Program-made: the position numbers and the translations under genes
The notes under the pieces: generated by a model
Database searches by the model: none
Told to the model about the DNA's origin: nothing
What the model saw: only the letters and a program-made list of their open reading frames with translations
In this document: piece by piece, positions 1-64,000 of the stretch
How the letters are laid out: each line of letters starts with the position of its first letter
How positions within the stretch are numbered: the stretch's first letter is position 1
NCBI RefSeq assembly: GCF_021172045.1
Contig: NZ_CP087164.1
Location: 5,208,001 to 5,272,000, forward strand
DNA: 64,000 nucleotides
Origin: Capillimicrobium parvum
Lineage (GTDB): Bacteria; Actinomycetota; Thermoleophilia; Solirubrobacterales; Solirubrobacteraceae
Reading direction: 5' to 3'

Positions 1-1436
1 ACCTGCTCGTGCGCGAGGGCGCCACCGTGCGGCGGTACCCGGTGGCCCCGGCGAGCCCCACCTGCCGCACGTTCGACGCGGGTCAGTTCGGGGGCAACAG
101 CTACACGGTCGCGCAGCCGTGCCCGGCGGCGGGGGCGCCCTACACGCTGCCCGTCGATCTCGCCGCTCTGGGCGACGGCAGCCACACCTTGCAGTTGGGC
201 GTCCAGGACGCCGCCGGCAACCAGGTGTTCTCGCCCGCCGAGTACTTGGCGCGGATCAACGCTCCCGGCGGCACGCTCGCCGATCCCGGCACGCCGTGCC
301 TGAACGGCACGGTCGCCGACTCGGGCGCCTGCGTGCCCCGGCCGCCGGTCACCACGAGCCTGCCCGCGCTGTCGGGAGCCCCCGCCGTCGGCTACTCGCT
401 GGCGACGGACCCCGGCGCGTGGACCGACATCTCCGGGGTCGCGTGGTCGTACGCGTGGGAGCGCTGCGCCCCCGATGGCACCGGATGCGTCGGGCTGAGC
501 GGCGCGAGCACGGCGACGCTCCCGCTGACCTCCGGTCTCGTCGGCTCCCGCGTCCGTTCGGTCGTCGGTGCGACCACGAACTGGGGGACGGTGCAGGCGC
601 GTTCGGCTCTGTCTCCCGTCGTCGAGGCGACGGCCGGCAGCGGTGGCGGAGCCGCCGGGAGCATCACCGAGGTGGATCCGAGGCGCGGGGCGGCCGGCGG
701 CGGTGGCGGCACGAGCCGCCCGCGGCCTGAGGAGCCAGACCTCCCGATCCCGCCGCCCCCGGCTCGGCCCGAAGCCGACGGCATCCTCAACGGACAGGGC
801 GCGGACAACACCGCGCCGCGGCTGACCGTCGCGTTCACCGGCGCCCGTCGCACCGTCATCACCCGGCGCTGGGGCACGACCGTCGAGGTCGCGGGTCGTC
901 TCTCCACCGGCGCGGGAACGCCGATCCGGCGCGCGCAGGTCGACGTGCTCGGCCAGGTGATGGTGACGGGCGCACGAGGTCGTGTGCTCGGCGCCGTTCA
1001 CACCGATGACCAGGGCGCATTCCGCTACACGGTGCCGGCCGGCGTGTCCGAGATCGTCACGTTCGGCTACCGGCGGACGCTCGCCGACCGCAGCTACGCG
1101 ACGACGGCGTCGGTCCAGGCGCGGACGCGCGCGGCCGTCGTCCTGCATAGTGCAGCCGCCCGGCTGCGCAACGGCGGGGGCCTGCTGCTCCGCGGCCGGG
1201 TCTCCGGTGCGCCACCTACGTCGCGGCGACTCGTGTCGCTCCAAGCCTGGACGGGAGGCCACTGGACGACCTTCGCCACGACCCGGCTGCACAGCGGCCG
1301 CTTCACGTACCGCTACCGGTTCACGCGCACCCGAACCACGACGCGGTACCAGCTCCGCGCCCTCGTGGCACGCGGGCCGGGCTGGCCGCTGGAGACGGGC
1401 GCGTCCAGGCCGATCACCGTGACGGTGATCGCATGA
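1..1436 (+). CDS. Exported surface protein, 5' end cut by window edge
   Basis: The frame is already open at the left edge, so the N-terminus and any signal peptide lie outside; about 475 residues are visible. The first part carries an Ig- or PASTA-like block with a cysteine pair near residues 153 and 160. A Gly/Pro-rich linker (about 210-255) leads to a C-terminal part rich in Arg, Thr and aromatic residues (about 265-475) that reads as two beta-sandwich modules. Modules of this style are common in exported proteins of Solirubrobacterales (recollection, not searched). There is no enzyme motif. The stop overlaps the ATG of the protease gene (ATGA at 1433-1436), so the two are probably co-translated. 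Function unknown; likely cell-wall or extracellular. Confidence 0.7.
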   Translation, partial: LLVREGATVRRYPVAPASPTCRTFDAGQFGGNSYTVAQPCPAAGAPYTLPVDLAALGDGSHTLQLGVQDAAGNQVFSPAEYLARINAPGGTLADPGTPCLNGTVADSGACVPRPPVTTSLPALSGAPAVGYSLATDPGAWTDISGVAWSYAWERCAPDGTGCVGLSGASTATLPLTSGLVGSRVRSVVGATTNWGTVQARSALSPVVEATAGSGGGAAGSITEVDPRRGAAGGGGGTSRPRPEEPDLPIPPPPARPEADGILNGQGADNTAPRLTVAFTGARRTVITRRWGTTVEVAGRLSTGAGTPIRRAQVDVLGQVMVTGARGRVLGAVHTDDQGAFRYTVPAGVSEIVTFGYRRTLADRSYATTASVQARTRAAVVLHSAAARLRNGGGLLLRGRVSGAPPTSRRLVSLQAWTGGHWTTFATTRLHSGRFTYRYRFTRTRTTTRYQLRALVARGPGWPLETGASRPITVTVIA

Positions 1437-2872
1437 GAGGCGTTGCGAGGTGGATATCCGCGGCTGCGGTCCTCACGACAGTGGGCGTGGCCGGAGCGCC
1501 GGGCGCATGGGCGAACGCCGAAGGACCCGGCACCCCGCAAGCGACCGCCGCCAACGCGACGTTCCTGTCGAACGCCCCCGCCCCGCCCGGCGGAGCCGCC
1601 GGCGTGTGCGTGATCGACTCGGGCGCGGATACGGACACGGACCTCGGACCCGCGCTCGCGGGCCGGACGGCGTTGCTCGGCGGAGTTCCCGGCGATCCTT
1701 CAGACCAGGGCGCAACGCTCGACACAGGCGTCGCACTGTCGAAACACGGGACGTACGTTGCGGGCGTCATCGCCAGCCAGGTCGACGGTGTTGGAACGAG
1801 TGGCATCTGGCCGGCGGCGAGGGTCTTCTCGACTCGCGTCTTCACAGGCGGTGCAACGGCGGCAGCGGCCGACTACATCCGTGCGATGAACTGGTGTTCC
1901 AGCCAGCCGGGCGTGACCGTCATCAATCTCTCGTTGTCTGGCTTGGGAACCGCAACTCTGGTCGAGCGTCAGCAGCTCGACAACAAGATCGCTGAAGTCC
2001 GCGGGCCGCTCCACAACATCAACGTGGTGGGCGCCGCCGGCAACAATGGGTCGATGACCGCCGTTGGGTACCCAGCCAACGCAGTGGGAGTGTTCGCCGT
2101 CGGAGCCACTGACGCGGCCGGGGTGCTTGCGCCCTTCAGCAACCGCGGCAGCGGCCTGGATATCGCGGCGTTTGGGATCAACAGTTGCTTAACGACCAAC
2201 CGTGGCACCCACTTGGCACATGGGAGCGGGACGTCATACGCAGCACCAGTCGTCAGCGCGGTCTTGGCTGCGATGCGCTCATACGATTCGACACTCACGC
2301 CGGACACCGCGGAACAGCGTCTGCTCGACAACGCCGATGTTGTCGACGGGGTCAAAGTGCTCAACGCCGCCAAGGCGTTTCGAAGCAATCCAGCAACCGC
2401 AGCCCGCGTACCTGGTGCGCCGGTCACCGGCCTAGGCGCCGCCGTAGCCGACGCGTGCGAACCGCCGCTGGCTCCGAGCGGAGGAGGAGGTACAAGTGAA
2501 ACGCAAGGCATAGGCAGCAAAGCAGTCGATCCTGCGCCGCCGCCAGGTACCACTGCAACCGTCGAACCGGTCGCCGCTCCAGTCATCGACCGCCAACCAC
2601 GCGCCAGAGATACGTTTGCGGTGAGCAAGCCGCCCAAGCCGACGCTGAAGTCGACGTCAATGCGCCGCGGGGTGCTGACCGTCCGCATCTCGGGACGCAA
2701 AGCGGGTGATCGGGCCGTGTTTCGTGTAGCGGGCCGGACGTATGTGCGGATGAGTTCCACGCTGAGGTTGCGGGTACGAGGCAGTAGCTGGAAGGCGGTC
2801 CGGGTGCGGCTTCAGCGTCCGGGGGGCGGATTCTCGAGGACGCTGGTTATCCGGGATGGCCGAGAGTTCTAG
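1433..2872 (+). CDS. Secreted S8 (subtilisin-like) serine protease
   Basis: 479 residues. A hydrophobic N-terminus (about 1-28, ending AWA) looks like a Sec signal peptide. The subtilase triad is readable: Asp62 in VIDSGAD, His105 in KHGTYVAG, Ser268 in GSGTSYAAP, with the oxyanion Asn around 204-205 in AAGNNG. Catalytic domain about 55-320. The tail (about 345-479) is a low-complexity linker followed by a small basic beta module resembling those of the neighbouring surface proteins, which may anchor it to the wall. No separate inhibitor-type propeptide is obvious. Third-position GC falls in parts of this gene compared with most of the window, a mild sign of different ancestry. Expected to cleave exported proteins; substrate unknown. 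ATGA overlap with the upstream gene supports this start. Confidence 0.9.
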   Translation: MRGVARWISAAAVLTTVGVAGAPGAWANAEGPGTPQATAANATFLSNAPAPPGGAAGVCVIDSGADTDTDLGPALAGRTALLGGVPGDPSDQGATLDTGVALSKHGTYVAGVIASQVDGVGTSGIWPAARVFSTRVFTGGATAAAADYIRAMNWCSSQPGVTVINLSLSGLGTATLVERQQLDNKIAEVRGPLHNINVVGAAGNNGSMTAVGYPANAVGVFAVGATDAAGVLAPFSNRGSGLDIAAFGINSCLTTNRGTHLAHGSGTSYAAPVVSAVLAAMRSYDSTLTPDTAEQRLLDNADVVDGVKVLNAAKAFRSNPATAARVPGAPVTGLGAAVADACEPPLAPSGGGGTSETQGIGSKAVDPAPPPGTTATVEPVAAPVIDRQPRARDTFAVSKPPKPTLKSTSMRRGVLTVRISGRKAGDRAVFRVAGRTYVRMSSTLRLRVRGSSWKAVRVRLQRPGGGFSRTLVIRDGREF

Positions 2873-2986
2873 GTGCTGGGGCCATACAGAGCCGGGCGGA
2901 CTCAAGCTGCGACGGCAGCCGCCGATGGCACGAGAGCCACTAAGAACTCACGACGCCCCCGCCGGTCCCTCCTACCTGTCTGGTCA

Positions 2987-4705
2987 ATGTCTGATCTCAC
3001 CATCGCCGTCCGCACTTGGCGCGCCGCCGTCACCTTGGCCATCGTCGCCCTGATGGCCCACGCTGTCCCACCAGCGGCGGTTGCGGGCACAGTGCAGGTC
3101 AACAGCTGCGATGAGGCCCCCGGTGGGGGTGTGGACAGCGCCTGGCAGCTAGTCAACGACGTCCCTGGCGGATACGAGGCCCCTGCCGCGGTCTGTCCAC
3201 CGACCGGCGCCGATGTTGGCGGTGATCTTGCTCACTCACAGATCGTCGGGCGCTCCGCGTGGACAGTGCTGAATGCGACCGCAATCCCACAGGCGGGGCA
3301 ACAGGCAGAGATGCGGTTCACCGCCCCTTCAGGAACAACCATCAGCACAGTGAGCATCAAGCGAGACCTGGGCAAGCAGAATGACGGCTACCGCCTGTAT
3401 GGGAAGACCAGCGACGGCACGACCCTCGACGAGACCTGCGCAATCCCCAGCGGCCAATTCGTGTGCGCTTTAGGGGGCTACGGGACGCCCGCAGCGACGT
3501 TCTCGGGGCTCAACGCAGCATGGGTCGCGTGGGGCTTTGCCTGTGGTGATCTCGGGTTTCAGCAGTGCACGACCGGCTCCACCCTGCATCAAGCGTGGGT
3601 GCACATCTACGGGTCGACCGTCACGCTGGTTGACAACCAGGTTCCGACCTCCGTGTCGGCGGGTGGGGCGGTTACGGCCGGTGGGTGGAAGGGCGGGTCG
3701 GTGGGCGGCGCCATCTCCGGGACCGACAACCTCGGGGTTCGCAACGTTCGTTGGTACGCGGATGGTGCGCTGGTGTCGACCAGCGCCGATCGGGCGTGTG
3801 ACTACTCGGTGACCGTGCCGTGTTCGAATGCGGTTGGCCAAGCGTATGCGCTGGACACCACGGGACTTGCGGATGGGACCCGGTCGATTCGGGCAGCCGT
3901 GGTCGATCCGGCGGGCAATGAGGCGAAGTCCGCACCGTTCGACGTCGATGTGGACAACACGGCCCCGACCGCGCCGGAGAATCTTCAGGTCGGGGGCGGG
4001 GGAGCGGCTCAGGCGATCTCGATGACGTGGGATCTTCCGGCCGCCGATGGCGGCGCTCCGTACGTCAGCTCTCGGTGGCGCGCCTGCAACGGCGGCACCT
4101 GCTCCAGCGGGACCGGCGGGCTCACGTCGGCCAGCGGGACGGTTCCCGGCTTCTCCGGGACCTACGCCGTGGATGTGTGGCTGGTCGACCAGGCCGGCAA
4201 CCAGGACATCGCCTCGGCCGCCCGCGGCTCGGTCTCTTACACGGCACCCGCGCCAGGCGGCGGGGGCAGCGGGGGCGGCGGAGGCGGCGGCGCACAGCCC
4301 GCCAAGCCCGAGCCGCCCGCAGACACCGGGACCGCCGACCCGGTCGCCGTCCCGGCGCCCATCGTGCCCATCGTGGTCGCCCCAGGTCCGGTGACGCCGC
4401 CGGCGCGCGCGCCGAGCGCGAACGTCCGGGTGACCACGGCGACCGTCGCGAAGTCCGGCCGGCTCCTCGTCCGGGGCACGATCGCCAGAGCGGCCACCGG
4501 CCGGGTGTCGGTCACGTATCGCGCCACGGTCGACGGCCGCGCGCGCTCGAGGTCCACTCGCGTTCGCATCACACGCGGTCGGTACGCCGCGACGATAACG
4601 ATCCCGCGGACCTGGCGCAGCGCGAGGAACCCCCGCGTCACCGTTCGCTACGCAGGCTCGAACTCGGCCGGCGCGACGTCGCGAACGCTCGCCGTCAGGA
4701 CCTGA
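2987..4705 (+). CDS. Exported multidomain surface protein
   Basis: 572 residues from the ATG at 2987, chosen because the next ~33 residues form a convincing signal peptide (basic start, hydrophobic VTLAIVALMAHAV, Ala-rich cleavage region). The frame is open back to a GTG at 2873, but that extension is basic and unlike a secretion signal. After the signal comes a domain with cysteines (about 35-210), then two Ig/fibronectin-like blocks in the style of actinobacterial adhesins (phrases such as DNLGVRNVRWYADG and VDNTAPTAPENL), a run of glycines (about 420-440), a Pro/Val linker and a C-terminal basic beta module (about 480-572). No catalytic motif. Probably displayed at the surface or released; it may be a partner or substrate of the upstream protease, but this is inference only. 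Confidence 0.7.
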   Translation: MSDLTIAVRTWRAAVTLAIVALMAHAVPPAAVAGTVQVNSCDEAPGGGVDSAWQLVNDVPGGYEAPAAVCPPTGADVGGDLAHSQIVGRSAWTVLNATAIPQAGQQAEMRFTAPSGTTISTVSIKRDLGKQNDGYRLYGKTSDGTTLDETCAIPSGQFVCALGGYGTPAATFSGLNAAWVAWGFACGDLGFQQCTTGSTLHQAWVHIYGSTVTLVDNQVPTSVSAGGAVTAGGWKGGSVGGAISGTDNLGVRNVRWYADGALVSTSADRACDYSVTVPCSNAVGQAYALDTTGLADGTRSIRAAVVDPAGNEAKSAPFDVDVDNTAPTAPENLQVGGGGAAQAISMTWDLPAADGGAPYVSSRWRACNGGTCSSGTGGLTSASGTVPGFSGTYAVDVWLVDQAGNQDIASAARGSVSYTAPAPGGGGSGGGGGGGAQPAKPEPPADTGTADPVAVPAPIVPIVVAPGPVTPPARAPSANVRVTTATVAKSGRLLVRGTIARAATGRVSVTYRATVDGRARSRSTRVRITRGRYAATITIPRTWRSARNPRVTVRYAGSNSAGATSRTLAVRT

Positions 4706-4948
4706 GCCGAAGCCGACTGGACGGGCGAGGCAAGACCCAACGGCGCCCCGCTCGTCTCTCAAGCCGTCGCGGTCGGGACAAGCACGTCGCCGGGGGGACC
4801 CAGATCCGGCTGGACAGACTTTCCGTCACCACTTGGCTGAGCCGAAGCGGGGCGCCGCCTCTCCTCCTCCAGACAGAGCGTGTCATATCGCACTTACTCG
4901 TGCGCCAGCAAGTGAGAACCCGCCCGGTGGGCGGTCTGGGCGCTGGCG

Positions 4949-5923
4949 TCACGCCGCCGCGAGCACGGCCGCGCGGTGCTCCTTCGGGCTCACGCCGCGC
5001 AAACGCTTGAACGCGGTGCTCAGCGCGTACGGCGTGCCGTAGCCGACCTCGTGCGCGACAGAGCCCACCGTGGCGCCCGGCTCGAGGAGCAGATCCGCGG
5101 CGAGCGCGATGCGCCACTCGCTGAGGAACCGCATCGGCGGCTCGCCGACCAGTCCGTGGAACCGACGGGCGAGCGCCGCGCGCGAGACGCCGATCTCCCG
5201 CGCCAGCGACGCGACCGTCCAGCGCCGCGCCGGCTGGTGGTGCAGCAGGCGCAGCGCCGGGCCGACGACCGGATCGCCGTACGCGGCATACCAGCCGGGA
5301 GCCTCCGAGAGGTTGCCGGCGAACCAGCTGCGCACGACCGCGATGAGCAGCAGATCGAGCAACCGGTCGAGGACCGCCTCCTGGCCGGGCCGGTCGCGCA
5401 CGATCTCCTCCGCCAGCAGCTCGACCAGCGGCGAGTCCTCCTCCGCGCGCGCCACGACCACGAGCGCGGGCAGCGCGCGCAGCAGCCGGCGGCTCACCTC
5501 ACCGTCGAGGTGATACGTGCCCGTGAGCATCACCGTTGCCCCCTCGGCCGCGTTCCCCCAGGTCCGCACCCCGAGATCCCGCAGCCCGCTGAGCGGCCCG
5601 CCGTCGGGCGTCGTGCACCGCTGCCCCGGGTGGATGACCGCCTGCGCGGGGGTCGCGGCGTCGTCGGCGACGGTGTACGGCTCCGGCCCGCGAATGATCG
5701 CGACGTCCCCCGGCCCCAGCCGCACCGGCGCAGCCCCTCCACCGTCGCGCACCACGACCGCCGCTCCGCGAACCATCGCGACGAGCGTCAGCGGCGCCTC
5801 GTCCTGGATGCGCAGGGACCACGGCGGGTCGAGCGTCGAGCGCAGGAGGAACGCCTGGCGGGCACGCGGTCCGTCGAGCAGCGCAGCGAGAGCATCCATG
5901 GTCACCGGAGGGTAGACGCTCAC
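4949..5923 (-). CDS. AraC-family transcriptional regulator with cupin sensor domain
   Basis: 324 residues from GTG at 5923; an ATG eight codons in (5899) is an alternative. The N-terminal ~180 residues fit the cupin-type AraC_binding_2/cupin_6 sensor. The C-terminal ~100 residues hold the paired helix-turn-helix of the AraC/XylS class (first helix in SLAREIGVSRAALARRF, second in VAHEVGYGTPYALSTAFKR, ending SPKEHR). It is divergent from an NmrA-like reductase with a 60-bp gap (5924-5983), the classic layout for a regulator controlling its neighbour. Effector unknown. Confidence 0.9.
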   Translation of the reverse strand: MSVYPPVTMDALAALLDGPRARQAFLLRSTLDPPWSLRIQDEAPLTLVAMVRGAAVVVRDGGGAAPVRLGPGDVAIIRGPEPYTVADDAATPAQAVIHPGQRCTTPDGGPLSGLRDLGVRTWGNAAEGATVMLTGTYHLDGEVSRRLLRALPALVVVARAEEDSPLVELLAEEIVRDRPGQEAVLDRLLDLLLIAVVRSWFAGNLSEAPGWYAAYGDPVVGPALRLLHHQPARRWTVASLAREIGVSRAALARRFHGLVGEPPMRFLSEWRIALAADLLLEPGATVGSVAHEVGYGTPYALSTAFKRLRGVSPKEHRAAVLAAA

Positions 5924-5983
5924 GTATGAAATGACGACTGACAGCCATGGACCGTCTCAGCCGCACCCAGTTCACTGGCCGGT

Positions 5984-6823
5984 ATGAGTACGCCCGACCA
6001 GCTCACGTTCATCACCAACGGCACCGGCAAGACCGGCCGCCGTATCGCCGAGCGCCTGCAGTCTGCCGGCCATCCGGTCCGGATCGGTTCCCGCGCCGGG
6101 GCGCCGCCGTTCGACTGGAACGACCACGCGACCTGGCCCGCGACGATCGACGGCGTGTCGGCCGTCTACCTCGCCTACCACCCCGACCTCGCGGTGCCGG
6201 GCGCCGCCGAGACGGTCGCCGAGCTCGCGGACCTCGCCGTCCGCGCCGGTGCCCGCCGAATCGTCCTGCTCTCGGGCCGCGGCGAGGAGGAGGCACAGCG
6301 CGCAGAGCAGCTCGTCCGAGCGGCCGACGCGGACGTCACGGTGCTGCGCTGCGCGTGGTTTCACCAGAACTTCAGCGAGAGCTTCTTTGCCGAGCCCGTC
6401 GCCGCCGGGGAGCTCGCTCTACCGGTCGGCGACGACGTCCGCGAGCCGTTCGTCGACGCCGACGACATCGCCGACACCGCTGCCGCCGCGTTGACCGAGG
6501 ACGGCCACGCCGGCGAGCTCTACGAGCTGACCGGCCCGCGCCTCATGACCTTCGCCCACGCAACACACGAGATCGCCGCCGCGACCGGCCGGCCGGTGCG
6601 CTTCACGTCCGTGCCGCTCGGCTCGTTCACGGCCGGGCTCTCCGCTGCGCAGGTCCCGCCCGGCGAGCAGGAGCTGCTCGCCCATCTCTTCGGCGAGGTG
6701 CTCGACGGGCGCAACGCGACGCTCTCCGACGGCGTCCAGCGCGCGCTCGGCCGGGAGCCGCGCGACTTCTGCACCTTCGCCCGCGAAACGGCCGCCGCCG
6801 GTGCCTGGCCGACGCCGCGATGA
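5984..6823 (+). CDS. NmrA-like NAD(P)-binding reductase/epimerase
   Basis: 279 residues. The dinucleotide-binding loop is at the N-terminus (ITNGTGKTGRRIAERL, about residues 9-24), typical of NmrA/SDR-a5 proteins related to triphenylmethane and quinone reductases. No clear Tyr-x-x-x-Lys catalytic pair is evident, which is normal for NmrA-like redox-sensing or atypical SDR members. It overlaps the following DUF1772 gene by ATGA (6820-6823), so the two form an operon, divergent from the AraC regulator, which probably controls it. Substrate unknown. Confidence 0.85.
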   Translation: MSTPDQLTFITNGTGKTGRRIAERLQSAGHPVRIGSRAGAPPFDWNDHATWPATIDGVSAVYLAYHPDLAVPGAAETVAELADLAVRAGARRIVLLSGRGEEEAQRAEQLVRAADADVTVLRCAWFHQNFSESFFAEPVAAGELALPVGDDVREPFVDADDIADTAAAALTEDGHAGELYELTGPRLMTFAHATHEIAAATGRPVRFTSVPLGSFTAGLSAAQVPPGEQELLAHLFGEVLDGRNATLSDGVQRALGREPRDFCTFARETAAAGAWPTPR

Positions 6824-7296
6824 GCGCGCCGATCGAGGTGCTGACCGTCTTGGCGGCGGTCGGCTGCGGGCTGATGGGCGGCGTCTGGTTCGCCTTCTCC
6901 GGATTCGTGATGAGCGCGCTGGCGCGTCTCGAGCCCGCCGACGGGATCCGGGCGATGCAGGAGATCAATCGCCGCGCGCTCAGGCCGCCGCTCATGCTCG
7001 CGCTGTTCGGCACGGCGGCGGCGTGCGCCGCGCTGACGGTCCACGCGCTCGTCACCTGGGACGCGCACCGGTCGCCGTGGCTGCTCGCCGCGGCCGCGCT
7101 CTACCTCGTCGGCACGGTCGGCGTGACGAGGGCCGGCAACGTGCCGCTCAACGTCAAGCTCGACCGCACGCCGGCGCACGGGCCGCAGGCCGGGCTCGCC
7201 TGGGCCCACTACGAGCGCGCGTGGGCCGCGTTCAACCACGTGCGGCTCGCGACCTCCGCGGGCGCGAGCGCGGCGCTCGTCGTCGCCCTGACCTAG
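6820..7296 (+). CDS. DUF1772 (anthrone oxygenase-like) membrane protein
   Basis: 158 residues with four hydrophobic segments, starting at the ATG that overlaps the preceding stop. The sequence fits the DUF1772 family: small four-helix membrane proteins, some of which are called anthrone oxygenase-like from fungal polyketide clusters, with a conserved NVPLN stretch and a W-x-x-F/W-N-H-x-R region near the C-terminus (here WAAFNHVRLATS). Coupled to an NmrA-like reductase, it may act on an aromatic or quinone compound; this is inference. No other feature lies between it and the convergent gene ending at 7304. Confidence 0.8.
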   Translation: MSAPIEVLTVLAAVGCGLMGGVWFAFSGFVMSALARLEPADGIRAMQEINRRALRPPLMLALFGTAAACAALTVHALVTWDAHRSPWLLAAAALYLVGTVGVTRAGNVPLNVKLDRTPAHGPQAGLAWAHYERAWAAFNHVRLATSAGASAALVVALT

Positions 7297-7303
7297 GGCA
7301 GGC

Positions 7304-8035
7304 TCAACCCACGACCCGGCGCCACAGCGACCGCCGCTCGTTGACGTCGAGCTCGCGCGGCGCCGAACGCTCGTCGTCGCGCAGCGCCCGCGCGTACGCC
7401 CACACGACCGCGATCGGCACCCCGATGACGAAGAGGATCGCGAGCCCCCACAGCAGCACCCGCCCGACGTACGCGGGCCGGAACACGGTCATGCGCCCGA
7501 CCGTGGCGGGAAGCCGCTCGAGGATCGCACGCGGCGCCGGCTCGGCGAACGTGAACCAGATGCTCTTCTTCGTCGACCTGCCGTCGATGAAGGCGATCGA
7601 GCGCGACCGCGTCCGGTCGCTCGACGCGAGGAGGCCGATCTCCGGCGCGCCCCGGCTCGCGAAGCACACCCGCACCGGGACGTCGCCGGGCGGCGCCGGG
7701 ATCGGCCACTGGACGACCGCCCCGTCCGGCTGGCCCGCCGGGATCTCCGCCGTGTAGGCGTAGCCCGGACCGGTGAGCCGGACGGCGATGGGCGGCGCCG
7801 GCCCGTCCGGGCTGGCGAGCTTGAAGCGGATGACCTCGCTGTGGTGCTCGGCGACCGCGTAGCGGAAGCACGCCGGGGAGCCCTGCCGCAGCGGCACGGT
7901 GTCGGTGTGCGCCAGCGACGCCGGCGACGGGATCTCCGCCGGCTGGTCGCGCTGCTTGGCCACGAACGGCCGCACGACGAGGACCGCCCCCAGCACGAAG
8001 ACGACCACGGCGCTCCACACGGCCGCCTTACGCAT
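7304..8035 (-). CDS. Membrane-anchored protein of the surface glycan locus, unknown function
   Basis: 243 residues from the ATG at 8035, which overlaps the stop of the upstream DUF2142 gene by 8 bp (ATGCGTAA); this coupling decides the start. It has a TM helix near the N-terminus (AAVWSAVVVFVLGAVLVVRP), an extracytoplasmic beta-rich domain of about 150 residues with two cysteines, and a second TM helix near the C-terminus (VLLWGLAILFVIGVPIAVVWAYA) followed by a basic cytoplasmic tail. I do not recognise the family. Co-translation with DUF2142 suggests a role as an accessory of that membrane protein. Confidence 0.75.
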   Translation of the reverse strand: MRKAAVWSAVVVFVLGAVLVVRPFVAKQRDQPAEIPSPASLAHTDTVPLRQGSPACFRYAVAEHHSEVIRFKLASPDGPAPPIAVRLTGPGYAYTAEIPAGQPDGAVVQWPIPAPPGDVPVRVCFASRGAPEIGLLASSDRTRSRSIAFIDGRSTKKSIWFTFAEPAPRAILERLPATVGRMTVFRPAYVGRVLLWGLAILFVIGVPIAVVWAYARALRDDERSAPRELDVNERRSLWRRVVG

Positions 8036-9635
8036 AGAACCTCGCCACCACGATGCCGAACGCACTCAGCTGCAGCAGGACGAGACCGGCGAGCAGCGCG
8101 CCGGTCCCGGCCGCGCGGATGCGGCCGGGCAGCGCCGACGCCGCCCCCGCGATCGCCACGCCGTAGAGCGGCACGAGCATGAGCAGGTACCGGCCGGTGA
8201 TGACCGGATCGGCCGGGTTGACCAGCAGCGAGCGGAACGCGGCGGCGTGCAGCGACAGGATCACGAGCGCCGCGGCGACGAGCAGCACCAGCACCGCGGC
8301 GGCGTGGCCGGCGAGCAGGCGCCGGCGTCGCCAGGCGGCCACGGCGAGCAGGACGAGGCCGACCCAGATGAGGTCGCGCACCAGGTTGAGCAGGTCGCGC
8401 GGGAAGCCGACCTCGAACTGCACGAAGGTGCCGAAGAAGCGGTCGAGGTAGACCTGCTGGGCGCCCCACTCGGGCCCCACCGGAGCGGACATCCCGGGCA
8501 GCTTGGGCAGGTAGAACTGCCACAGGTACGACCAGAAGCCGGTCAGCTCGCCGAAGCGCAGGCGTGTCGCGTAGACGGCGACGACGACGAGGACGACGAC
8601 GACGGCGACCGCCCATCCGGCGGCGGCCGCGAGCCGGGAGCCGCGGGGCGGGGAAGCGCCACCGGCGGCGGCCGCGAGCCGGGAGCCGGAGGGCGGGGAA
8701 GCGCCACCGGCGGCGGCCGCGAGCCGGGAGCCGGAGGGCGAGGAAGCGCCACCGGCGGCGGCCGCGAGCCGGGAGCCGGAGGGCGGGGAAGCGCCATCGG
8801 CGGTGGCCGTCGCGCCGCGGCGCCACCGCCACCACCCCACCCCCATCGCGAACACCGCCGGCGCGACGAGCCCGAGCGCGCGCCCCTGCGTGAACCCCGC
8901 CGCCACGACCACGGCCACGAGCGCCAGCACCTGGCGCCACCCGGGGCCGCGCTGCGCGATCACCGCCATCAGATAGAGCGCCCCAGCGCACAACGGCACG
9001 AGCAGCGCGTCGGGCGTCACGCGAGTCGTGACGTCGAGCAGCACCGGCTGCAGCGCGACCGCGGCCGTCGCCACCGTCTGCAGCTCCCGCCGCCGGCCGA
9101 ACACCTCGCCCGCGAGCAGCCACGTCAGCGCCACGGTCGCCATCAGCAGCAGCACGCCGTAGACGCGCATCGCGTACAGCCGGTCGAAGAGCGTCCCCCC
9201 GGCGATCTTGTACGGCACCGCCGCCGTGAGGTAGTACAGCGGCGGGTTCAGCCAGGCGTTGTTGCCGATCGCGTCGATCTTCTGGTCATGGCCCACGGTG
9301 CGGTCGTCGACCGCGCGCCAGATGCGCTCGTCCTCCCTCGTCCACAGCGGACGCGCGGCGACGTTGCCGCGCAGCGGCTCGAGCCCCGCCCACAGCCACG
9401 CCGTCCACTGCTCGGTCGACACCGACGGCGGGTACGCGGCCTGGAGCAGGCCCGTCTCGCTGTGGCGCCACGGGATCTCCCCCGCGTCGGCGATCTTCTG
9501 CACGTAGCCGAAGTGCGCGCTCTCGTCGGCGCCCTGCAGCGCCGGGACGGCGTAGGTCCACGCCAGCCCGGCGACCAGCGTCACGAGCAGGAGAACGAGC
9601 AGGGGCCGCGGGATGCGACGTGATCGGCGCACCAC
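8028..9635 (-). CDS. DUF2142 polytopic membrane protein
   Basis: 535 residues from GTG at 9635. About 10-12 hydrophobic segments; the early motif PALQGADESAHFGYVQKIADAG after the first TM helix matches DUF2142 proteins, which resemble GT-C membrane glycosyltransferases (acidic residues in the first external loop) and usually lie in O-antigen or teichoic-acid-type loci. An oddity is four exact-length 15-residue repeats (Gly-Ala-Ser-Pro-Pro-Ser-Gly-Ser-Arg-Leu-Ala4-Gly type, about residues 279-338) inserted between TM segments, encoded by a 45-bp DNA repeat. It likely transfers a lipid-linked sugar outside the membrane; this is inference from family and context. Confidence 0.82.
   Translation of the reverse strand: MVRRSRRIPRPLLVLLLVTLVAGLAWTYAVPALQGADESAHFGYVQKIADAGEIPWRHSETGLLQAAYPPSVSTEQWTAWLWAGLEPLRGNVAARPLWTREDERIWRAVDDRTVGHDQKIDAIGNNAWLNPPLYYLTAAVPYKIAGGTLFDRLYAMRVYGVLLLMATVALTWLLAGEVFGRRRELQTVATAAVALQPVLLDVTTRVTPDALLVPLCAGALYLMAVIAQRGPGWRQVLALVAVVVAAGFTQGRALGLVAPAVFAMGVGWWRWRRGATATADGASPPSGSRLAAAAGGASSPSGSRLAAAAGGASPPSGSRLAAAAGGASPPRGSRLAAAAGWAVAVVVVLVVVAVYATRLRFGELTGFWSYLWQFYLPKLPGMSAPVGPEWGAQQVYLDRFFGTFVQFEVGFPRDLLNLVRDLIWVGLVLLAVAAWRRRRLLAGHAAAVLVLLVAAALVILSLHAAAFRSLLVNPADPVITGRYLLMLVPLYGVAIAGAASALPGRIRAAGTGALLAGLVLLQLSAFGIVVARFYA
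8621..8800. repeat. Four tandem 45-bp repeats inside the DUF2142 gene
   Basis: The unit begins CGGCGGCCGCGAGCC and recurs at 8621, 8666, 8711 and 8756 with a few substitutions, followed by a decaying fifth unit. As 45 is a multiple of three, copy number can change without frameshift. It encodes an Ala/Gly/Ser/Pro-rich 15-residue repeat in a loop between membrane segments. Confidence 0.95.
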
Positions 9636-9653
9636 GGTCCCGCTCAGGCCGTG

Positions 9654-10136
9654 TCAGCGGCGCGAGTCGTCGCCGGGATCGAGAACGCGCTTGCCGCGCC
9701 CGAGCTCGCCGGCCGCCGGCCGCCACAGCCCCGGGTAGACCTGCACGACCTGGCGGCCCGTGTCGACGAGCCCGCCGAGAGCCACCAGCACCGCGCCGAT
9801 GAATGCCACGTAGACGCCGATCTCGGTGCTGACGTCGCCGCTGACGTCGGCCGGCCAGATGATCCGGCGCAGGATCAGCACCGCGAGCACGATGCCGAGG
9901 ATCGTCCGCACGATGAGCACCGGACGCGTCTGGCGCACCAGCGCCGTGCCGATGGTCACGATGGCGCCGGCCAGGATCACGAAGCGCAGGTTCGTGAACG
10001 TCTGCCAGCCGGTCGTGTCATCGGTCGACCCGTCCGGGCGCACGATGTGGTACCAGGTCATGAACAACGCCAAGACCACGATCAGCGCGCCGATCGCGCT
10101 GAGCGCGCGGCCGACGTTGGGCTTGAGCAGGGGCAT
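9654..10136 (-). CDS. Four-TM membrane protein in glycan locus
   Basis: 160 residues from the ATG at 10136, preceded by a Shine-Dalgarno-like CGGAGA (10144-10149). Four hydrophobic segments (about 10-28, 48-66, 72-90 and 103-122 by eye) with a short C-terminal tail rich in charged residues. Upstream in-frame extension exists but is Arg-rich and lacks support. Family not recognised. It sits between a GT2 gene (20-bp gap) and DUF2142 (18-bp gap) on the same strand, so it is probably part of the same transcript and has a membrane role in glycan assembly. Confidence 0.7.
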   Translation of the reverse strand: MPLLKPNVGRALSAIGALIVVLALFMTWYHIVRPDGSTDDTTGWQTFTNLRFVILAGAIVTIGTALVRQTRPVLIVRTILGIVLAVLILRRIIWPADVSGDVSTEIGVYVAFIGAVLVALGGLVDTGRQVVQVYPGLWRPAAGELGRGKRVLDPGDDSRR

Positions 10137-10156
10137 GGGGTCTCCGGAGGGTAGCG

Positions 10157-10966
10157 TCAGCGCCGGAAGAACAGGCGGTAGGCGGCCTGCTCCATCCAGG
10201 CTGGAACGGGCCGCGGCCCCCAGAAGTAGCGGTATATCTGCCGCTCGGCGAACCCGGCCTCGCTGGCCCGGGCGAGCTCGGCCCGCCGCGCGTACAGGGC
10301 CGCGTGCTTGGACCGCAGCATCCCGTACAGCCGCCGGTACTGCCGCCGGGCGCCGAACACCATCGACTCCCCGTGGCGGCGGTACAGGAACGTGACCTCG
10401 TCGACCTTCGCCCCGCGCCACCCGCGCTCGAGCGCGCCGAGCCAGAAGTCCCAGTCCTCGTAGCCGGTGCGGAACGCGGGGTCGTAGCCGCCGACGTCCT
10501 CCCACAGCGCGCGCCGGGTCAGCCCGACCGGGCCGACGACGTGCCGGTAGAGCATCCGGTACACGTCGAGCCCGGGGAACCCCATGTCGCCGTGCCAGTC
10601 GCCGAAGAACCGCGTGATCCCGTAGGAGAACCCGACGGCCGGATCGGCCGCCAGGGGCGCCTTGAGCGCGCGCAGGGCCCCGGGCGGCAGCCGGTCGTCC
10701 GCGTCGAGCGCGATCACCAAGGGCGTATCCGTCGACGCGTACCCCGCGTTGCGCGCCGCCGAGAGCCCCGCGTTCGCCTGGCGCACGACCGGCACCGAGA
10801 GCCGCTCCAGAGCGCGCAGCGTGTCAACGTCGGTCGAGCCGTCGTCGACCACCACGATCTGCGGCGCCCCGCCCTCCTGCGCGAGCAGCGAGTCGACCGC
10901 CTCGCCCACCCAGCGCCCGTAGTTGAAGCAGGGGACGACCGCGGTGACGTCGGCGTGCTCGGACAT
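10157..10966 (-). CDS. Family 2 glycosyltransferase
   Basis: 269 residues. GT-A fold signatures are clear: N-terminal VVPCFNYGRWVGEAVDSLLAQ, nucleotide-binding VVVDDGSTD (about 39-47), the metal-binding region ALDADDRL (about 90-97) and the acceptor-site acidic motif GYEDWDFWLGALERGW (about 165-180). Transfers a sugar from a nucleotide donor to a growing surface glycan on the cytoplasmic face; donor and linkage cannot be read from sequence. Divergent from a GT4 gene with a 23-bp gap (10967-10989), which leaves room only for overlapping promoters or for a promoter inside a gene. Confidence 0.92.
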   Translation of the reverse strand: MSEHADVTAVVPCFNYGRWVGEAVDSLLAQEGGAPQIVVVDDGSTDVDTLRALERLSVPVVRQANAGLSAARNAGYASTDTPLVIALDADDRLPPGALRALKAPLAADPAVGFSYGITRFFGDWHGDMGFPGLDVYRMLYRHVVGPVGLTRRALWEDVGGYDPAFRTGYEDWDFWLGALERGWRGAKVDEVTFLYRRHGESMVFGARRQYRRLYGMLRSKHAALYARRAELARASEAGFAERQIYRYFWGPRPVPAWMEQAAYRLFFRR

Positions 10967-10989
10967 GGCGCCGCGTACCGTACGAGCCC

Positions 10990-12249
10990 GTGCCCGCCCG
11001 CACCATCCTGCTCGTCGCCCACCTCGCGCCGCCGTCGCCCCTCTCGGCCGCCCGCCGCAGCGCGGGGTTCGCCAAGTACCTCGCCCGCCGCGGCCACCGC
11101 GTCGTCGTGCTCACTTCGAAGGTCAGCGGGGCCGGCCCGGTCGAGGGCGCGGCCCGGGTCATCCGCACGCGCGACCTGATGGCGAGCCGCTTCAACTGGC
11201 GCAAGGGCTCCTTCGACGCGCTCCAGGGCCAGTCCGGCACAGCCGCCGCCGCGCCCGAGCCGTCCAGGCTGGAGGACGTCGTCGTCCCCGACCTGGCGCT
11301 CGTCAGCTGGGTGCCGTTCGCGCTGCCGCGGGCGATCGCGCTCGCCCGGGAGGAGCATCCGGACGTCGTGTGGACCACCGGGCCGCCGCCGAGCACGAAC
11401 ATGATCGGCCTGGCCCTCCAGCGGCGTCTCGGCCTCCCGTGGGTCGCCGACATCCGCGACGGCTGGCGCTTCGAGCGCAACCACGCCGACTTCCCGCTCG
11501 CCGCCCAGCGCGCACTGGACGACTGGCTCGATCACCGCCTCACCGCGGCCGCCGACCGCGTCACCGCCGTCACCGCGCCGATCGCGCGCGACGCGCACGA
11601 CCGCCTCGGCGCCCGCCACGCCGCCACGATCTCCAACGGCTTCGACCTCGACGAGCTCGACGAGCTGGCCGGCCCACCGCCGCCGGGACTGCTGAACCCG
11701 GGCCGCCACAGCCTGCTCTACACCGGCCGCCTCGGCTACGCGAAGCGCTCGCCCGCCGCGCTGCTCGAGGGCCTGCGCGCGCTGAAGCGCCGCGACCCGG
11801 ACACGGCGAGCCGCATCGAGGTGCTGTTCGCCGGCCCCCTCAGAGACGACGAGCGCGCGCAGATCGAGGCGCCCGACCTGGCCGGCATGACCCGCGCGCT
11901 CGGCTCGCTGGACCGCGCGACCACCATGCGCCTGCAGCGCGCCACCGACACGCTGCTGCTCATCACCACCGGCAACCCGAGCGAGACCGGGCAGAAGCTG
12001 TTCGAGTACCTCGCCGCCGACCGGCCGGTGTTCGTCGTCGGCGACCGCACGGAGGCCGCGCGCATCGTCACCCAGGCGAAGGCCGGCTCGGCGGCGCCGA
12101 TGGACGATCCCGAGGCGATCGCCACCGCGCTCACCGACCTCGTCCACGGCCGCACCGCCGTCTCACCGGACGGCATCGCGCGCCGGTTCCACTACGCCAC
12201 GCTGGCCGAGGAGCTCGAGGCCGAGCTCGAGGCGGCGATCGCGGGGTGA
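10990..12249 (+). CDS. Family 4-type (GT-B) glycosyltransferase
   Basis: 419 residues from GTG at 10990. N-terminal Rossmann domain begins TILLVAHLAPPSPLSAARRSAGFAKYLARRGH, as in GT4-like proteins; the second domain starts about residue 230 (HSLLYTGRLGYAKRS) and contains a donor-site region ending ETGQKLFEYLAADRPVFV with the conserved Glu of GT-B enzymes. Soluble or peripheral at the membrane. Likely adds one sugar in the surface glycan pathway of this locus. Followed by a strong hairpin before the convergent methyltransferase. Confidence 0.88.
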   Translation: MPARTILLVAHLAPPSPLSAARRSAGFAKYLARRGHRVVVLTSKVSGAGPVEGAARVIRTRDLMASRFNWRKGSFDALQGQSGTAAAAPEPSRLEDVVVPDLALVSWVPFALPRAIALAREEHPDVVWTTGPPPSTNMIGLALQRRLGLPWVADIRDGWRFERNHADFPLAAQRALDDWLDHRLTAAADRVTAVTAPIARDAHDRLGARHAATISNGFDLDELDELAGPPPPGLLNPGRHSLLYTGRLGYAKRSPAALLEGLRALKRRDPDTASRIEVLFAGPLRDDERAQIEAPDLAGMTRALGSLDRATTMRLQRATDTLLLITTGNPSETGQKLFEYLAADRPVFVVGDRTEAARIVTQAKAGSAAPMDDPEAIATALTDLVHGRTAVSPDGIARRFHYATLAEELEAELEAAIAG

Positions 12250-12251
12250 GT

Positions 12252-12286
12252 TGCGCTCTGGCCTCGGATGGCGAGGCCAAGGCGCA
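12252..12286. terminator. Bidirectional hairpin between convergent GT4 and methyltransferase genes
   Basis: Outer arms TGCGC (12252-12256) and GCGCA (12282-12286) flank a perfect 8-bp inner stem TGGCCTCG / CGAGGCCA (12259-12266, 12272-12279) with loop GATGG. No U-run follows, but it lies exactly in the 42-bp gap between two convergent genes. Confidence 0.65.
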
Positions 12287-12291
12287 TGTCG

Positions 12292-13053
12292 TCAGAGGTC
12301 GAGTATGACGACCGTCCGGTAGACCGGCGGCCGGTCGAGACCGCGCACGCGGCGCAGCCCCCTGCGCGCCCACGCCGCATCGCGCGCCAGCCCCCAGGCC
12401 AGGACCCGCGCCGCCACCCGCGTGGGGACGAACCAGGCGACGCTGAGCTCGCGCCGGGTCACGGTCACGTGCGCCGAGCAGCTCTCGTTGCCGGCGACGC
12501 GCACCGAGCCGAACCCGGCCAGCGGCGCACAGAGATCGGCCGGGGCCGGCAGGCCGTTGGCGAGATGCTCCTCCAGCCAGGGTGGCGGCGCGGACAGCGA
12601 CGCCGCGAGCCCGCGGTCGGCCGCCAGCGCCGGCGCTCCCGCCGGCGCGGCCACCACCACCCGCCGCCGGGCCACCCGCGCGAGCTCGGCCAGCGCCGCC
12701 GCCCGGTCGCCCGGGGCCACATGCTCGAGCACGTCGAGCGCGACGACCAAGTCGAACGAGCGGTCGCCGAACGGCAGCGCGCGCACGTCGCCCACCACCC
12801 GGCGCGCCCGCGTCGACGGCGCCGAACGCCGCCACAGCCCGTAGTCGTCGAACGACGTGTCGACCGCCGTCACGTGCCACGACGCATCGAGGAAGTCGGC
12901 GAGGCCCAGCCCGCCGCTGCCCACGTCGAGCAGCTCGCCGCCGCCCGCGGCGCGCACGGCGGCCAACACCGGCTCGGCCCGCACGAGCTGGCCGAGCTGA
13001 CGGGACCCGGCGACCCGGCGAGCCAGGTCCAGAACCACGGGAGGCAGACGCAC
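12292..13053 (-). CDS. Class I SAM-dependent methyltransferase
   Basis: 253 residues from GTG at 13053. SAM-binding motif I reads LLDVGSGGLGLADFL (about 41-55), motif II acidic loop in VTAVDTSF, then DVRALPFGDRSFDLVVALDVLEHV, the usual post-I and motif IV region of Methyltransf_11-like enzymes. The substrate-binding C-terminal half is not diagnostic. In this locus a sugar or lipid-carrier methyl cap is plausible. Convergent with the GT4 gene and back to back (30 bp) with a lipoprotein gene. Confidence 0.88.
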   Translation of the reverse strand: MRLPPVVLDLARRVAGSRQLGQLVRAEPVLAAVRAAGGGELLDVGSGGLGLADFLDASWHVTAVDTSFDDYGLWRRSAPSTRARRVVGDVRALPFGDRSFDLVVALDVLEHVAPGDRAAALAELARVARRRVVVAAPAGAPALAADRGLAASLSAPPPWLEEHLANGLPAPADLCAPLAGFGSVRVAGNESCSAHVTVTRRELSVAWFVPTRVAARVLAWGLARDAAWARRGLRRVRGLDRPPVYRTVVILDL

Positions 13054-13083
13054 AGCGGCGGCTTTTCTACCATCACGCCCCCG

Positions 13084-13629
13084 ATGCCGCGCCTCGCCAC
13101 CGCCGTCCTCGCCGTGGCCGCCCTGCTGTTCGCAGCCGGCTGTGGCGGCGGCAAGAATCCCGTCGAGGGCCAGACGACGCCCGCGAACGTGTCGACGACG
13201 CCCACCACGCCGGGCCCCGGCCCGGCGGGCACCACGACGACGAACCCGCCCAAGGCGCCCGACGCCAAGGCCCAGGCCGCACGCCTGCGGGCGTGCGTCG
13301 GCGGCGAGCCGGCCGAGACGTACAAGTGGTTCCAGCCCGTGGTCGACTACGCGCAGTCGGTGGGCGGCGACGGCTTCACCGCCACGCTCGACGGCAAGCC
13401 GGTCACGCTCGTGACCTTCCCGGTCACCCGCGCGGCGCAGCTCGCCTACCAGAACGTCACCGACCGCCTCATCCTCCTCCAGCAGCGGCGGCCGACCGAC
13501 TACGCGACGGTGTCCGCCACCGCCTCGCAGGTGGTCGGCAACGTGCTCGAGGTGACGACGCAGGGCGCACTGTCGGCCGAGGCGTCGCAGACCGTGCTCA
13601 GCTGCGTCACGACGACCGCGAAGGCTTGA
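13084..13629 (+). CDS. Small exported lipoprotein, unknown function
   Basis: 181 residues from the ATG at 13084. A lipoprotein signal ends LLFAAGC with the lipidated Cys at residue 20, followed by a Thr/Pro-rich spacer (about 30-60) and a globular domain of about 110 residues with two further cysteines. No family recognised. Its 3' end overlaps the convergent methyltransferase by 23 bp. Anchored to the outer face of the membrane; role in glycan assembly unproven. Confidence 0.75.
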   Translation: MPRLATAVLAVAALLFAAGCGGGKNPVEGQTTPANVSTTPTTPGPGPAGTTTTNPPKAPDAKAQAARLRACVGGEPAETYKWFQPVVDYAQSVGGDGFTATLDGKPVTLVTFPVTRAAQLAYQNVTDRLILLQQRRPTDYATVSATASQVVGNVLEVTTQGALSAEASQTVLSCVTTTAKA

Positions 13630-14353
13630 GGATCAGCCCGCAGCGCGCCTCGTCGTGCGGGTGCTCGTTCGGGTTGGGAAACAGCAGCGGCTCGCGGCCG
13701 ACCCGCGCGCACAGCTCCGCGAACGCCGTGTTGTCCGTGGAGTCGTCGGCGATCAGCGCGCCGCCGTCGCGCAGCACGGGCCACGCGAGCGCGAACTCGC
13801 CGCTCATCGTCTCGTGCGTGTGATCGGAGTCGTGCAGGAAGACGTCGATCGTGCCCTCGCGCTCCAGCACGCCCGGCAGCACCTCGAGCGAGGGCCCGAG
13901 CAGCAGCTCCCACGCGCCCCGCAGCTGCGGCGGTACGAGCCACCCCGGCTCGCGGCCCGGCGGCAGCACGCCCGTGTAGCCGTCGACGTTCGCCGGCCCG
14001 GTCTCGACGTACGAGGGCAGATCCACGGAGATCAGGCGCCCGGAGCCGTTGATCCGCATCGCCTCCAGGACGAAGGCGCTCGTCATCCCGTGCAGCACCC
14101 CGGTCTCCACGAACACCCGCGGCCGCAGGGCGCGCACGAGGCAGTAGACCCAGATCCGGTACAGGCGCAGCTGCCAGATCGAAGCGAACCGCTTCGTCTC
14201 GAAACGCGGCTCGCCCGCGACGATCTCCTCGAACTGCCGGGGGAGCGGAGACTCGTGCAGCTCGCCGAGATACGGCAGCAGGTCCCGGCCGCCGAGCACG
14301 GAGCTCAGCCGACCCAGGAAGTACGATCCCTGCTCGATTCCCGTGACGTTCAC
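13607..14353 (-). CDS. Methyltransferase_24-type SAM-dependent methyltransferase
   Basis: 248 residues from GTG at 14353. The core reads RVFVETGVLHGMTSAFVLEAM (motif I variant, about 81-101), GRLISVDLPSY (motif II), then IDVFLHDSDHTHETMSGEF and GGALIADDST, the pattern of Methyltransf_24 or cephalosporin-hydroxylase-like proteins found in glycan gene clusters. The DSDH stretch probably binds a metal ion, as in the TylF/cephalosporin-hydroxylase group. Divergent from asnB with a 71-bp gap (14354-14424) that should hold both promoters. Confidence 0.8.
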   Translation of the reverse strand: MNVTGIEQGSYFLGRLSSVLGGRDLLPYLGELHESPLPRQFEEIVAGEPRFETKRFASIWQLRLYRIWVYCLVRALRPRVFVETGVLHGMTSAFVLEAMRINGSGRLISVDLPSYVETGPANVDGYTGVLPPGREPGWLVPPQLRGAWELLLGPSLEVLPGVLEREGTIDVFLHDSDHTHETMSGEFALAWPVLRDGGALIADDSTDNTAFAELCARVGREPLLFPNPNEHPHDEARCGLILKPSRSS

Positions 14354-14424
14354 GGCCGGGGAGTCTGGCCCATCTGCCAGCGGCGCGACTTCACCGCGCT
14401 CTGCCCGTTGGGATTCTGAGCCAC

Positions 14425-16329
14425 ATGTGCGGCATCGCCGGAGCCATCAACCTGCGCGGGGAGACCGTGCCCGACCTCGGACGTCGCCTCGACGTGATGG
14501 GCGAGCTGATCGCGCATCGCGGCCCCGACGACCACGGCACGTGGGCCCATCCGCACGGCCACGTCGGCTTCGCCCACCGCCGGCTGTCGATCTTCGATCT
14601 GTCCGCGTGCGGCCACCAGCCGATGACCGACGACGCCGGCCAGGTCATCACCTACAACGGCGAGGTCTACAACTGGCCCGAGGTCCGCACCGAGCTCGGC
14701 GGCGACTGGTGCACGCAGACCGACACCGAGGTCCTGCTGCGCGCCCACGAGCGCTGGGGCGCCGACGCGGTCGACCACCTGCGCGGCATGTTCGCCTACG
14801 GCCTGTGGGACGAACGGGCGACGCAGCTCACCCTCGTCCGCGACCGCTTCGGCATCAAGCCGCTGTACTACGCCCAGGCCGGCGACGTCCTGTACTTCGC
14901 GTCGGAGGCGAAGGCGCTGCTGCCGTTCCTGCCCGCCATCCGCACAGATCGCGAGGGCCTGAAGGACTACCTCGCCTTCCAGTTCTGCCTCGCCGGCAAG
15001 ACGCTGTTCGACGGCGTGCGCGAGCTGCTGCCCGGCCACCGGCTGACGGTGCGCAACGGCGCGATCAGGACCGAGCGCTACTGGGAGGTCTACTACGACC
15101 TCGACTGGACCCATCGCGAGGCGTGGTACGAGGAGCGCATCGAGGCGCTGCTGCACGACTCGATCCGCATGCACCTGCGCTCCGACGTCCCCGTCGGGGC
15201 GTACGTGTCGGGTGGTCTCGACTCGAGCGCCGTCGCCGGCCTCGCCTCGCTGTACGACCCGGGCACGACCCCGGCCTTCACGGGCCGCTTCGAGGGGCCC
15301 GAGTACGACGAGTCGCGCTACGCCCGGCTGCTCGCCGACGAGCGCGGGCTGGACCTGAGCGTCATCGACCTCGACGTGTCGGACTTCACCCGCGAGATCG
15401 AGCGCGTCATCTACCACCTCGACTTCCCCGTCGCGGGTCCCGGCTCGTTCCCGCAGTTCATGGTCAGCGAGGCGGCCGCGCGCGACGTGAAGGTCATCCT
15501 CGGCGGCCAGGGCGGCGACGAGGTCTTCGGCGGCTACACGCGCTACCTCATCGCCTACTTCGAGCAGTGCATCAAGGCGGCGATCGAGGGCACCGCGCAG
15601 AACGGCAACTTCGTCGTCACGTACGAGTCGATCATCCCCCAGCTCGAGTCGCTGCGCTCCTACAAGCCGCTGCTGCAGGAGTTCTGGCGCGAGGGCCTGT
15701 TCGAGGACCTCGACCGGCGCTACTTCCGGCTCATCAACCGCGCCCCGCATGTCGAGCAGCTCGTGAACGTCGAGGCGCTCGGCGACTACGACCCGTTCCA
15801 CCAGTTCGCCGAGATCTTCAACGGCCGCAACGTCGGCCACGAGTCGTACTTCGACAAGATGACCCACTTCGACTTCAAGACGCTGCTGCCGGCGCTCCTG
15901 CAGGTCGAGGACCGGGTCTCGATGGCGCACGGCCTCGAGTCGCGCGTGCCGCTGCTCGACCATCCCCTCGTCGAGCTCGCCGCGACGATCCCGGCCGACG
16001 TGAAGTTCCCCGGCGGGCGCCTGAAGCACATCTTCGCCCGGGCGACGCGGGCGACGGTTCCCGCCCAGATCAGCGAGCGCACGGACAAGATGGGCTTCCC
16101 CGTGCCGCTCGTCGAGTGGGCGAACGGGCCGGCGCGCGACTTCGTCCGAGACACCTTCACCGGCGATCGCGACCTCTACGACCGCCGCGCCGTGCTCGAC
16201 GCGCTGGAGGGCGAGGCCAAGTTCGGCCGGACCTTCTGGGGCCTGTTCAGCCTCGAGCTCTGGCAGCAGCGCTTCCACGACCGCGAGCACGAGTTCCGCT
16301 CGCTCCTGACCACGGAGACCACCACATGA
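14425..16329 (+). CDS. asnB: Asparagine-synthetase-type glutamine amidotransferase
   Basis: 634 residues, full length for AsnB. Residue 2 is the N-terminal nucleophile Cys (MCGIAGAINL) of the class II glutaminase domain (about 2-190); the ATP-pyrophosphatase domain carries the P-loop SGGLDSS at residues 262-268 and continues to about 610. It makes asparagine from aspartate, or amidates another carboxylate, with ATP and glutamine. Lying in a glycan locus and overlapping an epimerase gene (ATGA, 16326-16329), it is quite possibly a sugar-acid amidotransferase of the kind found in O-antigen clusters (WbpS-like); that is inference. Confidence 0.9.
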   Translation: MCGIAGAINLRGETVPDLGRRLDVMGELIAHRGPDDHGTWAHPHGHVGFAHRRLSIFDLSACGHQPMTDDAGQVITYNGEVYNWPEVRTELGGDWCTQTDTEVLLRAHERWGADAVDHLRGMFAYGLWDERATQLTLVRDRFGIKPLYYAQAGDVLYFASEAKALLPFLPAIRTDREGLKDYLAFQFCLAGKTLFDGVRELLPGHRLTVRNGAIRTERYWEVYYDLDWTHREAWYEERIEALLHDSIRMHLRSDVPVGAYVSGGLDSSAVAGLASLYDPGTTPAFTGRFEGPEYDESRYARLLADERGLDLSVIDLDVSDFTREIERVIYHLDFPVAGPGSFPQFMVSEAAARDVKVILGGQGGDEVFGGYTRYLIAYFEQCIKAAIEGTAQNGNFVVTYESIIPQLESLRSYKPLLQEFWREGLFEDLDRRYFRLINRAPHVEQLVNVEALGDYDPFHQFAEIFNGRNVGHESYFDKMTHFDFKTLLPALLQVEDRVSMAHGLESRVPLLDHPLVELAATIPADVKFPGGRLKHIFARATRATVPAQISERTDKMGFPVPLVEWANGPARDFVRDTFTGDRDLYDRRAVLDALEGEAKFGRTFWGLFSLELWQQRFHDREHEFRSLLTTETTT

Positions 16330-17270
16330 AGATCCTCATCACCGGGGGCGGCGGCTTCATCGGCTCGCACCTCGCCGACCGACTCCTCGCCGACGGCCAC
16401 GAGGTCTGCACGGTCGACACCTACGCCACGAGCCGGCGCGACAACCTCACGCCGCAGGACCGCCTGACCATCGTCGAGGGCACGATCGCCGACGAGGCGT
16501 TCTTCAACGGCGTGATGGACGACTTCGGCCCCGACGCGGTCGCCCATGCCGCGGCGTCCTACAAGGACCCGGACGCGTGGGAGGAGGACGCCCGCACGAA
16601 CGCGCTCGGCACCGCGATCGTGGTGCGCGCGAGCGAGCGGCTCGGGGTCAAGCGCCTCCTCTACTTCCAGACCGCGCTCTGCTACGGCGTCAAGCCGGAG
16701 GAGCAGCCGATCACGCTCGGCCACCCGCTGCGGCCGTACGAGTCGTCGTACGCGATCTCGAAGACGGCGGGCGAGAACTACATCCGGCTCAGCGGACTCG
16801 ACTGGGTGTCGCTGCGGCTGGCGAACGTCTACGGCCCCCGCAACCTGTCGGGCCCGCTGCCGACGTTCTTCAGCCGGCTGACGCAGGACAAGGCGTGCTT
16901 CGTCACCGACACGCGGCGCGACTTCCTCTTCGTCACCGACCTCGTGGACGTGGCGACGAAGGCGCTCGAGGGCACAGGCAGCGGCGCCTACCACGTGTCG
17001 AGCGGCAGCGACGTCGCGATCAAGGAGCTCTTCGACGCGACGACGAGCGCGCTGGGCCTCGGCGAGATCGACGTCGAGATCCGCCCGCGCGCCGCCGACG
17101 ACGCCGAGTCGATCCTGCTCGACCCGTCGCGCACGAACGCCGACTTCGACTGGAGGACGAGCGTGGCCCTGGAGGACGGCGTCGCGCAGGCGATCGCCTG
17201 GTACCGCGAGCACGGCATCGAGCAGACGTACACGCATCTGAAGGAGGAAGAGCTGCGGGTGCGGTCTTGA
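16326..17270 (+). CDS. NAD-dependent sugar-nucleotide epimerase/dehydratase
   Basis: 314 residues from the ATG that overlaps the asnB stop. Extended SDR: NAD-binding GGGGFIGSHLADRL (about 7-20), catalytic Tyr-x-x-x-Lys as YAISK (about 141-145), and the substrate-region LRLANVYGPRN. Acts on a nucleoside-diphosphate sugar in the cytoplasm, by relation to GalE/RmlB-type enzymes; the exact sugar is not readable. The stop codon is the first base triplet of the hairpin repeat described separately (17268-17290). Confidence 0.9.
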   Translation: MKILITGGGGFIGSHLADRLLADGHEVCTVDTYATSRRDNLTPQDRLTIVEGTIADEAFFNGVMDDFGPDAVAHAAASYKDPDAWEEDARTNALGTAIVVRASERLGVKRLLYFQTALCYGVKPEEQPITLGHPLRPYESSYAISKTAGENYIRLSGLDWVSLRLANVYGPRNLSGPLPTFFSRLTQDKACFVTDTRRDFLFVTDLVDVATKALEGTGSGAYHVSSGSDVAIKELFDATTSALGLGEIDVEIRPRAADDAESILLDPSRTNADFDWRTSVALEDGVAQAIAWYREHGIEQTYTHLKEEELRVRS

Positions 17271-17290
17271 GACCCTGCGGGTCTTCACAC
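17268..17290 (+). repeat. Stop-codon hairpin repeat, copy A
   Basis: Starts on the TGA of the epimerase gene: TGAGACCCTGCGGGTC followed by TTCACAC. The arms GACCC/GGGTC form a short stem. Same element as at 18340-18356 and, on the minus strand, at 58590-58612 and 62808-62830. Confidence 0.85.
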
Positions 17291-17322
17291 AAGACGGTTG
17301 GCGGGCGCAGCGAGGCGTCATC

Positions 17323-18342
17323 GTGAGGACGCTCGTGGCCGGTGGTGCCGGCTTCGTCGGCTCGAACCTGGTGCGCGCGCTGCTCGAGCGCGGCGACGAG
17401 GTCATCGTGGTCGACAACCTGCTGTCCGCCGAACGCGAGAACGTGCCGGAGGGCGCGCAGCTCATCGAGGCGTCGATCAACGACGACGACGTGCTGGCGG
17501 CGATCCCCGACGACCTCGACCTCGCGTTCAACCTCGTCACCTACCACGGCAACCAGTCCTCGATGGCCGACCCGCTGGCCGACCACGAGCACAACCTGCT
17601 GACCTCGCTGAAGCTCTTCATGCGGCTCAGCGAGCTGCCGGCGCTGCAGAAGGTCGTGTACGCCAGCGCCGGCTGCACGGTGGCCGAGAAGACGTTCGAG
17701 TCCGCGTCCGCCACCCAGGAGGACGCGTCGATCTCGCTGTACCTCGACTCGCCCTACCAGATCTCCAAGGTGGTCGGCGAGCTGTACGGCAACTACTTCT
17801 GGATGCGCGAGGGGCTGCCGATCGTCAAGGCCCGCTTCCAGAACGTCTACGGGCCGGGCGAGGTGCTCGGCGCCGGGCGCTGGCGCGGGACGGTCAACAC
17901 CGTGTGGCGCAACGTCACGCCGACCTTCGTGTGGAAGGCGCTGCACGGCGAGGCGCTGCCGCTCGACAACGGCGGCATCGCGACGCGCGACTTCATCTAC
18001 GCCGGCGACATGGCGCGCGGGCTGATCGCGTGTGCCGAGCGCGGGGCGCCGGGCGGCGTCTACAACCTCGCCAGCGGAGTCGAGACGAGCATCCGCGATC
18101 TGGCCGAGACGATCGTCGAGATCGTCGGCGACGGCTCCGTGGAGGTCGCCCCGGCGCGCGACTGGGACCGGTCGGGCAAGCGCTTCGGCGCGACCGAGAA
18201 GTCCGAGCGCGAGCTGGGCTTCCGCGCCCAGGTGGCGCTGCGCGAGGGGCTCGAGCGCCAGGTCGCCTGGACGCGCGCCAACGAGGACTTCATCGCCGCG
18301 TGCATCGCCAGGCACGACGCGCAGATGGCGGCGGCGAGTTGA
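17323..18342 (+). CDS. Second NAD-dependent sugar-nucleotide epimerase/dehydratase
   Basis: 339 residues from GTG at 17323. Extended SDR with NAD loop AGGAGFVGSNLVRALL (about 6-21) and active-site YQISK (about 146-150), plus KARFQNVYGPGE. It is more like UDP-glucuronate/dTDP-glucose family members than its neighbour and clearly not a recent duplicate. Likely makes a nucleotide sugar for export by the ABC transporter whose genes follow directly. The stop again forms the first bases of the hairpin repeat (18340) and overlaps the probable TTG start of the permease. Confidence 0.9.
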   Translation: MRTLVAGGAGFVGSNLVRALLERGDEVIVVDNLLSAERENVPEGAQLIEASINDDDVLAAIPDDLDLAFNLVTYHGNQSSMADPLADHEHNLLTSLKLFMRLSELPALQKVVYASAGCTVAEKTFESASATQEDASISLYLDSPYQISKVVGELYGNYFWMREGLPIVKARFQNVYGPGEVLGAGRWRGTVNTVWRNVTPTFVWKALHGEALPLDNGGIATRDFIYAGDMARGLIACAERGAPGGVYNLASGVETSIRDLAETIVEIVGDGSVEVAPARDWDRSGKRFGATEKSERELGFRAQVALREGLERQVAWTRANEDFIAACIARHDAQMAAAS

Positions 18343-19220
18343 GACCCCGCGGGTCCGCCGCCGCAGCCGCTGCGGGCCCGGCGACGGCCGCTCGCGGCGT
18401 CGGGACGCGGGTCATCGAGCCGCCCAAGGGGTGGCAGTGGCCCGACCTGCGCGAGCTGTGGGAGTACCGCGACCTCGCGTTCTTCCTCGTCAAGCGCGAC
18501 GTCTCGATCCGCTACCGGCAGACCCTGATCGGGACGGTGTGGGCGATCCTGCAGCCGCTGCTGCTGGCCGTCGTCTTCAGCGTGTTCCTCGGCCACTACG
18601 CGCAGGTGCCCTCCGGCGCCGACGTGCCGTACCCGGTCTTCGCGCTGACCGGCATGGCGATGTGGCTGTACTTCAGCCAGGCGATGCAGTTCGCCTCCGA
18701 CTCGACCGTCAACAGCCGCGAGCTCATCGGCAAGGTCTGGTTCCCGCGGCTGATCATCCCGATCGCGGCCGTGCTGCCCCCGGCGATCGACTTCGTCCCG
18801 GCGTTCGTCGTCGCGCTCGTCGTGCAGCTGGCGTACGGCGTCGTGCCGCCGTGGCAGATCGTCTTCGTCCCGCTGCTCGCGGCGCTGACGCTGTTCGTCG
18901 CGCTCGGCATCGGCTTCTGGCTGAGCGCGCTGAATGTGCGCTACCGCGACATCCGGCTCGTCGTGCCCTTCCTCATCATGATCGGGCTGTTCGTGACGCC
19001 GATCGTCTACCCGTTCGACGTCGTGCCGGACGCCGTGCAGCCGATCTACGCGCTCAACCCGATGGTCGGCGTGCTCGAGGCGTACCGCTGGATGCTGTTC
19101 CCCGCGGCCGAGTGGCCGGGGGCGCTGCTGCTGATCCCGCTGGGGTCGGCGGTCGTCCTGCTCATCACCGGGGCGCTGTACTTCACCCGCGCCGAGCGCA
19201 GCTTCGCCGATGTCATCTAG
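18339..19220 (+). CDS. wzm: ABC-2 type polysaccharide export permease (Wzm-like)
   Basis: 293 residues if it starts at TTG 18339, which forms a TTGA overlap with the preceding stop; no ATG, GTG or other TTG occurs in frame before the conserved part, so this non-ATG start is the only reasonable one. Conserved N-terminal LRELWEYRDLAFFLVKRDVSIRYRQTLIG is typical of Wzm/TagG permeases, followed by six TM segments. It pairs with the Wzt-like ATPase downstream to move a lipid-linked glycan across the membrane. 68-bp gap to that gene. Confidence 0.88.
   Translation: MRPRGSAAAAAAGPATAARGVGTRVIEPPKGWQWPDLRELWEYRDLAFFLVKRDVSIRYRQTLIGTVWAILQPLLLAVVFSVFLGHYAQVPSGADVPYPVFALTGMAMWLYFSQAMQFASDSTVNSRELIGKVWFPRLIIPIAAVLPPAIDFVPAFVVALVVQLAYGVVPPWQIVFVPLLAALTLFVALGIGFWLSALNVRYRDIRLVVPFLIMIGLFVTPIVYPFDVVPDAVQPIYALNPMVGVLEAYRWMLFPAAEWPGALLLIPLGSAVVLLITGALYFTRAERSFADVI
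18340..18356 (+). repeat. Stop-codon hairpin repeat, copy B (short)
   Basis: TGAGACCCCGCGGGTCC beginning on the TGA of the second epimerase. The distal TCACAC of the other copies is missing. If the permease starts at the overlapping TTG, this copy is translated as part of its N-terminus. Confidence 0.75.
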
Positions 19221-19288
19221 GGGTGCCGACGCCGGGCCGCGGCGCACACGGTGGTCATTCGGTGTTTCCCGGCGGGAGGCGGGCCCCC

Positions 19289-20545
19289 GTGGGTTCTGAC
19301 GCCGATGCGATCCGGGTCACCGGGCTCGGCAAGCGCTACCGGCTCGGTGCCGCGGCGACCGACCTGCTCAGCGAGCGCATCGGCCGCCGCGCACCGAAGG
19401 GCGAGGACTTCTGGGCGCTGCGCGACGTCGACGTGCGCGTGGGACGCGGCGAGGTCGTCGGGCTCGTCGGCCGCAACGGGGCGGGCAAGTCGACGCTGCT
19501 GAAGTGCCTGTCGCGCATCACGCCCCCGACCGAGGGGCGCATCGAGCTGACCGGGCGGGTCGGCACGCTGCTCGAGGTCGGGACCGGCTTTCATCCCGAG
19601 CTCTCCGGCCGCGAGAACGTCTACCTGTCCGGCACGATCCTCGGCATGCGCCGCCAGGAGGTCGCGGCGCGCTTCGACGAGATCGTCGCGTTCAGCGGCA
19701 TCGAGAAGTTCCTCGAGACGCCGGTCAAGCGCTACTCGAGCGGCATGTACGTGCGCCTGGCGTTCGCGGTCGCCGCGCACCTCGACACCGACATCCTGCT
19801 CGTCGACGAGGTGCTCGCGGTGGGCGACGCGGAGTTCCAGCGCAAGTGCTTCGGCAAGATGGACGACGTCGCGCGCGGCGGGCGGACCGTCGTGTTCGTC
19901 TCGCACCAGCTCAGCGCGGTGCAGCGGCTGTGCACGCGGTCGTACTGGATCGACGGCGGGCGGGTGCGCCGTGACGGGCCGACCGCGGACGTCGTCGCCG
20001 CCTACCTGCACCACGCCGGCGCGACGCAGCAGGGCGGCGTGGCGACGATCGGCCCGGACGTGCCGCGCTCGACGACGGGCGCGGTGACGCTCGAGCGCGT
20101 CGCGCTGCTCGGCGACGACGGCGCGCCCACCGACCGCATCCACCTCGGCCAGCCGTTCACGGTGGCGATGACGTTCGCCGTCGCCGAGCCGGTCGACGAC
20201 GGCGTGATCGAGCTCGGGCTCTCCACCGCCGACGGCACCCGCGTCGCGACCGTCCAGAACGTCGACGGCGACCGTCCCCTGCTCTGCCTGGAGCCCGGCC
20301 GCCATGAGATCCGCGCCCGCATCGACACCGCGCTGCTGCCGGGCGAGTTCACGATCGACGTGGGCATGCACCGGCTCATCGGGCTGACGCTGGACTTCGT
20401 CGAGCGCGCGCTGACGTTCACCGCGCTGAACGTCGCCTACGACGGGTCGGAGGACCGGTGGCCGTGGGCCATCGTGCGCGGCGCGATGCGTCCCCCCACG
20501 GAGTGGACGGTGCAGGCGCCCGTGGGGCAGGCGCCGCCCCGGTAG
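19289..20545 (+). CDS. wzt: ABC transporter ATPase with carbohydrate-binding C-domain (Wzt-like)
   Basis: 418 residues from GTG at 19289, preceded by GGGAGG at about 19274-19279. Walker A GRNGAGKST at 61-69, signature YSSGMYVRLAFA, Walker B ILLVDEVLAVGD. The ~150-residue C-terminal extension (about 260-418) is beta-rich and matches the place and length of the Wzt C-domain that recognises the terminal modification of the glycan in systems such as E. coli O8/O9a. This suggests export depends on a specific cap, which may be supplied by the methyltransferases of this locus (inference). Confidence 0.92.
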   Translation: MGSDADAIRVTGLGKRYRLGAAATDLLSERIGRRAPKGEDFWALRDVDVRVGRGEVVGLVGRNGAGKSTLLKCLSRITPPTEGRIELTGRVGTLLEVGTGFHPELSGRENVYLSGTILGMRRQEVAARFDEIVAFSGIEKFLETPVKRYSSGMYVRLAFAVAAHLDTDILLVDEVLAVGDAEFQRKCFGKMDDVARGGRTVVFVSHQLSAVQRLCTRSYWIDGGRVRRDGPTADVVAAYLHHAGATQQGGVATIGPDVPRSTTGAVTLERVALLGDDGAPTDRIHLGQPFTVAMTFAVAEPVDDGVIELGLSTADGTRVATVQNVDGDRPLLCLEPGRHEIRARIDTALLPGEFTIDVGMHRLIGLTLDFVERALTFTALNVAYDGSEDRWPWAIVRGAMRPPTEWTVQAPVGQAPPR

Positions 20546-20552
20546 GCCGGTT

Positions 20553-20568
20553 CGGCGCTGCTGCGCCG
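20553..20568. terminator. Hairpin between convergent wzt and DUF2252 genes
   Basis: CGGCGC-TGCT-GCGCCG, a perfect 6-bp stem with a 4-base loop, in the 39-bp gap between two convergent genes. No U-run. Confidence 0.45.
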
Positions 20569-20584
20569 CGCGCGGGCCCCCCGC

Positions 20585-22003
20585 TCAGATGCCCGACTCG
20601 GCGCTCACACGGCCGGAGCGGACCGCCTCGACGAGCTCCGCGTGGTCGCGCTCGTTCTGGTCGGCGTAGTCGCACGCGAACTCGACGATCGCCCGGTCGA
20701 AGACGTCGCTCTTGCCCAGGTAGGCGCTGATCGCGATGCGGTCGCCGGAGCGTGCGTGGCCGCGGGCGAGCGTCCACGCGCACAACCGCACATAGACGGC
20801 CAGCCGCTCAGGGCGCATCGTCTCGATGTCCGGCGAGAACTTGCCGTCCCAGAGCTGGCGGACGTAGAAGTCGCGGGTGAGGCCGTCGAGGCCCTCGACG
20901 CGGTCCCAGCCGAGCAGGATGTCGCTCGCCGCCTGCATGAGGCGCTGGCCCTCGACCACCCGCTGGCCGTGGTTGGCGAACGGGCTGGCGCCGACGTACG
21001 GCGCGAGCACGGACTCCCCCGCCTCCTTGGCCTGGAGCACGAGCGGGTCGCGGGAGTCGCGGCCGTGCAGCAGCAGCACCCAGGCACGGGTCCCGACGCT
21101 GCCCACGCCGACGACCTTGCGCGCCATGTCCACCAACCGGTAGCCGTCGAGCAGGTGACGACGGTCGCCGAGCAGGCTGCGCTGGTAGCGCTTGAGCAGA
21201 CGCTCCATCCACGACTCGACGTCGCGGACGTCGTCGGCGGGCAGCAGCTCGGCGATGGGCACGATCAGCGGGGGCTCGTGCACGATGCGCACCCGCCCGT
21301 CGACGCGCTCGGTGAGCTTGGCGACCGCCCGCAGGCTGCTCTTGCTGAGCGCCTTGGCCCGCGCGCGTTCCAGCGTGGCGTCGGCCTTGCCCGAGCCGCC
21401 CGGGCTGAAGTCGCGGATGAGAGCGTCCTCGTCGATGCGCGTGTACCAGAGGTCCAGGTTGCCCATCTCGGCGAACGTCCGCATCGCCTCCCGGTAGGCG
21501 CGCGCGGTGTCGGCCACGAGCCCGCGGCACTCCTTGCGGCGCTGGCCCCGTGCGCGGCCGGCGATCTCGATGCTGGCCGCCAGGCGCTTGACGTCCCACT
21601 CCCACGGTCCGGGCAGCGACTCGTCGAAGTCGTTGACGTCGAACACGAGCTTGCGGTCGGGCGCGGCGTAGGTGCCGAAGTTCAGCACGTGCGCGTCGCC
21701 GCAGGCCTGCACCTTCAGGCCCGAGACCGGCGTGGGCGCGAGGTCGGCCGCCATGATCGCCGCGCCCCCCCGGTAGAACGTGAACGGGCTCGCGAGCATG
21801 CGCCCGTAGCGGATCGGCAGCAGCTCGGGGACGCGGGTCCGTCCCTCGTCCTCGAGGAGGTCCATCGGGCTGCGGCGGTCGGGCGCCGGCTGCCAGCCCG
21901 CATGCGACGAGCGCGGCGCGGCCTCGCGCGCCGCTCGTCCTGCTGCGATCCGGTCGACGGGCTCGATGGCCACACGGGCTTTCGTCCGAGCACGGATGGT
22001 CAT
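20585..22003 (-). CDS. DUF2252 family protein
   Basis: 472 residues from ATG at 22003 (the frame stays open far upstream but without conserved sequence). DUF2252 hallmarks: FYRGGAAIMAADLA, the conserved VQACGDAHVLNFGTY and VFDVNDFDESLPGPWEWDVKRLAAS, the last two resembling the catalytic and metal loops of aminoglycoside-phosphotransferase-like kinases. Length fits the family. Biochemical role not established; a kinase-like fold is likely. Convergent with wzt and separated by 98 bp from the exporter gene upstream on the same strand. Confidence 0.88.
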   Translation of the reverse strand: MTIRARTKARVAIEPVDRIAAGRAAREAAPRSSHAGWQPAPDRRSPMDLLEDEGRTRVPELLPIRYGRMLASPFTFYRGGAAIMAADLAPTPVSGLKVQACGDAHVLNFGTYAAPDRKLVFDVNDFDESLPGPWEWDVKRLAASIEIAGRARGQRRKECRGLVADTARAYREAMRTFAEMGNLDLWYTRIDEDALIRDFSPGGSGKADATLERARAKALSKSSLRAVAKLTERVDGRVRIVHEPPLIVPIAELLPADDVRDVESWMERLLKRYQRSLLGDRRHLLDGYRLVDMARKVVGVGSVGTRAWVLLLHGRDSRDPLVLQAKEAGESVLAPYVGASPFANHGQRVVEGQRLMQAASDILLGWDRVEGLDGLTRDFYVRQLWDGKFSPDIETMRPERLAVYVRLCAWTLARGHARSGDRIAISAYLGKSDVFDRAIVEFACDYADQNERDHAELVEAVRSGRVSAESGI

Positions 22004-22101
22004 GGCGCCACCATCCAGCTTCTCCCGCGTTCTGGCAAGAGGGTGTGCACCAAGGTCCGCCAGGGTGCGCACACGGCACCCGGCGCCCTCGGCCGGGCCG
22101 T

Positions 22102-23700
22102 TCAGGCCATCGCCACCTGATTGTCGGCCGACGACGCCGCCGGGTCCGGGCGCCGCATCATCCGCAGCGAGATGAGGAACGCCAGCAGCCCCGCGAGGAC
22201 GGGCACGGCGAGGGCGACCTGGAGCGCGAGCGGCCGCGCGTCGGTGTTGATGCGCACGATCTCCTCGCGGACCGCCGGGGGCTGCCCCGCCAACTGCTCC
22301 TCGAGCTGGGTGTTGCTGAGCACCTCCGCGTCGTCGTCGAGCGCCTGCGCCACCTGCTCCTTGGCGGCGGGCGGCAGGACCTTGCTGTCGTCGGCCATCT
22401 GGGTGAAGGCGATCGACAGCGTGGCGAGGAGGATGGCCCCCGAGCACGCCAGCCCGAACGACAGCCCGAACGATCCCGCCGCCGAGTTCACGCCGGCCGC
22501 CTCGCTCACGCGCTCCTCGTCGATCGGCGACAGCGTGTAGTTGTTGAGCTGCGACACCAGCAGGCCGAAGCCGGCGCCGGCGAGCATCAGCGGCGCGACG
22601 AGCGCCCAGCCGCTCTCGACCCGCGGCACGATCGGGATGAGGGCCGCCATGCCGATCGTCAGCAGCGCCGCGCCGAGCCGGATGAGCGACGCGGGTCGCC
22701 GCCGTCCGGCTCGCTTGCCCGCGATCAGCGCGGTCGCGAACATCGTCAGCGACAGCGGCGCGAGCGTCAGCCCCGTCTCCATCGCGCTGTACTCGAGCAC
22801 CATCTGCAGGAAGATCGGCAGCGCGATCATCGCCCCGCCGAGCGCGATGTTCTGCAGCATCTGGGCCGTGATGCCGAGCCGGAACAGCGCCAGGCGGAAC
22901 AGGTCCGGGTCCAGCAGCGACGGCTTGCCCTCGCGCTTGCGGCGCTTCAGCCACCAGACGAGCGATCCGAGCGCCACGAGCCCGACCGCGATGAACGCAC
23001 CGACCGCCTCGCCGCCCTCCTGCCAGATGAGGATGCCGACCACGACACCGCCCATGCCGATCGCCGAGAGCGCCGCCCCGACGACGTCGACGCCGCGTGG
23101 CCCGGTGTACGGCGCGTCGGCGACGAGCTTCATGCTCGACAGCACGACCGCGATGACGACCACCTCGAGCGCGAAGCCGACGCGCCACGAGAGGTACGTG
23201 GTGAGGAAGCCGCCGAGCAGCGGGCCCACCGCCGCGGCGACGGCGGAGGCCGCGCCGACGGTCGCGTACGCCTTCGTCTGCGCCTTGCCGGTGAAGTTGC
23301 TGTGGATGAGCGCCTGCATGGACGGCAGCAGCAGCGATGCGCCGAAGCCGCCGATCACGGCCCAGAAGACGATGATCGCGCGGAGGTCTTGGGCGAGCAC
23401 CATCGCCAGGGCGCCGGTCGCGTACCCGAGCAACCCGAGCACGAACGCGCGCTTGCGGCCGATGAGGTCGGCCACCTTGCTGCCGATGAGGATGAAGGCC
23501 GCCGAGACGAGCGCCTCGAGCGCGATCGCGGACTGCACGCCGCTGACCGTCGTGTCGAGGTCGTCGACCACCGCGGCGATCGACACGTTCATGAGCGACG
23601 TGTCGACGACCAGCACGAACATCGCCATCGCGAGCAGGACCGCGAGACGGGTGCTGCCCGTGCCCTCCTCGCCGGCCGCGGCGCTCGCGTCAGCCGCCAT
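22102..23700 (-). CDS. DHA2-family drug/proton antiporter (MFS)
   Basis: 532 residues with about 14 TM helices, the length and topology of EmrB/QacA-type antiporters. The loop after TM2 reads GSKVADLIGRKRAFVLG (MFS motif A), and motif C-like VGPLLGGFLTTYLSWR follows TM5. Near the C-terminus a large hydrophilic loop (about 425-490) lies before the last TM helix, as in many actinobacterial members. Exports small toxic molecules by proton exchange; substrate unknown. Its upstream region (304 bp) is shared with the divergent amphi-Trp gene and contains a symmetric motif pair. Confidence 0.9.
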   Translation of the reverse strand: MAADASAAAGEEGTGSTRLAVLLAMAMFVLVVDTSLMNVSIAAVVDDLDTTVSGVQSAIALEALVSAAFILIGSKVADLIGRKRAFVLGLLGYATGALAMVLAQDLRAIIVFWAVIGGFGASLLLPSMQALIHSNFTGKAQTKAYATVGAASAVAAAVGPLLGGFLTTYLSWRVGFALEVVVIAVVLSSMKLVADAPYTGPRGVDVVGAALSAIGMGGVVVGILIWQEGGEAVGAFIAVGLVALGSLVWWLKRRKREGKPSLLDPDLFRLALFRLGITAQMLQNIALGGAMIALPIFLQMVLEYSAMETGLTLAPLSLTMFATALIAGKRAGRRRPASLIRLGAALLTIGMAALIPIVPRVESGWALVAPLMLAGAGFGLLVSQLNNYTLSPIDEERVSEAAGVNSAAGSFGLSFGLACSGAILLATLSIAFTQMADDSKVLPPAAKEQVAQALDDDAEVLSNTQLEEQLAGQPPAVREEIVRINTDARPLALQVALAVPVLAGLLAFLISLRMMRRPDPAASSADNQVAMA

Positions 23701-24004
23701 CGGTCAGGCACCGTCCTCGACGAGCCATCCCTTCGCGGCCTGCAGGTCGCGTCCCCGAAAGCCCACGGCCATGCCCGGCGTCGTCCTCGTGGAGGCTCAC
23801 GGCGCGCAGCCTCCCGGGCGCCCGGCGCACCGGCAAGGGTGCGTGCATGCCTCTCGGGGATGGGTCCGCAACCGGGCCGCCGGCGCCGTCGACGCGGGCA
23901 CCACGCGACGCGGGCACCACGAGCGACGGCGTGCGTACACCCTTGCCGCACCGCCCGCCGCCGTGGGACGGTCGGTCCGTCAACGGATCGAGAGGGATGC
24001 CCGC
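23701..24004. promoter_or_regulatory. Divergent promoter region with inverted CACCCTTGCCG motif
   Basis: This 304-bp gene-free stretch separates the MFS and amphi-Trp genes. The 11-mer CACCCTTGCCG occurs facing each gene: on the minus strand at 23831-23841 and on the plus strand at 23938-23948. Between them a 15-bp sequence (GACGCGGGCACCACG) is directly repeated at 23891-23905 and 23907-23921. A near copy of the first motif (CACCTTGCCG) lies at 28519-28528 before a receiver gene. Probably two divergent promoters with shared control. A GAGAGGG ribosome-binding site precedes the ATG at 24005. Confidence 0.5.
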
Positions 24005-24223
24005 ATGGACCTGGTCAAGCTGGAGGACAAGCAGACGCTCTCCCGCGAGGACGCGGCGGCGCACCTACGCGCGATCGCCGACGAGCTCGCGTCGGGCAAC
24101 GACTTCCGCATCGAGCGCGACGGCCTGCGCTTCGTGGCCAAGGTGCCGGCGACGGTGAGGCTCAAGGTCGAGCTCGAGGTGGAGGACGACGAGACCGAGC
24201 TCGAGATCGAGCTGACCTGGTGA
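24005..24223 (+). CDS. Amphi-Trp domain small protein
   Basis: 72 residues. The sequence (EDKQTLSREDAAAHLRAIADEL, then alternating hydrophobic/charged strands ending EIELTW) fits the small amphi-Trp domain family, named for amphipathic strands and a conserved C-terminal Trp. Function unknown. GAGAGGG just upstream supports the ATG. The stop overlaps the GTG start of the lipid-kinase-like gene (GTGA, 24220-24223), so the two are translated together. Confidence 0.85.
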   Translation: MDLVKLEDKQTLSREDAAAHLRAIADELASGNDFRIERDGLRFVAKVPATVRLKVELEVEDDETELEIELTW

Positions 24224-25539
24224 CCCGCCGCCGCCTCGCAGCGGCGGCGGCGCTCGCGCTGCCCGTACTGGCGGCGGCTCTGGCCACGGCGATCACCATC
24301 GCGCGCGTACCGGGCCTCCGCATCCTCGCCGTCGCGCTGCTCCTGCTGGCGATCGTGGTCGGCTGGCGCGGGCTGCTGCACACCGGTCTGGCGCGCTGGC
24401 TGCAGCTCGCCGCCGCGGCGGCGATGCTGGTCGGCGCGGCGGCGTTGCTGCCGTGGGGCGAGCCTCTGCTGCTCCTCGGGGACGTCCTGGTGATCCTCGC
24501 GCTCGCCGGCGGAGTCGCCGCCGCCCACGAGGCCTTCCGCATCCACGTCCCGCTCCCGACCGCCACGGCCCCGCGGCGTCCCGTCCTGGTCTGGAACCCC
24601 CGCTCCGGCGACGGCTCCGCGGTGCGCCACAACCTGGCCGCGGAGGCGCAGGCGCGCGGGATCGAGCCGATCGAGCTGCGGCCGGGGAACGACCTGCGCG
24701 ACCTCGTGCTGGAGGCGATCGAACGGGGAGCCGACGCCGTCGCCGCGGCCGGCGGCGACGGCACCCAGGCGGTCGTGGCCGAGATCGCGGTCGAACGCGG
24801 GCTGCCGTTCGCGTGCATCCCGGCGGGGACCCGCAACCACTTCGCGCTCGACCTCGGCGTGGATCGCGAGGATGTGGTCGGCGCCCTCGACGCGTTCGTC
24901 GACGGCGGCGAGCGCCGGGTCGACCTGCCGCTGGTCAACGGCCACACGTTCGTCAACAACGTGTCGCTCGGGGTGTACGCCGAGGCCGTCGCCCAGAGCG
25001 GATATCGCGCCGCGAAGAAGCGGACGCTGCTGCGGACGCTCCCGGAGGCCGGCGACATGGACCTGGTGTGGACGGGTCCGCACGGGCACCGCCACAGCGG
25101 CGGCGTCGCGATCCTGGTCTCCAACAACCGCTACCGCCTCGGGATGCTCGAGGGCGGCACGCGGCCGCGGATCGACGAAGGGCTGCTGGGGGTCACCGTG
25201 CTCGGCGAGCCGACCCAGATCGGCGAGGGCCTGCACCCACTGCAGCGGCCGTGGCGCCAGTGGTCCGCGGCCGAGTTCGAGGTCGGGGCGTCCGCCCCCG
25301 TTCCCACCGGGATCGACGGCGAGTCCGTCCTGCTGGAGCCGCCGCTGCGCTTCTCGGTGCGCCCGAGGGCCCTGCGCGTGCGCATCTCGCGCCATCACCC
25401 GGGCGCCTCGCCGTCGGCGGGAATCCCCGACGGCCTGCCCAACATGGCGCGCGAGCTGGTGAGGATCGCCGCGGGTCACGAGCCGGTCGCGCTCGCGCCC
25501 TCGACCGAGAGCGACGCGCCCGCCGTGACGCGGGCGTAG
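24220..25539 (+). CDS. Diacylglycerol kinase-family lipid kinase with membrane N-terminus
   Basis: 439 residues from the GTG overlapping the previous stop. About four TM segments fill residues 1-100; the rest is the DAGK catalytic domain with WNPRSGDGSA (start, about 124), AAGGDGTQAVVAEIA (nucleotide-binding GGDGT, about 182) and PAGTRNHFALDLG (about 205). Phosphorylates a lipid or sphingoid-like substrate, as in YegS/DagK families. Its last 64 bp overlap the convergent phosphodiesterase gene. Neighbouring a putative phosphodiesterase, it may act in lipid turnover (inference). Confidence 0.88.
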   Translation: MTRRRLAAAAALALPVLAAALATAITIARVPGLRILAVALLLLAIVVGWRGLLHTGLARWLQLAAAAAMLVGAAALLPWGEPLLLLGDVLVILALAGGVAAAHEAFRIHVPLPTATAPRRPVLVWNPRSGDGSAVRHNLAAEAQARGIEPIELRPGNDLRDLVLEAIERGADAVAAAGGDGTQAVVAEIAVERGLPFACIPAGTRNHFALDLGVDREDVVGALDAFVDGGERRVDLPLVNGHTFVNNVSLGVYAEAVAQSGYRAAKKRTLLRTLPEAGDMDLVWTGPHGHRHSGGVAILVSNNRYRLGMLEGGTRPRIDEGLLGVTVLGEPTQIGEGLHPLQRPWRQWSAAEFEVGASAPVPTGIDGESVLLEPPLRFSVRPRALRVRISRHHPGASPSAGIPDGLPNMARELVRIAAGHEPVALAPSTESDAPAVTRA

Positions 25540-27548
25540 CTCTCGGCGACCGCGGGGAGCGGACCGCCGTTGCACTGCTCGCGCCACCGGCGCAGCATCC
25601 GGTGCACCGCCACGGCGCCGACGAGGGGCTCGCCGGGCACGGCCAGGTGCGCGGGATGCAGGACGAACGGCCGCGTCTGGGGCCCGCCCATTCCGCCATG
25701 GAAGGAGATCAGCTCCTCGAACGCGCAGCCCTCCTCGGTGACCGGGTCGAAGAAGCTGTTGACGACGATGTCGGCGACGTGCGCGAAGCCGTCGGCGCGG
25801 AGCAGGTGCCGGGGCGCGTTGGGGGAGAACCCCGCCAGCGGGTCCCGTCCGATCACGCGCCCGTCGGCCAGGCGGTGCTCGCCCCCGCCGCCGATCGCCA
25901 TCGCCCCTTCGGTCGCGGATCGGACGAGCGCGAACGCGATGTGGGGGTGATCGCACAGCGCCTCGATCAGCCCGGGGTGGCGGTCGCGGATCTCCTCGAG
26001 CGTGAGCCGGTGCGGTCGCTCCATGAGATAGATGAGACCGAGGTTGCCCGATCCGAGCACGACGGCCGCCCGGTGCGCCACCTCCTCCGCGCCGGATCTG
26101 CCGTTCCGCCCGGCGGTCCGTCCGGTCGCCTCGTCGACGGCGCGGCCGACGCCGGTGGCGTTCTCGTCACCGGCGTCCACCGATCCGACGCGCCCGGCCG
26201 CCAGCGATCGCTGCACGAGGTCGTCGAGGCCGTAGCCGTTGCGCTGGCGGAAGGTGGCGCCCTGCGTCTGGCCGTGGTCGGACAGCACGACGATCTCGTA
26301 GGGCCGCGGGGCGTAGCGGCGGGCACGGTCGATCAGCCCGAAGCGCGCGTCGAGCTTGCGCAGCGCCTCGAGCGTGTCGGGGCGCTCGAGGCCCGAGTGG
26401 TGCGCCACCTCGTCGTAGCTCGCGAACGTCGCGTAGACCGCGGGCACCCCGCGGAACATGTCCTGCAGCACGGCGAACGCGATCAGGTCGCGGACGAAGA
26501 CGCACATCCCGGCGCGCAGGAGCGGATACGGCCCGCCGCGCCTGCCGCGCGGGCGGACGTCGCGGCGGCGCTGGCGTGCGGCGGCGACGATCTCGATCCC
26601 GACCTCCCAGGCCACCAGCACCACCATCCGCGTCACGTTGGCGCCGTTGGCGAGGAACGCGCGGTAGCCCGGGTTCGGCGTGCGCTCCTCCGCGAGCCGG
26701 CTGACGGTGAGCAGCGCGACGTCCGCCTCACCGGACAGCAGGTTGCCGCGGCTCGTTCCCCCGCCGGCCAGCAGGCCGATCCCGCTCGCGTGCCGCCGTT
26801 CGATCTCCGCGCAGTCGTCCGGGTTCGAGCAGGACACCACGGCGCGCGACGCCTTGTCGACCCAGCGGAACGCCGGGATGTCCTCGTTGTCGCCGAGGAG
26901 GATCCCGGCCTGGCTGGCGCCGGTCTGCGAGGACAGGTCGGTCTCCCACTCCAGCAGGCGATGGCTGCCGGACTCCAGCCAGCGGGCGAGGTTGGGGACG
27001 TTGCCGTCGCGCACGGCGCGGCGCAGGACCGGCAGCGCGAGCCCGTCGATCTCGAGGAACAGGATCCCGGGCTCATCGGCACCCGTCGGGCGCGTCACGC
27101 GGCGGGCGACGCGACGGGCCACACCCAGCGTGTAGCCCTCGTCGTCGTCGATGCCGGCCACGGCCCCGATGCCGGTGCTCACGGCCGCCGCGATGAGCGC
27201 CACGCCGAGCGCGGCGGCGAACCCGTCGACGTGGAGCTGCTCGGGAGCGAGGTCTGCGGCGATCAGCAGGATGACGGCATCGGCGCCCAGCACGAGCAGG
27301 AAGCCGGCGGCCACGGTGAACGGCAGGCGCAGCGCGGCGATCAGCGGCGGGACGACGGCGTTGAGCACTCCGGCGACCGCGGCGACCGCGACGGCGCCGC
27401 CGAAGCTGCGTATCTCGGCGCCCGGAACGATCTCGGCGGCGAGCAGCAGGGCAGCCGCCGAGGCGATCCAGGCGGCCACCAGCCGCCCGACGCGCAGGCG
27501 GGGATCGGCCGACCGCCAAGCGCCCGGCTCAGGCATGCTCGAGTGCAC
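25476..27548 (-). CDS. Membrane protein: holin-like domain fused to type I phosphodiesterase/nucleotide pyrophosphatase
   Basis: 690 residues from GTG 27548; ATG at 27536 is an equal alternative. The N-terminal ~140 residues have four TM helices and resemble the Mycobact 4-TMS holin family (PF04020-like). The rest is an alkaline-phosphatase-superfamily domain: ILFLEIDGLALPVLRRA (metal Asp), SSQTGASQAGIL (nucleophile Thr/Ser), YDEVAHHSG and VVLSDHGQTQG (metal ligands). The catalytic domain follows a cytoplasmic Arg-rich stretch, so its side of the membrane is unclear. Hydrolyses phosphodiester or pyrophosphate bonds of an unknown substrate. Confidence 0.85.
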   Translation of the reverse strand: MHSSMPEPGAWRSADPRLRVGRLVAAWIASAAALLLAAEIVPGAEIRSFGGAVAVAAVAGVLNAVVPPLIAALRLPFTVAAGFLLVLGADAVILLIAADLAPEQLHVDGFAAALGVALIAAAVSTGIGAVAGIDDDEGYTLGVARRVARRVTRPTGADEPGILFLEIDGLALPVLRRAVRDGNVPNLARWLESGSHRLLEWETDLSSQTGASQAGILLGDNEDIPAFRWVDKASRAVVSCSNPDDCAEIERRHASGIGLLAGGGTSRGNLLSGEADVALLTVSRLAEERTPNPGYRAFLANGANVTRMVVLVAWEVGIEIVAAARQRRRDVRPRGRRGGPYPLLRAGMCVFVRDLIAFAVLQDMFRGVPAVYATFASYDEVAHHSGLERPDTLEALRKLDARFGLIDRARRYAPRPYEIVVLSDHGQTQGATFRQRNGYGLDDLVQRSLAAGRVGSVDAGDENATGVGRAVDEATGRTAGRNGRSGAEEVAHRAAVVLGSGNLGLIYLMERPHRLTLEEIRDRHPGLIEALCDHPHIAFALVRSATEGAMAIGGGGEHRLADGRVIGRDPLAGFSPNAPRHLLRADGFAHVADIVVNSFFDPVTEEGCAFEELISFHGGMGGPQTRPFVLHPAHLAVPGEPLVGAVAVHRMLRRWREQCNGGPLPAVAESYARVTAGASLSVEGASATGS

Positions 27549-27668
27549 GGATCGAGATCAGTCCTCGGCCGGCACGTGCACGGTCAGCGCGTCGATGATG
27601 ATGGTCCTCCGGCGTCGAGAGAGATCGTGGATCCGACTCTCCGCCGCGCGCCGCCGGCGCGCAAACCG

Positions 27669-27719
27669 GCGTGCCCGCCTACGCCGGGGGGGCAGGCATC
27701 CCCGCCCGGGCGGGCACGC
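27669..27719 (-). terminator. Long inverted repeat downstream of response-regulator gene
   Basis: Arms GCGTGCCCGCC (27669-27679) and GGCGGGCACGC (27709-27719) are perfectly complementary over 11 bp with a 29-base loop that itself contains G/C runs. It starts 10 bp past the stop of the minus-strand regulator gene, within the 180-bp gap 27549-27728, where nothing else is evident. Confidence 0.55.
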
Positions 27720-27728
27720 GCCCCGCTC

Positions 27729-28436
27729 TCAGCCGTCGCCGTGCTCGGCGAGATAGATCAGCGCCGCCTTCACGCGGCGGCTGACGTCGGTGGCGAGCCC
27801 GAGGTTGAGCTTGAGGAAGATCGCATTGATGTGCTTCTCCACGGCGCGCTTGGTGAGCACGAGCTCATCGGCGATCGCCTGGTTGCTGTGGCCGCGCGCC
27901 ACGTACGCGAGGATCTCGAGCTCCCGCGGCGTGAGCTGGCCCAGCGCCGATGCGGCCACCCTGCGACGCTCCGCGATCAGCCCCTCGACGATCTTGGCGT
28001 CGATCATCGAGCCGCCGGCGGCCACCGCGCGGATCGCCGACACGAGTTGGTCGCCGTGCTGCACGCGCTCCTTGAGCAGGTAGGCGCGACCGTCCGATCC
28101 GTGCTCGAAGAGGGCGAGCCCGTATCGCGGCTCCGAGAACTGGCTGAGCACCACGACGCCGACCCCCGGATGCGTGCGCCACAGGTCGGCGGCGGCCCGC
28201 AGCCCCTCGTCGGTCTGCCCCGGCGGCATGCGGATGTCCGTCAGCACGACGTCGGGGCCCTCCTCGTCGATGGCACGCATCAGCGTGGGCAGGTCGCCGC
28301 ACGAGGCGACGACGTCGATGTCCTCGGCCTCGTCGAGGACATGGCCGAGCGCCTCGCGGACGAGGTAGCTGTCGTCCGCCACGACCACGCGCAGCGACGG
28401 TCGGTCGGCGTCGCCGGTGGCCTCCCCGCTTCCCAT
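27729..28436 (-). CDS. NarL/LuxR-family response regulator
   Basis: 235 residues from ATG 28436 (an upstream GTG at 28472 is possible). Receiver domain: acidic pair in VVVADDSYLVREAL, phospho-acceptor Asp in VVLTDIRMPPG, conserved Lys in YLLKERV. C-terminal LuxR-type HTH: LTPRELEILAYVARGHSNQAIADELVLTKRAVEKHINAIFLKL. Binds DNA after phosphorylation, most likely by the HisKA_3 histidine kinase at 28981-30840. The linker insertion before the HTH is slightly long. Confidence 0.93.
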   Translation of the reverse strand: MGSGEATGDADRPSLRVVVADDSYLVREALGHVLDEAEDIDVVASCGDLPTLMRAIDEEGPDVVLTDIRMPPGQTDEGLRAAADLWRTHPGVGVVVLSQFSEPRYGLALFEHGSDGRAYLLKERVQHGDQLVSAIRAVAAGGSMIDAKIVEGLIAERRRVAASALGQLTPRELEILAYVARGHSNQAIADELVLTKRAVEKHINAIFLKLNLGLATDVSRRVKAALIYLAEHGDG

Positions 28437-28518
28437 GCCATGACTATCGAAGACCGGGCGTCCGCCCGTCAACCCCCGGTGGGACTCGTGCGTGCACGCA
28501 TCCGATCCGGTGGGGCGT

Positions 28519-28528
28519 CACCTTGCCG
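28519..28528 (+). promoter_or_regulatory. CACCTTGCCG motif before the receiver gene
   Basis: One base shorter than the CACCCTTGCCG pair at 23831-23841 and 23938-23948 and followed by a similar C/G-rich run with CCGCCCG. Placed 29 bases before the start codon, where a promoter element could lie. Confidence 0.3.
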
Positions 28529-28557
28529 TGGCCGCCCGCAGTCGGCACGGTGGTGCG

Positions 28558-28962
28558 ATGGTCCCCAAGTGCCGGGGCCGGGCGGCCGGCGCCGTCACCG
28601 TCCTCACCGTCGACGACCAGGATGTCTTCCGCACCGCGCTGCGCGAGCTCATCGCCGCGACGCCCGGCTTCGAGCAGGCGGGCGAAGCGGCATCCGGAGC
28701 GGAGGCGATCGAGCGCGCCGCCGAGCTCGAGCCGGACGTCGTCCTGCTCGACGTGCGCATGCCCGGCATGGACGGCATCGAGACCGCCCGGCGGCTGAAC
28801 CGGCTGGCCCGCCCGCCGCTCGTCGTCCTGATCTCGCTCGATCCGACGGCGGCGCCGACGACGGAGTGCGGCGCTGCGACGTTCGTCACCAAGCAGGAGC
28901 TGTCGACCGCGCGGCTGCACGCCATCTGGACCGCACACGACGGCGGCGGCCGTCCGTCCTGA
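28558..28962 (+). CDS. Single-domain response regulator (receiver only)
   Basis: 134 residues from ATG 28558. Receiver signatures are present: acidic residues in LTVDDQDVFRTALREL, phospho-Asp in VVLLDVRMPGMDGIE, and the conserved Lys in FVTKQEL. There is no DNA-binding domain: the protein ends about 20 residues after the receiver, so it is CheY/Spo0F-like or a truncated NarL-type regulator. It is divergent from the NarL regulator and convergent with the kinase, so it may compete for or buffer phosphoryl groups (inference). A CACCTTGCCG motif lies 30 bp upstream of the start. Confidence 0.8.
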   Translation: MVPKCRGRAAGAVTVLTVDDQDVFRTALRELIAATPGFEQAGEAASGAEAIERAAELEPDVVLLDVRMPGMDGIETARRLNRLARPPLVVLISLDPTAAPTTECGAATFVTKQELSTARLHAIWTAHDGGGRPS

Positions 28963-28980
28963 CCGCCGCCGGCCGGCGGC

Positions 28981-30840
28981 TCACTCCGGCGGATCGTCGC
29001 CGGCCACGGCCTCGCTCGCGACGTCGGCGATCCGGCCCTGCACGACGGTGCCGACACGCGGCGTGGAGACGATCGACACGGTGCCGCCGACCGTGGCCAT
29101 GCGCTCGCGCATGTTGGCGATCCCGCGTCCGGGCCGGTGACCGTCCGGCATGCCGGCGCCGTCGTCGCGAACGGCGAAGGCCAGCTGACCGCCGACGCCG
29201 TCGAGCTCGATCTGCACCCGGTGGACCCCTTCCGCGTGCTTGAGCACGTTCTGCAGCGCCTCGAGGACGGAGAAGTAGACGGTGCTCTCCACGACCGCCG
29301 GGTACCGGCCGACGTCGCGCGCCTGGACGCTGACCGGTACCGCGGTGCGCGCGGCGACGGTGCGCAGCGCCTCGGCGAGCCCGCGATCGGACAGCACCGG
29401 CGGGTAGATGCCGTGGGCGAGCGCCCGCAGCTCGTCGATCGCGTCGTCGACGCGCCCCTCGAGCTCGTGGACGCGCTGCGCCCCTCGCTCGGGGTCCCGT
29501 CGGATCAGGTTCTCGGCGAGCTCCAGCTCGATCCTCAGCGCCACGAGCCGTTGCTGGGCGCCGTCGTGCAGGTCGCGCTCGATGCGCTGGCGTTCGCGCT
29601 CGGTGCTGTCGGCGATCCTGGCGCGCGACCGGCGCACCTCGCGCATCGCCGCGTCGGCCTCCGCCGCGAGCTGCCGCAGGCCGAGCGCGCTTCCGGCGAT
29701 CGCCGTTCCCGCGCGCAGCATCGCCGGGGCGTGCATCAGCGCCGCGTCGTGGACGAGCGCGGCGACGGCCCGGTGCCCGTCGCTCACCGTGGTGATCATC
29801 CGTGAGCTGCCGGGCGGCGGCACCGGCAGGGGACGTCCGTCGGCGTCGCACCAGGGCTCCGCGGCCCCGCGCGGCGCCGGGAACGCCAGCTGGAGCCCCG
29901 GATCGCGGAAGGCCTCGGCGAACGCGCGCTGCAACGTGCGGCCGTCCGCGCCCGGCAGGCACTCCGCGAGCCGCAGGATCGCCCGCCCGGCGAACATCCG
30001 CCAGCGCACGAGCCCGACGAGGAACGCGAGCGCGAGCGCGGGGACCAGCAGCGCGAGCAGCCACGAGACCAGCTGAAGACCCGCGACGGAGGCGTCGGCG
30101 TCGCGGAGCGAGATCCCGGCGGCCAGGAGCGCGACGCGGGCCATCGCGATCAGCAGCACGGGCCCGAACATGCTCCGGGCCAGCGGCGAGGCGCCTTCGA
30201 GGCGTTGCCACAGGCGCACGATCACGGCCAGCATGACGACCGCCACCCCGGCGACGCCCGCAGTGGCGAGGATGTCGACGACGAGCGCAGGCTCGTGGTC
30301 GAGCAGGAAGAGGGCATTGTCCGGGCAGTCGTTGACGCAGCTCGCGTACGGGCTGGGCACCGAGAACTGCTGCGCCAGGACGAGCCGCGGCAGGAACGTC
30401 AGCAGGGCGACGCATCCGACTGCCACGACGAGCGCCCGGTCGACGGTTCCCCGCAGCCGGCCGGTGGGATATGACAGGACGAGGAACACGAGCCCGATCT
30501 CGACGACCCATCCCATCGTGCGGCCGACGGTGTAGAGCACCGGGTCGCGGGACTCGGCCAGCGACGTGACGAACAGGAGCGCGCCGGTCGCCAGGAGCGC
30601 GAGCCCGAAGCGCTCGCCGTCGCGGCGGTACCAGGCGTAGAGGCCGACGGCGCAGGGTGCGGCCACCGACAGGGCGCGCGCGAGGGCGATGCCGGCGGGA
30701 TGCTCGGGCGCTGCGGCGACCGTCAGCGCGACGGTGATCGCGGTGGCCACGCCGGTGGCCAGGGCTCCGGCGACGAGCAGCGGCGCGCGCCGGTGTCGCT
30801 GCCCCCCGGCCCGGGCCGACATCGGCAGCGCGATGCCCAT
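28981..30840 (-). CDS. Membrane-bound NarL-type sensor histidine kinase
   Basis: 619 residues. Several TM segments in the first ~320 residues (at least seven by eye), an intervening poorly conserved region, then a HisKA_3 dimerisation box ERERQRIERDLHDGAQQRL with phospho-accepting His425, and a HATPase domain ending in the G-box GRGIANMRERMATVGG. The sensor part is an integral-membrane type with two cysteines in an external loop (SCVNDCPDNA). Expected to phosphorylate the NarL-type regulator at 27729-28436. It ends 18 bp from the convergent receiver gene. Confidence 0.92.
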   Translation of the reverse strand: MGIALPMSARAGGQRHRRAPLLVAGALATGVATAITVALTVAAAPEHPAGIALARALSVAAPCAVGLYAWYRRDGERFGLALLATGALLFVTSLAESRDPVLYTVGRTMGWVVEIGLVFLVLSYPTGRLRGTVDRALVVAVGCVALLTFLPRLVLAQQFSVPSPYASCVNDCPDNALFLLDHEPALVVDILATAGVAGVAVVMLAVIVRLWQRLEGASPLARSMFGPVLLIAMARVALLAAGISLRDADASVAGLQLVSWLLALLVPALALAFLVGLVRWRMFAGRAILRLAECLPGADGRTLQRAFAEAFRDPGLQLAFPAPRGAAEPWCDADGRPLPVPPPGSSRMITTVSDGHRAVAALVHDAALMHAPAMLRAGTAIAGSALGLRQLAAEADAAMREVRRSRARIADSTERERQRIERDLHDGAQQRLVALRIELELAENLIRRDPERGAQRVHELEGRVDDAIDELRALAHGIYPPVLSDRGLAEALRTVAARTAVPVSVQARDVGRYPAVVESTVYFSVLEALQNVLKHAEGVHRVQIELDGVGGQLAFAVRDDGAGMPDGHRPGRGIANMRERMATVGGTVSIVSTPRVGTVVQGRIADVASEAVAGDDPPE

Positions 30841-30892
30841 GGCGCGACTGTAGAGCGCCGTGCGGCGCCGGACAAAGTGCCGTATTCCGGAG

Positions 30893-32071
30893 TCAGGAGG
30901 CGGGCGCCGGCGGAGGCGCCGGCTGCCCGGGCTGCGCCGGCACGCCGGCCGTCGACCCAGGCTCGCCCCGACGACGCGAGAGATCGGCGGTGATCCGGGT
31001 CACCGCCGCCGTCACCGGTGCGGCGAGGATCAGCCCCGCCGCCCCGAACAGCGCCCCGCCGCCGAGCGTCACGACGAGCACGGCGAGCGGGTGGATGCCC
31101 AGCGCCGCGCCGTAGGCGAACGGCTGCACGAGCTGCTGGAGCACGCCGTTGGCCAGCAGTTGGACGACGATCATCGCGATCGCGGCATCCGGCCCCTTCG
31201 CGCCCAGCGCGACGAGCACGACGAACACGCCGGCGCTCCAGGCGCCGAGGTACGGGACGTAGGCGGCCAGGAACGTCACGACGGCGATGGTGCCGAGCAG
31301 CGGCACGCCGAAGAGCGCGGCGCCGGCGACGACCACGCCCGCGTTGTAGAGCGCGACGATCGTCACGCCGAAGAAGTAGCCGCGCAGCGCCTGGAGCACC
31401 CGGTCGCCCATCTGATGGACCACGGGCGCGGGAATGCGCGAGGCGCCCTCCACCCACCGGCGGATCAGCGGCCCGTCCTTGAGCAGGAAGAACAGGCTCA
31501 GCGCGGTGAGCGAGAGGAACACGACCAGCGACGAGAGCGCCGACAGGCCCGCGCCGAGCCCGCGCAACAGCGCCGGCAGCGCATCGGAGAGGGCGGCGGA
31601 CACGTCGCGCTGCGCGTCGCCGGCGGTCTGCCGGTCCACGCCGAGGTCGACGAGCCACCCTGCGACGGTCTCCCGCGCCGACGCCAGAAGGGTCCGCACC
31701 TCGTCGAACTGGCTCGAGATGCCGGTCAGCACCATCACGACCACCGCGATGGCGAGGATCACCGCGCACACCAGCAACAGCCCCGCGCCCGCCGCGCGCG
31801 GAACGCCTCGGTGCTGGAGCGCCTCGACCGCCGGCGCGGCGACGGCCGCCACGACGGCCGCGGCGATCAACGGCATGACGATCACGTCGGTCAGCGACAG
31901 CAGCGCCACCACGGCGACGACGAGCAGCATGACGCCGACGGCTAGCCATGCCGACCGGCCGAGGTCGCGCAGCCACCGGGGTGTCGCGAAGAGCCCAGTG
32001 AGGTCGTGCGGAACGGTCTCGAGGGGATCCGGGCCGGGCGGCGGACGGCGGGGGAGGAGCGTGCGGCGCAT
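30893..32071 (-). CDS. AI-2E/PerM family membrane transporter
   Basis: 392 residues from ATG 32071; the upstream extension to 32179 has no conserved features. About seven to eight TM helices with a hydrophilic segment after the third, and the family region FFGVTIVALYNAGVVVAGAALFGVPLLG plus YVPYLGAWSAGVFVVLVALG in the C-terminal half. The family covers putative autoinducer-2 exporters and Na+/H+ antiporter-like permeases; substrate here unknown. The tail is Pro-rich. Divergent from a glycosyltransferase across 122 bp (32072-32193), which should hold both promoters. Confidence 0.85.
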   Translation of the reverse strand: MRRTLLPRRPPPGPDPLETVPHDLTGLFATPRWLRDLGRSAWLAVGVMLLVVAVVALLSLTDVIVMPLIAAAVVAAVAAPAVEALQHRGVPRAAGAGLLLVCAVILAIAVVVMVLTGISSQFDEVRTLLASARETVAGWLVDLGVDRQTAGDAQRDVSAALSDALPALLRGLGAGLSALSSLVVFLSLTALSLFFLLKDGPLIRRWVEGASRIPAPVVHQMGDRVLQALRGYFFGVTIVALYNAGVVVAGAALFGVPLLGTIAVVTFLAAYVPYLGAWSAGVFVVLVALGAKGPDAAIAMIVVQLLANGVLQQLVQPFAYGAALGIHPLAVLVVTLGGGALFGAAGLILAAPVTAAVTRITADLSRRRGEPGSTAGVPAQPGQPAPPPAPAS

Positions 32072-32193
32072 CGGCGGAGCCCAGCGTCCAGCACCGGCAC
32101 GCCGGGGGCAATGGTGCCGGCACGGCACCAGCGCGGGTGCGCGCCGGTCACCGCCCGCCCGCGGTGCTCGGCACGACACTAGCCTCCGGCGGC

Positions 32194-33375
32194 GTGCGAC
32201 GCAGCGTCCTGTTCGTCGGCCACGCCTACTACAACCACTGGTACCTGTCGCGGCGGCTGCGCGACCTGGGGTGGACGGCGGACGTCGTCAACATCGACCC
32301 GGGCGGCGCCGGTCACTACCACGGCCAGGACCGGATGCTCGTGGGCCGCTCGCGCACCGACCTCGCCAGGCATCTCGCGTTCTTCGCCAGGGCGGTGCGC
32401 CAGTACGACGTCTTCCACTTCGCCAACGCCCACGGCCTGCGCTTCGGCGACGCGATCCACGACTTCGCCGCCCACCGCTTCGAGCCCTACGACGAGATCC
32501 GCTGGCTCAAGCGGCTCGGCAAGAAGATCGTCTACACGAACAACGGCTGCCTCGACGGCGTCGCGCAGTCGAGCTTCCGCGCCTGGCCGCCGTATCCGAC
32601 GTGCGACGACTGCCCGTTCCAGCACCGGCCCGACGTGTGCTCCGACGAGCTCAACCTCGGCTGGGGGCGCACGCGCAACGAGCTGGCCGACTACGTCGCG
32701 CTGCTCGGCGGCAACCGGGCGGACTACAACGTCGCGCCGACCGTCCACGAGAACCCCTGGATCTACTGCCTCGACGAGGAGGTCTGGGCGCCCGACCTCC
32801 TGGTGCCGACGAACTACCGGCTCGGGCTGCGCGAGGAGACGTTCAAGGTCTACCACTCGGTCGGCAACGCGGACACGCGCTCGCAGGCCGGGACCATGCG
32901 CAACACGAAGTCCACGCACGTCTACCTGCCGCTCGTCGACGACCTGAAGGCCGAGGGCCGCGACGTCGAGCTCATCTTCTTCAAGGACGTCCCGAACCTC
33001 GAGCTGCGCTACTACCAGGCGCAGGCCGACGTCTTCGTCGACATGCTCACCGCCGGCTTCTTCGGCGCCACCGCGCGCGAGGGGATGATGCTCGGCAAGC
33101 CCGTCGTCTGCTACCTGAGCCCGCGGTTCCTCGACCAGATGCGCCGCGAGGTGCCGCAGTACGTCGACGAGCTGCCGGTCGTCAGCGCTACGCCCGACAC
33201 GGTGCGGGACGTGCTGGTCGACCTCATGGACCACCCGGAGAAGCGGGCGGAGATCGGCCGCCGGTCGCGCGAGTTCGCCGTGAAGTGGCACGGCTCGCGC
33301 GAAGCGGCGCGCGCCTGGGACGGCATCTACCGGTCGGTCCTCGACGGCACGATCGCGCCGTCCGGGTTCGGCTGA
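32194..33375 (+). CDS. Glycosyltransferase (GT-B type), atypical
   Basis: 393 residues from GTG 32194, chosen because homology-like sequence begins at once (RRSVLFVGHAYYNHWYLSRRLRDLGW). The fold reads as GT4-like: N-terminal Rossmann half with YDVFHFANAHGLRFG, a CxxC pair in TCDDCPFQHRPDVCS (about 139-153) that could bind a metal, then a C-terminal half with QADVFVDMLTAGFFGATAREGMMLGKPVVCY, the donor-site signature with acidic residue. Modifies a sugar acceptor, specificity unknown. Its last 33 bp are nearly duplicated immediately downstream. Confidence 0.82.
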   Translation: MRRSVLFVGHAYYNHWYLSRRLRDLGWTADVVNIDPGGAGHYHGQDRMLVGRSRTDLARHLAFFARAVRQYDVFHFANAHGLRFGDAIHDFAAHRFEPYDEIRWLKRLGKKIVYTNNGCLDGVAQSSFRAWPPYPTCDDCPFQHRPDVCSDELNLGWGRTRNELADYVALLGGNRADYNVAPTVHENPWIYCLDEEVWAPDLLVPTNYRLGLREETFKVYHSVGNADTRSQAGTMRNTKSTHVYLPLVDDLKAEGRDVELIFFKDVPNLELRYYQAQADVFVDMLTAGFFGATAREGMMLGKPVVCYLSPRFLDQMRREVPQYVDELPVVSATPDTVRDVLVDLMDHPEKRAEIGRRSREFAVKWHGSREAARAWDGIYRSVLDGTIAPSGFG

Positions 33376-33418
33376 GCCAGGACGGGACGGCACGATCGCG
33401 CCGTCCGGCTTCGGCGGA
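33343..33418. repeat. Imperfect duplication of a gene's 3' end, period 43 bp
   Basis: 33343-33375 (ending on the TGA of the glycosyltransferase) recurs at 33386-33418 with 31 of 33 bases identical, the second copy lacking the stop. Each copy contains GACGGC...GCCGTC arms able to form a small hairpin, so it may work as a terminator between convergent genes. Confidence 0.85.
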
Positions 33419-33452
33419 CCTCAGGACCGGACGGCGCCGGCGCGGCCGTAGG

Positions 33453-35504
33453 TCAGCCGCGCAACGCGACCGCCCGATCGACGCCGGCCGACGGCCGGAT
33501 GTCCGCCTGGCCCCAGTGGCCGCGCACGCCGACGAGCTCGGGCTCGCCGAACTCGGCCGGGAGGTGCGGGTCGCAGGTCAATCCGTCGCGCCCCGGCACC
33601 AGCCCGAGGACCGTGGTGAGCATGAGCAGCGGCGCGGCCGCCGCCCACGCCTGCGGCTGCGAGGCCGTGGGATAGACCACGGGTGCGTGGGTCATGTGCT
33701 GCGGGAAGCCGGCGAACACCTCCGGCAGCGCGTGGCCGAAGTACGTCGCGGCCCGGATCATCGCCCCGGCGATCCGCGCGGCTTCGGGCGCGTAGCCGTA
33801 ACGCCGCAGGCCGTCGGCGATCAGCGAGTTGTCGTGCGGCCACACGGTGCCGTTGTGGTACTCGACCGGGTTGTAGCCGTGCTCGCCGTCGGCCATCGTG
33901 CGCACGCCCCACCCCGAGTACAGCCGGTCGCCCATCAGATGGTGGACGACCGCCCCGGCGCGCTCGTCGTCGACGATCCCGCTCCACAACAGCTGACCGA
34001 CGTTCGACGTGACGCTGTCGACCCGGCGCTTGTCGCCGTCGAGGGCGAGTGCGAAGCACTGCCGCTCCTCGATCCAGAAGTCCTCCTGGAAGCGCCGCCT
34101 CAGCCGGACCGCTTCGGCGTCGAGCCGATCCGCCAGGTGGCGGTCGCCGAGGACCTCCCGGGCGAGGCGTGCGCCCCGGCGCTTGGCGTCGTAGACGTAT
34201 CCCTGGATCTCGCAGGTGGCGATCGGGCCCCGCGCCAGCGAGCCGTCGGCGAACAGGATCGAGTTCCACGAGTCCTTCCAGCACTGGTTGGCCAGCCCGG
34301 ACGCGGGGTTGCGCGTCTCGTACTCGACGTAGCCGTCGCCGTCGAAGTCCCCCCAGCGGTCGATCCACTCGAGCGCCCGCCGCACGGCGTCCTCGAGCTC
34401 GAGGACGAGCGGCCGGTCGCCGGTCCAGCGCAGGTACTCGTCGAGCAGCACGACGAAGAGCGGGGTCGCGTCCGCGGTGCCGAAGTACGGCGAGTGCGGC
34501 GATCGGCCAGTCGCCGCGTGCTCGCCGAAGCGGACCTCGTGCAGGATCTTGCCCGGCTCGGCGTCGCGGAAGTCGTCGAGCGCGGTGGCCTGGAGGGCGG
34601 CCAGCGTGCGCAGCGTCGTGCGCGCGAGCTGCGGAAGGTACGGCAGCACCTGATAGCTCGTGATGATGCTGTCGCGGCCGAAGAGCGTCATGAACCACGG
34701 CAGTCCGGCCGCGGGAAGGCTCTCGTCCTGCGCGCACAGGTGCGGGCTGAACCGCAGCGCCGCCAGGTCGACAAGGCTGCGGTCGTAGACGTGGCGCAGG
34801 GCGTCCGCGCCGTCGGTCAGCCGCGGAGCGCCGGCCACCCACGCGTCGAGCTCGGCGCGGCCGTCGCGGCGCATCGCCTCGAAGGTTCCGGATGCGCGCC
34901 GCTCCGGCGCCCGGCGCCCGGTCTGCTCGGCGTGGGGCGTCACGACGAAGGTCACCACGCGCTCCTCGCGCGGCCCGAGCCCGAGGCTCACACGGATCGT
35001 GTCCTCGTCGATCTCGGCCGGCTCGCTGACCGCGACGCGGGTCTCGCGGACGAAGGCGCCGTTGCGATAGCGCAGCGTCAGCAGACCGCCTGTGGGGTGG
35101 GCGACGACGTGCCGCGGGTCGATGCGCTCGTCCTTGACGTCGAAGATGTCGGCGAAGTCCGAGCCGACGTCGAGCTCGACGGCGACCTCTGACGGGTCGT
35201 CGCAGTGGTTGACCACGAGCAGCTGCTCGACCCACACGCCGCGGATCAGCCGCTGGCGGACGATCGAGATCGGTGGCGCGCCGTGGAAGGCGCGCGTCGG
35301 CGGCACGAGGAAGAACTGGGCCGCGAAGTGGTCGACCTGGGCGGTGGAGAGCACCTCGGTGGTCCGGCCCGAGACGCTGAGATGCCATCGCGACACGAAG
35401 CGCGTGTCCTGGGCGAAGAACCCGTGCGGCGGATGCCGGCACGCGGGGTCGAGGTCGCCGTTGCGGTTCGAGACGACGAACGTGCTGCCCTCGAGCACGC
35501 TCAC
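33453..35504 (-). CDS. Amylo-alpha-1,6-glucosidase / glycogen-debranching-type enzyme
   Basis: 683 residues. N-terminal beta domain (about 1-210; SVLEGSTFVVSNRNGDL, FFAQDTRFVSRWHL) of the bacterial/archaeal debranching type, then an (alpha/alpha)6 barrel: GLPWFMTLFGRDSIITSYQ, YVEYETRNPASGLANQCWKDSWNSI, EIQGYVYDAKRRGARLA, EYHNGTVWPHDNSLIADGLRRYGY. Acidic residues in the barrel fit the GH133/GH15-like clan. Removes alpha-1,6 branches or trims glucosyl residues from storage glucan. 4 bp from the GT4 gene upstream, so the two are an operon of glucan or trehalose/glucoside metabolism. Confidence 0.9.
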   Translation of the reverse strand: MSVLEGSTFVVSNRNGDLDPACRHPPHGFFAQDTRFVSRWHLSVSGRTTEVLSTAQVDHFAAQFFLVPPTRAFHGAPPISIVRQRLIRGVWVEQLLVVNHCDDPSEVAVELDVGSDFADIFDVKDERIDPRHVVAHPTGGLLTLRYRNGAFVRETRVAVSEPAEIDEDTIRVSLGLGPREERVVTFVVTPHAEQTGRRAPERRASGTFEAMRRDGRAELDAWVAGAPRLTDGADALRHVYDRSLVDLAALRFSPHLCAQDESLPAAGLPWFMTLFGRDSIITSYQVLPYLPQLARTTLRTLAALQATALDDFRDAEPGKILHEVRFGEHAATGRSPHSPYFGTADATPLFVVLLDEYLRWTGDRPLVLELEDAVRRALEWIDRWGDFDGDGYVEYETRNPASGLANQCWKDSWNSILFADGSLARGPIATCEIQGYVYDAKRRGARLAREVLGDRHLADRLDAEAVRLRRRFQEDFWIEERQCFALALDGDKRRVDSVTSNVGQLLWSGIVDDERAGAVVHHLMGDRLYSGWGVRTMADGEHGYNPVEYHNGTVWPHDNSLIADGLRRYGYAPEAARIAGAMIRAATYFGHALPEVFAGFPQHMTHAPVVYPTASQPQAWAAAAPLLMLTTVLGLVPGRDGLTCDPHLPAEFGEPELVGVRGHWGQADIRPSAGVDRAVALRG

Positions 35505-35508
35505 GGAC

Positions 35509-36672
35509 TCAAGCGGGATGCGACGTCACCTCCCGTCGCTCGAGCGGCGCGCCGGGGGCCTCCGCCGACCCGAGCCGATCGGCGACGATCCGCCGGTACG
35601 CCGCCTCGTAGGCGGCGGCCACGACGTCGACGTCGTACCGCTCGGCGACCGAGGAACGGCAGCGCGCGGGATCGAGCTCGCCCACGCGATCGACCGCGCG
35701 GGCCATCTCCGCCTCGTCGGCCACGAGGAAGCCGTTCTCGCCGTCGACGACGACCTCGCCGGCGGCGCCCTCCGGGAACGCGATCACCGGGGTGCCCGCG
35801 GCCATCGCCTCGATCATGACCATGCCGAACGGCTCCGGCCAGCGGATCGGCATGACGAACGCCGCCGCCTGCGCGAACAGCTCGTGCTTCTCGCGCCCGC
35901 CGACCTCGTCGACGTAGCGCACCGCGTCGCCGTCGACGTGCGGCTCGATCTCCTCCGCGAAGAACGCCTCCTGGCCGGGCTGCACCGGTCCGCCGAGGAT
36001 CAGCCGCCGTCCGGCCCGGCGGGCGACGTCGATCGCGCGATGGGGGCCCTTGCAGGGGCTCATGCGCCCCACCCAGAGCAGGTAGTCGTCCTTCTCCGCC
36101 GAGAACGGCCACTCGTCGACGTCCAACGGGTTGGGGATGACTCCTGCGAAGCGCAGCTCGGGCGGTGCGCTCGCCCTCTGGACGGCGCTGAGCGCCGAGA
36201 CCCACGCCTTCGCAGCGTGCCGGCGGTAGAACGCCGAGGTCTCCTCGTCGAACGGGCCGTGCAGCGTGTGCAGCATCGGCACCGTCACCCGATCGGCCAT
36301 CGCGAACGCCGTGAAGCCGCTGTGGTCGTGCAGGACGTCGAACGGACCGCCGAACCGCTCGGCCCGCTCGAGCGCCTCGAAGCAGCGTGCGACGTGGTCT
36401 GCCTCGTGGATGGCGCGCTGGATCTCGTCGGGATGGCAGGCCTCGAGCACCGGCACGACCTGAGCGGACGATCGCGATCCCGGCGCGGCGAACAGCGTGA
36501 CGTCGTGCCCTCGTGCGACGAGCCCGTCGGCGAGGCGGGCGACGACCGACTCGATCCCCCCGTAGGCGGGGGGCGGCACGGGGATCCAGGGTGGCGCCAG
36601 CAGCGCGATGCGCAGCGGCACGCCCTCGTGGACGCTCGTCTCGGAGGGCACGGTGAACGCGTCGCGCAGCAT
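35509..36672 (-). CDS. GT4 glycosyltransferase
   Basis: 387 residues from ATG 36672; GTG at 36624 just before the conserved LRIALLAPPWIPVPPPAYGGIESVVARLADGL is an alternative start. GT-B fold: N-domain as above with a Gly-Gly-x-Glu element, second domain YLLWVGRMSPCKGPHRAIDVARRAG, donor-binding PIRWPEPFGMVMIEAMAAGTPVIAF with the E-x7-E motif of GT4 retaining enzymes. Fused in transcription with the debranching-type enzyme. Acceptor unknown; alpha-glucan or glucosylated osmolyte synthesis is plausible. Confidence 0.9.
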   Translation of the reverse strand: MLRDAFTVPSETSVHEGVPLRIALLAPPWIPVPPPAYGGIESVVARLADGLVARGHDVTLFAAPGSRSSAQVVPVLEACHPDEIQRAIHEADHVARCFEALERAERFGGPFDVLHDHSGFTAFAMADRVTVPMLHTLHGPFDEETSAFYRRHAAKAWVSALSAVQRASAPPELRFAGVIPNPLDVDEWPFSAEKDDYLLWVGRMSPCKGPHRAIDVARRAGRRLILGGPVQPGQEAFFAEEIEPHVDGDAVRYVDEVGGREKHELFAQAAAFVMPIRWPEPFGMVMIEAMAAGTPVIAFPEGAAGEVVVDGENGFLVADEAEMARAVDRVGELDPARCRSSVAERYDVDVVAAAYEAAYRRIVADRLGSAEAPGAPLERREVTSHPA

Positions 36673-36965
36673 GGTGACGGTGCGGGTACCCCGGCCGACA
36701 GCGTGCTGAATTCCGGTCTGTTCATCGCCCGACCGTCCATGAGCCCGGACCCCCGCAAAGACGCGGTGGTTGCGCGGCGAACGGCCATGCGGCATCCTTT
36801 GAGCTCGTGACCCATCGTCACCTCACGCCGCTTCGACTTCCGGGCTTTCTCGTAGGCACCGGTCGCGGCGTGCGAGTAGCCGGCCTCACCGGCATTCGCT
36901 AGGCCGCGCGGGCTTCGCCCCGCCGGCCGTCCTCGCCTCACCTCCCCCTCCGAAAGGAGCGCCCC
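36673..36965. promoter_or_regulatory. Divergent upstream region of GT4 and ilvB
   Basis: A gene-free stretch of 293 bp. It holds a small palindrome GTGAC-CCATC-GTCAC (36807-36821), a strong hairpin (36902-36928), a pyrimidine run CCTCCCCCTC (36941-36950) that could pair with the ilvB ribosome-binding site GGGAGG (37035-37040), and AAAGGAG (36953-36959), the ribosome-binding site of the leader ORF. An open frame crosses it on the minus strand, but I see no supported gene. Confidence 0.5.
36902..36928 (+). other. Stable hairpin in the ilvB 5' region
   Basis: GGCCG and GCGGG pair with CCCGC and CGGCC to give a 10-bp stem with one bulged C and loop CTTCGC. It lies before, not after, the leader ORF, so it is not the usual attenuator terminator; it may stabilise the 5' end or insulate ilvB from upstream transcription. 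Confidence 0.6.
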
Positions 36966-37067
36966 GTGCGCGTTCTCGGCCTCGTACTTCCCATCGACGT
37001 CATCACCATCGACCTCACCACCACCCGTCATCGAGGGAGGCCGGCATGCGCGGCGCAGACCGGCTGA
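36966..37067 (+). CDS. Putative ilvB leader peptide rich in Val/Leu/Ile
   Basis: 33 codons from GTG 36966 to TGA 37067, with a near-perfect AAAGGAG six bases before the start. Residues 3-17 read VLGLVLPIDVITIDL: 11 of 15 are Val, Leu or Ile, the products of the pathway that the next gene starts. It ends 22 bp inside ilvB in another frame. Leader ORFs rich in the regulated amino acid control branched-chain operons by attenuation in enterobacteria and actinobacteria (established). No terminator/antiterminator pair is obvious, so translational control through the overlap or through masking of the ilvB ribosome-binding site is as likely (inference). Confidence 0.6.
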   Translation: MRVLGLVLPIDVITIDLTTTRHRGRPACAAQTG

Positions 37068-38722
37068 TCGAGGCGCTGGAGCGCGAGGGCGTCGAGGCGG
37101 TCTTCGGGCTGCCGGGCGGGGCGTCGCTGCCGATCCACGACGCGCTGCACGACGCGCCCATCCGGCACGTGCTCGTCCGCCACGAGGCGGGCGCGGGCCA
37201 CGCCGCCGAGGGCTACGCCAAGGCGACCGGGCGCGTGGGCGTCGCGATCGTCACCAGCGGCCCCGGGGCGACGAACCTCGTCACCCCGATCTGCGACGCG
37301 CACATGGACTCGGTGCCGACGGTGTTCATCACGGCGCAGGTCTCGAGCCACCTGCGGGGCACCAACGCCTTCCAGGAATGCGACGTGCTCGGCATGACGC
37401 TGCCGATCGTCAAGCACTCCATCGGGGTCGAGAGCGCCGACCATGTCGCCCAGGCGGTCCACGAGGCGTTCCACGTGGCTCGCACGGGACGTCCCGGGCC
37501 GGTGCTCGTCGACGTCCCGGCCGACGCGGCCAAGGGCCCCGCGCGCGAGGGCCGCGCCGAGCTGTCGCTGCCCGGCTACCGCACGCGCTGCGTCCCGCAC
37601 GTCGGCCAGCTGCGCAAGGCCGCGGCCGCGATCGCGGCGGCGCGGCGGCCGGTCGTCTACGCGGGCGGCGGCGTCGTCCACGCCGAGGCGTCGGACCGGT
37701 TGACCGAGTTCGCGCGGCACTTCGAGCTGCCGGTGACGACGACGCTGATGGCGCTCGGAGCGTTCCCCGCCTCCGACCGGCGCTGGCTGGGCATGCTCGG
37801 CATGCACGGCACGCGCGCGGCGAACTGGGCGATGGACGAGGCCGACCTCGTCATCGCCGTCGGCGCGCGGTTCGACGACCGCGTGACCGGTGAGCTTCAG
37901 TCGTTCGCGCGCGAGGCGAAGGTCGTGCACATCGACGTCGACGCGACCGAGATCTCCAAGAACGTCGAGGCGCACATCCCGGTCGTGGGCGACGCCGGAC
38001 AGGCGCTGGACGGCCTGGCCCGCGAGCTCGACGCGCTGGCGCCCGACCCGGTCCGCCTCATCGAGTGGTGGGCGCGGATCGGCGGCTGGCTCGACGCTCA
38101 TCCGGTCCGCCGCGCGGCGGGCCACGACGCGGGCACGATCGATCCCGAAGCGGCGCTCGACGCCCTGGACGCGGCGCTCCGCGGCGACGCGATCGTCGCG
38201 ACCGACGTCGGTCAGCACCAGATGTGGGCGGCCAACCGCCTGCGCTTCGACCGGCCGCGGCGCTGGCTGACCTCGGGCGGGCTGGGGACGATGGGCTTCG
38301 GCCTGCCGGCCGCCCTCGGCGCGCAGACCGCGTTCCCGGAGGAGACGGTCGTGTGCGTCACCGGCGACGGCTCGCTCGTCATGAACGTGCAGGAGCTGGC
38401 GACCGCGGTCGAGGAGGAGCTGCCCGTGAAGGTGGTGCTGCTCGACAACGCCGGCCTGGGCATGGTCCGCCAGCAGCAGGACATGTTCTGGGACGGGCGG
38501 CGCGCGGCGAGCGCCCTCGGCGGCGCGCTGGACTGGGAGCTGGTCAGCCGCGGGTTCGGCGTCGCGGCGCGCAGCGTCGACGAGCCCGGCGAGCTCGACG
38601 ACGCGCTGGCCGAGACGCTGGCCGAGCCCGGCCCGGCGCTGCTGCGCGTCGGGATCGCGCCGGAGGCGGACTGCCTGCCGATGTTCCGCCCGGGCGGGCC
38701 GGCCCGGGAGATGATCGGGTGA
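37046..38722 (+). CDS. ilvB: Acetolactate synthase-type large subunit (TPP enzyme)
   Basis: 558 residues, full length. TPP-N domain with catalytic Glu in LVRHEAGAGHAAEGYAKATG (about 48), central FAD/NAD-like domain, and TPP-binding motif GDGSLVMNVQELATAVE...VVLLDNAGLGMVRQQQDMFW (about 441-478), closest in style to IlvB. Condenses two pyruvates to acetolactate at the start of Val/Leu synthesis. The regulatory subunit ilvN and ilvC do not follow; the next gene is a channel, which is unusual. A different TPP enzyme of the same family is possible. GGGAGG (37035-37040) gives the ATG. Confidence 0.85.
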   Translation: MRGADRLIEALEREGVEAVFGLPGGASLPIHDALHDAPIRHVLVRHEAGAGHAAEGYAKATGRVGVAIVTSGPGATNLVTPICDAHMDSVPTVFITAQVSSHLRGTNAFQECDVLGMTLPIVKHSIGVESADHVAQAVHEAFHVARTGRPGPVLVDVPADAAKGPAREGRAELSLPGYRTRCVPHVGQLRKAAAAIAAARRPVVYAGGGVVHAEASDRLTEFARHFELPVTTTLMALGAFPASDRRWLGMLGMHGTRAANWAMDEADLVIAVGARFDDRVTGELQSFAREAKVVHIDVDATEISKNVEAHIPVVGDAGQALDGLARELDALAPDPVRLIEWWARIGGWLDAHPVRRAAGHDAGTIDPEAALDALDAALRGDAIVATDVGQHQMWAANRLRFDRPRRWLTSGGLGTMGFGLPAALGAQTAFPEETVVCVTGDGSLVMNVQELATAVEEELPVKVVLLDNAGLGMVRQQQDMFWDGRRAASALGGALDWELVSRGFGVAARSVDEPGELDDALAETLAEPGPALLRVGIAPEADCLPMFRPGGPAREMIG

Positions 38723-38782
38723 GCGGCCCGCGCCCGCGCCGGACGCTCGCGACCGCCGCGCCCCGCTGCCGCCCCGCGCCCT

Positions 38783-39568
<786 letters not shown>

Positions 39569-40025
39569 GGTCCATCAGCACGGTCGGGCCCTGCTCACCG
39601 CAGACCGTGAACCCAGCCTTCTCGTAGGCGCGGATCGCGCGGGGGTTCGCTCGGAACACCTGCAGCCAGATCCGGCGCAGACCGAGCTCCTCGAACCCCC
39701 GGGCGGTCAGCAGCCGCACGGCCTGCGTGCCGAGGCCGCGTCCGCGCGCGCTCGGCCTTCCCACGCGGATGCGCAGCTCCGCCTCGTCGCCCGCGACGAT
39801 GAGCTGGCACGTGCCGACGAGCTCGCCGTCCTCGCGGATGGCGAAGATGACGGCGTCGTCGCGGCGGCGGATGCCGGCGAACCAGGCGTCGTGCTCGACG
39901 CGCGAGACCGGCCGGTAGGTCGCGCTGAGCTCCACGAGCTCGCGATCGTTGATCCACGCGTAGAGCGTGTCGGAGTCCTCGTCGCGCAGCGGTTCGAGGG
40001 CGAGCGTCATACCCTGCACGATCCC

Positions 40026-41039
40026 ATGTCCACCGCCACCGCAACCTGGCTGGCCGACGTCCTCGGCGTGCCGTCGCTCGAGGAGGGCGCGACGCTGACC
40101 GTCCGCGGGCAGGAGCTCGTCGTGCGCGACGGCATCCCGCGCATGCGCCAGCTGCTCTCCGACGACCAGGCTGAGACCACCGAGATGTTCGGCTTCAAAT
40201 GGACGCAGGAGGACACGTTCACGCGGCCCGAGGCGCTCGAGCTGATGCGCGGCTGGCTCGAGTCGCGCTACGGCCGGGTCGCCGACGCGCCGTGGTGGGG
40301 GGAGTACGGCGGGCGCCCGCTGGTGCTCGACGCCGGCTGCGGCGCGGGCGTGTCGGGCCTCGAGGTGTTCGGGCCGCTGGGCGACCGGGTGCGCTACCTG
40401 GGCGCCGACCTGACACCGGCCGTCGACGTCGCGCGGCGGCGCTTCGCCGACCGCGGGCTGGACGCCGCGTTCCTGCAGGCCGACCTGACCCGGCTGCCGC
40501 TGGCGCCGGGCAGCGTCGACGTGATCTTCTCCGAGGGCGTCCTGCACCACACCGACTCGACCGAGGGGGCGCTGAAGGCGGTCGCGCCGCTGCTGCGCCC
40601 CGGCGGGCGCATCCTCTTCTACGTCTACCGCCGCAAGTCGCTGATCCGCGAGTTCACCGACGACGCGATCCGAGCCCAACTGCAGGAGATGACGCCCGAG
40701 GAGGCGTGGACGGCGCTCGAGCCGCTGACGAAGCTCGGCATCGCGCTCGGCGAGCTGGGCGTCGAGATCGACGTGCCCGAGGACATCGACGTGCTCGGCA
40801 TCGAGGCCGGCCGGGTCGACCTGCAGCGGCTGTTCTACTACGACGTCTTCAAGGCCTACTACGACCCGGCGATGACGTTCGGCGAGATGCACCACATCAA
40901 CTTCGACTGGTACGCGCCGAAGAACGCCTTCCGCCAGACCGAGGACGAGGTCCGGCGCTGGTGCGGCGAGGCCGGCCTCGACGTGGAGCACGAGCACATC
41001 CACCGGTCGGGCATCACGATCATCGCGACGAAGCGGTGA
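40026..41039 (+). CDS. Class I SAM methyltransferase of a surface-sugar operon
   Basis: 337 residues from ATG 40026. N-terminal ~50 residues resemble the Trm112-like lead-in often seen before methyltransferase domains of glycan clusters (VRDGIPRM). Motif I VLDAGCGAGVSGLEVF (about 100), then LGADLTPAVDVARRRF and PLAPGSVDVIFSEGVLHHT. A long C-terminal part (about 220-337) is less conserved and may hold the substrate site. The stop overlaps the GTG of the deacetylase-like gene (41036-41039), making a three- to four-gene coupled operon. Confidence 0.88.
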   Translation: MSTATATWLADVLGVPSLEEGATLTVRGQELVVRDGIPRMRQLLSDDQAETTEMFGFKWTQEDTFTRPEALELMRGWLESRYGRVADAPWWGEYGGRPLVLDAGCGAGVSGLEVFGPLGDRVRYLGADLTPAVDVARRRFADRGLDAAFLQADLTRLPLAPGSVDVIFSEGVLHHTDSTEGALKAVAPLLRPGGRILFYVYRRKSLIREFTDDAIRAQLQEMTPEEAWTALEPLTKLGIALGELGVEIDVPEDIDVLGIEAGRVDLQRLFYYDVFKAYYDPAMTFGEMHHINFDWYAPKNAFRQTEDEVRRWCGEAGLDVEHEHIHRSGITIIATKR

Positions 41040-41710
41040 CGTTCGAGGAGTATGGGCGGCTCATCGCGCTCGGGCCGCCGAGCGTGCGCTTTGCCGACGA
41101 ACTGCCGGAGCGGGCGCTGCTGCTGCGCCACGACATCGACGACCGGCCGAAGTGGATCGAGCCGATGGCGCGCGTGGAGGCCGAGCAGGGCGCCGTCTCG
41201 ACGTACTGCCTGCAGGTGCGCTCGCGCTTCTACGGCCTCGACGACGAGGCGGACGGCGCCGTGCGGACGCTGCTGGAGTGCGGGCACGAGCTCGGGCTGC
41301 ACTTCGACTCGAGCGACATGACCTCCGACGACGAGGTCCTCGAGGGCGTGATCCGCGACGTGACGCTGCTGGAGTCGCGCTACGAGGCCGCGGTGCGGGT
41401 CGTCTCGTTCCACATGCCCGGCGTGCGGCCGGCCGGCCACCTCGTGCTGCCCGCCCCGCTCGTCAACACGTACGCGCCGCGCTTCTTCGGCGACATCGCC
41501 TACCTCAGCGACTCCAACCAGAACTGGCGCGGCAAGGACCCGGAGGCCGAGTTGCGGGCGGCGACGCGGATCCAGTTCCTGACGCACCCGACGCTGTGGT
41601 CGGGGCGGCCGCTGCGCGCGATCCTCGAGGAGCAGGCGCAGCGGCTGTGCACCACGGTCGACGAGCTGGCGACCGAGGACCAGAAGGCCGTGCTGGCGGT
41701 GCAGCGTTGA
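41036..41710 (+). CDS. Polysaccharide-deacetylase-like protein
   Basis: 224 residues from the GTG overlapping the preceding stop. The N-terminal LLLRHDIDDRP carries the Asp pair expected at the metal/catalytic site of NodB-like CE4 enzymes, followed by STYCLQVRSRFYG, CGHELGLHF (His motif-like) and VVSFHMPG. Family members lie in O-antigen and flagellin-glycan clusters. Probably removes an acetyl group from a sugar or acts as a related hydrolase in the same pathway as its neighbours. Overlaps the next gene by TTGA. Confidence 0.75.
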   Translation: MTFEEYGRLIALGPPSVRFADELPERALLLRHDIDDRPKWIEPMARVEAEQGAVSTYCLQVRSRFYGLDDEADGAVRTLLECGHELGLHFDSSDMTSDDEVLEGVIRDVTLLESRYEAAVRVVSFHMPGVRPAGHLVLPAPLVNTYAPRFFGDIAYLSDSNQNWRGKDPEAELRAATRIQFLTHPTLWSGRPLRAILEEQAQRLCTTVDELATEDQKAVLAVQR

Positions 41711-42351
41711 CCCTCGTCGCCTGCCACCAGCCGAACTTCCTGCCCTGGCTGGGCTTCTTCGACAAGCTCGCGCAGTGCGACCGCTTCGTCCTGCTCGACG
41801 ACGTCCAGTTCCCGCGCACGTCGCGCGGCACGTACACGAACCGGGTGCAGCTCATGATCGGCGGCGGGCCGGCGTGGCTGACCGCGCCGGTCGTGCGCGA
41901 GGGGGTGCAGCGCATCCGCGAGGTACGTGTCGACGACCGCCAGCCCTGGCGGCGCAAGGCGCTGCGGACCATCGAGATGGAGTACGCGCGGGCGCCGCTC
42001 TTCTCCGAGACGATGCCGCTGGTGCGGGAGCTGCTCGAGCACGACGCCGAGCTGATCGCCGAGCTCAACGAGCACGCGATCCGCCGCCTCGCGCCCGAGC
42101 ACGCGCACAAGCTCGTGCGCCAGTCCGAGCTGGGCGACGTGGGCGGCGCCGCGACGGACCTGCTGATCAACCTCGTCCGCGCCGCGGGCGGCGACGCGTA
42201 CCTGTCCGGCGACGGCGCCGACGGCTACCAGGAGGAGCCGCGCTACGCCGCGGCCGGCCTCGGGTTCCGGCTGCATGGCTTCGCCCATCCGGACACGGGC
42301 GCTCCGCCCGGGCTGTCGATCGTCGACGGGCGGATGCGCGGCGCCGTGTGA
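41707..42351 (+). CDS. WbqC-family protein
   Basis: 214 residues from TTG 41707 (TTGA overlap); sequence after it fits the WbqC start exactly (TLVACHQPNFLPWLGFFDKLAQCDRFVLLDDVQF). WbqC proteins occur in O-antigen and other glycan loci and are thought to act in sugar-nucleotide modification; the reaction is not established. The last part (AYLSGDGADGYQEEPRYAAAGL) is conserved in the family. Its translation depends on coupling to the upstream gene. Confidence 0.85.
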   Translation: MTLVACHQPNFLPWLGFFDKLAQCDRFVLLDDVQFPRTSRGTYTNRVQLMIGGGPAWLTAPVVREGVQRIREVRVDDRQPWRRKALRTIEMEYARAPLFSETMPLVRELLEHDAELIAELNEHAIRRLAPEHAHKLVRQSELGDVGGAATDLLINLVRAAGGDAYLSGDGADGYQEEPRYAAAGLGFRLHGFAHPDTGAPPGLSIVDGRMRGAV

Positions 42352-42632
42352 GGCGCGCGCTCGCCGCCGCGGGGTGTGCGCTCGTCGCGCAAGCGGCGCC
42401 CACCGAGCTCTCGACGGTCCCGGCGTTCTTTCACGCCTACTTCGACCGCGCGTTCGCACCGAGCAGCGACGAGGCGTGGAGCCCCGCCCGCCACACGGAC
42501 ACGCTGGCCGCACCCGCACTCGTCGCCGCGGCCACGACGACCACGAAGAACCGAGCCGAGCGCCCGACCCGCGGGCCACGCCACCGAGCCCGCCACAAGC
42601 GCAACAGCCGCCGAGGCCACCGGCCCCGCTGA
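42348..42632 (+). CDS. Small Arg-rich ORF, doubtful
   Basis: 94 residues from GTG 42348, which overlaps the WbqC stop in the operon's typical four-base style. The first half (ALAAAGCALVAQAAP, FFHAYFDRAF) looks protein-like and the second half is Thr- then Arg/His-rich. No family recognised. It may be a real coupled small gene or just an open frame in very GC-rich DNA. Confidence 0.3.
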   Translation: MRRALAAAGCALVAQAAPTELSTVPAFFHAYFDRAFAPSSDEAWSPARHTDTLAAPALVAAATTTTKNRAERPTRGPRHRARHKRNSRRGHRPR

Positions 42633-42715
42633 GCACCGGCCGCCGGGCGACTACGCACCAGATCTGCGGGCGACCCCGGCTGCCTGCTGCGCGCCGCGAG
42701 CGCAAGCTGTGCCCC

Positions 42716-44422
42716 ATGCGCCGACTTGTCGCCGCCCGGGTGTCGAAGCTACTGGCGGTCGCCGCGGTCCTGGCGACCGCCCTCCCCGCCGCGGCCTCCG
42801 GTGCGGCCCCGCGCGGGCGCCCCGTGACGGCGGATCCGATGCCCGCGGGCCGGGTCTACACCGCCGCCGGGTGGCTCCTGGACGAGTCGGCCTGGGTGCG
42901 CCCTCCTTCGGACGGAGAGCCGGCAACCACCGCGACGCTGGACCTGCCGGAGCAGATGCTGGAGCTCGCCGACGGGAGCCTGCTCGTCACGGCGGACGTG
43001 AACACGATCTACCGGGTCGGCTCGGGCGGGGGGCTCCGGCTGTTCGCGGGAGGCCGCGCGCGCTCGCACCGCGAGGGGCGGCCGGCCACCCAGGCCGGCT
43101 TCGACTGGATCTCAGACCTGGCGCAGCTGCCCGACGGCAGCGTCCTCGTCTCCGAGCAGTTCGGCGACCTCATCCGCCGCATCCTTCCCGACGGCACCAT
43201 CCGCACCGTCGCCGGCACGCGAAAGCCCCGGGGCACAGGCGGGGTGTCCGGGTTCGGCGGCGACGGGGGCCCGGCCGTCCGGGCGAAGCTCGACGGACCG
43301 AAGGCGCTCGCCGTGCTGCCCGACGGCAGCTTCCTCATCGCGGACTCGGTGAACAACCGGGTCCGGCGCGTCTCACGCGCCGGAAGGATCACGACGGTGG
43401 CCGGCGACGGACGCGGGCGGCCCAGCGGCGACGGCGGCCCGGCGACCAGCGCCGGGGTCGCGCAGCCGGTCGCGCTCTCCGTCCAGCCGGACGGGGGCTT
43501 CCTCATCGCCGAGGGCGGCGGGCTCCACCCCCTGAACCTCACCCACGGCCCCGGCGGGGTGCGCCGCGTCGCGCCGAGCGGAAGGATCACCACCCTGACC
43601 CGGCTGCAGGTGCGCAGCCTCGTCGCCACCGACGACGGCGGGTTCCTCGCGGCACCCGGCTGGGAGCACGACGAGAGCGCGAACAGGATCATCCGCGTCG
43701 ATGCCCGCGGTCGTGCGCGTCTGGTGGCCGGGACGTCCGACGTCATCGGCGACTCGTGGGCGCAGCTGAGCCCGCCGTTCCTCAACGGCATCCCACCCCG
43801 CGCCACGGCGGTCTACACCGAGGACCTCGCTCCCGCGCGCGACGGCGGCGTCTACTTCAACGACGTCTCGCGCATCCGCTACTGGGCACCCGCCGACCCC
43901 CGGCGCCTGGCGATCGGCATCGGCGCGGCGACCCTCACCTCGCCCCTCGTCCTGCAGGCCCACGTGCATCTCACCCGGCCGGCGACCATCGTCGCGACGG
44001 CCCGCCGCGACGGGCAGGTCGTCCGGGAGGCCACGACCGACATGCCCGCGGGAGAGCACGTGATCGCGCTCGGAGAGCCGGTCGACCCCGGGCGCTACAG
44101 GCTCTCGGTCACCGCCACCTCGGCCGCGGCGGTTCCGCACCGGGTCAGCGACACGGTCCTGGTCTACCCCGGCGGGGTGCTCACCGCCGACGCGGCGCGC
44201 GACGAGCTGACGCGGCTCGTGCGTCAGGGCGACGTGTTCACGTTCCGCAGACCATCCCAGGCCGCCACCGTCACGGGGTGCGAGCTCGTCGGCACGACCA
44301 GAGCCACGTGCGCGATCGAACGGCCCGACAGGCAGTGCTCGGTGACGAGCGACGTCGTCCTGCGCCCGAACGGCAGCGTCGGGCTCGGGCTGCTCGACGG
44401 CCCGGACCGATGCTTTTCGTGA
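42716..44422 (+). CDS. Exported NHL-repeat-like beta-propeller protein
   Basis: 568 residues from ATG 42716, followed by a signal peptide (KLLAVAAVLATALPAAASGA). Between about 75 and 390 it has five or six repeats of the type LPDGSxLIADSxNNRVRRVS..GRITTVAG, i.e. NHL/SMP-30-like propeller blades. The C-terminal ~180 residues are beta-rich with several cysteines. It is probably extracellular and binds rather than cuts a ligand; no catalytic residues stand out. Single transcription unit on the plus strand, convergent with the exporter gene at 44498. Confidence 0.82.
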   Translation: MRRLVAARVSKLLAVAAVLATALPAAASGAAPRGRPVTADPMPAGRVYTAAGWLLDESAWVRPPSDGEPATTATLDLPEQMLELADGSLLVTADVNTIYRVGSGGGLRLFAGGRARSHREGRPATQAGFDWISDLAQLPDGSVLVSEQFGDLIRRILPDGTIRTVAGTRKPRGTGGVSGFGGDGGPAVRAKLDGPKALAVLPDGSFLIADSVNNRVRRVSRAGRITTVAGDGRGRPSGDGGPATSAGVAQPVALSVQPDGGFLIAEGGGLHPLNLTHGPGGVRRVAPSGRITTLTRLQVRSLVATDDGGFLAAPGWEHDESANRIIRVDARGRARLVAGTSDVIGDSWAQLSPPFLNGIPPRATAVYTEDLAPARDGGVYFNDVSRIRYWAPADPRRLAIGIGAATLTSPLVLQAHVHLTRPATIVATARRDGQVVREATTDMPAGEHVIALGEPVDPGRYRLSVTATSAAAVPHRVSDTVLVYPGGVLTADAARDELTRLVRQGDVFTFRRPSQAATVTGCELVGTTRATCAIERPDRQCSVTSDVVLRPNGSVGLGLLDGPDRCFS

Positions 44423-44497
44423 CCGTGCGGTGAATCCCGCGGCCGCGCGCGCGGGCGACCGAGTTCGTCGGCCGCGTCGCCGCCCGACCGCAGGCCA

Positions 44498-46027
44498 TCA
44501 GCTCGGCGGGACGGCGGAGGGCACGCTCGGGCAGGTCGCCACCTCGCTGCGCGGGCCGCGAAGGTAGACGACCAGCGCGCCCGCGACCATCACCGCGGCG
44601 GCGACCAGCAGCGCGACGCTCAGCCCGTCGGCGAACGCGTTGCCGGCCGCGGTGGCGAGGTCCGCGCCGCGCGGCCCGATGCGCTCCGCGATCGCCATCG
44701 CCGCCGGCAGGGACTCCTGCGCGCGCGAGACCGCCTCGGCGGGCGCGCCCGAGCCCGCGAGCGCGTCGCCGAGGCTCGAGCTGTAGGCGGCGGCCAGGAC
44801 GCTGCCGAGCACCGCGATGCCGAGCGCGCCGCCGACCTCGCGGGAGGCGTCGTTGACCGCCGACGCCACGCCCTGCTTCTCGGCCGGCACGGACTCGACG
44901 ATGGCGGTCGTGGCGGGCGTCGTGGCCAGCGCCAGGCCGAAGCCGAGGACGAGCAGGCCGGCCAGCAGGTGCCAGTAGGAGGCGTCCGGGCCGAGCGTCG
45001 ACAGGATCGCCATGCCGCCGCCGGCGATCGCCAGCCCGGGCGGCCCGATCCGGCGCACGCCGAAGCGGTCGATGAGCCGCGGCACGCGCGACGACACGCC
45101 GATCAGCACGACGCCCATCGGGGCGAGCGCGATCCCCGCCTCGAGCGGCGAGTAGCCGAGCACGAACTGCACGTACTGCAGCAGGACGAAGATGAAGCCG
45201 AACATGCCGAAGAACTGCACGAGCAGCGACAGCGACCCGGCGCCGAAGCCGCGCAGCAGGAAGAGGCGCGGGTCGAGCATCGGCTGCTCGCGGCGCAGCT
45301 CGTGGGCGACGAACGCCGCGCCGAGGGCGATGCCCACGGCGAAGCCGCCGACGACGAGCCCGTCGCCCCACCCGCGCTGCGGCCCCTCGATGAACGCCCA
45401 GACGATCGCGGTCAGCGCGAGCGCCGACAGGACGGCGCCGCCGGCATCGAGCGGCGGGCGCTCGGGCGCACGGCCCTCGTGGACGAACCGGACGGTCCCC
45501 GCCGCGGCGAGCGCGGCGAGCACGACGTTCAGCACGAAGATCGACGGCCAGCTGAAGACCTCGAGCACCGCGCCCGAGACGAGCAGGCCGAGCAGCGCGC
45601 TGCCCCCGGCCACGCCGGCCCAGATGGCGACGGCGCGGTCGCGCTCGCCGGGGCCGAACGAGCTGGTGATCACCGAAAGCGTGGTCGGCATGATGAGCGC
45701 CGCGCCGAGTCCCATCGTGGCGCGGACGGCGATGAGGGCGCCCGGCTGGTCGATGAGCGTGGCCGCCGCGGAGGCGAGGCCGAAGATCGCCAGGCCGAGC
45801 AGGAGGATGCGCCGCCGGCCGAGCCGGTCGCCCAGCGCGCCCGCCGGCAGCAGCAGGCCCGCGAAGACGAGGGCGTAGGCGTCGACGATCCACTGGATCT
45901 GCGTCTGCGTGGCGCCGGTCTCGCGGGCGATGTCCGGAAGCGCCACGTTGAGCGAGGCGACGGTGCTCACGACGGTCGCCAGCGCGAGGCACATGGTGAG
46001 CAGGACACGGCGGCGTTCGGGGGACAT
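44498..46027 (-). CDS. DHA2-family multidrug exporter (MFS)
   Basis: 509 residues from ATG 46027, preceded by GGGAGGT seven to eight bases upstream (this decides against the GTG at 46036). About 14 TM helices; motif A GALGDRLGRRRILLLGLAIF after TM2 and ALLGLLVSGAVLEVFSWPSIF (motif C-like) after TM5. EmrB/QacA type, proton-driven export of hydrophobic toxic compounds. Divergent from a TetR regulator; a perfect palindrome at 46048-46063 lies 20 bp before its start, so repression by that TetR is very likely. Confidence 0.92.
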   Translation of the reverse strand: MSPERRRVLLTMCLALATVVSTVASLNVALPDIARETGATQTQIQWIVDAYALVFAGLLLPAGALGDRLGRRRILLLGLAIFGLASAAATLIDQPGALIAVRATMGLGAALIMPTTLSVITSSFGPGERDRAVAIWAGVAGGSALLGLLVSGAVLEVFSWPSIFVLNVVLAALAAAGTVRFVHEGRAPERPPLDAGGAVLSALALTAIVWAFIEGPQRGWGDGLVVGGFAVGIALGAAFVAHELRREQPMLDPRLFLLRGFGAGSLSLLVQFFGMFGFIFVLLQYVQFVLGYSPLEAGIALAPMGVVLIGVSSRVPRLIDRFGVRRIGPPGLAIAGGGMAILSTLGPDASYWHLLAGLLVLGFGLALATTPATTAIVESVPAEKQGVASAVNDASREVGGALGIAVLGSVLAAAYSSSLGDALAGSGAPAEAVSRAQESLPAAMAIAERIGPRGADLATAAGNAFADGLSVALLVAAAVMVAGALVVYLRGPRSEVATCPSVPSAVPPS

Positions 46028-46047
46028 GCTGGTCACCTCCCGGAGAA

Positions 46048-46063
46048 TTCAACGACTGTTGAA
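46048..46063. promoter_or_regulatory. TetR operator, perfect palindrome
   Basis: TTCAAC-GACT-GTTGAA, a 6-4-6 perfect inverted repeat in the 76-bp gap between the divergent exporter and TetR genes. A second site of the same form follows at 46093-46108. Confidence 0.8.
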
Positions 46064-46092
46064 GCCGGATGATGCCACGGTCGCCGCTATAT

Positions 46093-46108
46093 TTCAACAC
46101 CTGATGAA
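46093..46108. promoter_or_regulatory. Second TetR operator, overlapping the tetR start codon
   Basis: TTCAAC-ACCT-GATGAA, one base from a perfect match to the palindrome at 46048-46063; its right arm contains the ATG (46104) of the regulator. Centres are 45 bp apart. Binding here would autorepress the regulator. Confidence 0.65.
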
Positions 46109-46673
46109 GAAAGGCCGCCGCCCCGGCAAGCCCCAGACCCGCGAAGCGATCCTCGCCGCCGCCCGCCGCTCGTTCGCCGAACGCGGCTACGACGGCACGA
46201 CGATGCGCGGCGTGGCCGCCGAGGCCGGCGTCGACGTCGCGCTCGGGCACTACTACTTCGGCTCCAAGCGGGAGCTGTTCGCCGCTGCGCTCGAGCTGCC
46301 GGTCAACCCGGCCGACGCCATCGCCGGGCTGCTCGCGCAGGGCACCGACGACCTCGCCGAGCGCCTTCTGCGGCTGCTGCTGCAGGTCTGGGACGACCCG
46401 CAGACCGGCGGCCCGCTGCGCGCCATGCTGCGCTCGGTCGACAGCCAGCAGGAGCTGCTGCGCGGGTTCGTCGAGCGCGAGATCGTGGCGCGGCTGGCGA
46501 CCGCGATCGACGGCCCCGGCGCGGAGCTGCGCGCCACCGCGGCGGCGACGCAGATCATCGGGCTCGTCCTCGCGCGCTACGTCGTCGAGGTGCAGCCGAT
46601 CGCCTCCGCCGGCCACGAGGAGATCGTCGCCCTCATCGCGCCGAGCCTGCAGCGCTACTTCGACCCCGCCTGA
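46104..46673 (+). CDS. TetR/AcrR-family repressor of the divergent exporter
   Basis: 189 residues from ATG 46104. N-terminal HTH: REAILAAARRSFAERGYDGTTMRGVAAEAGVDVALGHYYFGSKRELFAAAL, the typical TetR DNA-binding domain. The helical C-terminal ligand domain is in the style of AcrR-like regulators with a PsrA/TetR_C-type end. Binding to the two palindromes just upstream would control both the exporter and itself. Followed by a strong terminator hairpin (46707-46741). Confidence 0.92.
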   Translation: MKKGRRPGKPQTREAILAAARRSFAERGYDGTTMRGVAAEAGVDVALGHYYFGSKRELFAAALELPVNPADAIAGLLAQGTDDLAERLLRLLLQVWDDPQTGGPLRAMLRSVDSQQELLRGFVEREIVARLATAIDGPGAELRATAAATQIIGLVLARYVVEVQPIASAGHEEIVALIAPSLQRYFDPA

Positions 46674-46706
46674 GCGGCGAACAAAGCCCCTTCGCCCGCC
46701 GCGTTC

Positions 46707-46741
46707 GGCTGTCCATGCCCGCTGAGCGGGCACGGACAGCC
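46707..46741 (+). terminator. Strong terminator hairpin after tetR
   Basis: GGCTGTCC and TGCCCGC pair with GCGGGCA and GGACAGCC, giving a 15-bp stem with one A-C mismatch and loop TGA. It lies in the 130-bp gap 46674-46803, 34 bp past the stop. No clear U-run. Confidence 0.75.
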
Positions 46742-46803
46742 ACACGTCGCGCAGTGGGCCAGAGGAGGAGCCGCGCGGTGGCCCGGTAGCGTGCGGCGGG
46801 CCC

Positions 46804-47601
46804 ATGCGCCTCGCCTGTCCCGCCTGTCGGACGCCGCTGCCCGCCCTCGAGGGGGACGCGGTCGCGTGCCCCGGCTGCCGGGCCCCGTACCGGCGGCTGC
46901 CGTTCGCCTGGGACCTCACCCCGCCGCGCAAGACGTGGACGGACGGCGAGTGGGAGGTCTGGGAGCGCCTGCAGGACAACGGCGAGGTCAGCTACACCGC
47001 CGACCCCGAGCACAACCTCGGCGTCGGCGACCGCGACGACGTCCGGCGCTTCTCCGCCTTCGCGCAGCTGCACGGCGACGTGCTCGACGTCGGCTGCGGC
47101 CCCCAGCCCTGGCCGGCGTACTTCGACCGCCACGCCGAGGAAACGCGCTTCGTCGGCGTCGACCCGCTCGTCGGCGAGCGCGAGGCCCGCTACGAGCGCT
47201 ACCGCGCCCTCGCCGAGCACCTGCCGTTCGCGGACGCCGGCTTCGACGTCGTCCTGTTCGCGGGCACGCTCGACCACTTCGTCGATCCGGACGTCGCGCT
47301 CGCCGAGGCCGTGCGCATGCTGCGGCCCGGCGGCACGATCGCCGTCTACCTCGGCCACAAGCGGGCGGGGGCGCCGAAGCCGGCCGTCTCGCACGACTGG
47401 TACGAGGCGCTCGAGGTGCCCGACGGCGCGGAGGACCGCTTCCACATGGAGCGCTTCGGGCCCGGCGAGGCCGTCGCCCTCTTCGCGCGCGCGGGCCTCG
47501 AGGTCTCAGGCCAGGAGGACCACCGCGTCGACGAGTGGCACTCCTACCACTTCTATCGCCTCAGGCCGCCAGCCGCGTCGGCGACGTCCGCGCCGCGCTG
47601 A
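46804..47601 (+). CDS. Methyltransferase with N-terminal zinc ribbon
   Basis: 265 residues. N-terminal Cys-x2-Cys ... Cys-x2-Cys (CPACRTPLPALEGDAVACPGCR, cysteines at 5, 8, 22, 25) makes a Trm112/RlmA-like zinc ribbon. SAM-binding motif VLDVGCGPQPWPAYF (about 95-109) and the region LPFADAGFDVVLFAGTLDHFVDPDVALAEAVRMLRPGG follow. Class I methyltransferase; rRNA or small-molecule substrates are possible, and sugar methylation is frequent for zinc-ribbon-preceded members. Its 3' end overlaps the convergent sigma-amidotransferase gene by 41 bp. Confidence 0.87.
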   Translation: MRLACPACRTPLPALEGDAVACPGCRAPYRRLPFAWDLTPPRKTWTDGEWEVWERLQDNGEVSYTADPEHNLGVGDRDDVRRFSAFAQLHGDVLDVGCGPQPWPAYFDRHAEETRFVGVDPLVGEREARYERYRALAEHLPFADAGFDVVLFAGTLDHFVDPDVALAEAVRMLRPGGTIAVYLGHKRAGAPKPAVSHDWYEALEVPDGAEDRFHMERFGPGEAVALFARAGLEVSGQEDHRVDEWHSYHFYRLRPPAASATSAPR

Positions 47602-48703
47602 CGAGCGCGGCGGCGACCCGTCCGCCCGCCTCGGCGACGTCCGTGTGCTCCGGGTGCCACTGCAGCCCGAGCACGAACCGCTTCGACGGCACCTCGACCA
47701 TCTCGACGATCCCGTCGCCGGACAGCGACGTCACGCGCACCCCACGGCCCAGCCGGCGCACGCCCTGGTGGTGCTCGCTGACGACCTCGGTCCGGCGCCC
47801 GAGGATCGTGCGCGACAGGCTGTTCTCGCCCGTGTCGATCGGGTGCGCGCCGCTGACGTGGTCGGCGCCGCCGGCACCCTCGGACGCGATGTCCTGCCAC
47901 AGCGATCCGCCGAGCGCGATGTTCAGCATCTGGTGGCCGCGGCAGACGCCGACGATCGGCACGTCGGCCGCCAGGGCCGCACGCACCGCGCGCAGATCGC
48001 GCTGGTCGGCGGCGAGGTCCTCGTCGCCGGCGCCGAAGCGCAGCTCCTCGCCGTAGAGCGCCGGGTGGATGTCGCGGAAGCTCGCGCCGAGCAGCAGCGC
48101 GTCGGCGCCGGCGAGCTCGCGGTCGAGGCTGTCGTGGTCGATGCTGCGCATGCGGCCGCCGGCGGCCTCGATCCAGGCGCGGAACGCCTCGTCGTCATGC
48201 TTGCCGCGGAGGAAGAGCACGAGCGGCCCGTCGGCGCGCCGCCCGCGCAGGGCCTCGGCGAACGCGCCCCGAGCGCGCTCGACGCGCTTGCGCGCCGCCT
48301 CCTCGGTGACGTCGAGCAGCGCACCGAGCTCGCGGTGGCTGAGCCCGGCCTCGAAGCGCAGAAGGAGCACCATCCGCTCGTGCGGCGTGAGCGAGGCCAT
48401 CGCCTCCCGCGCGTGCAGGCGCTCGACCGGCTCGGGATGCGACCCGCCCCAGCGCTCCTCGTCGAGGACGGCGGGGTGGCGAAGCCGGCGGCGGCGCAGC
48501 TCGTCGAGCGCCAGGTTCGACGCCGTGCGGTGCAGCCAGCCGCGGTGCTGCTCAGGCGTCGCGTCGGCCGGCGCCTTGCGCCACGCACGGACGAAGGTCT
48601 CCTGGCAAAGATCGGCGGCGGTCTCGCGGTCGCCCACGATGCGCTGCAGGCGGGCCATCAGCGGCCCGCGCTGCTCGTGGAAGATGACTTCGATCTGGGT
48701 CAT
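47561..48703 (-). CDS. Fusion: ECF-type sigma factor with class I glutamine amidotransferase (peptidase C26-like) domain
   Basis: 380 residues from ATG 48703 (GTG at 48751 is possible but crosses an inverted repeat). Residues about 8-75 are sigma region 2 (FHEQRGPLMARLQRIV, DLCQETFVRAWRKA, NLALDELRRRRLR); about 100-155 are region 4 (LTPHERMVLLLRFEAGLSHRELGALLDVTEEAARKRV). With no stop and almost no linker, an amidotransferase-like hydrolase domain follows (about 160-365): DIHPALYGEE, nucleophile elbow GVCRGHQ (Cys254), HHQ (about 311-313) and WHPE (His350, Glu352), as in PuuD/gamma-glutamyl-GABA hydrolases. All three catalytic residues are present. The combination is unfamiliar to me. Downstream of and on the same strand as an FMN reductase and YceI. 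Confidence 0.88.
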   Translation of the reverse strand: MTQIEVIFHEQRGPLMARLQRIVGDRETAADLCQETFVRAWRKAPADATPEQHRGWLHRTASNLALDELRRRRLRHPAVLDEERWGGSHPEPVERLHAREAMASLTPHERMVLLLRFEAGLSHRELGALLDVTEEAARKRVERARGAFAEALRGRRADGPLVLFLRGKHDDEAFRAWIEAAGGRMRSIDHDSLDRELAGADALLLGASFRDIHPALYGEELRFGAGDEDLAADQRDLRAVRAALAADVPIVGVCRGHQMLNIALGGSLWQDIASEGAGGADHVSGAHPIDTGENSLSRTILGRRTEVVSEHHQGVRRLGRGVRVTSLSGDGIVEMVEVPSKRFVLGLQWHPEHTDVAEAGGRVAAALVSAARTSPTRLAA

Positions 48704-48715
48704 GTGGGCCACATA

Positions 48716-48747
48716 CCGGTTCAGACGCGCGAGGGCGCCCGAACCGG
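48716..48747. promoter_or_regulatory. Inverted repeat before the sigma-fusion gene
   Basis: CCGGTTC (48716-48722) and GAACCGG (48741-48747) are perfect 7-bp arms separated by 18 bases, in the 49-bp gap between the FMN reductase stop and the sigma-fusion ATG. Could be a regulator site, or a pair of GAAC-type ECF promoter elements; too weak as a terminator with this loop. Confidence 0.4.
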
Positions 48748-48752
48748 ACACA

Positions 48753-49310
48753 TCATGCCGCGATCCGCTCGCGTCGTTCGGCGACCGCGGCCGTGAGCTC
48801 CTCGATCGTCGCGGCCAGGCCGCGCTCGGTCTCCTCGTCGCTCAGCCGGCCGTCGGGATGGAACTGGTCGTCCGCCGACGGCACGGGCAGCTCCCGGTCG
48901 AGCACGCGCGCGCCGATCGCCTGGAGCACCTTGCGCGCTTCCGCCTGCGCCCACACGGCACCGAACATGCCGGTGCTCGCGCCCACCACCGCGGCGGGCT
49001 TGTTGCGCAGCGGGCTGCTGATGAGCGGGCGCGACACCCAGTCGAGCGCGTTCTTCAGCTGACCCGGGATGGAGTGGTTGTACTCCGGGGTCGAGACGAG
49101 CACGGCGTCGGCCTCCGCGATCGCCTGCTTGAGGCGCTGCACGGACGCGGGCTGCGCGTGGTGCTCGTCGTCGTCGTAGGGCGGGATGTCCCGCAGGCCC
49201 TCGTAGAGCACGAGCTCCACCTCGGGCGGCAGCAGCTGCGCTGCCGCCCGCAGGAGGGCCGTGTTGTGCGAGTCGCGCCGCAGGGATCCCGAGATGGCCA
49301 GGATCCGCAT
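48753..49310 (-). CDS. NADPH-dependent FMN reductase (flavodoxin-like)
   Basis: 185 residues. FMN-binding loop at the start (ILAISGSLRRDSHNTALLRAA), then LVSTPEYNHSIPGQLKNALDWVSR, the diagnostic region of the ChrR/azoreductase-like NADPH-FMN reductases. Reduces flavin, quinones or metal ions using NADPH. 4 bp after the YceI gene, so co-transcribed with it and under the same TetR palindromes; the set looks like a stress-response operon. Confidence 0.92.
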   Translation of the reverse strand: MRILAISGSLRRDSHNTALLRAAAQLLPPEVELVLYEGLRDIPPYDDDEHHAQPASVQRLKQAIAEADAVLVSTPEYNHSIPGQLKNALDWVSRPLISSPLRNKPAAVVGASTGMFGAVWAQAEARKVLQAIGARVLDRELPVPSADDQFHPDGRLSDEETERGLAATIEELTAAVAERRERIAA

Positions 49311-49314
49311 CGCC

Positions 49315-49842
49315 CTACGCCTTGTGGAACTCGAGCTCGACGGCGAGCGTGACGTCGTTGCCGAGCGCGTTGCCGCCCTTGGGCAGCGGAGCGTTCCAGC
49401 TGACGCCGTAGGCCGTGCGGTCGATCGTGGCCTCGAGGCTCAGGCCGAGGCGGACGTTGCCCATGAAGTCCTCGGTCGGGCCGCTGATGGTGCCGGTGGC
49501 GGTCACCGGCTGCGAGACGCCCTTGATCGTCAGCTCACCGGTGAGCGTGACGCGGTCGCCGTCGATCTCGATGCGATCGCTCGAGAACGCGATCTCCGGA
49601 TGCTGCTCGGCGTCGAAGAAGTCCGGGCCCTGGAGGTGGGCTGCGAGGTTCTCGTCCTTGACCGCGATCGACGCGACCTTGACGGCGCCGGTGAGCCGGC
49701 CGCCCTCGAGCTGTGCTTGGACGTCGGTGAGCTCGCCGCGGAACGGGGCGACGAGGTACTTCACGGAGAACGTCGCCGCGGAGTGCACGGGGGCGAAGTT
49801 CCACGTGCCGGCAAGACGCTCCGGGGTGACATCGGTGGCCAT
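49315..49842 (-). CDS. YceI-family protein
   Basis: 175 residues from ATG 49842, with AGAGGAGA just upstream. No signal peptide. YceI lipocalin-like signatures: GTWNFAPVHSAATFSVKYLVAPFRGELTDV, DFFDAEQHPEIAFSSD, GELTIKGVSQPVT. Members bind polyisoprenoid-type lipids and are stress-induced. First gene of the operon 49842-47561; divergent from a TetR gene across 86 bp that contain two matching palindromes, so it is the direct target of that repressor. Confidence 0.93.
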   Translation of the reverse strand: MATDVTPERLAGTWNFAPVHSAATFSVKYLVAPFRGELTDVQAQLEGGRLTGAVKVASIAVKDENLAAHLQGPDFFDAEQHPEIAFSSDRIEIDGDRVTLTGELTIKGVSQPVTATGTISGPTEDFMGNVRLGLSLEATIDRTAYGVSWNAPLPKGGNALGNDVTLAVELEFHKA

Positions 49843-49868
49843 CTGATTCTCCTCTGGATGTGGGTAGT

Positions 49869-49884
49869 CCGGACCGCAGTCCGC
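49869..49884. promoter_or_regulatory. TetR operator 1 (yceI side)
   Basis: CCGGACCGCAGTCCGC, with inverted arms CGGAC and GTCCG. Matches the second site at 49908-49923 in 14 of 16 positions; centres 39 bp apart. Confidence 0.7.
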
Positions 49885-49907
49885 TTGTTGCGAGTACGAT
49901 ACCATAA

Positions 49908-49923
49908 CCGGACTACAGTCCGC
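49908..49923. promoter_or_regulatory. TetR operator 2 (tetR side)
   Basis: CCGGACTACAGTCCGC; here the inverted repeat extends to CGGACT-AC-AGTCCG. It lies immediately before the regulator's ribosome-binding region, so binding would repress tetR itself. Confidence 0.75.
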
Positions 49924-49928
49924 AAGAG

Positions 49929-50543
49929 ATGATCATGACCCCCGCCACCATGGAACTCCCCGTCATCGGAACCGAGCCGCGCGAGCGCGCCGACGCCGCC
50001 CGCAACCGCCGCCGCATCCTGGCCGCGGCGCAGCGCCTGTTCGCCGAGAAGGGGGTGCAGTGCACGTCGATGGACGCGATCGCCGCGGAGGCCGGCGTGG
50101 GCAAGGGGACGCTGTTCCGGCGCTTCGGCGACCGCGCGACCCTCGCGCTCGCCGTGCTCGACGAGAGCGAGCGCGAGCTGCAGGAGGCGCTGCTGCACGG
50201 CCCGCCGCCCGTCGGTCCGGGCGCGCCACCCTGCATGCGGCTCGTCGGGTTCGGCGCCGCCATGCTCGACCGCCTCGAGGCGCACCTCGACCTGCTGCTC
50301 GACGCCGAGCTGCACAGCGCCGGCGGCTTCCTGCGCTCGGAGCCCTACATGGTCCACTGGCTGCACGTCCGGATGCTCGTCGAGCAGGCGCGGCCGAACT
50401 GCGACGTCGACTACACCACCGACGTGCTGCTCGGCGCCCTGTCCGCCCAGGTCTTCGCCCACCAGCGCCGCGTGCGCCACATGCCGCTCGAGCGGCTGAA
50501 GGACGGCTACGCGGACCTGGTCGGCAAGATGATGACGGCCTGA
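49929..50543 (+). CDS. TetR-family regulator of the yceI operon
   Basis: 204 residues from ATG 49929 (ATG at 49935 is as likely). [57 protein letters not shown]-terminal domain helical, with a single cysteine pair far apart. Two nearly identical palindromes occupy the divergent region. The 3' end is duplicated directly downstream (period 42 bp). Confidence 0.92.
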
Positions 50544-50600
50544 GTCGGCGAGGCGGTTCTGGTCGGCAAGATGATGACGGCCTGAATCGGCGGGGCGGTT
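50517..50600. repeat. Tandem duplication of the tetR 3' end, two 42-bp units
   Basis: Unit 1 (50517-50558) spans the last codons and the stop of tetR; unit 2 (50559-50600) repeats it with 40 of 42 bases identical, including the TGA. No inserted element. Same style of 3'-end doubling as at 33343-33418. Confidence 0.93.
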
Positions 50601-50639
50601 CGGCCCGCTGTGGCCGCGATTCTGTCGCGCTGACGGCGC

Positions 50640-50774
50640 TCAGCGCCGGCGCGGCGACAGGATCAGCGGGCGAGGCGTGTGGACCCCGGCAAGCTTGCGG
50701 CGGGCCAGATCGGCGGACGCGCCGAAGACGACCAGTGTCTGGGAGGGCGAGGAGACGAGCGCCCCGGCGCTCAC
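50640..50774 (-). pseudogene. zwf: Stump of glucose-6-phosphate dehydrogenase (zwf)
   Basis: 44 codons from GTG 50774 (overlapping the GH15 stop by GTGA) to TGA 50640. Residues 10-28 ([19 protein letters not shown]) match the N-terminal dinucleotide-binding start of G6PD, whose family pattern is VIFGASGDLAxRKL; then similarity ends abruptly and the frame stops. G6PD should be ~460-510 residues, so this is a remnant after deletion of the body. GH15 and zwf neighbours are common in actinobacteria, which supports the origin. The 42-bp duplication lies 40 bp past it, so the deletion end may be there. Confidence 0.65.
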
Positions 50775-52639
50775 CCGAGCTGGCGGTCGAGGTTGTAGGC
50801 GGCGCTGATCAGCGCCAGGTGGGTGAAGGCCTGGGGGAAGTTTCCGAGCTGCTCCCCGGTCGGCCCGATCTCCTCGGAGTAGAGCCCGACGTGGTTGGCG
50901 TAGGTGAGCATCTTCTCGAAGGCGAGCCGCGCCTCGTCGAGGCGGCCGGCCCGCGCGAGGGCCTCCACCCACCAGAACGAGCACAGCGAGAACGTCGCCT
51001 CGGTGCCGGCGAGCCCGTCCGGTGACGCGTCGGGGTCGTACCGGTAGACGAGGCTGTCGGAGACGAGCTCAGCGCTGATCGCGTCGAGGGTGGAGATCCA
51101 GCGCGGGTCGGTCGGCGCGATGAACTTGCACAGCGGCATCAGCAGCAGCGAGGCGTCGAGGACGTCGGTCGCACCGTGCTGGACGAACGCCCGCCGGCCC
51201 GGGTGCCAGCAGCGCTGCATGATGTCGGCGTAGATCCGGTCGCGAACCGCGATCCAGCGGCCGATGTCGGCGGGCAGGCCGCGCTGGCGGGCGATCCGGA
51301 TCGCGCGCTCCACCGCGACCCAGCTCATCAGCCGGGAGTACGTGTAGTCGCGGCGCCCGCCCCGGGTCTCCCAGATGCCCTCGTCGGGCTGGTCCCAGTG
51401 CTCGATCAGCCACTCGAGGTTGCGGGTGAGCTCGACCCACCCGTCGTGATAGATCGGCAGCCCGCCCTTGTTGCAGAGGTAGACGGCGTCCATCAGCTCG
51501 CCGTAGATGTCGAGCTGCAGCTGGGTGGCCGCGCCGTTGCCGATCCGCACCGGCGCCGAGCCCATGTAGCCCTCCAGATGCGCGAGCTCCTCCTCGGGCA
51601 GGTCCTCGCGCCCGTCGATGCCGTACATGACCTGCAGCGGGCCCGACTCGCGATCCACCGCGTGGCGGAAGCGGCCCTCCAGCCACTGCATGAACGCACC
51701 GGCCTCCTCGGTGAACCCGAGACGCAGCAGCGCGTAGAGCGAGAAGGCGGCGTCGCGCATCCACGTGTAGCGGTAGTCCCAGTTGCGGGCGCCGCCGAGC
51801 TGCTCCGGCAGGCTCGTGGTGGGTGCCGCCACGATCGCACCGGTCGGCGCGTACGTCAGCAGCTTGAGCGTCAGCGCCGAGCGATGCACCATCTCGCGCC
51901 AGCGCCCGGCGTAGCGGGAGCGGCCCAACCAGCGCCGCCAGAACGCGACGGTGGCGTCGAACTCGGCGGCGACGTCAGCCTCCGAGCACGGCTCCGGCAG
52001 CTCGTCACGCTCGACGCGGTCGAGCACGAACGTGGCCACCTCCCCGGCCTGGAGGGCGAAGCGCGCGCGAACGTCGCGGCCGTCGACGGTCTCCAGCGGA
52101 CAGCGCGTCGACAGGCCGAGCGCGAGATCCCGCGAGCGGAACAGCGCACCGCGCGCAGTCAGCGCGACCTCGTGGCGGGCGCGCGCGTAGTCGAAGCGCG
52201 GGGCGACATCGACGACGAAGCGCATCCGCCCGCGGACCGCGACGATCCGCCGGATCATGCGCTGGCGATGCGCCGCCCCGCCGGTCCGCGGCGGGGGCAT
52301 GAAGTCCTGCACCTCGCCCACGCCCTCGGGTGTCAGGAAGCGCGTGATGAGGATGTTCGTGTCAGGCAGGTAGAGCTGCTTGGCGCTCCAACCGTCGCCG
52401 TCCGGCGCGACACGGAAGTGGCCGCCGCGGTCGGCGTCGAGGATCGCCGCGAAGACGCTCGGGGAGTCGAAGCGCGGGCAGCAGTACCAGTCGATCGTGC
52501 CCTCGGTGCCGACCAGGGCGACCGTGTGCAGATCGCCGATCAGGCCGTGCTCGGCGATGGGCAGGTAGCGCGCCGCCGCATGCGACCCGCCCGGCTGCGG
52601 ACGGGTCGCGAAGCGGAGGGGGCGGACGTCGAGCGCCAT
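50771..52639 (-). CDS. GH15 glucoamylase/trehalase-like glycoside hydrolase
   Basis: 622 residues from ATG 52639. N-terminal beta-sandwich (about 25-260: [37 protein letters not shown]), then the (alpha/alpha)6 barrel with [24 protein letters not shown], the general-acid region [10 protein letters not shown] and the general-base region [24 protein letters not shown]. Releases glucose from alpha-glucans or trehalose in the cytoplasm (no signal peptide). In similar genomes it is followed by zwf; here only a zwf stump remains. Confidence 0.93.
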
Positions 52640-52658
52640 CAGTGAGCGTCCTCCCGCC

Positions 52659-53711
52659 TCACGGCACGAGCACCAGCTTGCCCTTCGATGCCGCGCTCTC
52701 CAGCATCTCGTGCGCGTGACGCGCCTCGGTGAGCGGAAGGCGCTCGGCGACGACCGGATGGATCCTGCCCGCGCGCAGCAGATCGGTCAGCGCGCCGAAG
52801 TCCTCCCGGAACCACTCCGGGTCCATGGGCTCCCCGCCGACCGCTCCCGGTCGCCTCGTCACCCGGTCGCGGTACTTCTGGACGTGGTAGGCGAACACCT
52901 TCCGGCGGGGCGACAGCTTGTCCCAGAGCCAGACGGCCGCGATCGCCGCATACCACCTGACCACCGCAGCCCAGTCCTTGTGCCCGTCCTTGAGCGTGCT
53001 GTACCGGCCGAACACGACGAGCCTTCCGCCGCGCCGCAGCGCGCGGAACGAGCGCAGCGAGATCGGGCCGCCCAGGCTGTCGACGACGACGTCCACACCG
53101 CCGGCTTCCTCGCGTACGCGAGCCAGGAAGTCCTCGTTGCGGTAGTCGATGGCCACCGCACCGAGCGCCTCGACCTTGGCGCGGTCGCGGGCCGACGCGG
53201 TCCCGTAGAGGCGGAGCCCGGCCACGGCTCCCAGCTCGAGAGCCGCGATGCCGACTCTGCCGGCCGCGCCGTGTACGAGCACCGTCTCTCCGCTCTTCAC
53301 CTTGGCCGTGCGGTGGAGCACCTGGTAGGCGGTCATGTACGGGAAGAGCAGGCTGAGCACCTCGCCCGGATCGAGGTCCTCGGGAACGTCGACCGCGCCG
53401 GACTCCGGCACGCAGACCCGCTCGGCGTCGGCGCCCCAGACCGTCAGCGCCCCGATGCGATCGCCCACGCGCAGCCTCGAGCAGTCAGGACCCAGCTCCT
53501 CCACGACGCCGACGAGCTCGTAGCCGGGCGTGAACGGCGGCTTCGGGGCGCCCGGGAGGTACGTCCCGGCACGCAGTTGGGCATCGGTGAACGACACCCC
53601 CGCGGCGAGGACCCTCACGCGCACCTCGCCCGGTCCCGGTCGGGGATCGGCGTCCTCCACCACGGTCAGGACCTCGGGGCCGCCGTAGTGATCGACCACG
53701 ACGCGCTTCAT
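52659..53711 (-). CDS. Zinc-free medium-chain dehydrogenase (quinone oxidoreductase-like)
   Basis: 350 residues from ATG 53711, after GGAGGGAG. GroES-like N-domain (VVVDHYGGPEVLTVVEDADPRPGPGEVRVRV) and Rossmann domain with VLVHGAAGRVGIAALELGA (about 145-163). The zinc-binding cysteines of alcohol dehydrogenases are missing, placing it with QOR/enoyl-reductase-like MDRs. NADPH-dependent reduction of a quinone or enone. Starts one base after the membrane-protein gene stop, so the two are an operon with GH15 downstream. Confidence 0.9.
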   Translation of the reverse strand: MKRVVVDHYGGPEVLTVVEDADPRPGPGEVRVRVLAAGVSFTDAQLRAGTYLPGAPKPPFTPGYELVGVVEELGPDCSRLRVGDRIGALTVWGADAERVCVPESGAVDVPEDLDPGEVLSLLFPYMTAYQVLHRTAKVKSGETVLVHGAAGRVGIAALELGAVAGLRLYGTASARDRAKVEALGAVAIDYRNEDFLARVREEAGGVDVVVDSLGGPISLRSFRALRRGGRLVVFGRYSTLKDGHKDWAAVVRWYAAIAAVWLWDKLSPRRKVFAYHVQKYRDRVTRRPGAVGGEPMDPEWFREDFGALTDLLRAGRIHPVVAERLPLTEARHAHEMLESAASKGKLVLVP

Positions 53712-53712
53712 C

Positions 53713-54573
53713 TCACCCACTCCCTCCAAGCTCGTTGGATCCATCGCCGTCGTCCGGCGTTCGTGTCTGGACGTCGGGGCTTCGTGCCGATGCCTCAGCG
53801 CGAGCCGCGGCTGGTGGCGATGCGCCGGGCGTGCGTCCGCGGCGTCGGTCGCGCGCGCCGAAGTAGATCAGCGCGGCCGCGCCGCCCAGGGTGAGGATCC
53901 CGGCCACGAGCACGCCGATCGATGCCCACAGGAGCGCCGGCACCTTGGCGCCGGCAGCGAGATCGGCGGATACCCCGCGCGAGCCGTCGGGCCGCATGAC
54001 GACAACGGCCCAGTTCCCGTGCTCGACGCCCCAGGCGAGCGACAGGCTGCCACGCCCCGCGACCTGAGCAACCCAGAACTTCTCGCGGCCGGGTGGGACC
54101 GCGGGCTTGCCGCCGGCATGCGCGCGGTAGCTCGGCCGGTAGTTCGTCCCGAACGGGTTCGCGTTGACGTCCACCACCTCCGAGTGCGCAACGCCGGCCA
54201 GGTAGCGGTCGACATCGCCCTTGCGGGCGATCCCGATGAACAGCGGCCGGGCCGGATTCGCGCTCTCGCCACGGATGCGCACGTCTCCGAGCCAGTCGCG
54301 CCCGTAGAGGAAGCCGGGCACGTCGGAGCTGACGTGCAACGTGCTCGTGGCCAGGGCATAGCTGCCCGTACCGAAGCGCTCGCTGGAGGTCATCACGTAG
54401 CCATCCGAGCGTTGGGTGGTGTGCAGCCAGAGGCCGTACGCGCCGAGAACGACCGCGGCCAACGCGATGAGCGCCAGAAGGCTTCCCGCGACGATCATCG
54501 CGATGCGCCCGCCGGTCCATCGCGACGGCGCATCCGGCGTCACAGACAGTGCGGTGACGTTTGAGGCGGACAT
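53713..54573 (-). CDS. Membrane protein with extracytoplasmic domain, unknown function
   Basis: 286 residues from ATG 54573, preceded by AAAGGGGG. TM helix near residues 25-50 (IAMIVAGSLLALIALAAVVLGAYGLWL), an external beta-rich domain (about 50-200) and a second TM helix (ALLWASIGVLVAGILTLGGAAALIYFG) followed by an Arg/Pro/Ser-rich tail. I do not recognise the family. First gene of the unit that continues into the quinone-oxidoreductase and GH15 genes. Confidence 0.75.
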   Translation of the reverse strand: MSASNVTALSVTPDAPSRWTGGRIAMIVAGSLLALIALAAVVLGAYGLWLHTTQRSDGYVMTSSERFGTGSYALATSTLHVSSDVPGFLYGRDWLGDVRIRGESANPARPLFIGIARKGDVDRYLAGVAHSEVVDVNANPFGTNYRPSYRAHAGGKPAVPPGREKFWVAQVAGRGSLSLAWGVEHGNWAVVVMRPDGSRGVSADLAAGAKVPALLWASIGVLVAGILTLGGAAALIYFGARDRRRGRTPGASPPAAARAEASARSPDVQTRTPDDGDGSNELGGSG

Positions 54574-54803
54574 CGACGCCCCCTTTCCTCGAACCCTCGC
54601 CGCCAACGTCCTCCCGACGGCCGCGCCGCGCATCCGTAGTACGAGGTCGCGCGGGCCGGAGAACTACGTACCGATCAGCGCTGCGCACGGGAGCGGCGCG
54701 GCTGCTGTCGCTTCGCGCAGCCACGCCAACCGCACCGCGGGCGAAGCTCAAGGATCCGGCGCGTCCCGCCGAGCACCATCGGGTTGCAGCGCGCGCCTTC
54801 GGC

Positions 54804-55724
54804 TCAGCTCGCTGCAAGAAGTCGTCGCAGCCGATCCGCATCCTCGAAACGGCCCAGCCGCTGGTACAGCGCAACGAGGTCCCGCATGTGCGACGTGACG
54901 ACGTGCAGCGTGGGCTCCAGTGCCGTTGCACGCGCTAGGAGCTGCTCTGCTTCGATCGGGTGCTCAAGGCTGATCTCGACTCCCGCCAGCGCCGCGAGAC
55001 AATACGAGTCGTCGGGCCTGGCCTCGACGAGCTTCCGTCCGTTGCGGTGTGCCCGCTGAAGCGAGGCCGTGTCGCCGCGTCTACGGTCAAGGGCGACGAG
55101 TGCAGTGTGCGCCGCGACGTTCGACGCCACGGCGCCGTCGAGCTGCACAGACGCCGTGAGGACCAACTGCGCTGCATCGAGCTGTCCGGTACGACGGTAC
55201 GCGGCCCCTAACGCGTTCAAGGTGCGGGTGTTGGGATGCAGATCGAGCAAGCGCCGAAGCACCACCAAGCGGCTTTCATCATCGTCTGCCTCTTTCAGAG
55301 CATCGTCCAGCTGCCATAGCTGCGCCGTATCCGTCGTCGACGCGCAGAGCTCGTGGAGCCAGAGCCTTTGCCTGAGCGTCTCGAGTTCATGCACGAGGAA
55401 CGGATCGGCATGTTTTCCATACGACGCTTCGCGGTCGAGCGCCCGCATCTTCCGATCGATCACGATGCTGTAGGAGCCAGAGTCTCCGAGCACATGCTGG
55501 AGCGCTTCAGCGATTCGCTTGCGATCTGACAACGGAATGGCGGCGCTCGACAGGACACGAAACCCTGCGGGTCCGATGCCATCGGCGACACCAACGCCTG
55601 TCTTCAACTCGCGCTTGGCGCGGAATACCTCGCGGAGGCCCTCGAGAAGTCGATCAACGTCGCGTGTTTCGCGCGAGAGGCGATCGAACTCCGCGACAGT
55701 GTCCTCGATCGCCGGTATGGACAC
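54804..55724 (-). CDS. TPR-like helical protein, unknown function
   Basis: 306 residues. Helical throughout; the C-terminal half shows TPR-like repeats (NTRTLNALGAAYRRTGQLDAAQLVLTASVQL, then DDSYCLAALAGVEISLEHPIEAEQLLARATALEP and RDLVALYQRLGRFEDADRLRR). No signal peptide or catalytic motif. The surrounding DNA is noticeably less GC-rich at third positions than most of the window, so this gene may have been acquired. A 230-bp stretch upstream of the membrane-protein gene (54574-54803) shows nothing clear. Confidence 0.7.
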   Translation of the reverse strand: MSIPAIEDTVAEFDRLSRETRDVDRLLEGLREVFRAKRELKTGVGVADGIGPAGFRVLSSAAIPLSDRKRIAEALQHVLGDSGSYSIVIDRKMRALDREASYGKHADPFLVHELETLRQRLWLHELCASTTDTAQLWQLDDALKEADDDESRLVVLRRLLDLHPNTRTLNALGAAYRRTGQLDAAQLVLTASVQLDGAVASNVAAHTALVALDRRRGDTASLQRAHRNGRKLVEARPDDSYCLAALAGVEISLEHPIEAEQLLARATALEPTLHVVTSHMRDLVALYQRLGRFEDADRLRRLLAAS

Positions 55725-55802
55725 AACGTAGCGGTCCCATATCCGACTGGCAACTCGGGTTGGACAAACCCTGGCGTCCCAACCATGAAGGCACGGCTGT
55801 TG

Positions 55803-56180
55803 TCAGTCGACGATCTTCCAGAAGGAGTCCTTCCTGCTGATCCTGCCGTCACTGAACTCGAACAGATCACACCCGCGTACCTCGATCTGCCGCCCCGTCA
55901 CCTGCGTGCCGCGGAGTGTCCACTCCGAGACCCCGCGATCGCCACAGAGCCAGTGGCGATCGTCGCCGTAGTTGACGTCCGGAATGCCGGCAAGTCGGGA
56001 TTCGATCCCCTCGCGAACCTGCTGCTTGCCCACGAGCCGCCGTCCACCCGGGTCCGGCCCACGTGGCATGTCCATGACGCAATCCTCGGCGAAGAAGGAC
56101 ATGATCGCATCGACGTCGTGGGCGTTGAACGCGTCGAGAAGGCGTTGGAGGATCGAGGTGCCGATCTTCGCGCTGGGCAT
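55803..56180 (-). CDS. SnoaL/NTF2-like small protein
   Basis: 125 residues from ATG 56180 with GAGGGG upstream. Typical for the fold: LLDAFNAHDVDAIMSFFAEDCVMDMPRGPDPGGRR (about 11-45), then GKQQVREGIESRLAGIPDVNY, and a C-terminal FEFSDGRISRKDSFWKIVD. Cone-like alpha+beta barrel proteins of this kind include isomerases, hydrolases and many of unknown use. It may follow the TPR gene in expression; both lie in the atypical stretch. Confidence 0.85.
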   Translation of the reverse strand: MPSAKIGTSILQRLLDAFNAHDVDAIMSFFAEDCVMDMPRGPDPGGRRLVGKQQVREGIESRLAGIPDVNYGDDRHWLCGDRGVSEWTLRGTQVTGRQIEVRGCDLFEFSDGRISRKDSFWKIVD

Positions 56181-56356
56181 GGCTGCGTCCCCTCGTTGGA
56201 AGAGCCGAGCCTTGCGCACCGACCGACGTGCTGCAACCTCTGGCGTTCGCGCTTCGCGCGAAGTGACGGGACCGCCAGGTCGGCCGAGCAGACAGGTACT
56301 CTCGATCACCCGGATATCTGCCTGAAAGGTGCTGCTGCACGGTCGGCCGGACCTTC

Positions 56357-56668
56357 GTGCGCGTGATGTGGTCCAACGGGCTGACGGCCCACCCCGCGGG
56401 AGACGAGGTCGGTGCCCCGGTCGTCGCGTCGTACCGCGCGATCTACACGCGGCGAGACGGCAGGGTCGTCGCCGTCGCCCCGCTCGACGTCGCCGACCTC
56501 CACGATCAGGCGACCTCGTTCAACGCCGACAACATGCACGACCTCTGCCTCCCGCGGCGGCCGCGTGGTGCGAGGCTCACGGGAGTGACGATCGGCGGCG
56601 GCCTCATCCAGGATCCCAACGGCGATCCGAACAGCGCGCAGACGTTCACGATCCCGAGGCCGGGCTGA
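56357..56668 (+). CDS. Short ORF, probable gene fragment
   Basis: 103 residues from GTG 56357. Codon third positions are strongly GC, as in real genes here, but the frame stays open a little upstream with no good start, and no ribosome-binding site is visible. The protein (VMWSNGLTAHPAGDEVGAPV ... GGGLIQDPNGDPNSAQTFT) is not recognised and ends in a low-complexity tail. It may be the 3' remnant of a larger gene lost at the edge of the atypical stretch. Confidence 0.35.
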   Translation: MRVMWSNGLTAHPAGDEVGAPVVASYRAIYTRRDGRVVAVAPLDVADLHDQATSFNADNMHDLCLPRRPRGARLTGVTIGGGLIQDPNGDPNSAQTFTIPRPG

Positions 56669-56688
56669 CCCACCCGTCACCGCGGAGC

Positions 56689-57612
56689 TCAGGCGAGCGC
56701 CGGCGCCAGCTCCGTGCCGATCAGCTCGATCTGCTCGAGCTCGTCGTGCAGCAGCAGCTGGAGCATCACGCGGTCGACGCCGGCGTCGCGCAGCGCGCGC
56801 AGCTGGGCGATCGCGGCGTCCGGCGTGCCCGTGACCCACTCGGCCGGCGGGGTCATGCCGTGCTCGTCCTGCAGGCGCCGGGTGCGGCGGGCGAGCTCGG
56901 CCTCGTCGCGGCCGGCGACGCACCCGGTCATGAGCGAGAAGACGAGGGTGCCGGGGTCGCGCCCGGCCGCGGCCCACGCCGCGGCGACCGCCGCCCGGCG
57001 CTCGCGGCACTCCTGCGGACCCGCGAAGACGGTGTTGTACTCGTCGGCCCAGCGGGCGGCGAGCTGCACCGTCCGGGGCTTGGCCACGCCGCCGACGATG
57101 AGCCGCGGGTGCGGGCGCTGCACCGGCTTGGGCAGGGCGTCGACGCCGGTCAGCCGGTAGTGCTCGCCCGCAAACGAGAAGTCGTCGCTCGTCCACAGCC
57201 CGTGCACGATCTCCAGCTGCTCGGCGAAGACCTCCATCCGGCTGCCCATCGTGCCGAACGGGAACCCGTAGGCGGCGTGCTCGGCCTCGTTCCAGCCCGC
57301 GCCGAGGCCGACGTCGATCCGCCCGCCGGAGATCTGGTCGGCGCCGGCCGCCAGCTTCGCCAACACGGACGGATGACGGAACGTGGCGGGTGAGACGAGC
57401 GTCCCGAGGCGCAGCCGCTCGGTCGTCGCGGCGAGCGCGCAGATCGTCGCCCAGGCATCGTGGACCTCACGCTCCAGCCGGCCGCCCAGCGGCAGGTAGT
57501 GGTCCGAGCGGAACAGCGCGGGAATGCCGTGGCGCTCGCACGCGTCCGCGAGCGCCTGCCATTGCGGCCAGCTCACGCCCTCCTGGCCTTCGATCATCAC
57601 GCAGAGGTCCAT
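56689..57612 (-). CDS. LLM-class flavin/F420-dependent oxidoreductase
   Basis: 307 residues. TIM-barrel luciferase-like: N-terminal MDLCVMIEGQEGVSWPQWQALADACERHG, LFRSDHYLPLGG, TERLRLGTLVSPATFRHPSVLAKLAAGADQISGGRIDVGLGAGWNEAEHAAYGFPFG, the usual cofactor region of actinobacterial F420-dependent members. Reduces or oxidises an unknown substrate. Stands alone on the minus strand, followed by the acyl-operon genes with a short gap (57613-57645). Confidence 0.92.
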   Translation of the reverse strand: MDLCVMIEGQEGVSWPQWQALADACERHGIPALFRSDHYLPLGGRLEREVHDAWATICALAATTERLRLGTLVSPATFRHPSVLAKLAAGADQISGGRIDVGLGAGWNEAEHAAYGFPFGTMGSRMEVFAEQLEIVHGLWTSDDFSFAGEHYRLTGVDALPKPVQRPHPRLIVGGVAKPRTVQLAARWADEYNTVFAGPQECRERRAAVAAAWAAAGRDPGTLVFSLMTGCVAGRDEAELARRTRRLQDEHGMTPPAEWVTGTPDAAIAQLRALRDAGVDRVMLQLLLHDELEQIELIGTELAPALA

Positions 57613-57645
57613 GGAGGGAGGGTGCCACGAAGCGCGTGGCGGCGG

Positions 57646-58557
57646 TCAGACGCGCTGGAAGCGCAGCCCGAAGCGCGAGACGAACTCGGCCACGGCCTCG
57701 GCCAGCGCGGTCTCCTCGCCGCCACGCTCGCGGTCCAGCAGCGCCAGCCACGTGTCACCGGAGGCGGGCCGCCCGTGCAGCGCGGCGACCACCTCGGCGC
57801 CCGCCGGCACCGCCACCGCCGCGTCGCGGACGAGCGCGACGCGCCCCAGCGACAGCCAGCCGTCGCCCTCGCTCGCCGTCACCGTCTCGCCGCGCTCGGT
57901 GAGGAACCAGGCGAGGTCGCGGAAGACGCGGCGGGCGATCTCCCACTGCTCCTCGGGCGGCGGCGTGGGCGGATAGTCCGGCGCCCGCTTGAGTACGCGC
58001 GCCGGGTAGCCGGCGGCCAGCGAGCCACCGGGGATCGAGCGGCTCACCACCGAGCCCGCGGCGACCGTGACGTCGTCGCCGATCTCGACCCCGGGCAGGA
58101 CGAACACCTGCCACGGCAGCCAGACGTTGCGCCCGATGGTGATCGGGGCGAACTCGACGGGATAGCCCTCGAGGATCGACTGCCACGCCGCATGGGTGAA
58201 GATCAGCGATCGGCCGCCGAGGCCGCTCTCGTCACCGACGACGAGCGGCTTGGACGGGTTGAGGAACGTGTCCTGGAAGACGCGCACGCGGCGGCCCAGC
58301 TCCAACCGCGAGTCCGGCAGCGCGAGCCCTGCCGCGGTCACGCGCGCGCGCAGCATCGTCTCCTCGCCGATGACGACCTCGCGGCAGTCGATGCGCACGT
58401 CCGGGCCGAGCTCGGCGCGACGGTCGATGCGGATCGACTTGCCCCGCAGGACCGTTCCGGGCAGGAGCTTGACGCCCGCGGCGATGGTGACCTCGTCGGC
58501 CTCGATGACCACGCCGGGCGCGATCTCGGCCTGGGGCGAGATGCCGGCGGAGCTCAC
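57646..58557 (-). CDS. Hexapeptide-repeat acyltransferase
   Basis: 303 residues from GTG 58557 (with GAGG about nine bases upstream). An ATG at 58620 is in frame but would translate through the stop-codon hairpin repeat, so I prefer the GTG. Left-handed beta-helix repeats fill the N-terminal half (ISPQAEIAPGVVIEADEVTIAAG, IRIDRRAELGPDVRIDCREVVIGEE, VTVAAGSVVSRSIPGGSLAAGYPARVL); the C-terminal ~110 residues form another domain. Transfers an acyl group, probably the one made by the ACP/AMP-ligase genes upstream, to a sugar or lipid (inference). Confidence 0.8.
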   Translation of the reverse strand: MSSAGISPQAEIAPGVVIEADEVTIAAGVKLLPGTVLRGKSIRIDRRAELGPDVRIDCREVVIGEETMLRARVTAAGLALPDSRLELGRRVRVFQDTFLNPSKPLVVGDESGLGGRSLIFTHAAWQSILEGYPVEFAPITIGRNVWLPWQVFVLPGVEIGDDVTVAAGSVVSRSIPGGSLAAGYPARVLKRAPDYPPTPPPEEQWEIARRVFRDLAWFLTERGETVTASEGDGWLSLGRVALVRDAAVAVPAGAEVVAALHGRPASGDTWLALLDRERGGEETALAEAVAEFVSRFGLRFQRV

Positions 58558-58589
58558 GATGCACTGCCTCGCAGGGTCGGAGCGTCGGG

Positions 58590-58612
58590 GTGTGAGGACC
58601 CGCAGGATCTCA
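58590..58612 (-). repeat. Stop-codon hairpin repeat, copy C
   Basis: On the minus strand TGAGATCCTGCGGGTC then CTCACAC, beginning on the TGA of the LuxC-like gene. See copies A, B and D. Confidence 0.85.
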
Positions 58613-59806
58613 CGGCGCATTCACCCGCCGCGTCAGCTCGGCCAGCAGGTCGTAGCCGTCCCAGAAGCGCCCGAAGGTCAGCGCCTCGCCGAACGGCACG
58701 ATGCGGTCGATGCCGCGCCCGTTGACCGCGCGCACGAGGCTCGCCACCTCCGTGCCGTCGAAGCCGCTGATGGTCATGGTCTGATCCTTGCGCACCACGA
58801 ACCCGGCGAGCGCGTCCAGCGAGTCGACCGTCGCCGCGTAGAAGAGCCCCGCGCCCGGGTGCGTGCGGTCGAAGCCGTCGAGCGTCGCGAGCTCGAGCAC
58901 CGTCAGCTCGTTGCCCCCCTCGCGCATCCGGCGCACCGGCCGGTCGGCCAGCGCGCCGTAGACGGCGGTGCGCTTGGCCAGCACGGCGCCGAGCTCCAGG
59001 CCGTAGCCGCGGTGGCGCACCTCGCCGTGCAGCGCGTCGAAGAGCGCCTCGAGCGCGGGCCACGCCCCGTCGCCCACGCCGACGACCAGCCGCGGCGAGG
59101 AGCAGCCCATCTGGTCGAACCAGTAGGCGTCGTTGAACAGGCGCCGCGCCAGGTCGGCCGGGTCCTCGGCGCCCGGCCGCAGCACGGCCAGCGAGAACCG
59201 GTCGCCGAACAGCAGCTCGGTCGCGTGCGGCGCCAGCGGCAGCGCGCGGATCGTCTCGATCGTCGCGTCGCCGCCCCAGATGACCCGCACGTCGGCGTGG
59301 CGCGACAGCAGCGCGCTCGGCTCGAGCTCGTGGCCGTAGGAGACGACCGCGATCGAGGCCGCCACGGCGGGGTGGTCGGCGGCCGCGGCGTTCAGCGCGT
59401 CGACGAGCACCTCGGTGGTCACCGACCGCCGCGGCGAGACGCGCACGACGTTGCGGTTGCCGGCCAGCAGGGAGACAGCGAGCGAGTAGACGAACATCGT
59501 GTCGACGCTCGAGGGCGGGACGTGGAACGCCAGGCCGCGTGGGACCTGGACGACGTCCGGGCGCGCCTCGGCGGCGAACTCCTGCGCCAGCGCCGCCACC
59601 GACGCGCGCCGCAGGAACGACGCGAGGGGCACGAGCTCGGGATGGCGCTTGGCCCGCCGGTCCCCGAACAGGGCGCGGGAGATGCCGTGGCAGAACTCGA
59701 CGAGCTCCTCGGCGAACGGCGGCGCGCTCGGGCCCGCGGCGAGGGCCGCGGCGATCTCCTCCAGCTCGGCCTCCCCGCGGCGGGGGACGAGCGTCTCGAC
59801 CCTCAT
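58610..59806 (-). CDS. LuxC-like acyl-CoA/acyl-protein reductase
   Basis: 398 residues from ATG 59806, overlapping the previous stop by ATGA. Aldehyde-dehydrogenase-like fold of the LuxC family: VPRGLAFHVPPSSVDTMFVYSLAVSLLAGNRNVVRVS and the nucleophile region FDQMGCSSPRLVVG, where the Cys should accept the acyl group before reduction to aldehyde. Works with the LuxE-like protein upstream, as in bacterial bioluminescence, but no luciferase is nearby; in glycan clusters such pairs are thought to make acyl or aldehyde intermediates. Confidence 0.88.
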   Translation of the reverse strand: MRVETLVPRRGEAELEEIAAALAAGPSAPPFAEELVEFCHGISRALFGDRRAKRHPELVPLASFLRRASVAALAQEFAAEARPDVVQVPRGLAFHVPPSSVDTMFVYSLAVSLLAGNRNVVRVSPRRSVTTEVLVDALNAAAADHPAVAASIAVVSYGHELEPSALLSRHADVRVIWGGDATIETIRALPLAPHATELLFGDRFSLAVLRPGAEDPADLARRLFNDAYWFDQMGCSSPRLVVGVGDGAWPALEALFDALHGEVRHRGYGLELGAVLAKRTAVYGALADRPVRRMREGGNELTVLELATLDGFDRTHPGAGLFYAATVDSLDALAGFVVRKDQTMTISGFDGTEVASLVRAVNGRGIDRIVPFGEALTFGRFWDGYDLLAELTRRVNAP

Positions 59807-60831
59807 CCGGTCAACACCGCCGCCGCCGTGTCGCTGCACCCGCGCAGCTCCGCCTTCGGCACCCGTCCGTCGAGCGCGATCGCCTGGCCCAGCCGCCCGC
59901 ACGGGCAGTCGTCGACCGCGACGACGCGGCCGAGGTCCTCCGTGAGCAGCGCGTGGCCCGGATAGCTCTCGGGCAGCGTGGAGACGACCTCCACCACCCC
60001 CTGCTCGCCGCGTGGCGCGGGCGCCCACGTCGCCGGATCGCGGACGACGACGTCGCCCGTGGCGGGCGCGTGCAGCGCCCCGGCCTCGCACTCCACGTAG
60101 ACCGTCCCGGTCTGCTCGGCCATCCCGTAGAAGTTGTGGACGCGCTCGATCCCCGTGCGCGCCGCGACGACCCGGCGGAACTCCTCGGGCGTCACCGCCT
60201 GGTCGGCGAGCGCCTTCCAGCCGCCCGAGTGGATGAGGATCCCGCCGCGCAGGTCGGCGCCGCCGGGCAGGTGCTGCCAGACCATGAACGTGAAGCCGAA
60301 CACGATCACCGGCTCGCCGGCGTGCTTGGCCAGCCACGCGCCCCGCTCCTCCTCGCTCGCGTCGAGGAGGTAGAGGTGGTCGCGCCCGAACGGCGCCATG
60401 CCGAGGATGCCCGCCCCGCGCGCGGTGAACTGCGTGCGGTCCTGCAGCACCGACCGCGTGTCGGCGATGAGCATCGGCAGCCGCCGCGGGCCGAGCCAAT
60501 GCTGCATCGTCGCCGCGAGCGCGCGTGTCTGCGCGGCGGCCGACGCGCGGTCGAGGTAGATACGGCTCGGCGCCTGGCCGGTCGTCCCCGACGACATGAG
60601 CGTCTTGAACACGGCGTCGCGCGGCACGGACCGCAGCTCGTGCGTCTTGAACAGCGAGACCGGCAGGTGCGGGACGTCGGCGGGCGCCGCGGCCGCGGCG
60701 AAGCCCGGCGCGACGACGTCGACGATCCGCCGGTACGGCGCGCATGCCGCGCGGTGGTGGTGGACGAGCCGGGTCAGCTCCGCCGCCAGCCGCCGCTCCT
60801 TGCCGGCCTGGGGCTCGTCGTACTCAGCCAT
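59803..60831 (-). CDS. LuxE-like acyl-protein synthetase
   Basis: 342 residues from ATG 60831, overlapping the AMP-ligase stop by 8 bp. Adenylate-forming enzyme of the LuxE family: FKTLMSSGTTGQAPSRIYLDRA (ATP/AMP loop), HLYLLDASEEERGAWLAKHA, FGFTFMVWQHLP, HNFYGMAEQTGTVYVECEAGALHAP. Activates an acyl group as AMP ester and transfers it to an enzyme Cys for the LuxC reductase. Confidence 0.88.
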   Translation of the reverse strand: MAEYDEPQAGKERRLAAELTRLVHHHRAACAPYRRIVDVVAPGFAAAAAPADVPHLPVSLFKTHELRSVPRDAVFKTLMSSGTTGQAPSRIYLDRASAAAQTRALAATMQHWLGPRRLPMLIADTRSVLQDRTQFTARGAGILGMAPFGRDHLYLLDASEEERGAWLAKHAGEPVIVFGFTFMVWQHLPGGADLRGGILIHSGGWKALADQAVTPEEFRRVVAARTGIERVHNFYGMAEQTGTVYVECEAGALHAPATGDVVVRDPATWAPAPRGEQGVVEVVSTLPESYPGHALLTEDLGRVVAVDDCPCGRLGQAIALDGRVPKAELRGCSDTAAAVLTG

Positions 60832-62074
60832 CGAGCGCCGCGTAGTCGATCTTGCCCGACGGCCGCACCGGCAGCCGCTCGAGCTCGTGGACGCGGATCG
60901 CCCGCGGCGGCAGGCGGAAGCGGGCGGCCAGCGCCCGTGCGTCGGCGCCGCGCTCGGCGTACACCTCGATGCGGTCACGGCCCTCCACCGCGCCAGCGGG
61001 CCCGTCGACCGCCGCCTCGACCTCGTCGAGGTTGACCCGCTGGCCGTAGACCTTCGCGATCCGCTTCAGGCGCCCGGTGACGTAGAAGAAGCCGTCGTCG
61101 TCGGCGTGCCCCAGATCGCCGGTCGCCAGCACGCCGCCGAGGTCGTCGCCGCGGGCCAGGTCGGCGCGGGTCTCCGCGTAGCCGAGCATGACGTTCGGCC
61201 CCTCGTAGACGATCTCGCCGTCGTCCACCCGCAGCCGCCCGCCCGGGATGGCGATGCCGATCGACCCCGCCTTCTCGGCCAGGCGCTCGGGCGGCACGTA
61301 GGCGATGCGCGGGCTCGCCTCGGTCTGCCCGTACATGACGAAGAACCGCGTTCGCGCCGCGTAGCGCAGCGCGACCTCCGGGTCCAGGCGCCCGCCGGCC
61401 TGGGTCATGCAGCGCAGCGACGGCAGGTCCATGTCGCGCATCCCGATGCGCTCGAGCATCGCGTACGCGTACGGGACGCCCGCGAACGACGTGACCTCGT
61501 GGCGGCGCACGTCCTCCCAGAACTCGGGCCGGATGACCGAGTGCGGCGTGAAGGCGATGCTCGCGCCCGCGTACAGGTGCGAGTGCAGGACCGACATGCC
61601 GTACGAGTACGGGATCGGCAGCGAGCCGATCGCCCGCTCGCCGGAGTCGATGCCCAGGTACTCGGCGATCGCCTCGGCGTTGGACAGCACGTTGCGTGCC
61701 GTCAGCCGGACGAGCTTCGGCGACCCCGTCGAGCCCGAGGTCGACAGCAGCACGCGCAGGTCGGGATGCAGCTCGGCCGGCGCGGCGTCGCGCTCGCTCA
61801 CCTGGCGATCCTCGACGACGTAGCGCGGGTCGTAGCGCTCGATCACCGGCCCCGGGTCGGCGCCCGCCTCGAGCAGGACGACGGCATGGCCCGCAGCGAG
61901 CGCGGCGAGGTAGCCGATCGCCGACAGTGCGTCCGGCCCGCAGCGCACGAGCACCAGCTCGCGCCCGGGCATGCGCGCCCCGATCGTTGCGACCTTGTCG
62001 CGCAGCTCGGCGTACGTCCAGGTCCGCTCGCCTTCGATCAGGGCGATCCCTTCGTGTCCGAGCAGCTGCCTCAG
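60824..62074 (-). CDS. AMP-dependent acyl/acyl-carrier ligase, probable CTG start
   Basis: 416 residues if it starts at CTG 62074, which overlaps the SDR stop as CTGA. The first ATG is only at 61972, yet the 34 codons before it encode GIALIEGERTWTYAELRDKV, the standard N-terminal start of this superfamily, and contain no ATG, GTG or TTG. Core signatures: LLSTSGSTGSPKLVRLT (P-loop), FFVMYGQTEASPRI, ATGDLGHADDDGFFYVTGRLKRIAKVYGQRVNLDEVEAAVD, catalytic Lys in RPSGKIDY. Shorter than usual acyl-CoA ligases. Probably loads a carboxylic acid on the operon's ACP. Confidence 0.85.
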   Translation of the reverse strand: MRQLLGHEGIALIEGERTWTYAELRDKVATIGARMPGRELVLVRCGPDALSAIGYLAALAAGHAVVLLEAGADPGPVIERYDPRYVVEDRQVSERDAAPAELHPDLRVLLSTSGSTGSPKLVRLTARNVLSNAEAIAEYLGIDSGERAIGSLPIPYSYGMSVLHSHLYAGASIAFTPHSVIRPEFWEDVRRHEVTSFAGVPYAYAMLERIGMRDMDLPSLRCMTQAGGRLDPEVALRYAARTRFFVMYGQTEASPRIAYVPPERLAEKAGSIGIAIPGGRLRVDDGEIVYEGPNVMLGYAETRADLARGDDLGGVLATGDLGHADDDGFFYVTGRLKRIAKVYGQRVNLDEVEAAVDGPAGAVEGRDRIEVYAERGADARALAARFRLPPRAIRVHELERLPVRPSGKIDYAALDG

Positions 62075-62775
62075 ATGACCATCCCCCCGTCGACCCCGAG
62101 CACCTGCCCGGTGATGTAGCCCGCCCGGTCCGACGCCAGGAACGCGATCGCGTCCGCGACCTCCTCAGGCGTCCCGGCGCGGCCGAGCCCGACGCTCGCC
62201 ACGCGCTCGTCGAAGACCTCCTCGGGCAGCGCGCGCGTCATGTCCGTGTCGATGAACCCGGGAGCGACCGCGTTGACGCGCACGTTCTGCGGCGCGAGCT
62301 CCTTCGCCGCGCTGCGCGTCATGCCGATGACCGCCGCCTTCGAGCCGCCGTAGGCGACCTGGCCGGTGTTGCCGACGACGCCGATGATCGAGGCCACGTT
62401 GACGATCGAGCCGCCCCCGCCGCGCGCGATCAGCCGCGCGCACGCCTGCATGACGTTCAGCACGCCGATCGCGTTGACGTCGAAGACCCGCTCGGGCTTG
62501 ATCATCCCCAGCAGCGCGTCCTCGAGGACGCCGGCGTTGTTGACGAGCACGTCGAGGCGCTTGTGGCGCTTGAACAGCTCGCGCGCGGCCGCCTGCACCG
62601 CGGCGGCGTCAGAGACGTCGAACGCGAGCGCATCGCCGCCGAGCCCGTCCGCCCGCTCGCGCGCCGCCGCCTCGTCGGTCCCGTTGACCACGACGGTGTA
62701 GCCCTCCTGCGCCAGCCGCCGCGCCGCGGCGAGGCCGATCCCGCGCGTCGACCCGGTGACGAGCGCGACGCTCAC
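62071..62775 (-). CDS. Short-chain dehydrogenase, FabG-like
   Basis: 234 residues from GTG 62775, with GGGAGG seven bases upstream. NADP loop VTGSTRGIGLAAARRLA (about 6-22), NNAG at about 87-90, catalytic Ser region VNVASIIGVVGN and Tyr-x-x-x-Lys as YGGSK (about 138-142), C-terminal PGFIDTDMTRALP. Reduces a 3-oxoacyl-ACP or a similar keto group; lying next to an ACP supports a FabG role. The stop is shared with the AMP-ligase start. Confidence 0.92.
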   Translation of the reverse strand: MSVALVTGSTRGIGLAAARRLAQEGYTVVVNGTDEAAARERADGLGGDALAFDVSDAAAVQAAARELFKRHKRLDVLVNNAGVLEDALLGMIKPERVFDVNAIGVLNVMQACARLIARGGGGSIVNVASIIGVVGNTGQVAYGGSKAAVIGMTRSAAKELAPQNVRVNAVAPGFIDTDMTRALPEEVFDERVASVGLGRAGTPEEVADAIAFLASDRAGYITGQVLGVDGGMVI

Positions 62776-62807
62776 GTCGATGCCTCCCGCCGGATCGCCG
62801 CCGCCGC

Positions 62808-62830
62808 GTGTGAGGACCCGCGGGGTCTCA
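62808..62830 (-). repeat. Stop-codon hairpin repeat, copy D
   Basis: On the minus strand TGAGACCCCGCGGGTC then CTCACAC, beginning on the TGA of the acyl carrier protein gene. This copy shows the longest dyad: TGTGA and GACCC pair with GGGTC and TCACA around a GCG loop with one bulge. Confidence 0.88.
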
Positions 62831-63067
62831 CAGCACGACGTCGTAGCGCGTCCTGAGCATCTCCACCGCCACGGGGTAGCTGCTCATGCCGATCACGTCG
62901 TCGGTGTCCATCATGATGTCGAAGGCCTCCTCGATCTCGGCGACCAGCGCCATGTGGCCGAGCGAGTCCCAGTGCTCGTGCTGGGCGTACGCGAGGGCCG
63001 CCCAGTCGGTGTCGCCGGGCAGGTCGAGCGCGGTCTGGAAGGCTTCACGCAGGCGAGCTTCGGACAT
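62828..63067 (-). CDS. Acyl carrier protein
   Basis: 79 residues from ATG 63067. Four-helix ACP pattern; the phosphopantetheine Ser lies in HWDSLGHMALVAEIEEAFDI (Ser of DSL). First gene of the coupled operon ACP-SDR-AMP ligase-LuxE-LuxC-acyltransferase on the minus strand. A dedicated ACP separate from fatty-acid synthesis suggests delivery of a particular acyl group. Divergent from a FAD oxidase across 16 bp. Confidence 0.9.
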   Translation of the reverse strand: MSEARLREAFQTALDLPGDTDWAALAYAQHEHWDSLGHMALVAEIEEAFDIMMDTDDVIGMSSYPVAVEMLRTRYDVVL

Positions 63068-63083
63068 GGCGGGGCCAGATGCT

Positions 63084-64000
63084 ATGACGGCGGGACAACA
63101 CGCAGACTCCGGCGCGCTGGTCGCAGACCTGCAGGCGGCGATCGGCGACGCGCGGCGCGTGAGCACGAGCGAGTCGGTTCTGCGCACCCACGGCGAGCCG
63201 CTCATGGCCGACATGCCGCCCGCGCCGCCGGACGTCGTGGTGTTCGCCCGGTCGCGCGACGACGTCGTCGCCGTCCTGGCCCTGGCCCGCGAGCATGGCG
63301 CCCCGGTGGTCGCCTTCGGGGCGGGCTCCGGGCTCGAGGGCGAGTCGCTCGCGCCGCGCGGCGGCATCTCGCTCGACCTCACCGGCCTGGACCGCATCGA
63401 GATCCGCCCCGCCGACCTGCAGGCGACGGTCGGCGCCGGCGTGACCCGCAAGGCGCTCGACAGGGCGACCGGCGAGCACGGCCTGTGGTTCCCGGTCGAT
63501 CCGGGCGCCGACGCCACGCTCGGCGGGATGGCGGCGACGAACGCGAGCGGCACCACGACCGTCCGCTACGGATCGATGCGCCAGAACGTCCTCGGCCTGG
63601 AGGTCGTCCTCGCCGACGGGCGCGTGGTGCGCACCGGCTCGCGCACCGTGAAGACCTCGGCCGGCTACGAGCTCGGACAGCTGTTCGTCGGATCGGAGGG
63701 GACGCTCGGGATCATCACCGAGGTCACGCTGCGCCTCTACGGCATCCCCGAGCACGTCGTCGCGGTCCGCGCGCCCTTCCCCGACATCGAGGCGGCCTGC
63801 CGGTGCGCGGCGGCGCTCGTCGCGACCGGCGTGTCGGTCATCCGCTGCGAGCTCGTCGACGCCTCGACGATCGAGATGGTCAACGCCTACCGCGGGACGC
63901 GCCTGCCCGCCGACGTCCACCTCTTCCTCGAGTTCGGCGGCAGCAGGGAGGGGGTCGAGGGCGACGTCGCCGCCACGCGCGATCTGGCGGCCGAGTTCGG
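63084..64000 (+). CDS. GlcD/D-lactate dehydrogenase-type FAD-linked oxidase, 3' end beyond window
   Basis: Starts at ATG 63084 and runs open to the right edge (305 residues seen). VAO-type FAD domain: AFGAGSGLEGESLAPRGGIS (pyrophosphate loop, about 84-103), WFPVDPGADATLGGMAATNASGTTTVRYG (about 147-175), TVKTSAGYELGQLFVGSEGTLGIITEVTLRL (about 193-223). Oxidises a 2-hydroxy acid such as D-lactate or glycolate. No signal peptide. The 16-bp gap to the divergent ACP gene leaves no separate promoter region. Confidence 0.9.
   Translation, partial: MTAGQHADSGALVADLQAAIGDARRVSTSESVLRTHGEPLMADMPPAPPDVVVFARSRDDVVAVLALAREHGAPVVAFGAGSGLEGESLAPRGGISLDLTGLDRIEIRPADLQATVGAGVTRKALDRATGEHGLWFPVDPGADATLGGMAATNASGTTTVRYGSMRQNVLGLEVVLADGRVVRTGSRTVKTSAGYELGQLFVGSEGTLGIITEVTLRLYGIPEHVVAVRAPFPDIEAACRCAAALVATGVSVIRCELVDASTIEMVNAYRGTRLPADVHLFLEFGGSREGVEGDVAATRDLAAEF

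What the first reader, a model, noticed from the sequence alone, without database searches (positions are those of the whole stretch)
47561..48703. ECF sigma factor fused to a glutamine-amidotransferase-like hydrolase
A single 380-codon frame encodes complete sigma regions 2 and 4 and then, with almost no linker, a class I amidotransferase/C26 hydrolase domain with the nucleophile Cys254 in GVCRGHQ and His350/Glu352 in WHPE. Known ECF fusions carry domains such as SnoaL-like or TPR extensions; this one could tie promoter choice to glutamine, gamma-glutamyl or polyamine metabolism, or the hydrolase fold could act as a ligand sensor. I do not know of a described system like this.
Basis: partly seen in the sequence, partly recalled or inferred. 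Interest (0 to 1): 0.87.

Follow-up and report, generated by a model that had tools for sequence, protein, structure and literature searches.

The report
Sigma factor fused to glutamyl-hydrolase enzyme
A soil actinobacterium and its relatives carry a single protein that is both a gene-switching RNA polymerase sigma factor and an intact-looking glutamyl-amide-cleaving enzyme domain, preceded in every intact relative examined by what looks like a promoter of its own, so it may be a one-protein metabolic sensor that controls its own production.

Summary
The 380-aa ORF (minus strand, 48703 to 47561) encodes complete sigma regions 2 and 4 joined by a 10-12 residue junction to a PuuD/SpuA-like Peptidase_C26 (class I glutamine amidotransferase) domain, with Cys254, His350 and Glu352 in place. 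It is no sequencing artefact: full-length or partial fusions occur in 28 of 232 sampled genomes of the order. The sigma half alone, searched in 146 family genomes at E<=1e-22, finds only the fusions. The fused C26 domains form one clade apart from 101 stand-alone C26 domains (support 1.0). No anti-sigma gene or other neighbour is conserved. New here: orthologues carry an ECF-type promoter, TGTCCG[G/C]T[T/C]-N14-CGTC[T], 7-19 nt before the start codon (21/21 upstream regions, two of them divergent). In this genome the only exact match is the fusion's own. In two relatives the motif also precedes a cupin gene and a second amidotransferase-like gene, suggesting a tiny regulon. Best reading: an autoregulated ECF sigma factor controlled in cis by an on-board, probably catalytic, gamma-glutamyl/glutamine-binding domain. 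Ligand and reaction are unknown. It is a new variant of 'ECF sigma with C-terminal regulatory extension'. I found no description, but the key ECF classification paper was not readable.

The parts
47561..48703 (-). ECF sigma / Peptidase_C26 fusion CDS, 380 aa, ATG start
48485..48670 (-). Sigma70 region 2 (residues 12-73)
   Evidence: Pfam PF04542 E 4.6e-13
48413..48478 (-). Variable sigma2-sigma4 linker (residues 76-97), low model confidence over 75-88, no WLPEP (ECF41) motif
   Evidence: alignment
48269..48403 (-). Sigma70 region 4 (residues 101-145)
   Evidence: Pfam PF04545 E 1.6e-10
48224..48253 (-). Sigma4-to-C26 junction (residues 151-160), 10-12 residues in all full-length orthologues
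47585..48226 (-). PuuD/SpuA-like class I amidotransferase (Peptidase_C26) domain, residues 160-373
47942..47944 (-). Codon of nucleophile Cys254 (GVCRGHQ), 20/20 in orthologues
   Evidence: sequence
47648..47656 (-). Codons of His350-Pro-Glu352 (WHPE); His 19/20, Glu 19/20
   Evidence: sequence
47765..47773 (-). His311-His312-Gln313 motif, invariant in the fusions
48742..48750 (-). Predicted -35 element TGTCCGGTT of the fusion's own promoter; begins 2 nt after the FMN_red stop codon
48723..48727 (-). Predicted -10 element CGTCT, 14 nt after the 9-base -35 block, 19 nt before the ATG
48753..49310 (-). Upstream gene: NADPH-dependent FMN reductase (PF03358); probable upstream co-directional neighbour, also upstream in one congener, not conserved further
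49315..49905 (-). YceI-like protein gene (PF04264), 4 nt upstream of the FMN_red gene

Best explanation
The protein is an autoregulated ECF-type sigma factor without an anti-sigma partner, whose activity is set in cis by a C-terminal PuuD/SpuA-like class I amidotransferase domain. Proposed cycle: (1) the C26 domain binds, and probably hydrolyses through a Cys254 thioester, a gamma-glutamyl amide or glutamine-like compound; (2) occupancy of that site, through the short junction of nearly fixed length, changes how sigma2 and sigma4 can engage RNA polymerase; (3) the active form starts transcription at TGTCCGSTY-N14-CGTCT promoters, chiefly its own, so that sensor, sigma factor and hydrolase are made together in a self-limiting or self-amplifying loop, plus a few lineage-specific genes (cupin, CTPS-like amidotransferase). 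Supported by computed evidence: the fusion, its conservation and single origin, the conserved triad, the conserved promoter-like motif and its near-uniqueness in this genome. Inferred: that this sigma recognises that motif, that the enzyme is active, what the ligand is, and the direction of control.
For: Both sigma domains and the C26 domain are complete. Catalytic Cys 20/20, His 19/20, Glu 19/20 and HHQ 20/20 in the fusions, as in stand-alone C26 enzymes. Closest structures are PuuD and SpuA, including SpuA glutamyl-thioester entries. The sigma half occurs only in fusions in 146 family genomes at E<=1e-22. One clade of fused C26 domains, support 1.0, long stem. Junction length 10-12 residues in all. 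An ECF-type promoter lies just before the start codon in 21/21 upstream regions, with the core GTC and CGT invariant and flanking DNA unconserved; in the leave-one-out test 18 beat all 500 shuffles and one more all but one. One exact genome-wide hit in this genome, at the gene itself, while one-mismatch hits (48 in all) are close to the control count of 37. No conserved anti-sigma or neighbour. Precedent: ECF41 has no anti-sigma, a C-terminal regulatory extension, essentially one target transcript and a TGTCACA-n16-CGTC promoter (PMC3426412).
Against: No experiment shows that this sigma uses this promoter. The model gives no sigma-C26 interface that I could inspect. In two relatives (G008 with WKPQ, G007 with WQPQ) the catalytic His and Glu are lost while Cys and promoter remain, so catalysis is not essential everywhere. 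The motif of one orthologue (L017, TGTCACA) fails the leave-one-out test and that of L155 is weak. No metabolic context supports a particular substrate.
Confidence: 0.55

Rival explanations
1. Enzyme as output: the sigma domain only drives its own expression (a self-activating gene), and the C26 domain is simply the useful enzyme, carried along; there is no allosteric signalling between the domains. A signal enters through another promoter (for example the upstream YceI/FMN reductase operon) or through stability.
For: In this genome the only exact promoter match is the fusion's own, so the main predicted product is the enzyme itself. The catalytic triad is kept in nearly all orthologues. Upstream co-directional genes here could supply basal transcription.
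Against: [quoted passage not shown] Two relatives have lost the catalytic His and Glu yet keep the sigma and the promoter.
Confidence: 0.22
2. The C26 fold is a pure ligand sensor (pseudo-enzyme): it binds a glutamine-like or gamma-glutamyl ligand but does not turn it over, in the manner proposed for the SnoaL-like domain of ECF41/SigJ.
For: Loss of catalytic His and Glu with retained Cys and promoter in G008 and G007. Positions near the active site differ from most stand-alone C26 enzymes.
Against: Cys, His and Glu are all kept in 19 of 20 aligned fusions. The Ser208 and Asp236 differences have counterparts at the corresponding places of PuuD/SpuA, which are active enzymes (alignments; my reading).
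Confidence: 0.18
3. Chance or artefact: a frame error joining two genes, or an annotation artefact.
Against: Fused full-length homologues occur in many independent assemblies, several of them single-contig chromosomes.
Confidence: 0.01

Closest known systems
ECF41 sigma factors (SigJ/SigI of M. tuberculosis, Ecf41Bli) with fused SnoaL-like domain
   Same: sigma2-sigma4 core, no anti-sigma gene, C-terminal globular extension of enzyme-like fold, very small regulon, promoter of the TGTC...CGTC type with CGTC as -10; one orthologue here even has TGTCACA (PMC3426412)
   Different: Extension is a Peptidase_C26/GATase domain with its catalytic triad, not SnoaL-like; no WLPEP linker motif; -35 is TGTCCGSTY; targets differ (self instead of a carboxymuconolactone decarboxylase/oxidoreductase/epimerase gene)
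ECF42 sigma factors with TPR extension
   Same: C-terminal extension thought to control sigma activity, no anti-sigma factor (PMC8999054)
   Different: Extension is a protein-interaction repeat there, an enzyme fold here; conserved YCII-related neighbour there, none here
PuuD / SpuA gamma-glutamyl(-GABA/polyamine) hydrolases (Peptidase C26)
   Same: Same fold (Z 28-30, rmsd 1.9-2.2 over 209-220 residues), same triad and HxQ motif; 28-32% identity
   Different: Stand-alone enzymes; here a minimal version fused behind a sigma factor, on its own long branch
CorE-type ECF sigma factors (ECF238)
   Same: A C-terminal domain senses a small ligand directly (PMC8999054)
   Different: Cys-rich metal-binding tail there; no such tail here

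Membership tests
ECF (group IV) sigma-70 factors | Only sigma2 and sigma4 domains as promoter/RNAP determinants, no sigma3 | tested here: met
   Pfam r2 and r4 only; sigma70-ECF TIGR02937 65.1 bits against cut-off 42.9; model helices
ECF (group IV) sigma-70 factors | Positive autoregulation from an ECF-type promoter (typical, not universal) | tested here: inconclusive
   A conserved ECF-like promoter sits before the gene in 21/21 upstream regions examined; recognition by this sigma was not tested experimentally
Canonical ECF with anti-sigma partner | Cognate anti-sigma gene next to the sigma gene | tested here: not met
   No recurrent neighbour and no anti-sigma domain among the flanking genes scanned
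ECF41 | C-terminal SnoaL-like extension | tested here: not met
   Extension is Peptidase_C26
ECF41 | WLPEP motif in the sigma2-sigma4 linker | tested here: not met
   Absent from the aligned orthologues (motif defined in PMC3426412)
ECF41 | Promoter TGTCACA-n16-CGTC | tested here: not met
   TGTCCGSTY-N14-CGTC in all but one orthologue; counted from the TGTCNNN heptamer the spacing is also 16
Peptidase C26 / class I glutamine amidotransferase | Profile match above the curated cut-off and the fold | tested here: met
   PF07722 135.4 bits, cut-off 20.5; PuuD Z 29.5
Peptidase C26 / class I glutamine amidotransferase | Catalytic Cys-His-Glu triad | tested here: met
   C254, H350, E352 in the window protein; lost in part in G008 and G007
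PuuD gamma-glutamyl-GABA hydrolase (equivalog) | Score above the equivalog cut-off NF008471 | tested here: not met
   69.2 bits against cut-off 266
Peptidase C26 / class I glutamine amidotransferase | Hydrolysis of a gamma-glutamyl amide or glutamine | not testable with these tools
   Needs an enzyme assay

The most novel reading that the evidence does not exclude
A self-contained 'enzyme-sigma factor': a catalytically active gamma-glutamyl/glutamine hydrolase domain whose reaction state directly switches an attached sigma factor that transcribes little more than its own gene, so one polypeptide is sensor, transcription factor, effector enzyme and its own regulon.
Probability: 0.3. Interest if true: 0.85.

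Novelty: new variant of a known kind. Interest (0 to 1): 0.68.

Why it matters
[quoted passage not shown] Here the extension is a well-understood enzyme family with a known covalent chemistry, so the ligand can be guessed, the active site can be switched off by one mutation, and the promoter is already predicted. That makes the general question, how a fused domain controls a sigma factor, directly testable, and it would be a transcription-initiation factor wired straight to a metabolic reaction. A narrow, self-targeting promoter could also be useful as an orthogonal gene switch.

Tried and rejected
Sequencing or frame error at the junction: rejected, fused orthologues in many assemblies. Separate homologous genes: the sigma half alone at E<=1e-22 in 146 family genomes returns only fusions. 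Anti-sigma partner or conserved operon: none; neighbours vary (MFS transporter, MoaC, chaperonin, LysR-like, siroheme synthase and others). Within one genus (G025-G031) MoaC/MoCF genes follow the fusion, but not elsewhere. Plasmids: only C26-length matches, none covering 80% of the query. Extra motif hits in relatives: most lie inside coding sequence or lack a start nearby; in G085/G086 the second site heads a decayed tandem copy of the fusion's 5' end. Cupin orthologues outside G005/G011 lack a clear motif, including this genome's nearest cupin. The structural second look listed no sigma entries because the C26 domain filled the list. The paper that reclassified ECF groups (Casas-Pastor et al. 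2021, 10.1093/nar/gkaa1229) is not held, so I could not check whether this architecture sits in one of its groups.

Full report
What was checked. The ORF lies on the minus strand, 48703 to 47561, with an ATG start, 380 residues. Pfam finds sigma region 2 (12-73), sigma region 4 (101-145) and Peptidase_C26 (189-352, E 3.2e-39), all above the curated cut-offs. The AlphaFold2 model is confident (mean pLDDT 89.5, pTM 0.74) except for the sigma2-sigma4 linker 75-88 and the last residues. The second domain matches PuuD (Z 29.5, rmsd 2.0 over 220 residues), SpuA and Lin1909 well above the other class I amidotransferases at Z about 22-23 (Foldseek).

It is a real family. Searching 146 genomes of the same family gave matches in 23 genomes of 9 genera; 232 genomes of the order gave 28, in three families; a 399-genome class sample added nothing outside the order. 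The full-length matches align over their whole length as one frame; a few are cut by contig ends or damaged. One genome (6,359,369 bp) appears, from its size and my own knowledge, to be Conexibacter woesei, and named contigs are Conexibacter, Solirubrobacteraceae, Solirubrobacterales and Thermoleophilaceae, so the window most likely comes from the order Solirubrobacterales. Outside it, the phylum sample at E<=1e-40 shows C26-only hits. The sigma half alone at E<=1e-22 recovers only the fusions. On a FastTree of C26 domains the 20 fused domains form one clade against 101 stand-alone domains, support 1.0, stem 1.02 substitutions per site: one old fusion, kept since, with patchy presence.

Anatomy. 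Mean pairwise identity among full-length orthologues is 0.54 for sigma2, 0.57 for sigma4 and 0.51 for C26, against 0.29 for the sigma linker and 0.33 for the junction; the junction is always 10-12 residues. Cys is 20/20, His350 19/20, Glu352 19/20 and HHQ 20/20. The exceptions matter: G008 has WKPQ and G007, read from a gene with an N gap, has WQPQ; both keep the Cys and the promoter. So catalysis is usually kept but can be lost while the regulator stays.

The promoter. Upstream DNA of the orthologues is unconserved except for one block just before the start codon: TGTCCG[G/C]T[T/C], 14 bases, CGTC[T]. It was found in 21/21 upstream regions, ending 7-19 nt before the start, so the transcripts may have little or no leader (inference). 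In a leave-one-out weight-matrix test 18 sites beat all 500 shuffles and one more all but one; L155 is weak and L017, which carries TGTCACA instead, fails. Two further orthologues (G007; G216) also show the site. CGTC is the usual ECF -10 element, and TGTC...CGTC resembles the ECF41 promoter TGTCACA-n16-CGTC (PMC3426412). In the window the site is at 48750-48723, starting 2 nt after the stop codon of the FMN reductase gene.

The predicted regulon is tiny. In this genome the only exact match to TGTCCGSTY-N14-CGTC is the gene's own site; one-mismatch matches (48 hits in all) are close to the reversed-pattern control (37). Family-wide, exact extra sites exist, and most do not look like promoters. 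The convincing ones are in two species of one other genus (G005, G011): an orthologous cupin gene in both (sites 14 and 10 nt before the ATG) and an orthologous amidotransferase-like gene in both (PRK06186, CTP synthase C-terminal-related, below its cut-off). In a third, G007, the cupin gene lies 43 nt downstream of the matched end of the fusion. Single-species candidates are an OsmC-like gene in the presumed C. woesei, an alpha/beta hydrolase gene in G029 (both named by my reading of the sequence) and a small gene just behind the fusion in G005.

Interpretation. No anti-sigma gene or other neighbour is conserved. With an obligate, closely joined C-terminal domain and a self-directed promoter, the closest functional precedent is ECF41, where the fused domain both enables and restrains the sigma factor and where essentially one transcript is controlled (PMC3426412; review PMC8999054). 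Here the fused domain is a recognisable enzyme. The most likely mechanism is therefore control of the sigma domains by occupancy or turnover at the C26 active site. That step, the ligand and the sign of control are inferred. An enzyme-as-output reading and a pure-sensor reading remain open.

Novelty. No held paper that I found describes such a fusion, and the review's list of extension types, as far as it names them, does not include it. Fifteen extension-bearing ECF groups are listed there as unstudied, and the classification paper itself was not available, so the architecture could already sit unnamed in a table. I file it as a new variant of a known kind.

Noticed in passing
L236 and L237 (G085, G086), just upstream of the fusion gene: A second copy of the self-promoter followed by a decayed copy of the fusion's 5' end (similar first codons, then lost frame): a tandem duplication in which one copy died.
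   Followed up: partly
L150, L151, L152, L153, L159, L160 (genus g9, apparently Conexibacter): The fusion is followed in the same direction by MoaC and, in several, a molybdopterin-binding-domain gene and an ABC transporter ATPase gene; elsewhere in the order this linkage is absent.
   Followed up: partly
L228 (G007) and L019 (G008): Two relatives lack the catalytic His and Glu (WQPQ, WKPQ) but keep the Cys and the promoter: natural catalytic-site variants.
   Followed up: partly
L230/L266 (G011), L267 (G005): A 229-aa CTP-synthase C-terminal-like amidotransferase gene sits directly behind the same promoter motif: a second amidotransferase-fold protein under the same predicted sigma factor.
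   Followed up: partly
44498-46673: Divergent pair: MFS-type (EmrB/QacA-like by my reading) transporter gene on the minus strand and a TetR-family regulator gene on the plus strand, a typical repressor/efflux arrangement.
   Followed up: no
8617-8817: Tandem array of a 45-base unit, 4.4 copies, 94% matches, in a GC-rich stretch.
   Followed up: no
50517-50601: Two near-identical 42-base units around the end of a TetR-family-like gene (ORF 49929-50543), apparently a recent small duplication at the stop codon.
   Followed up: no
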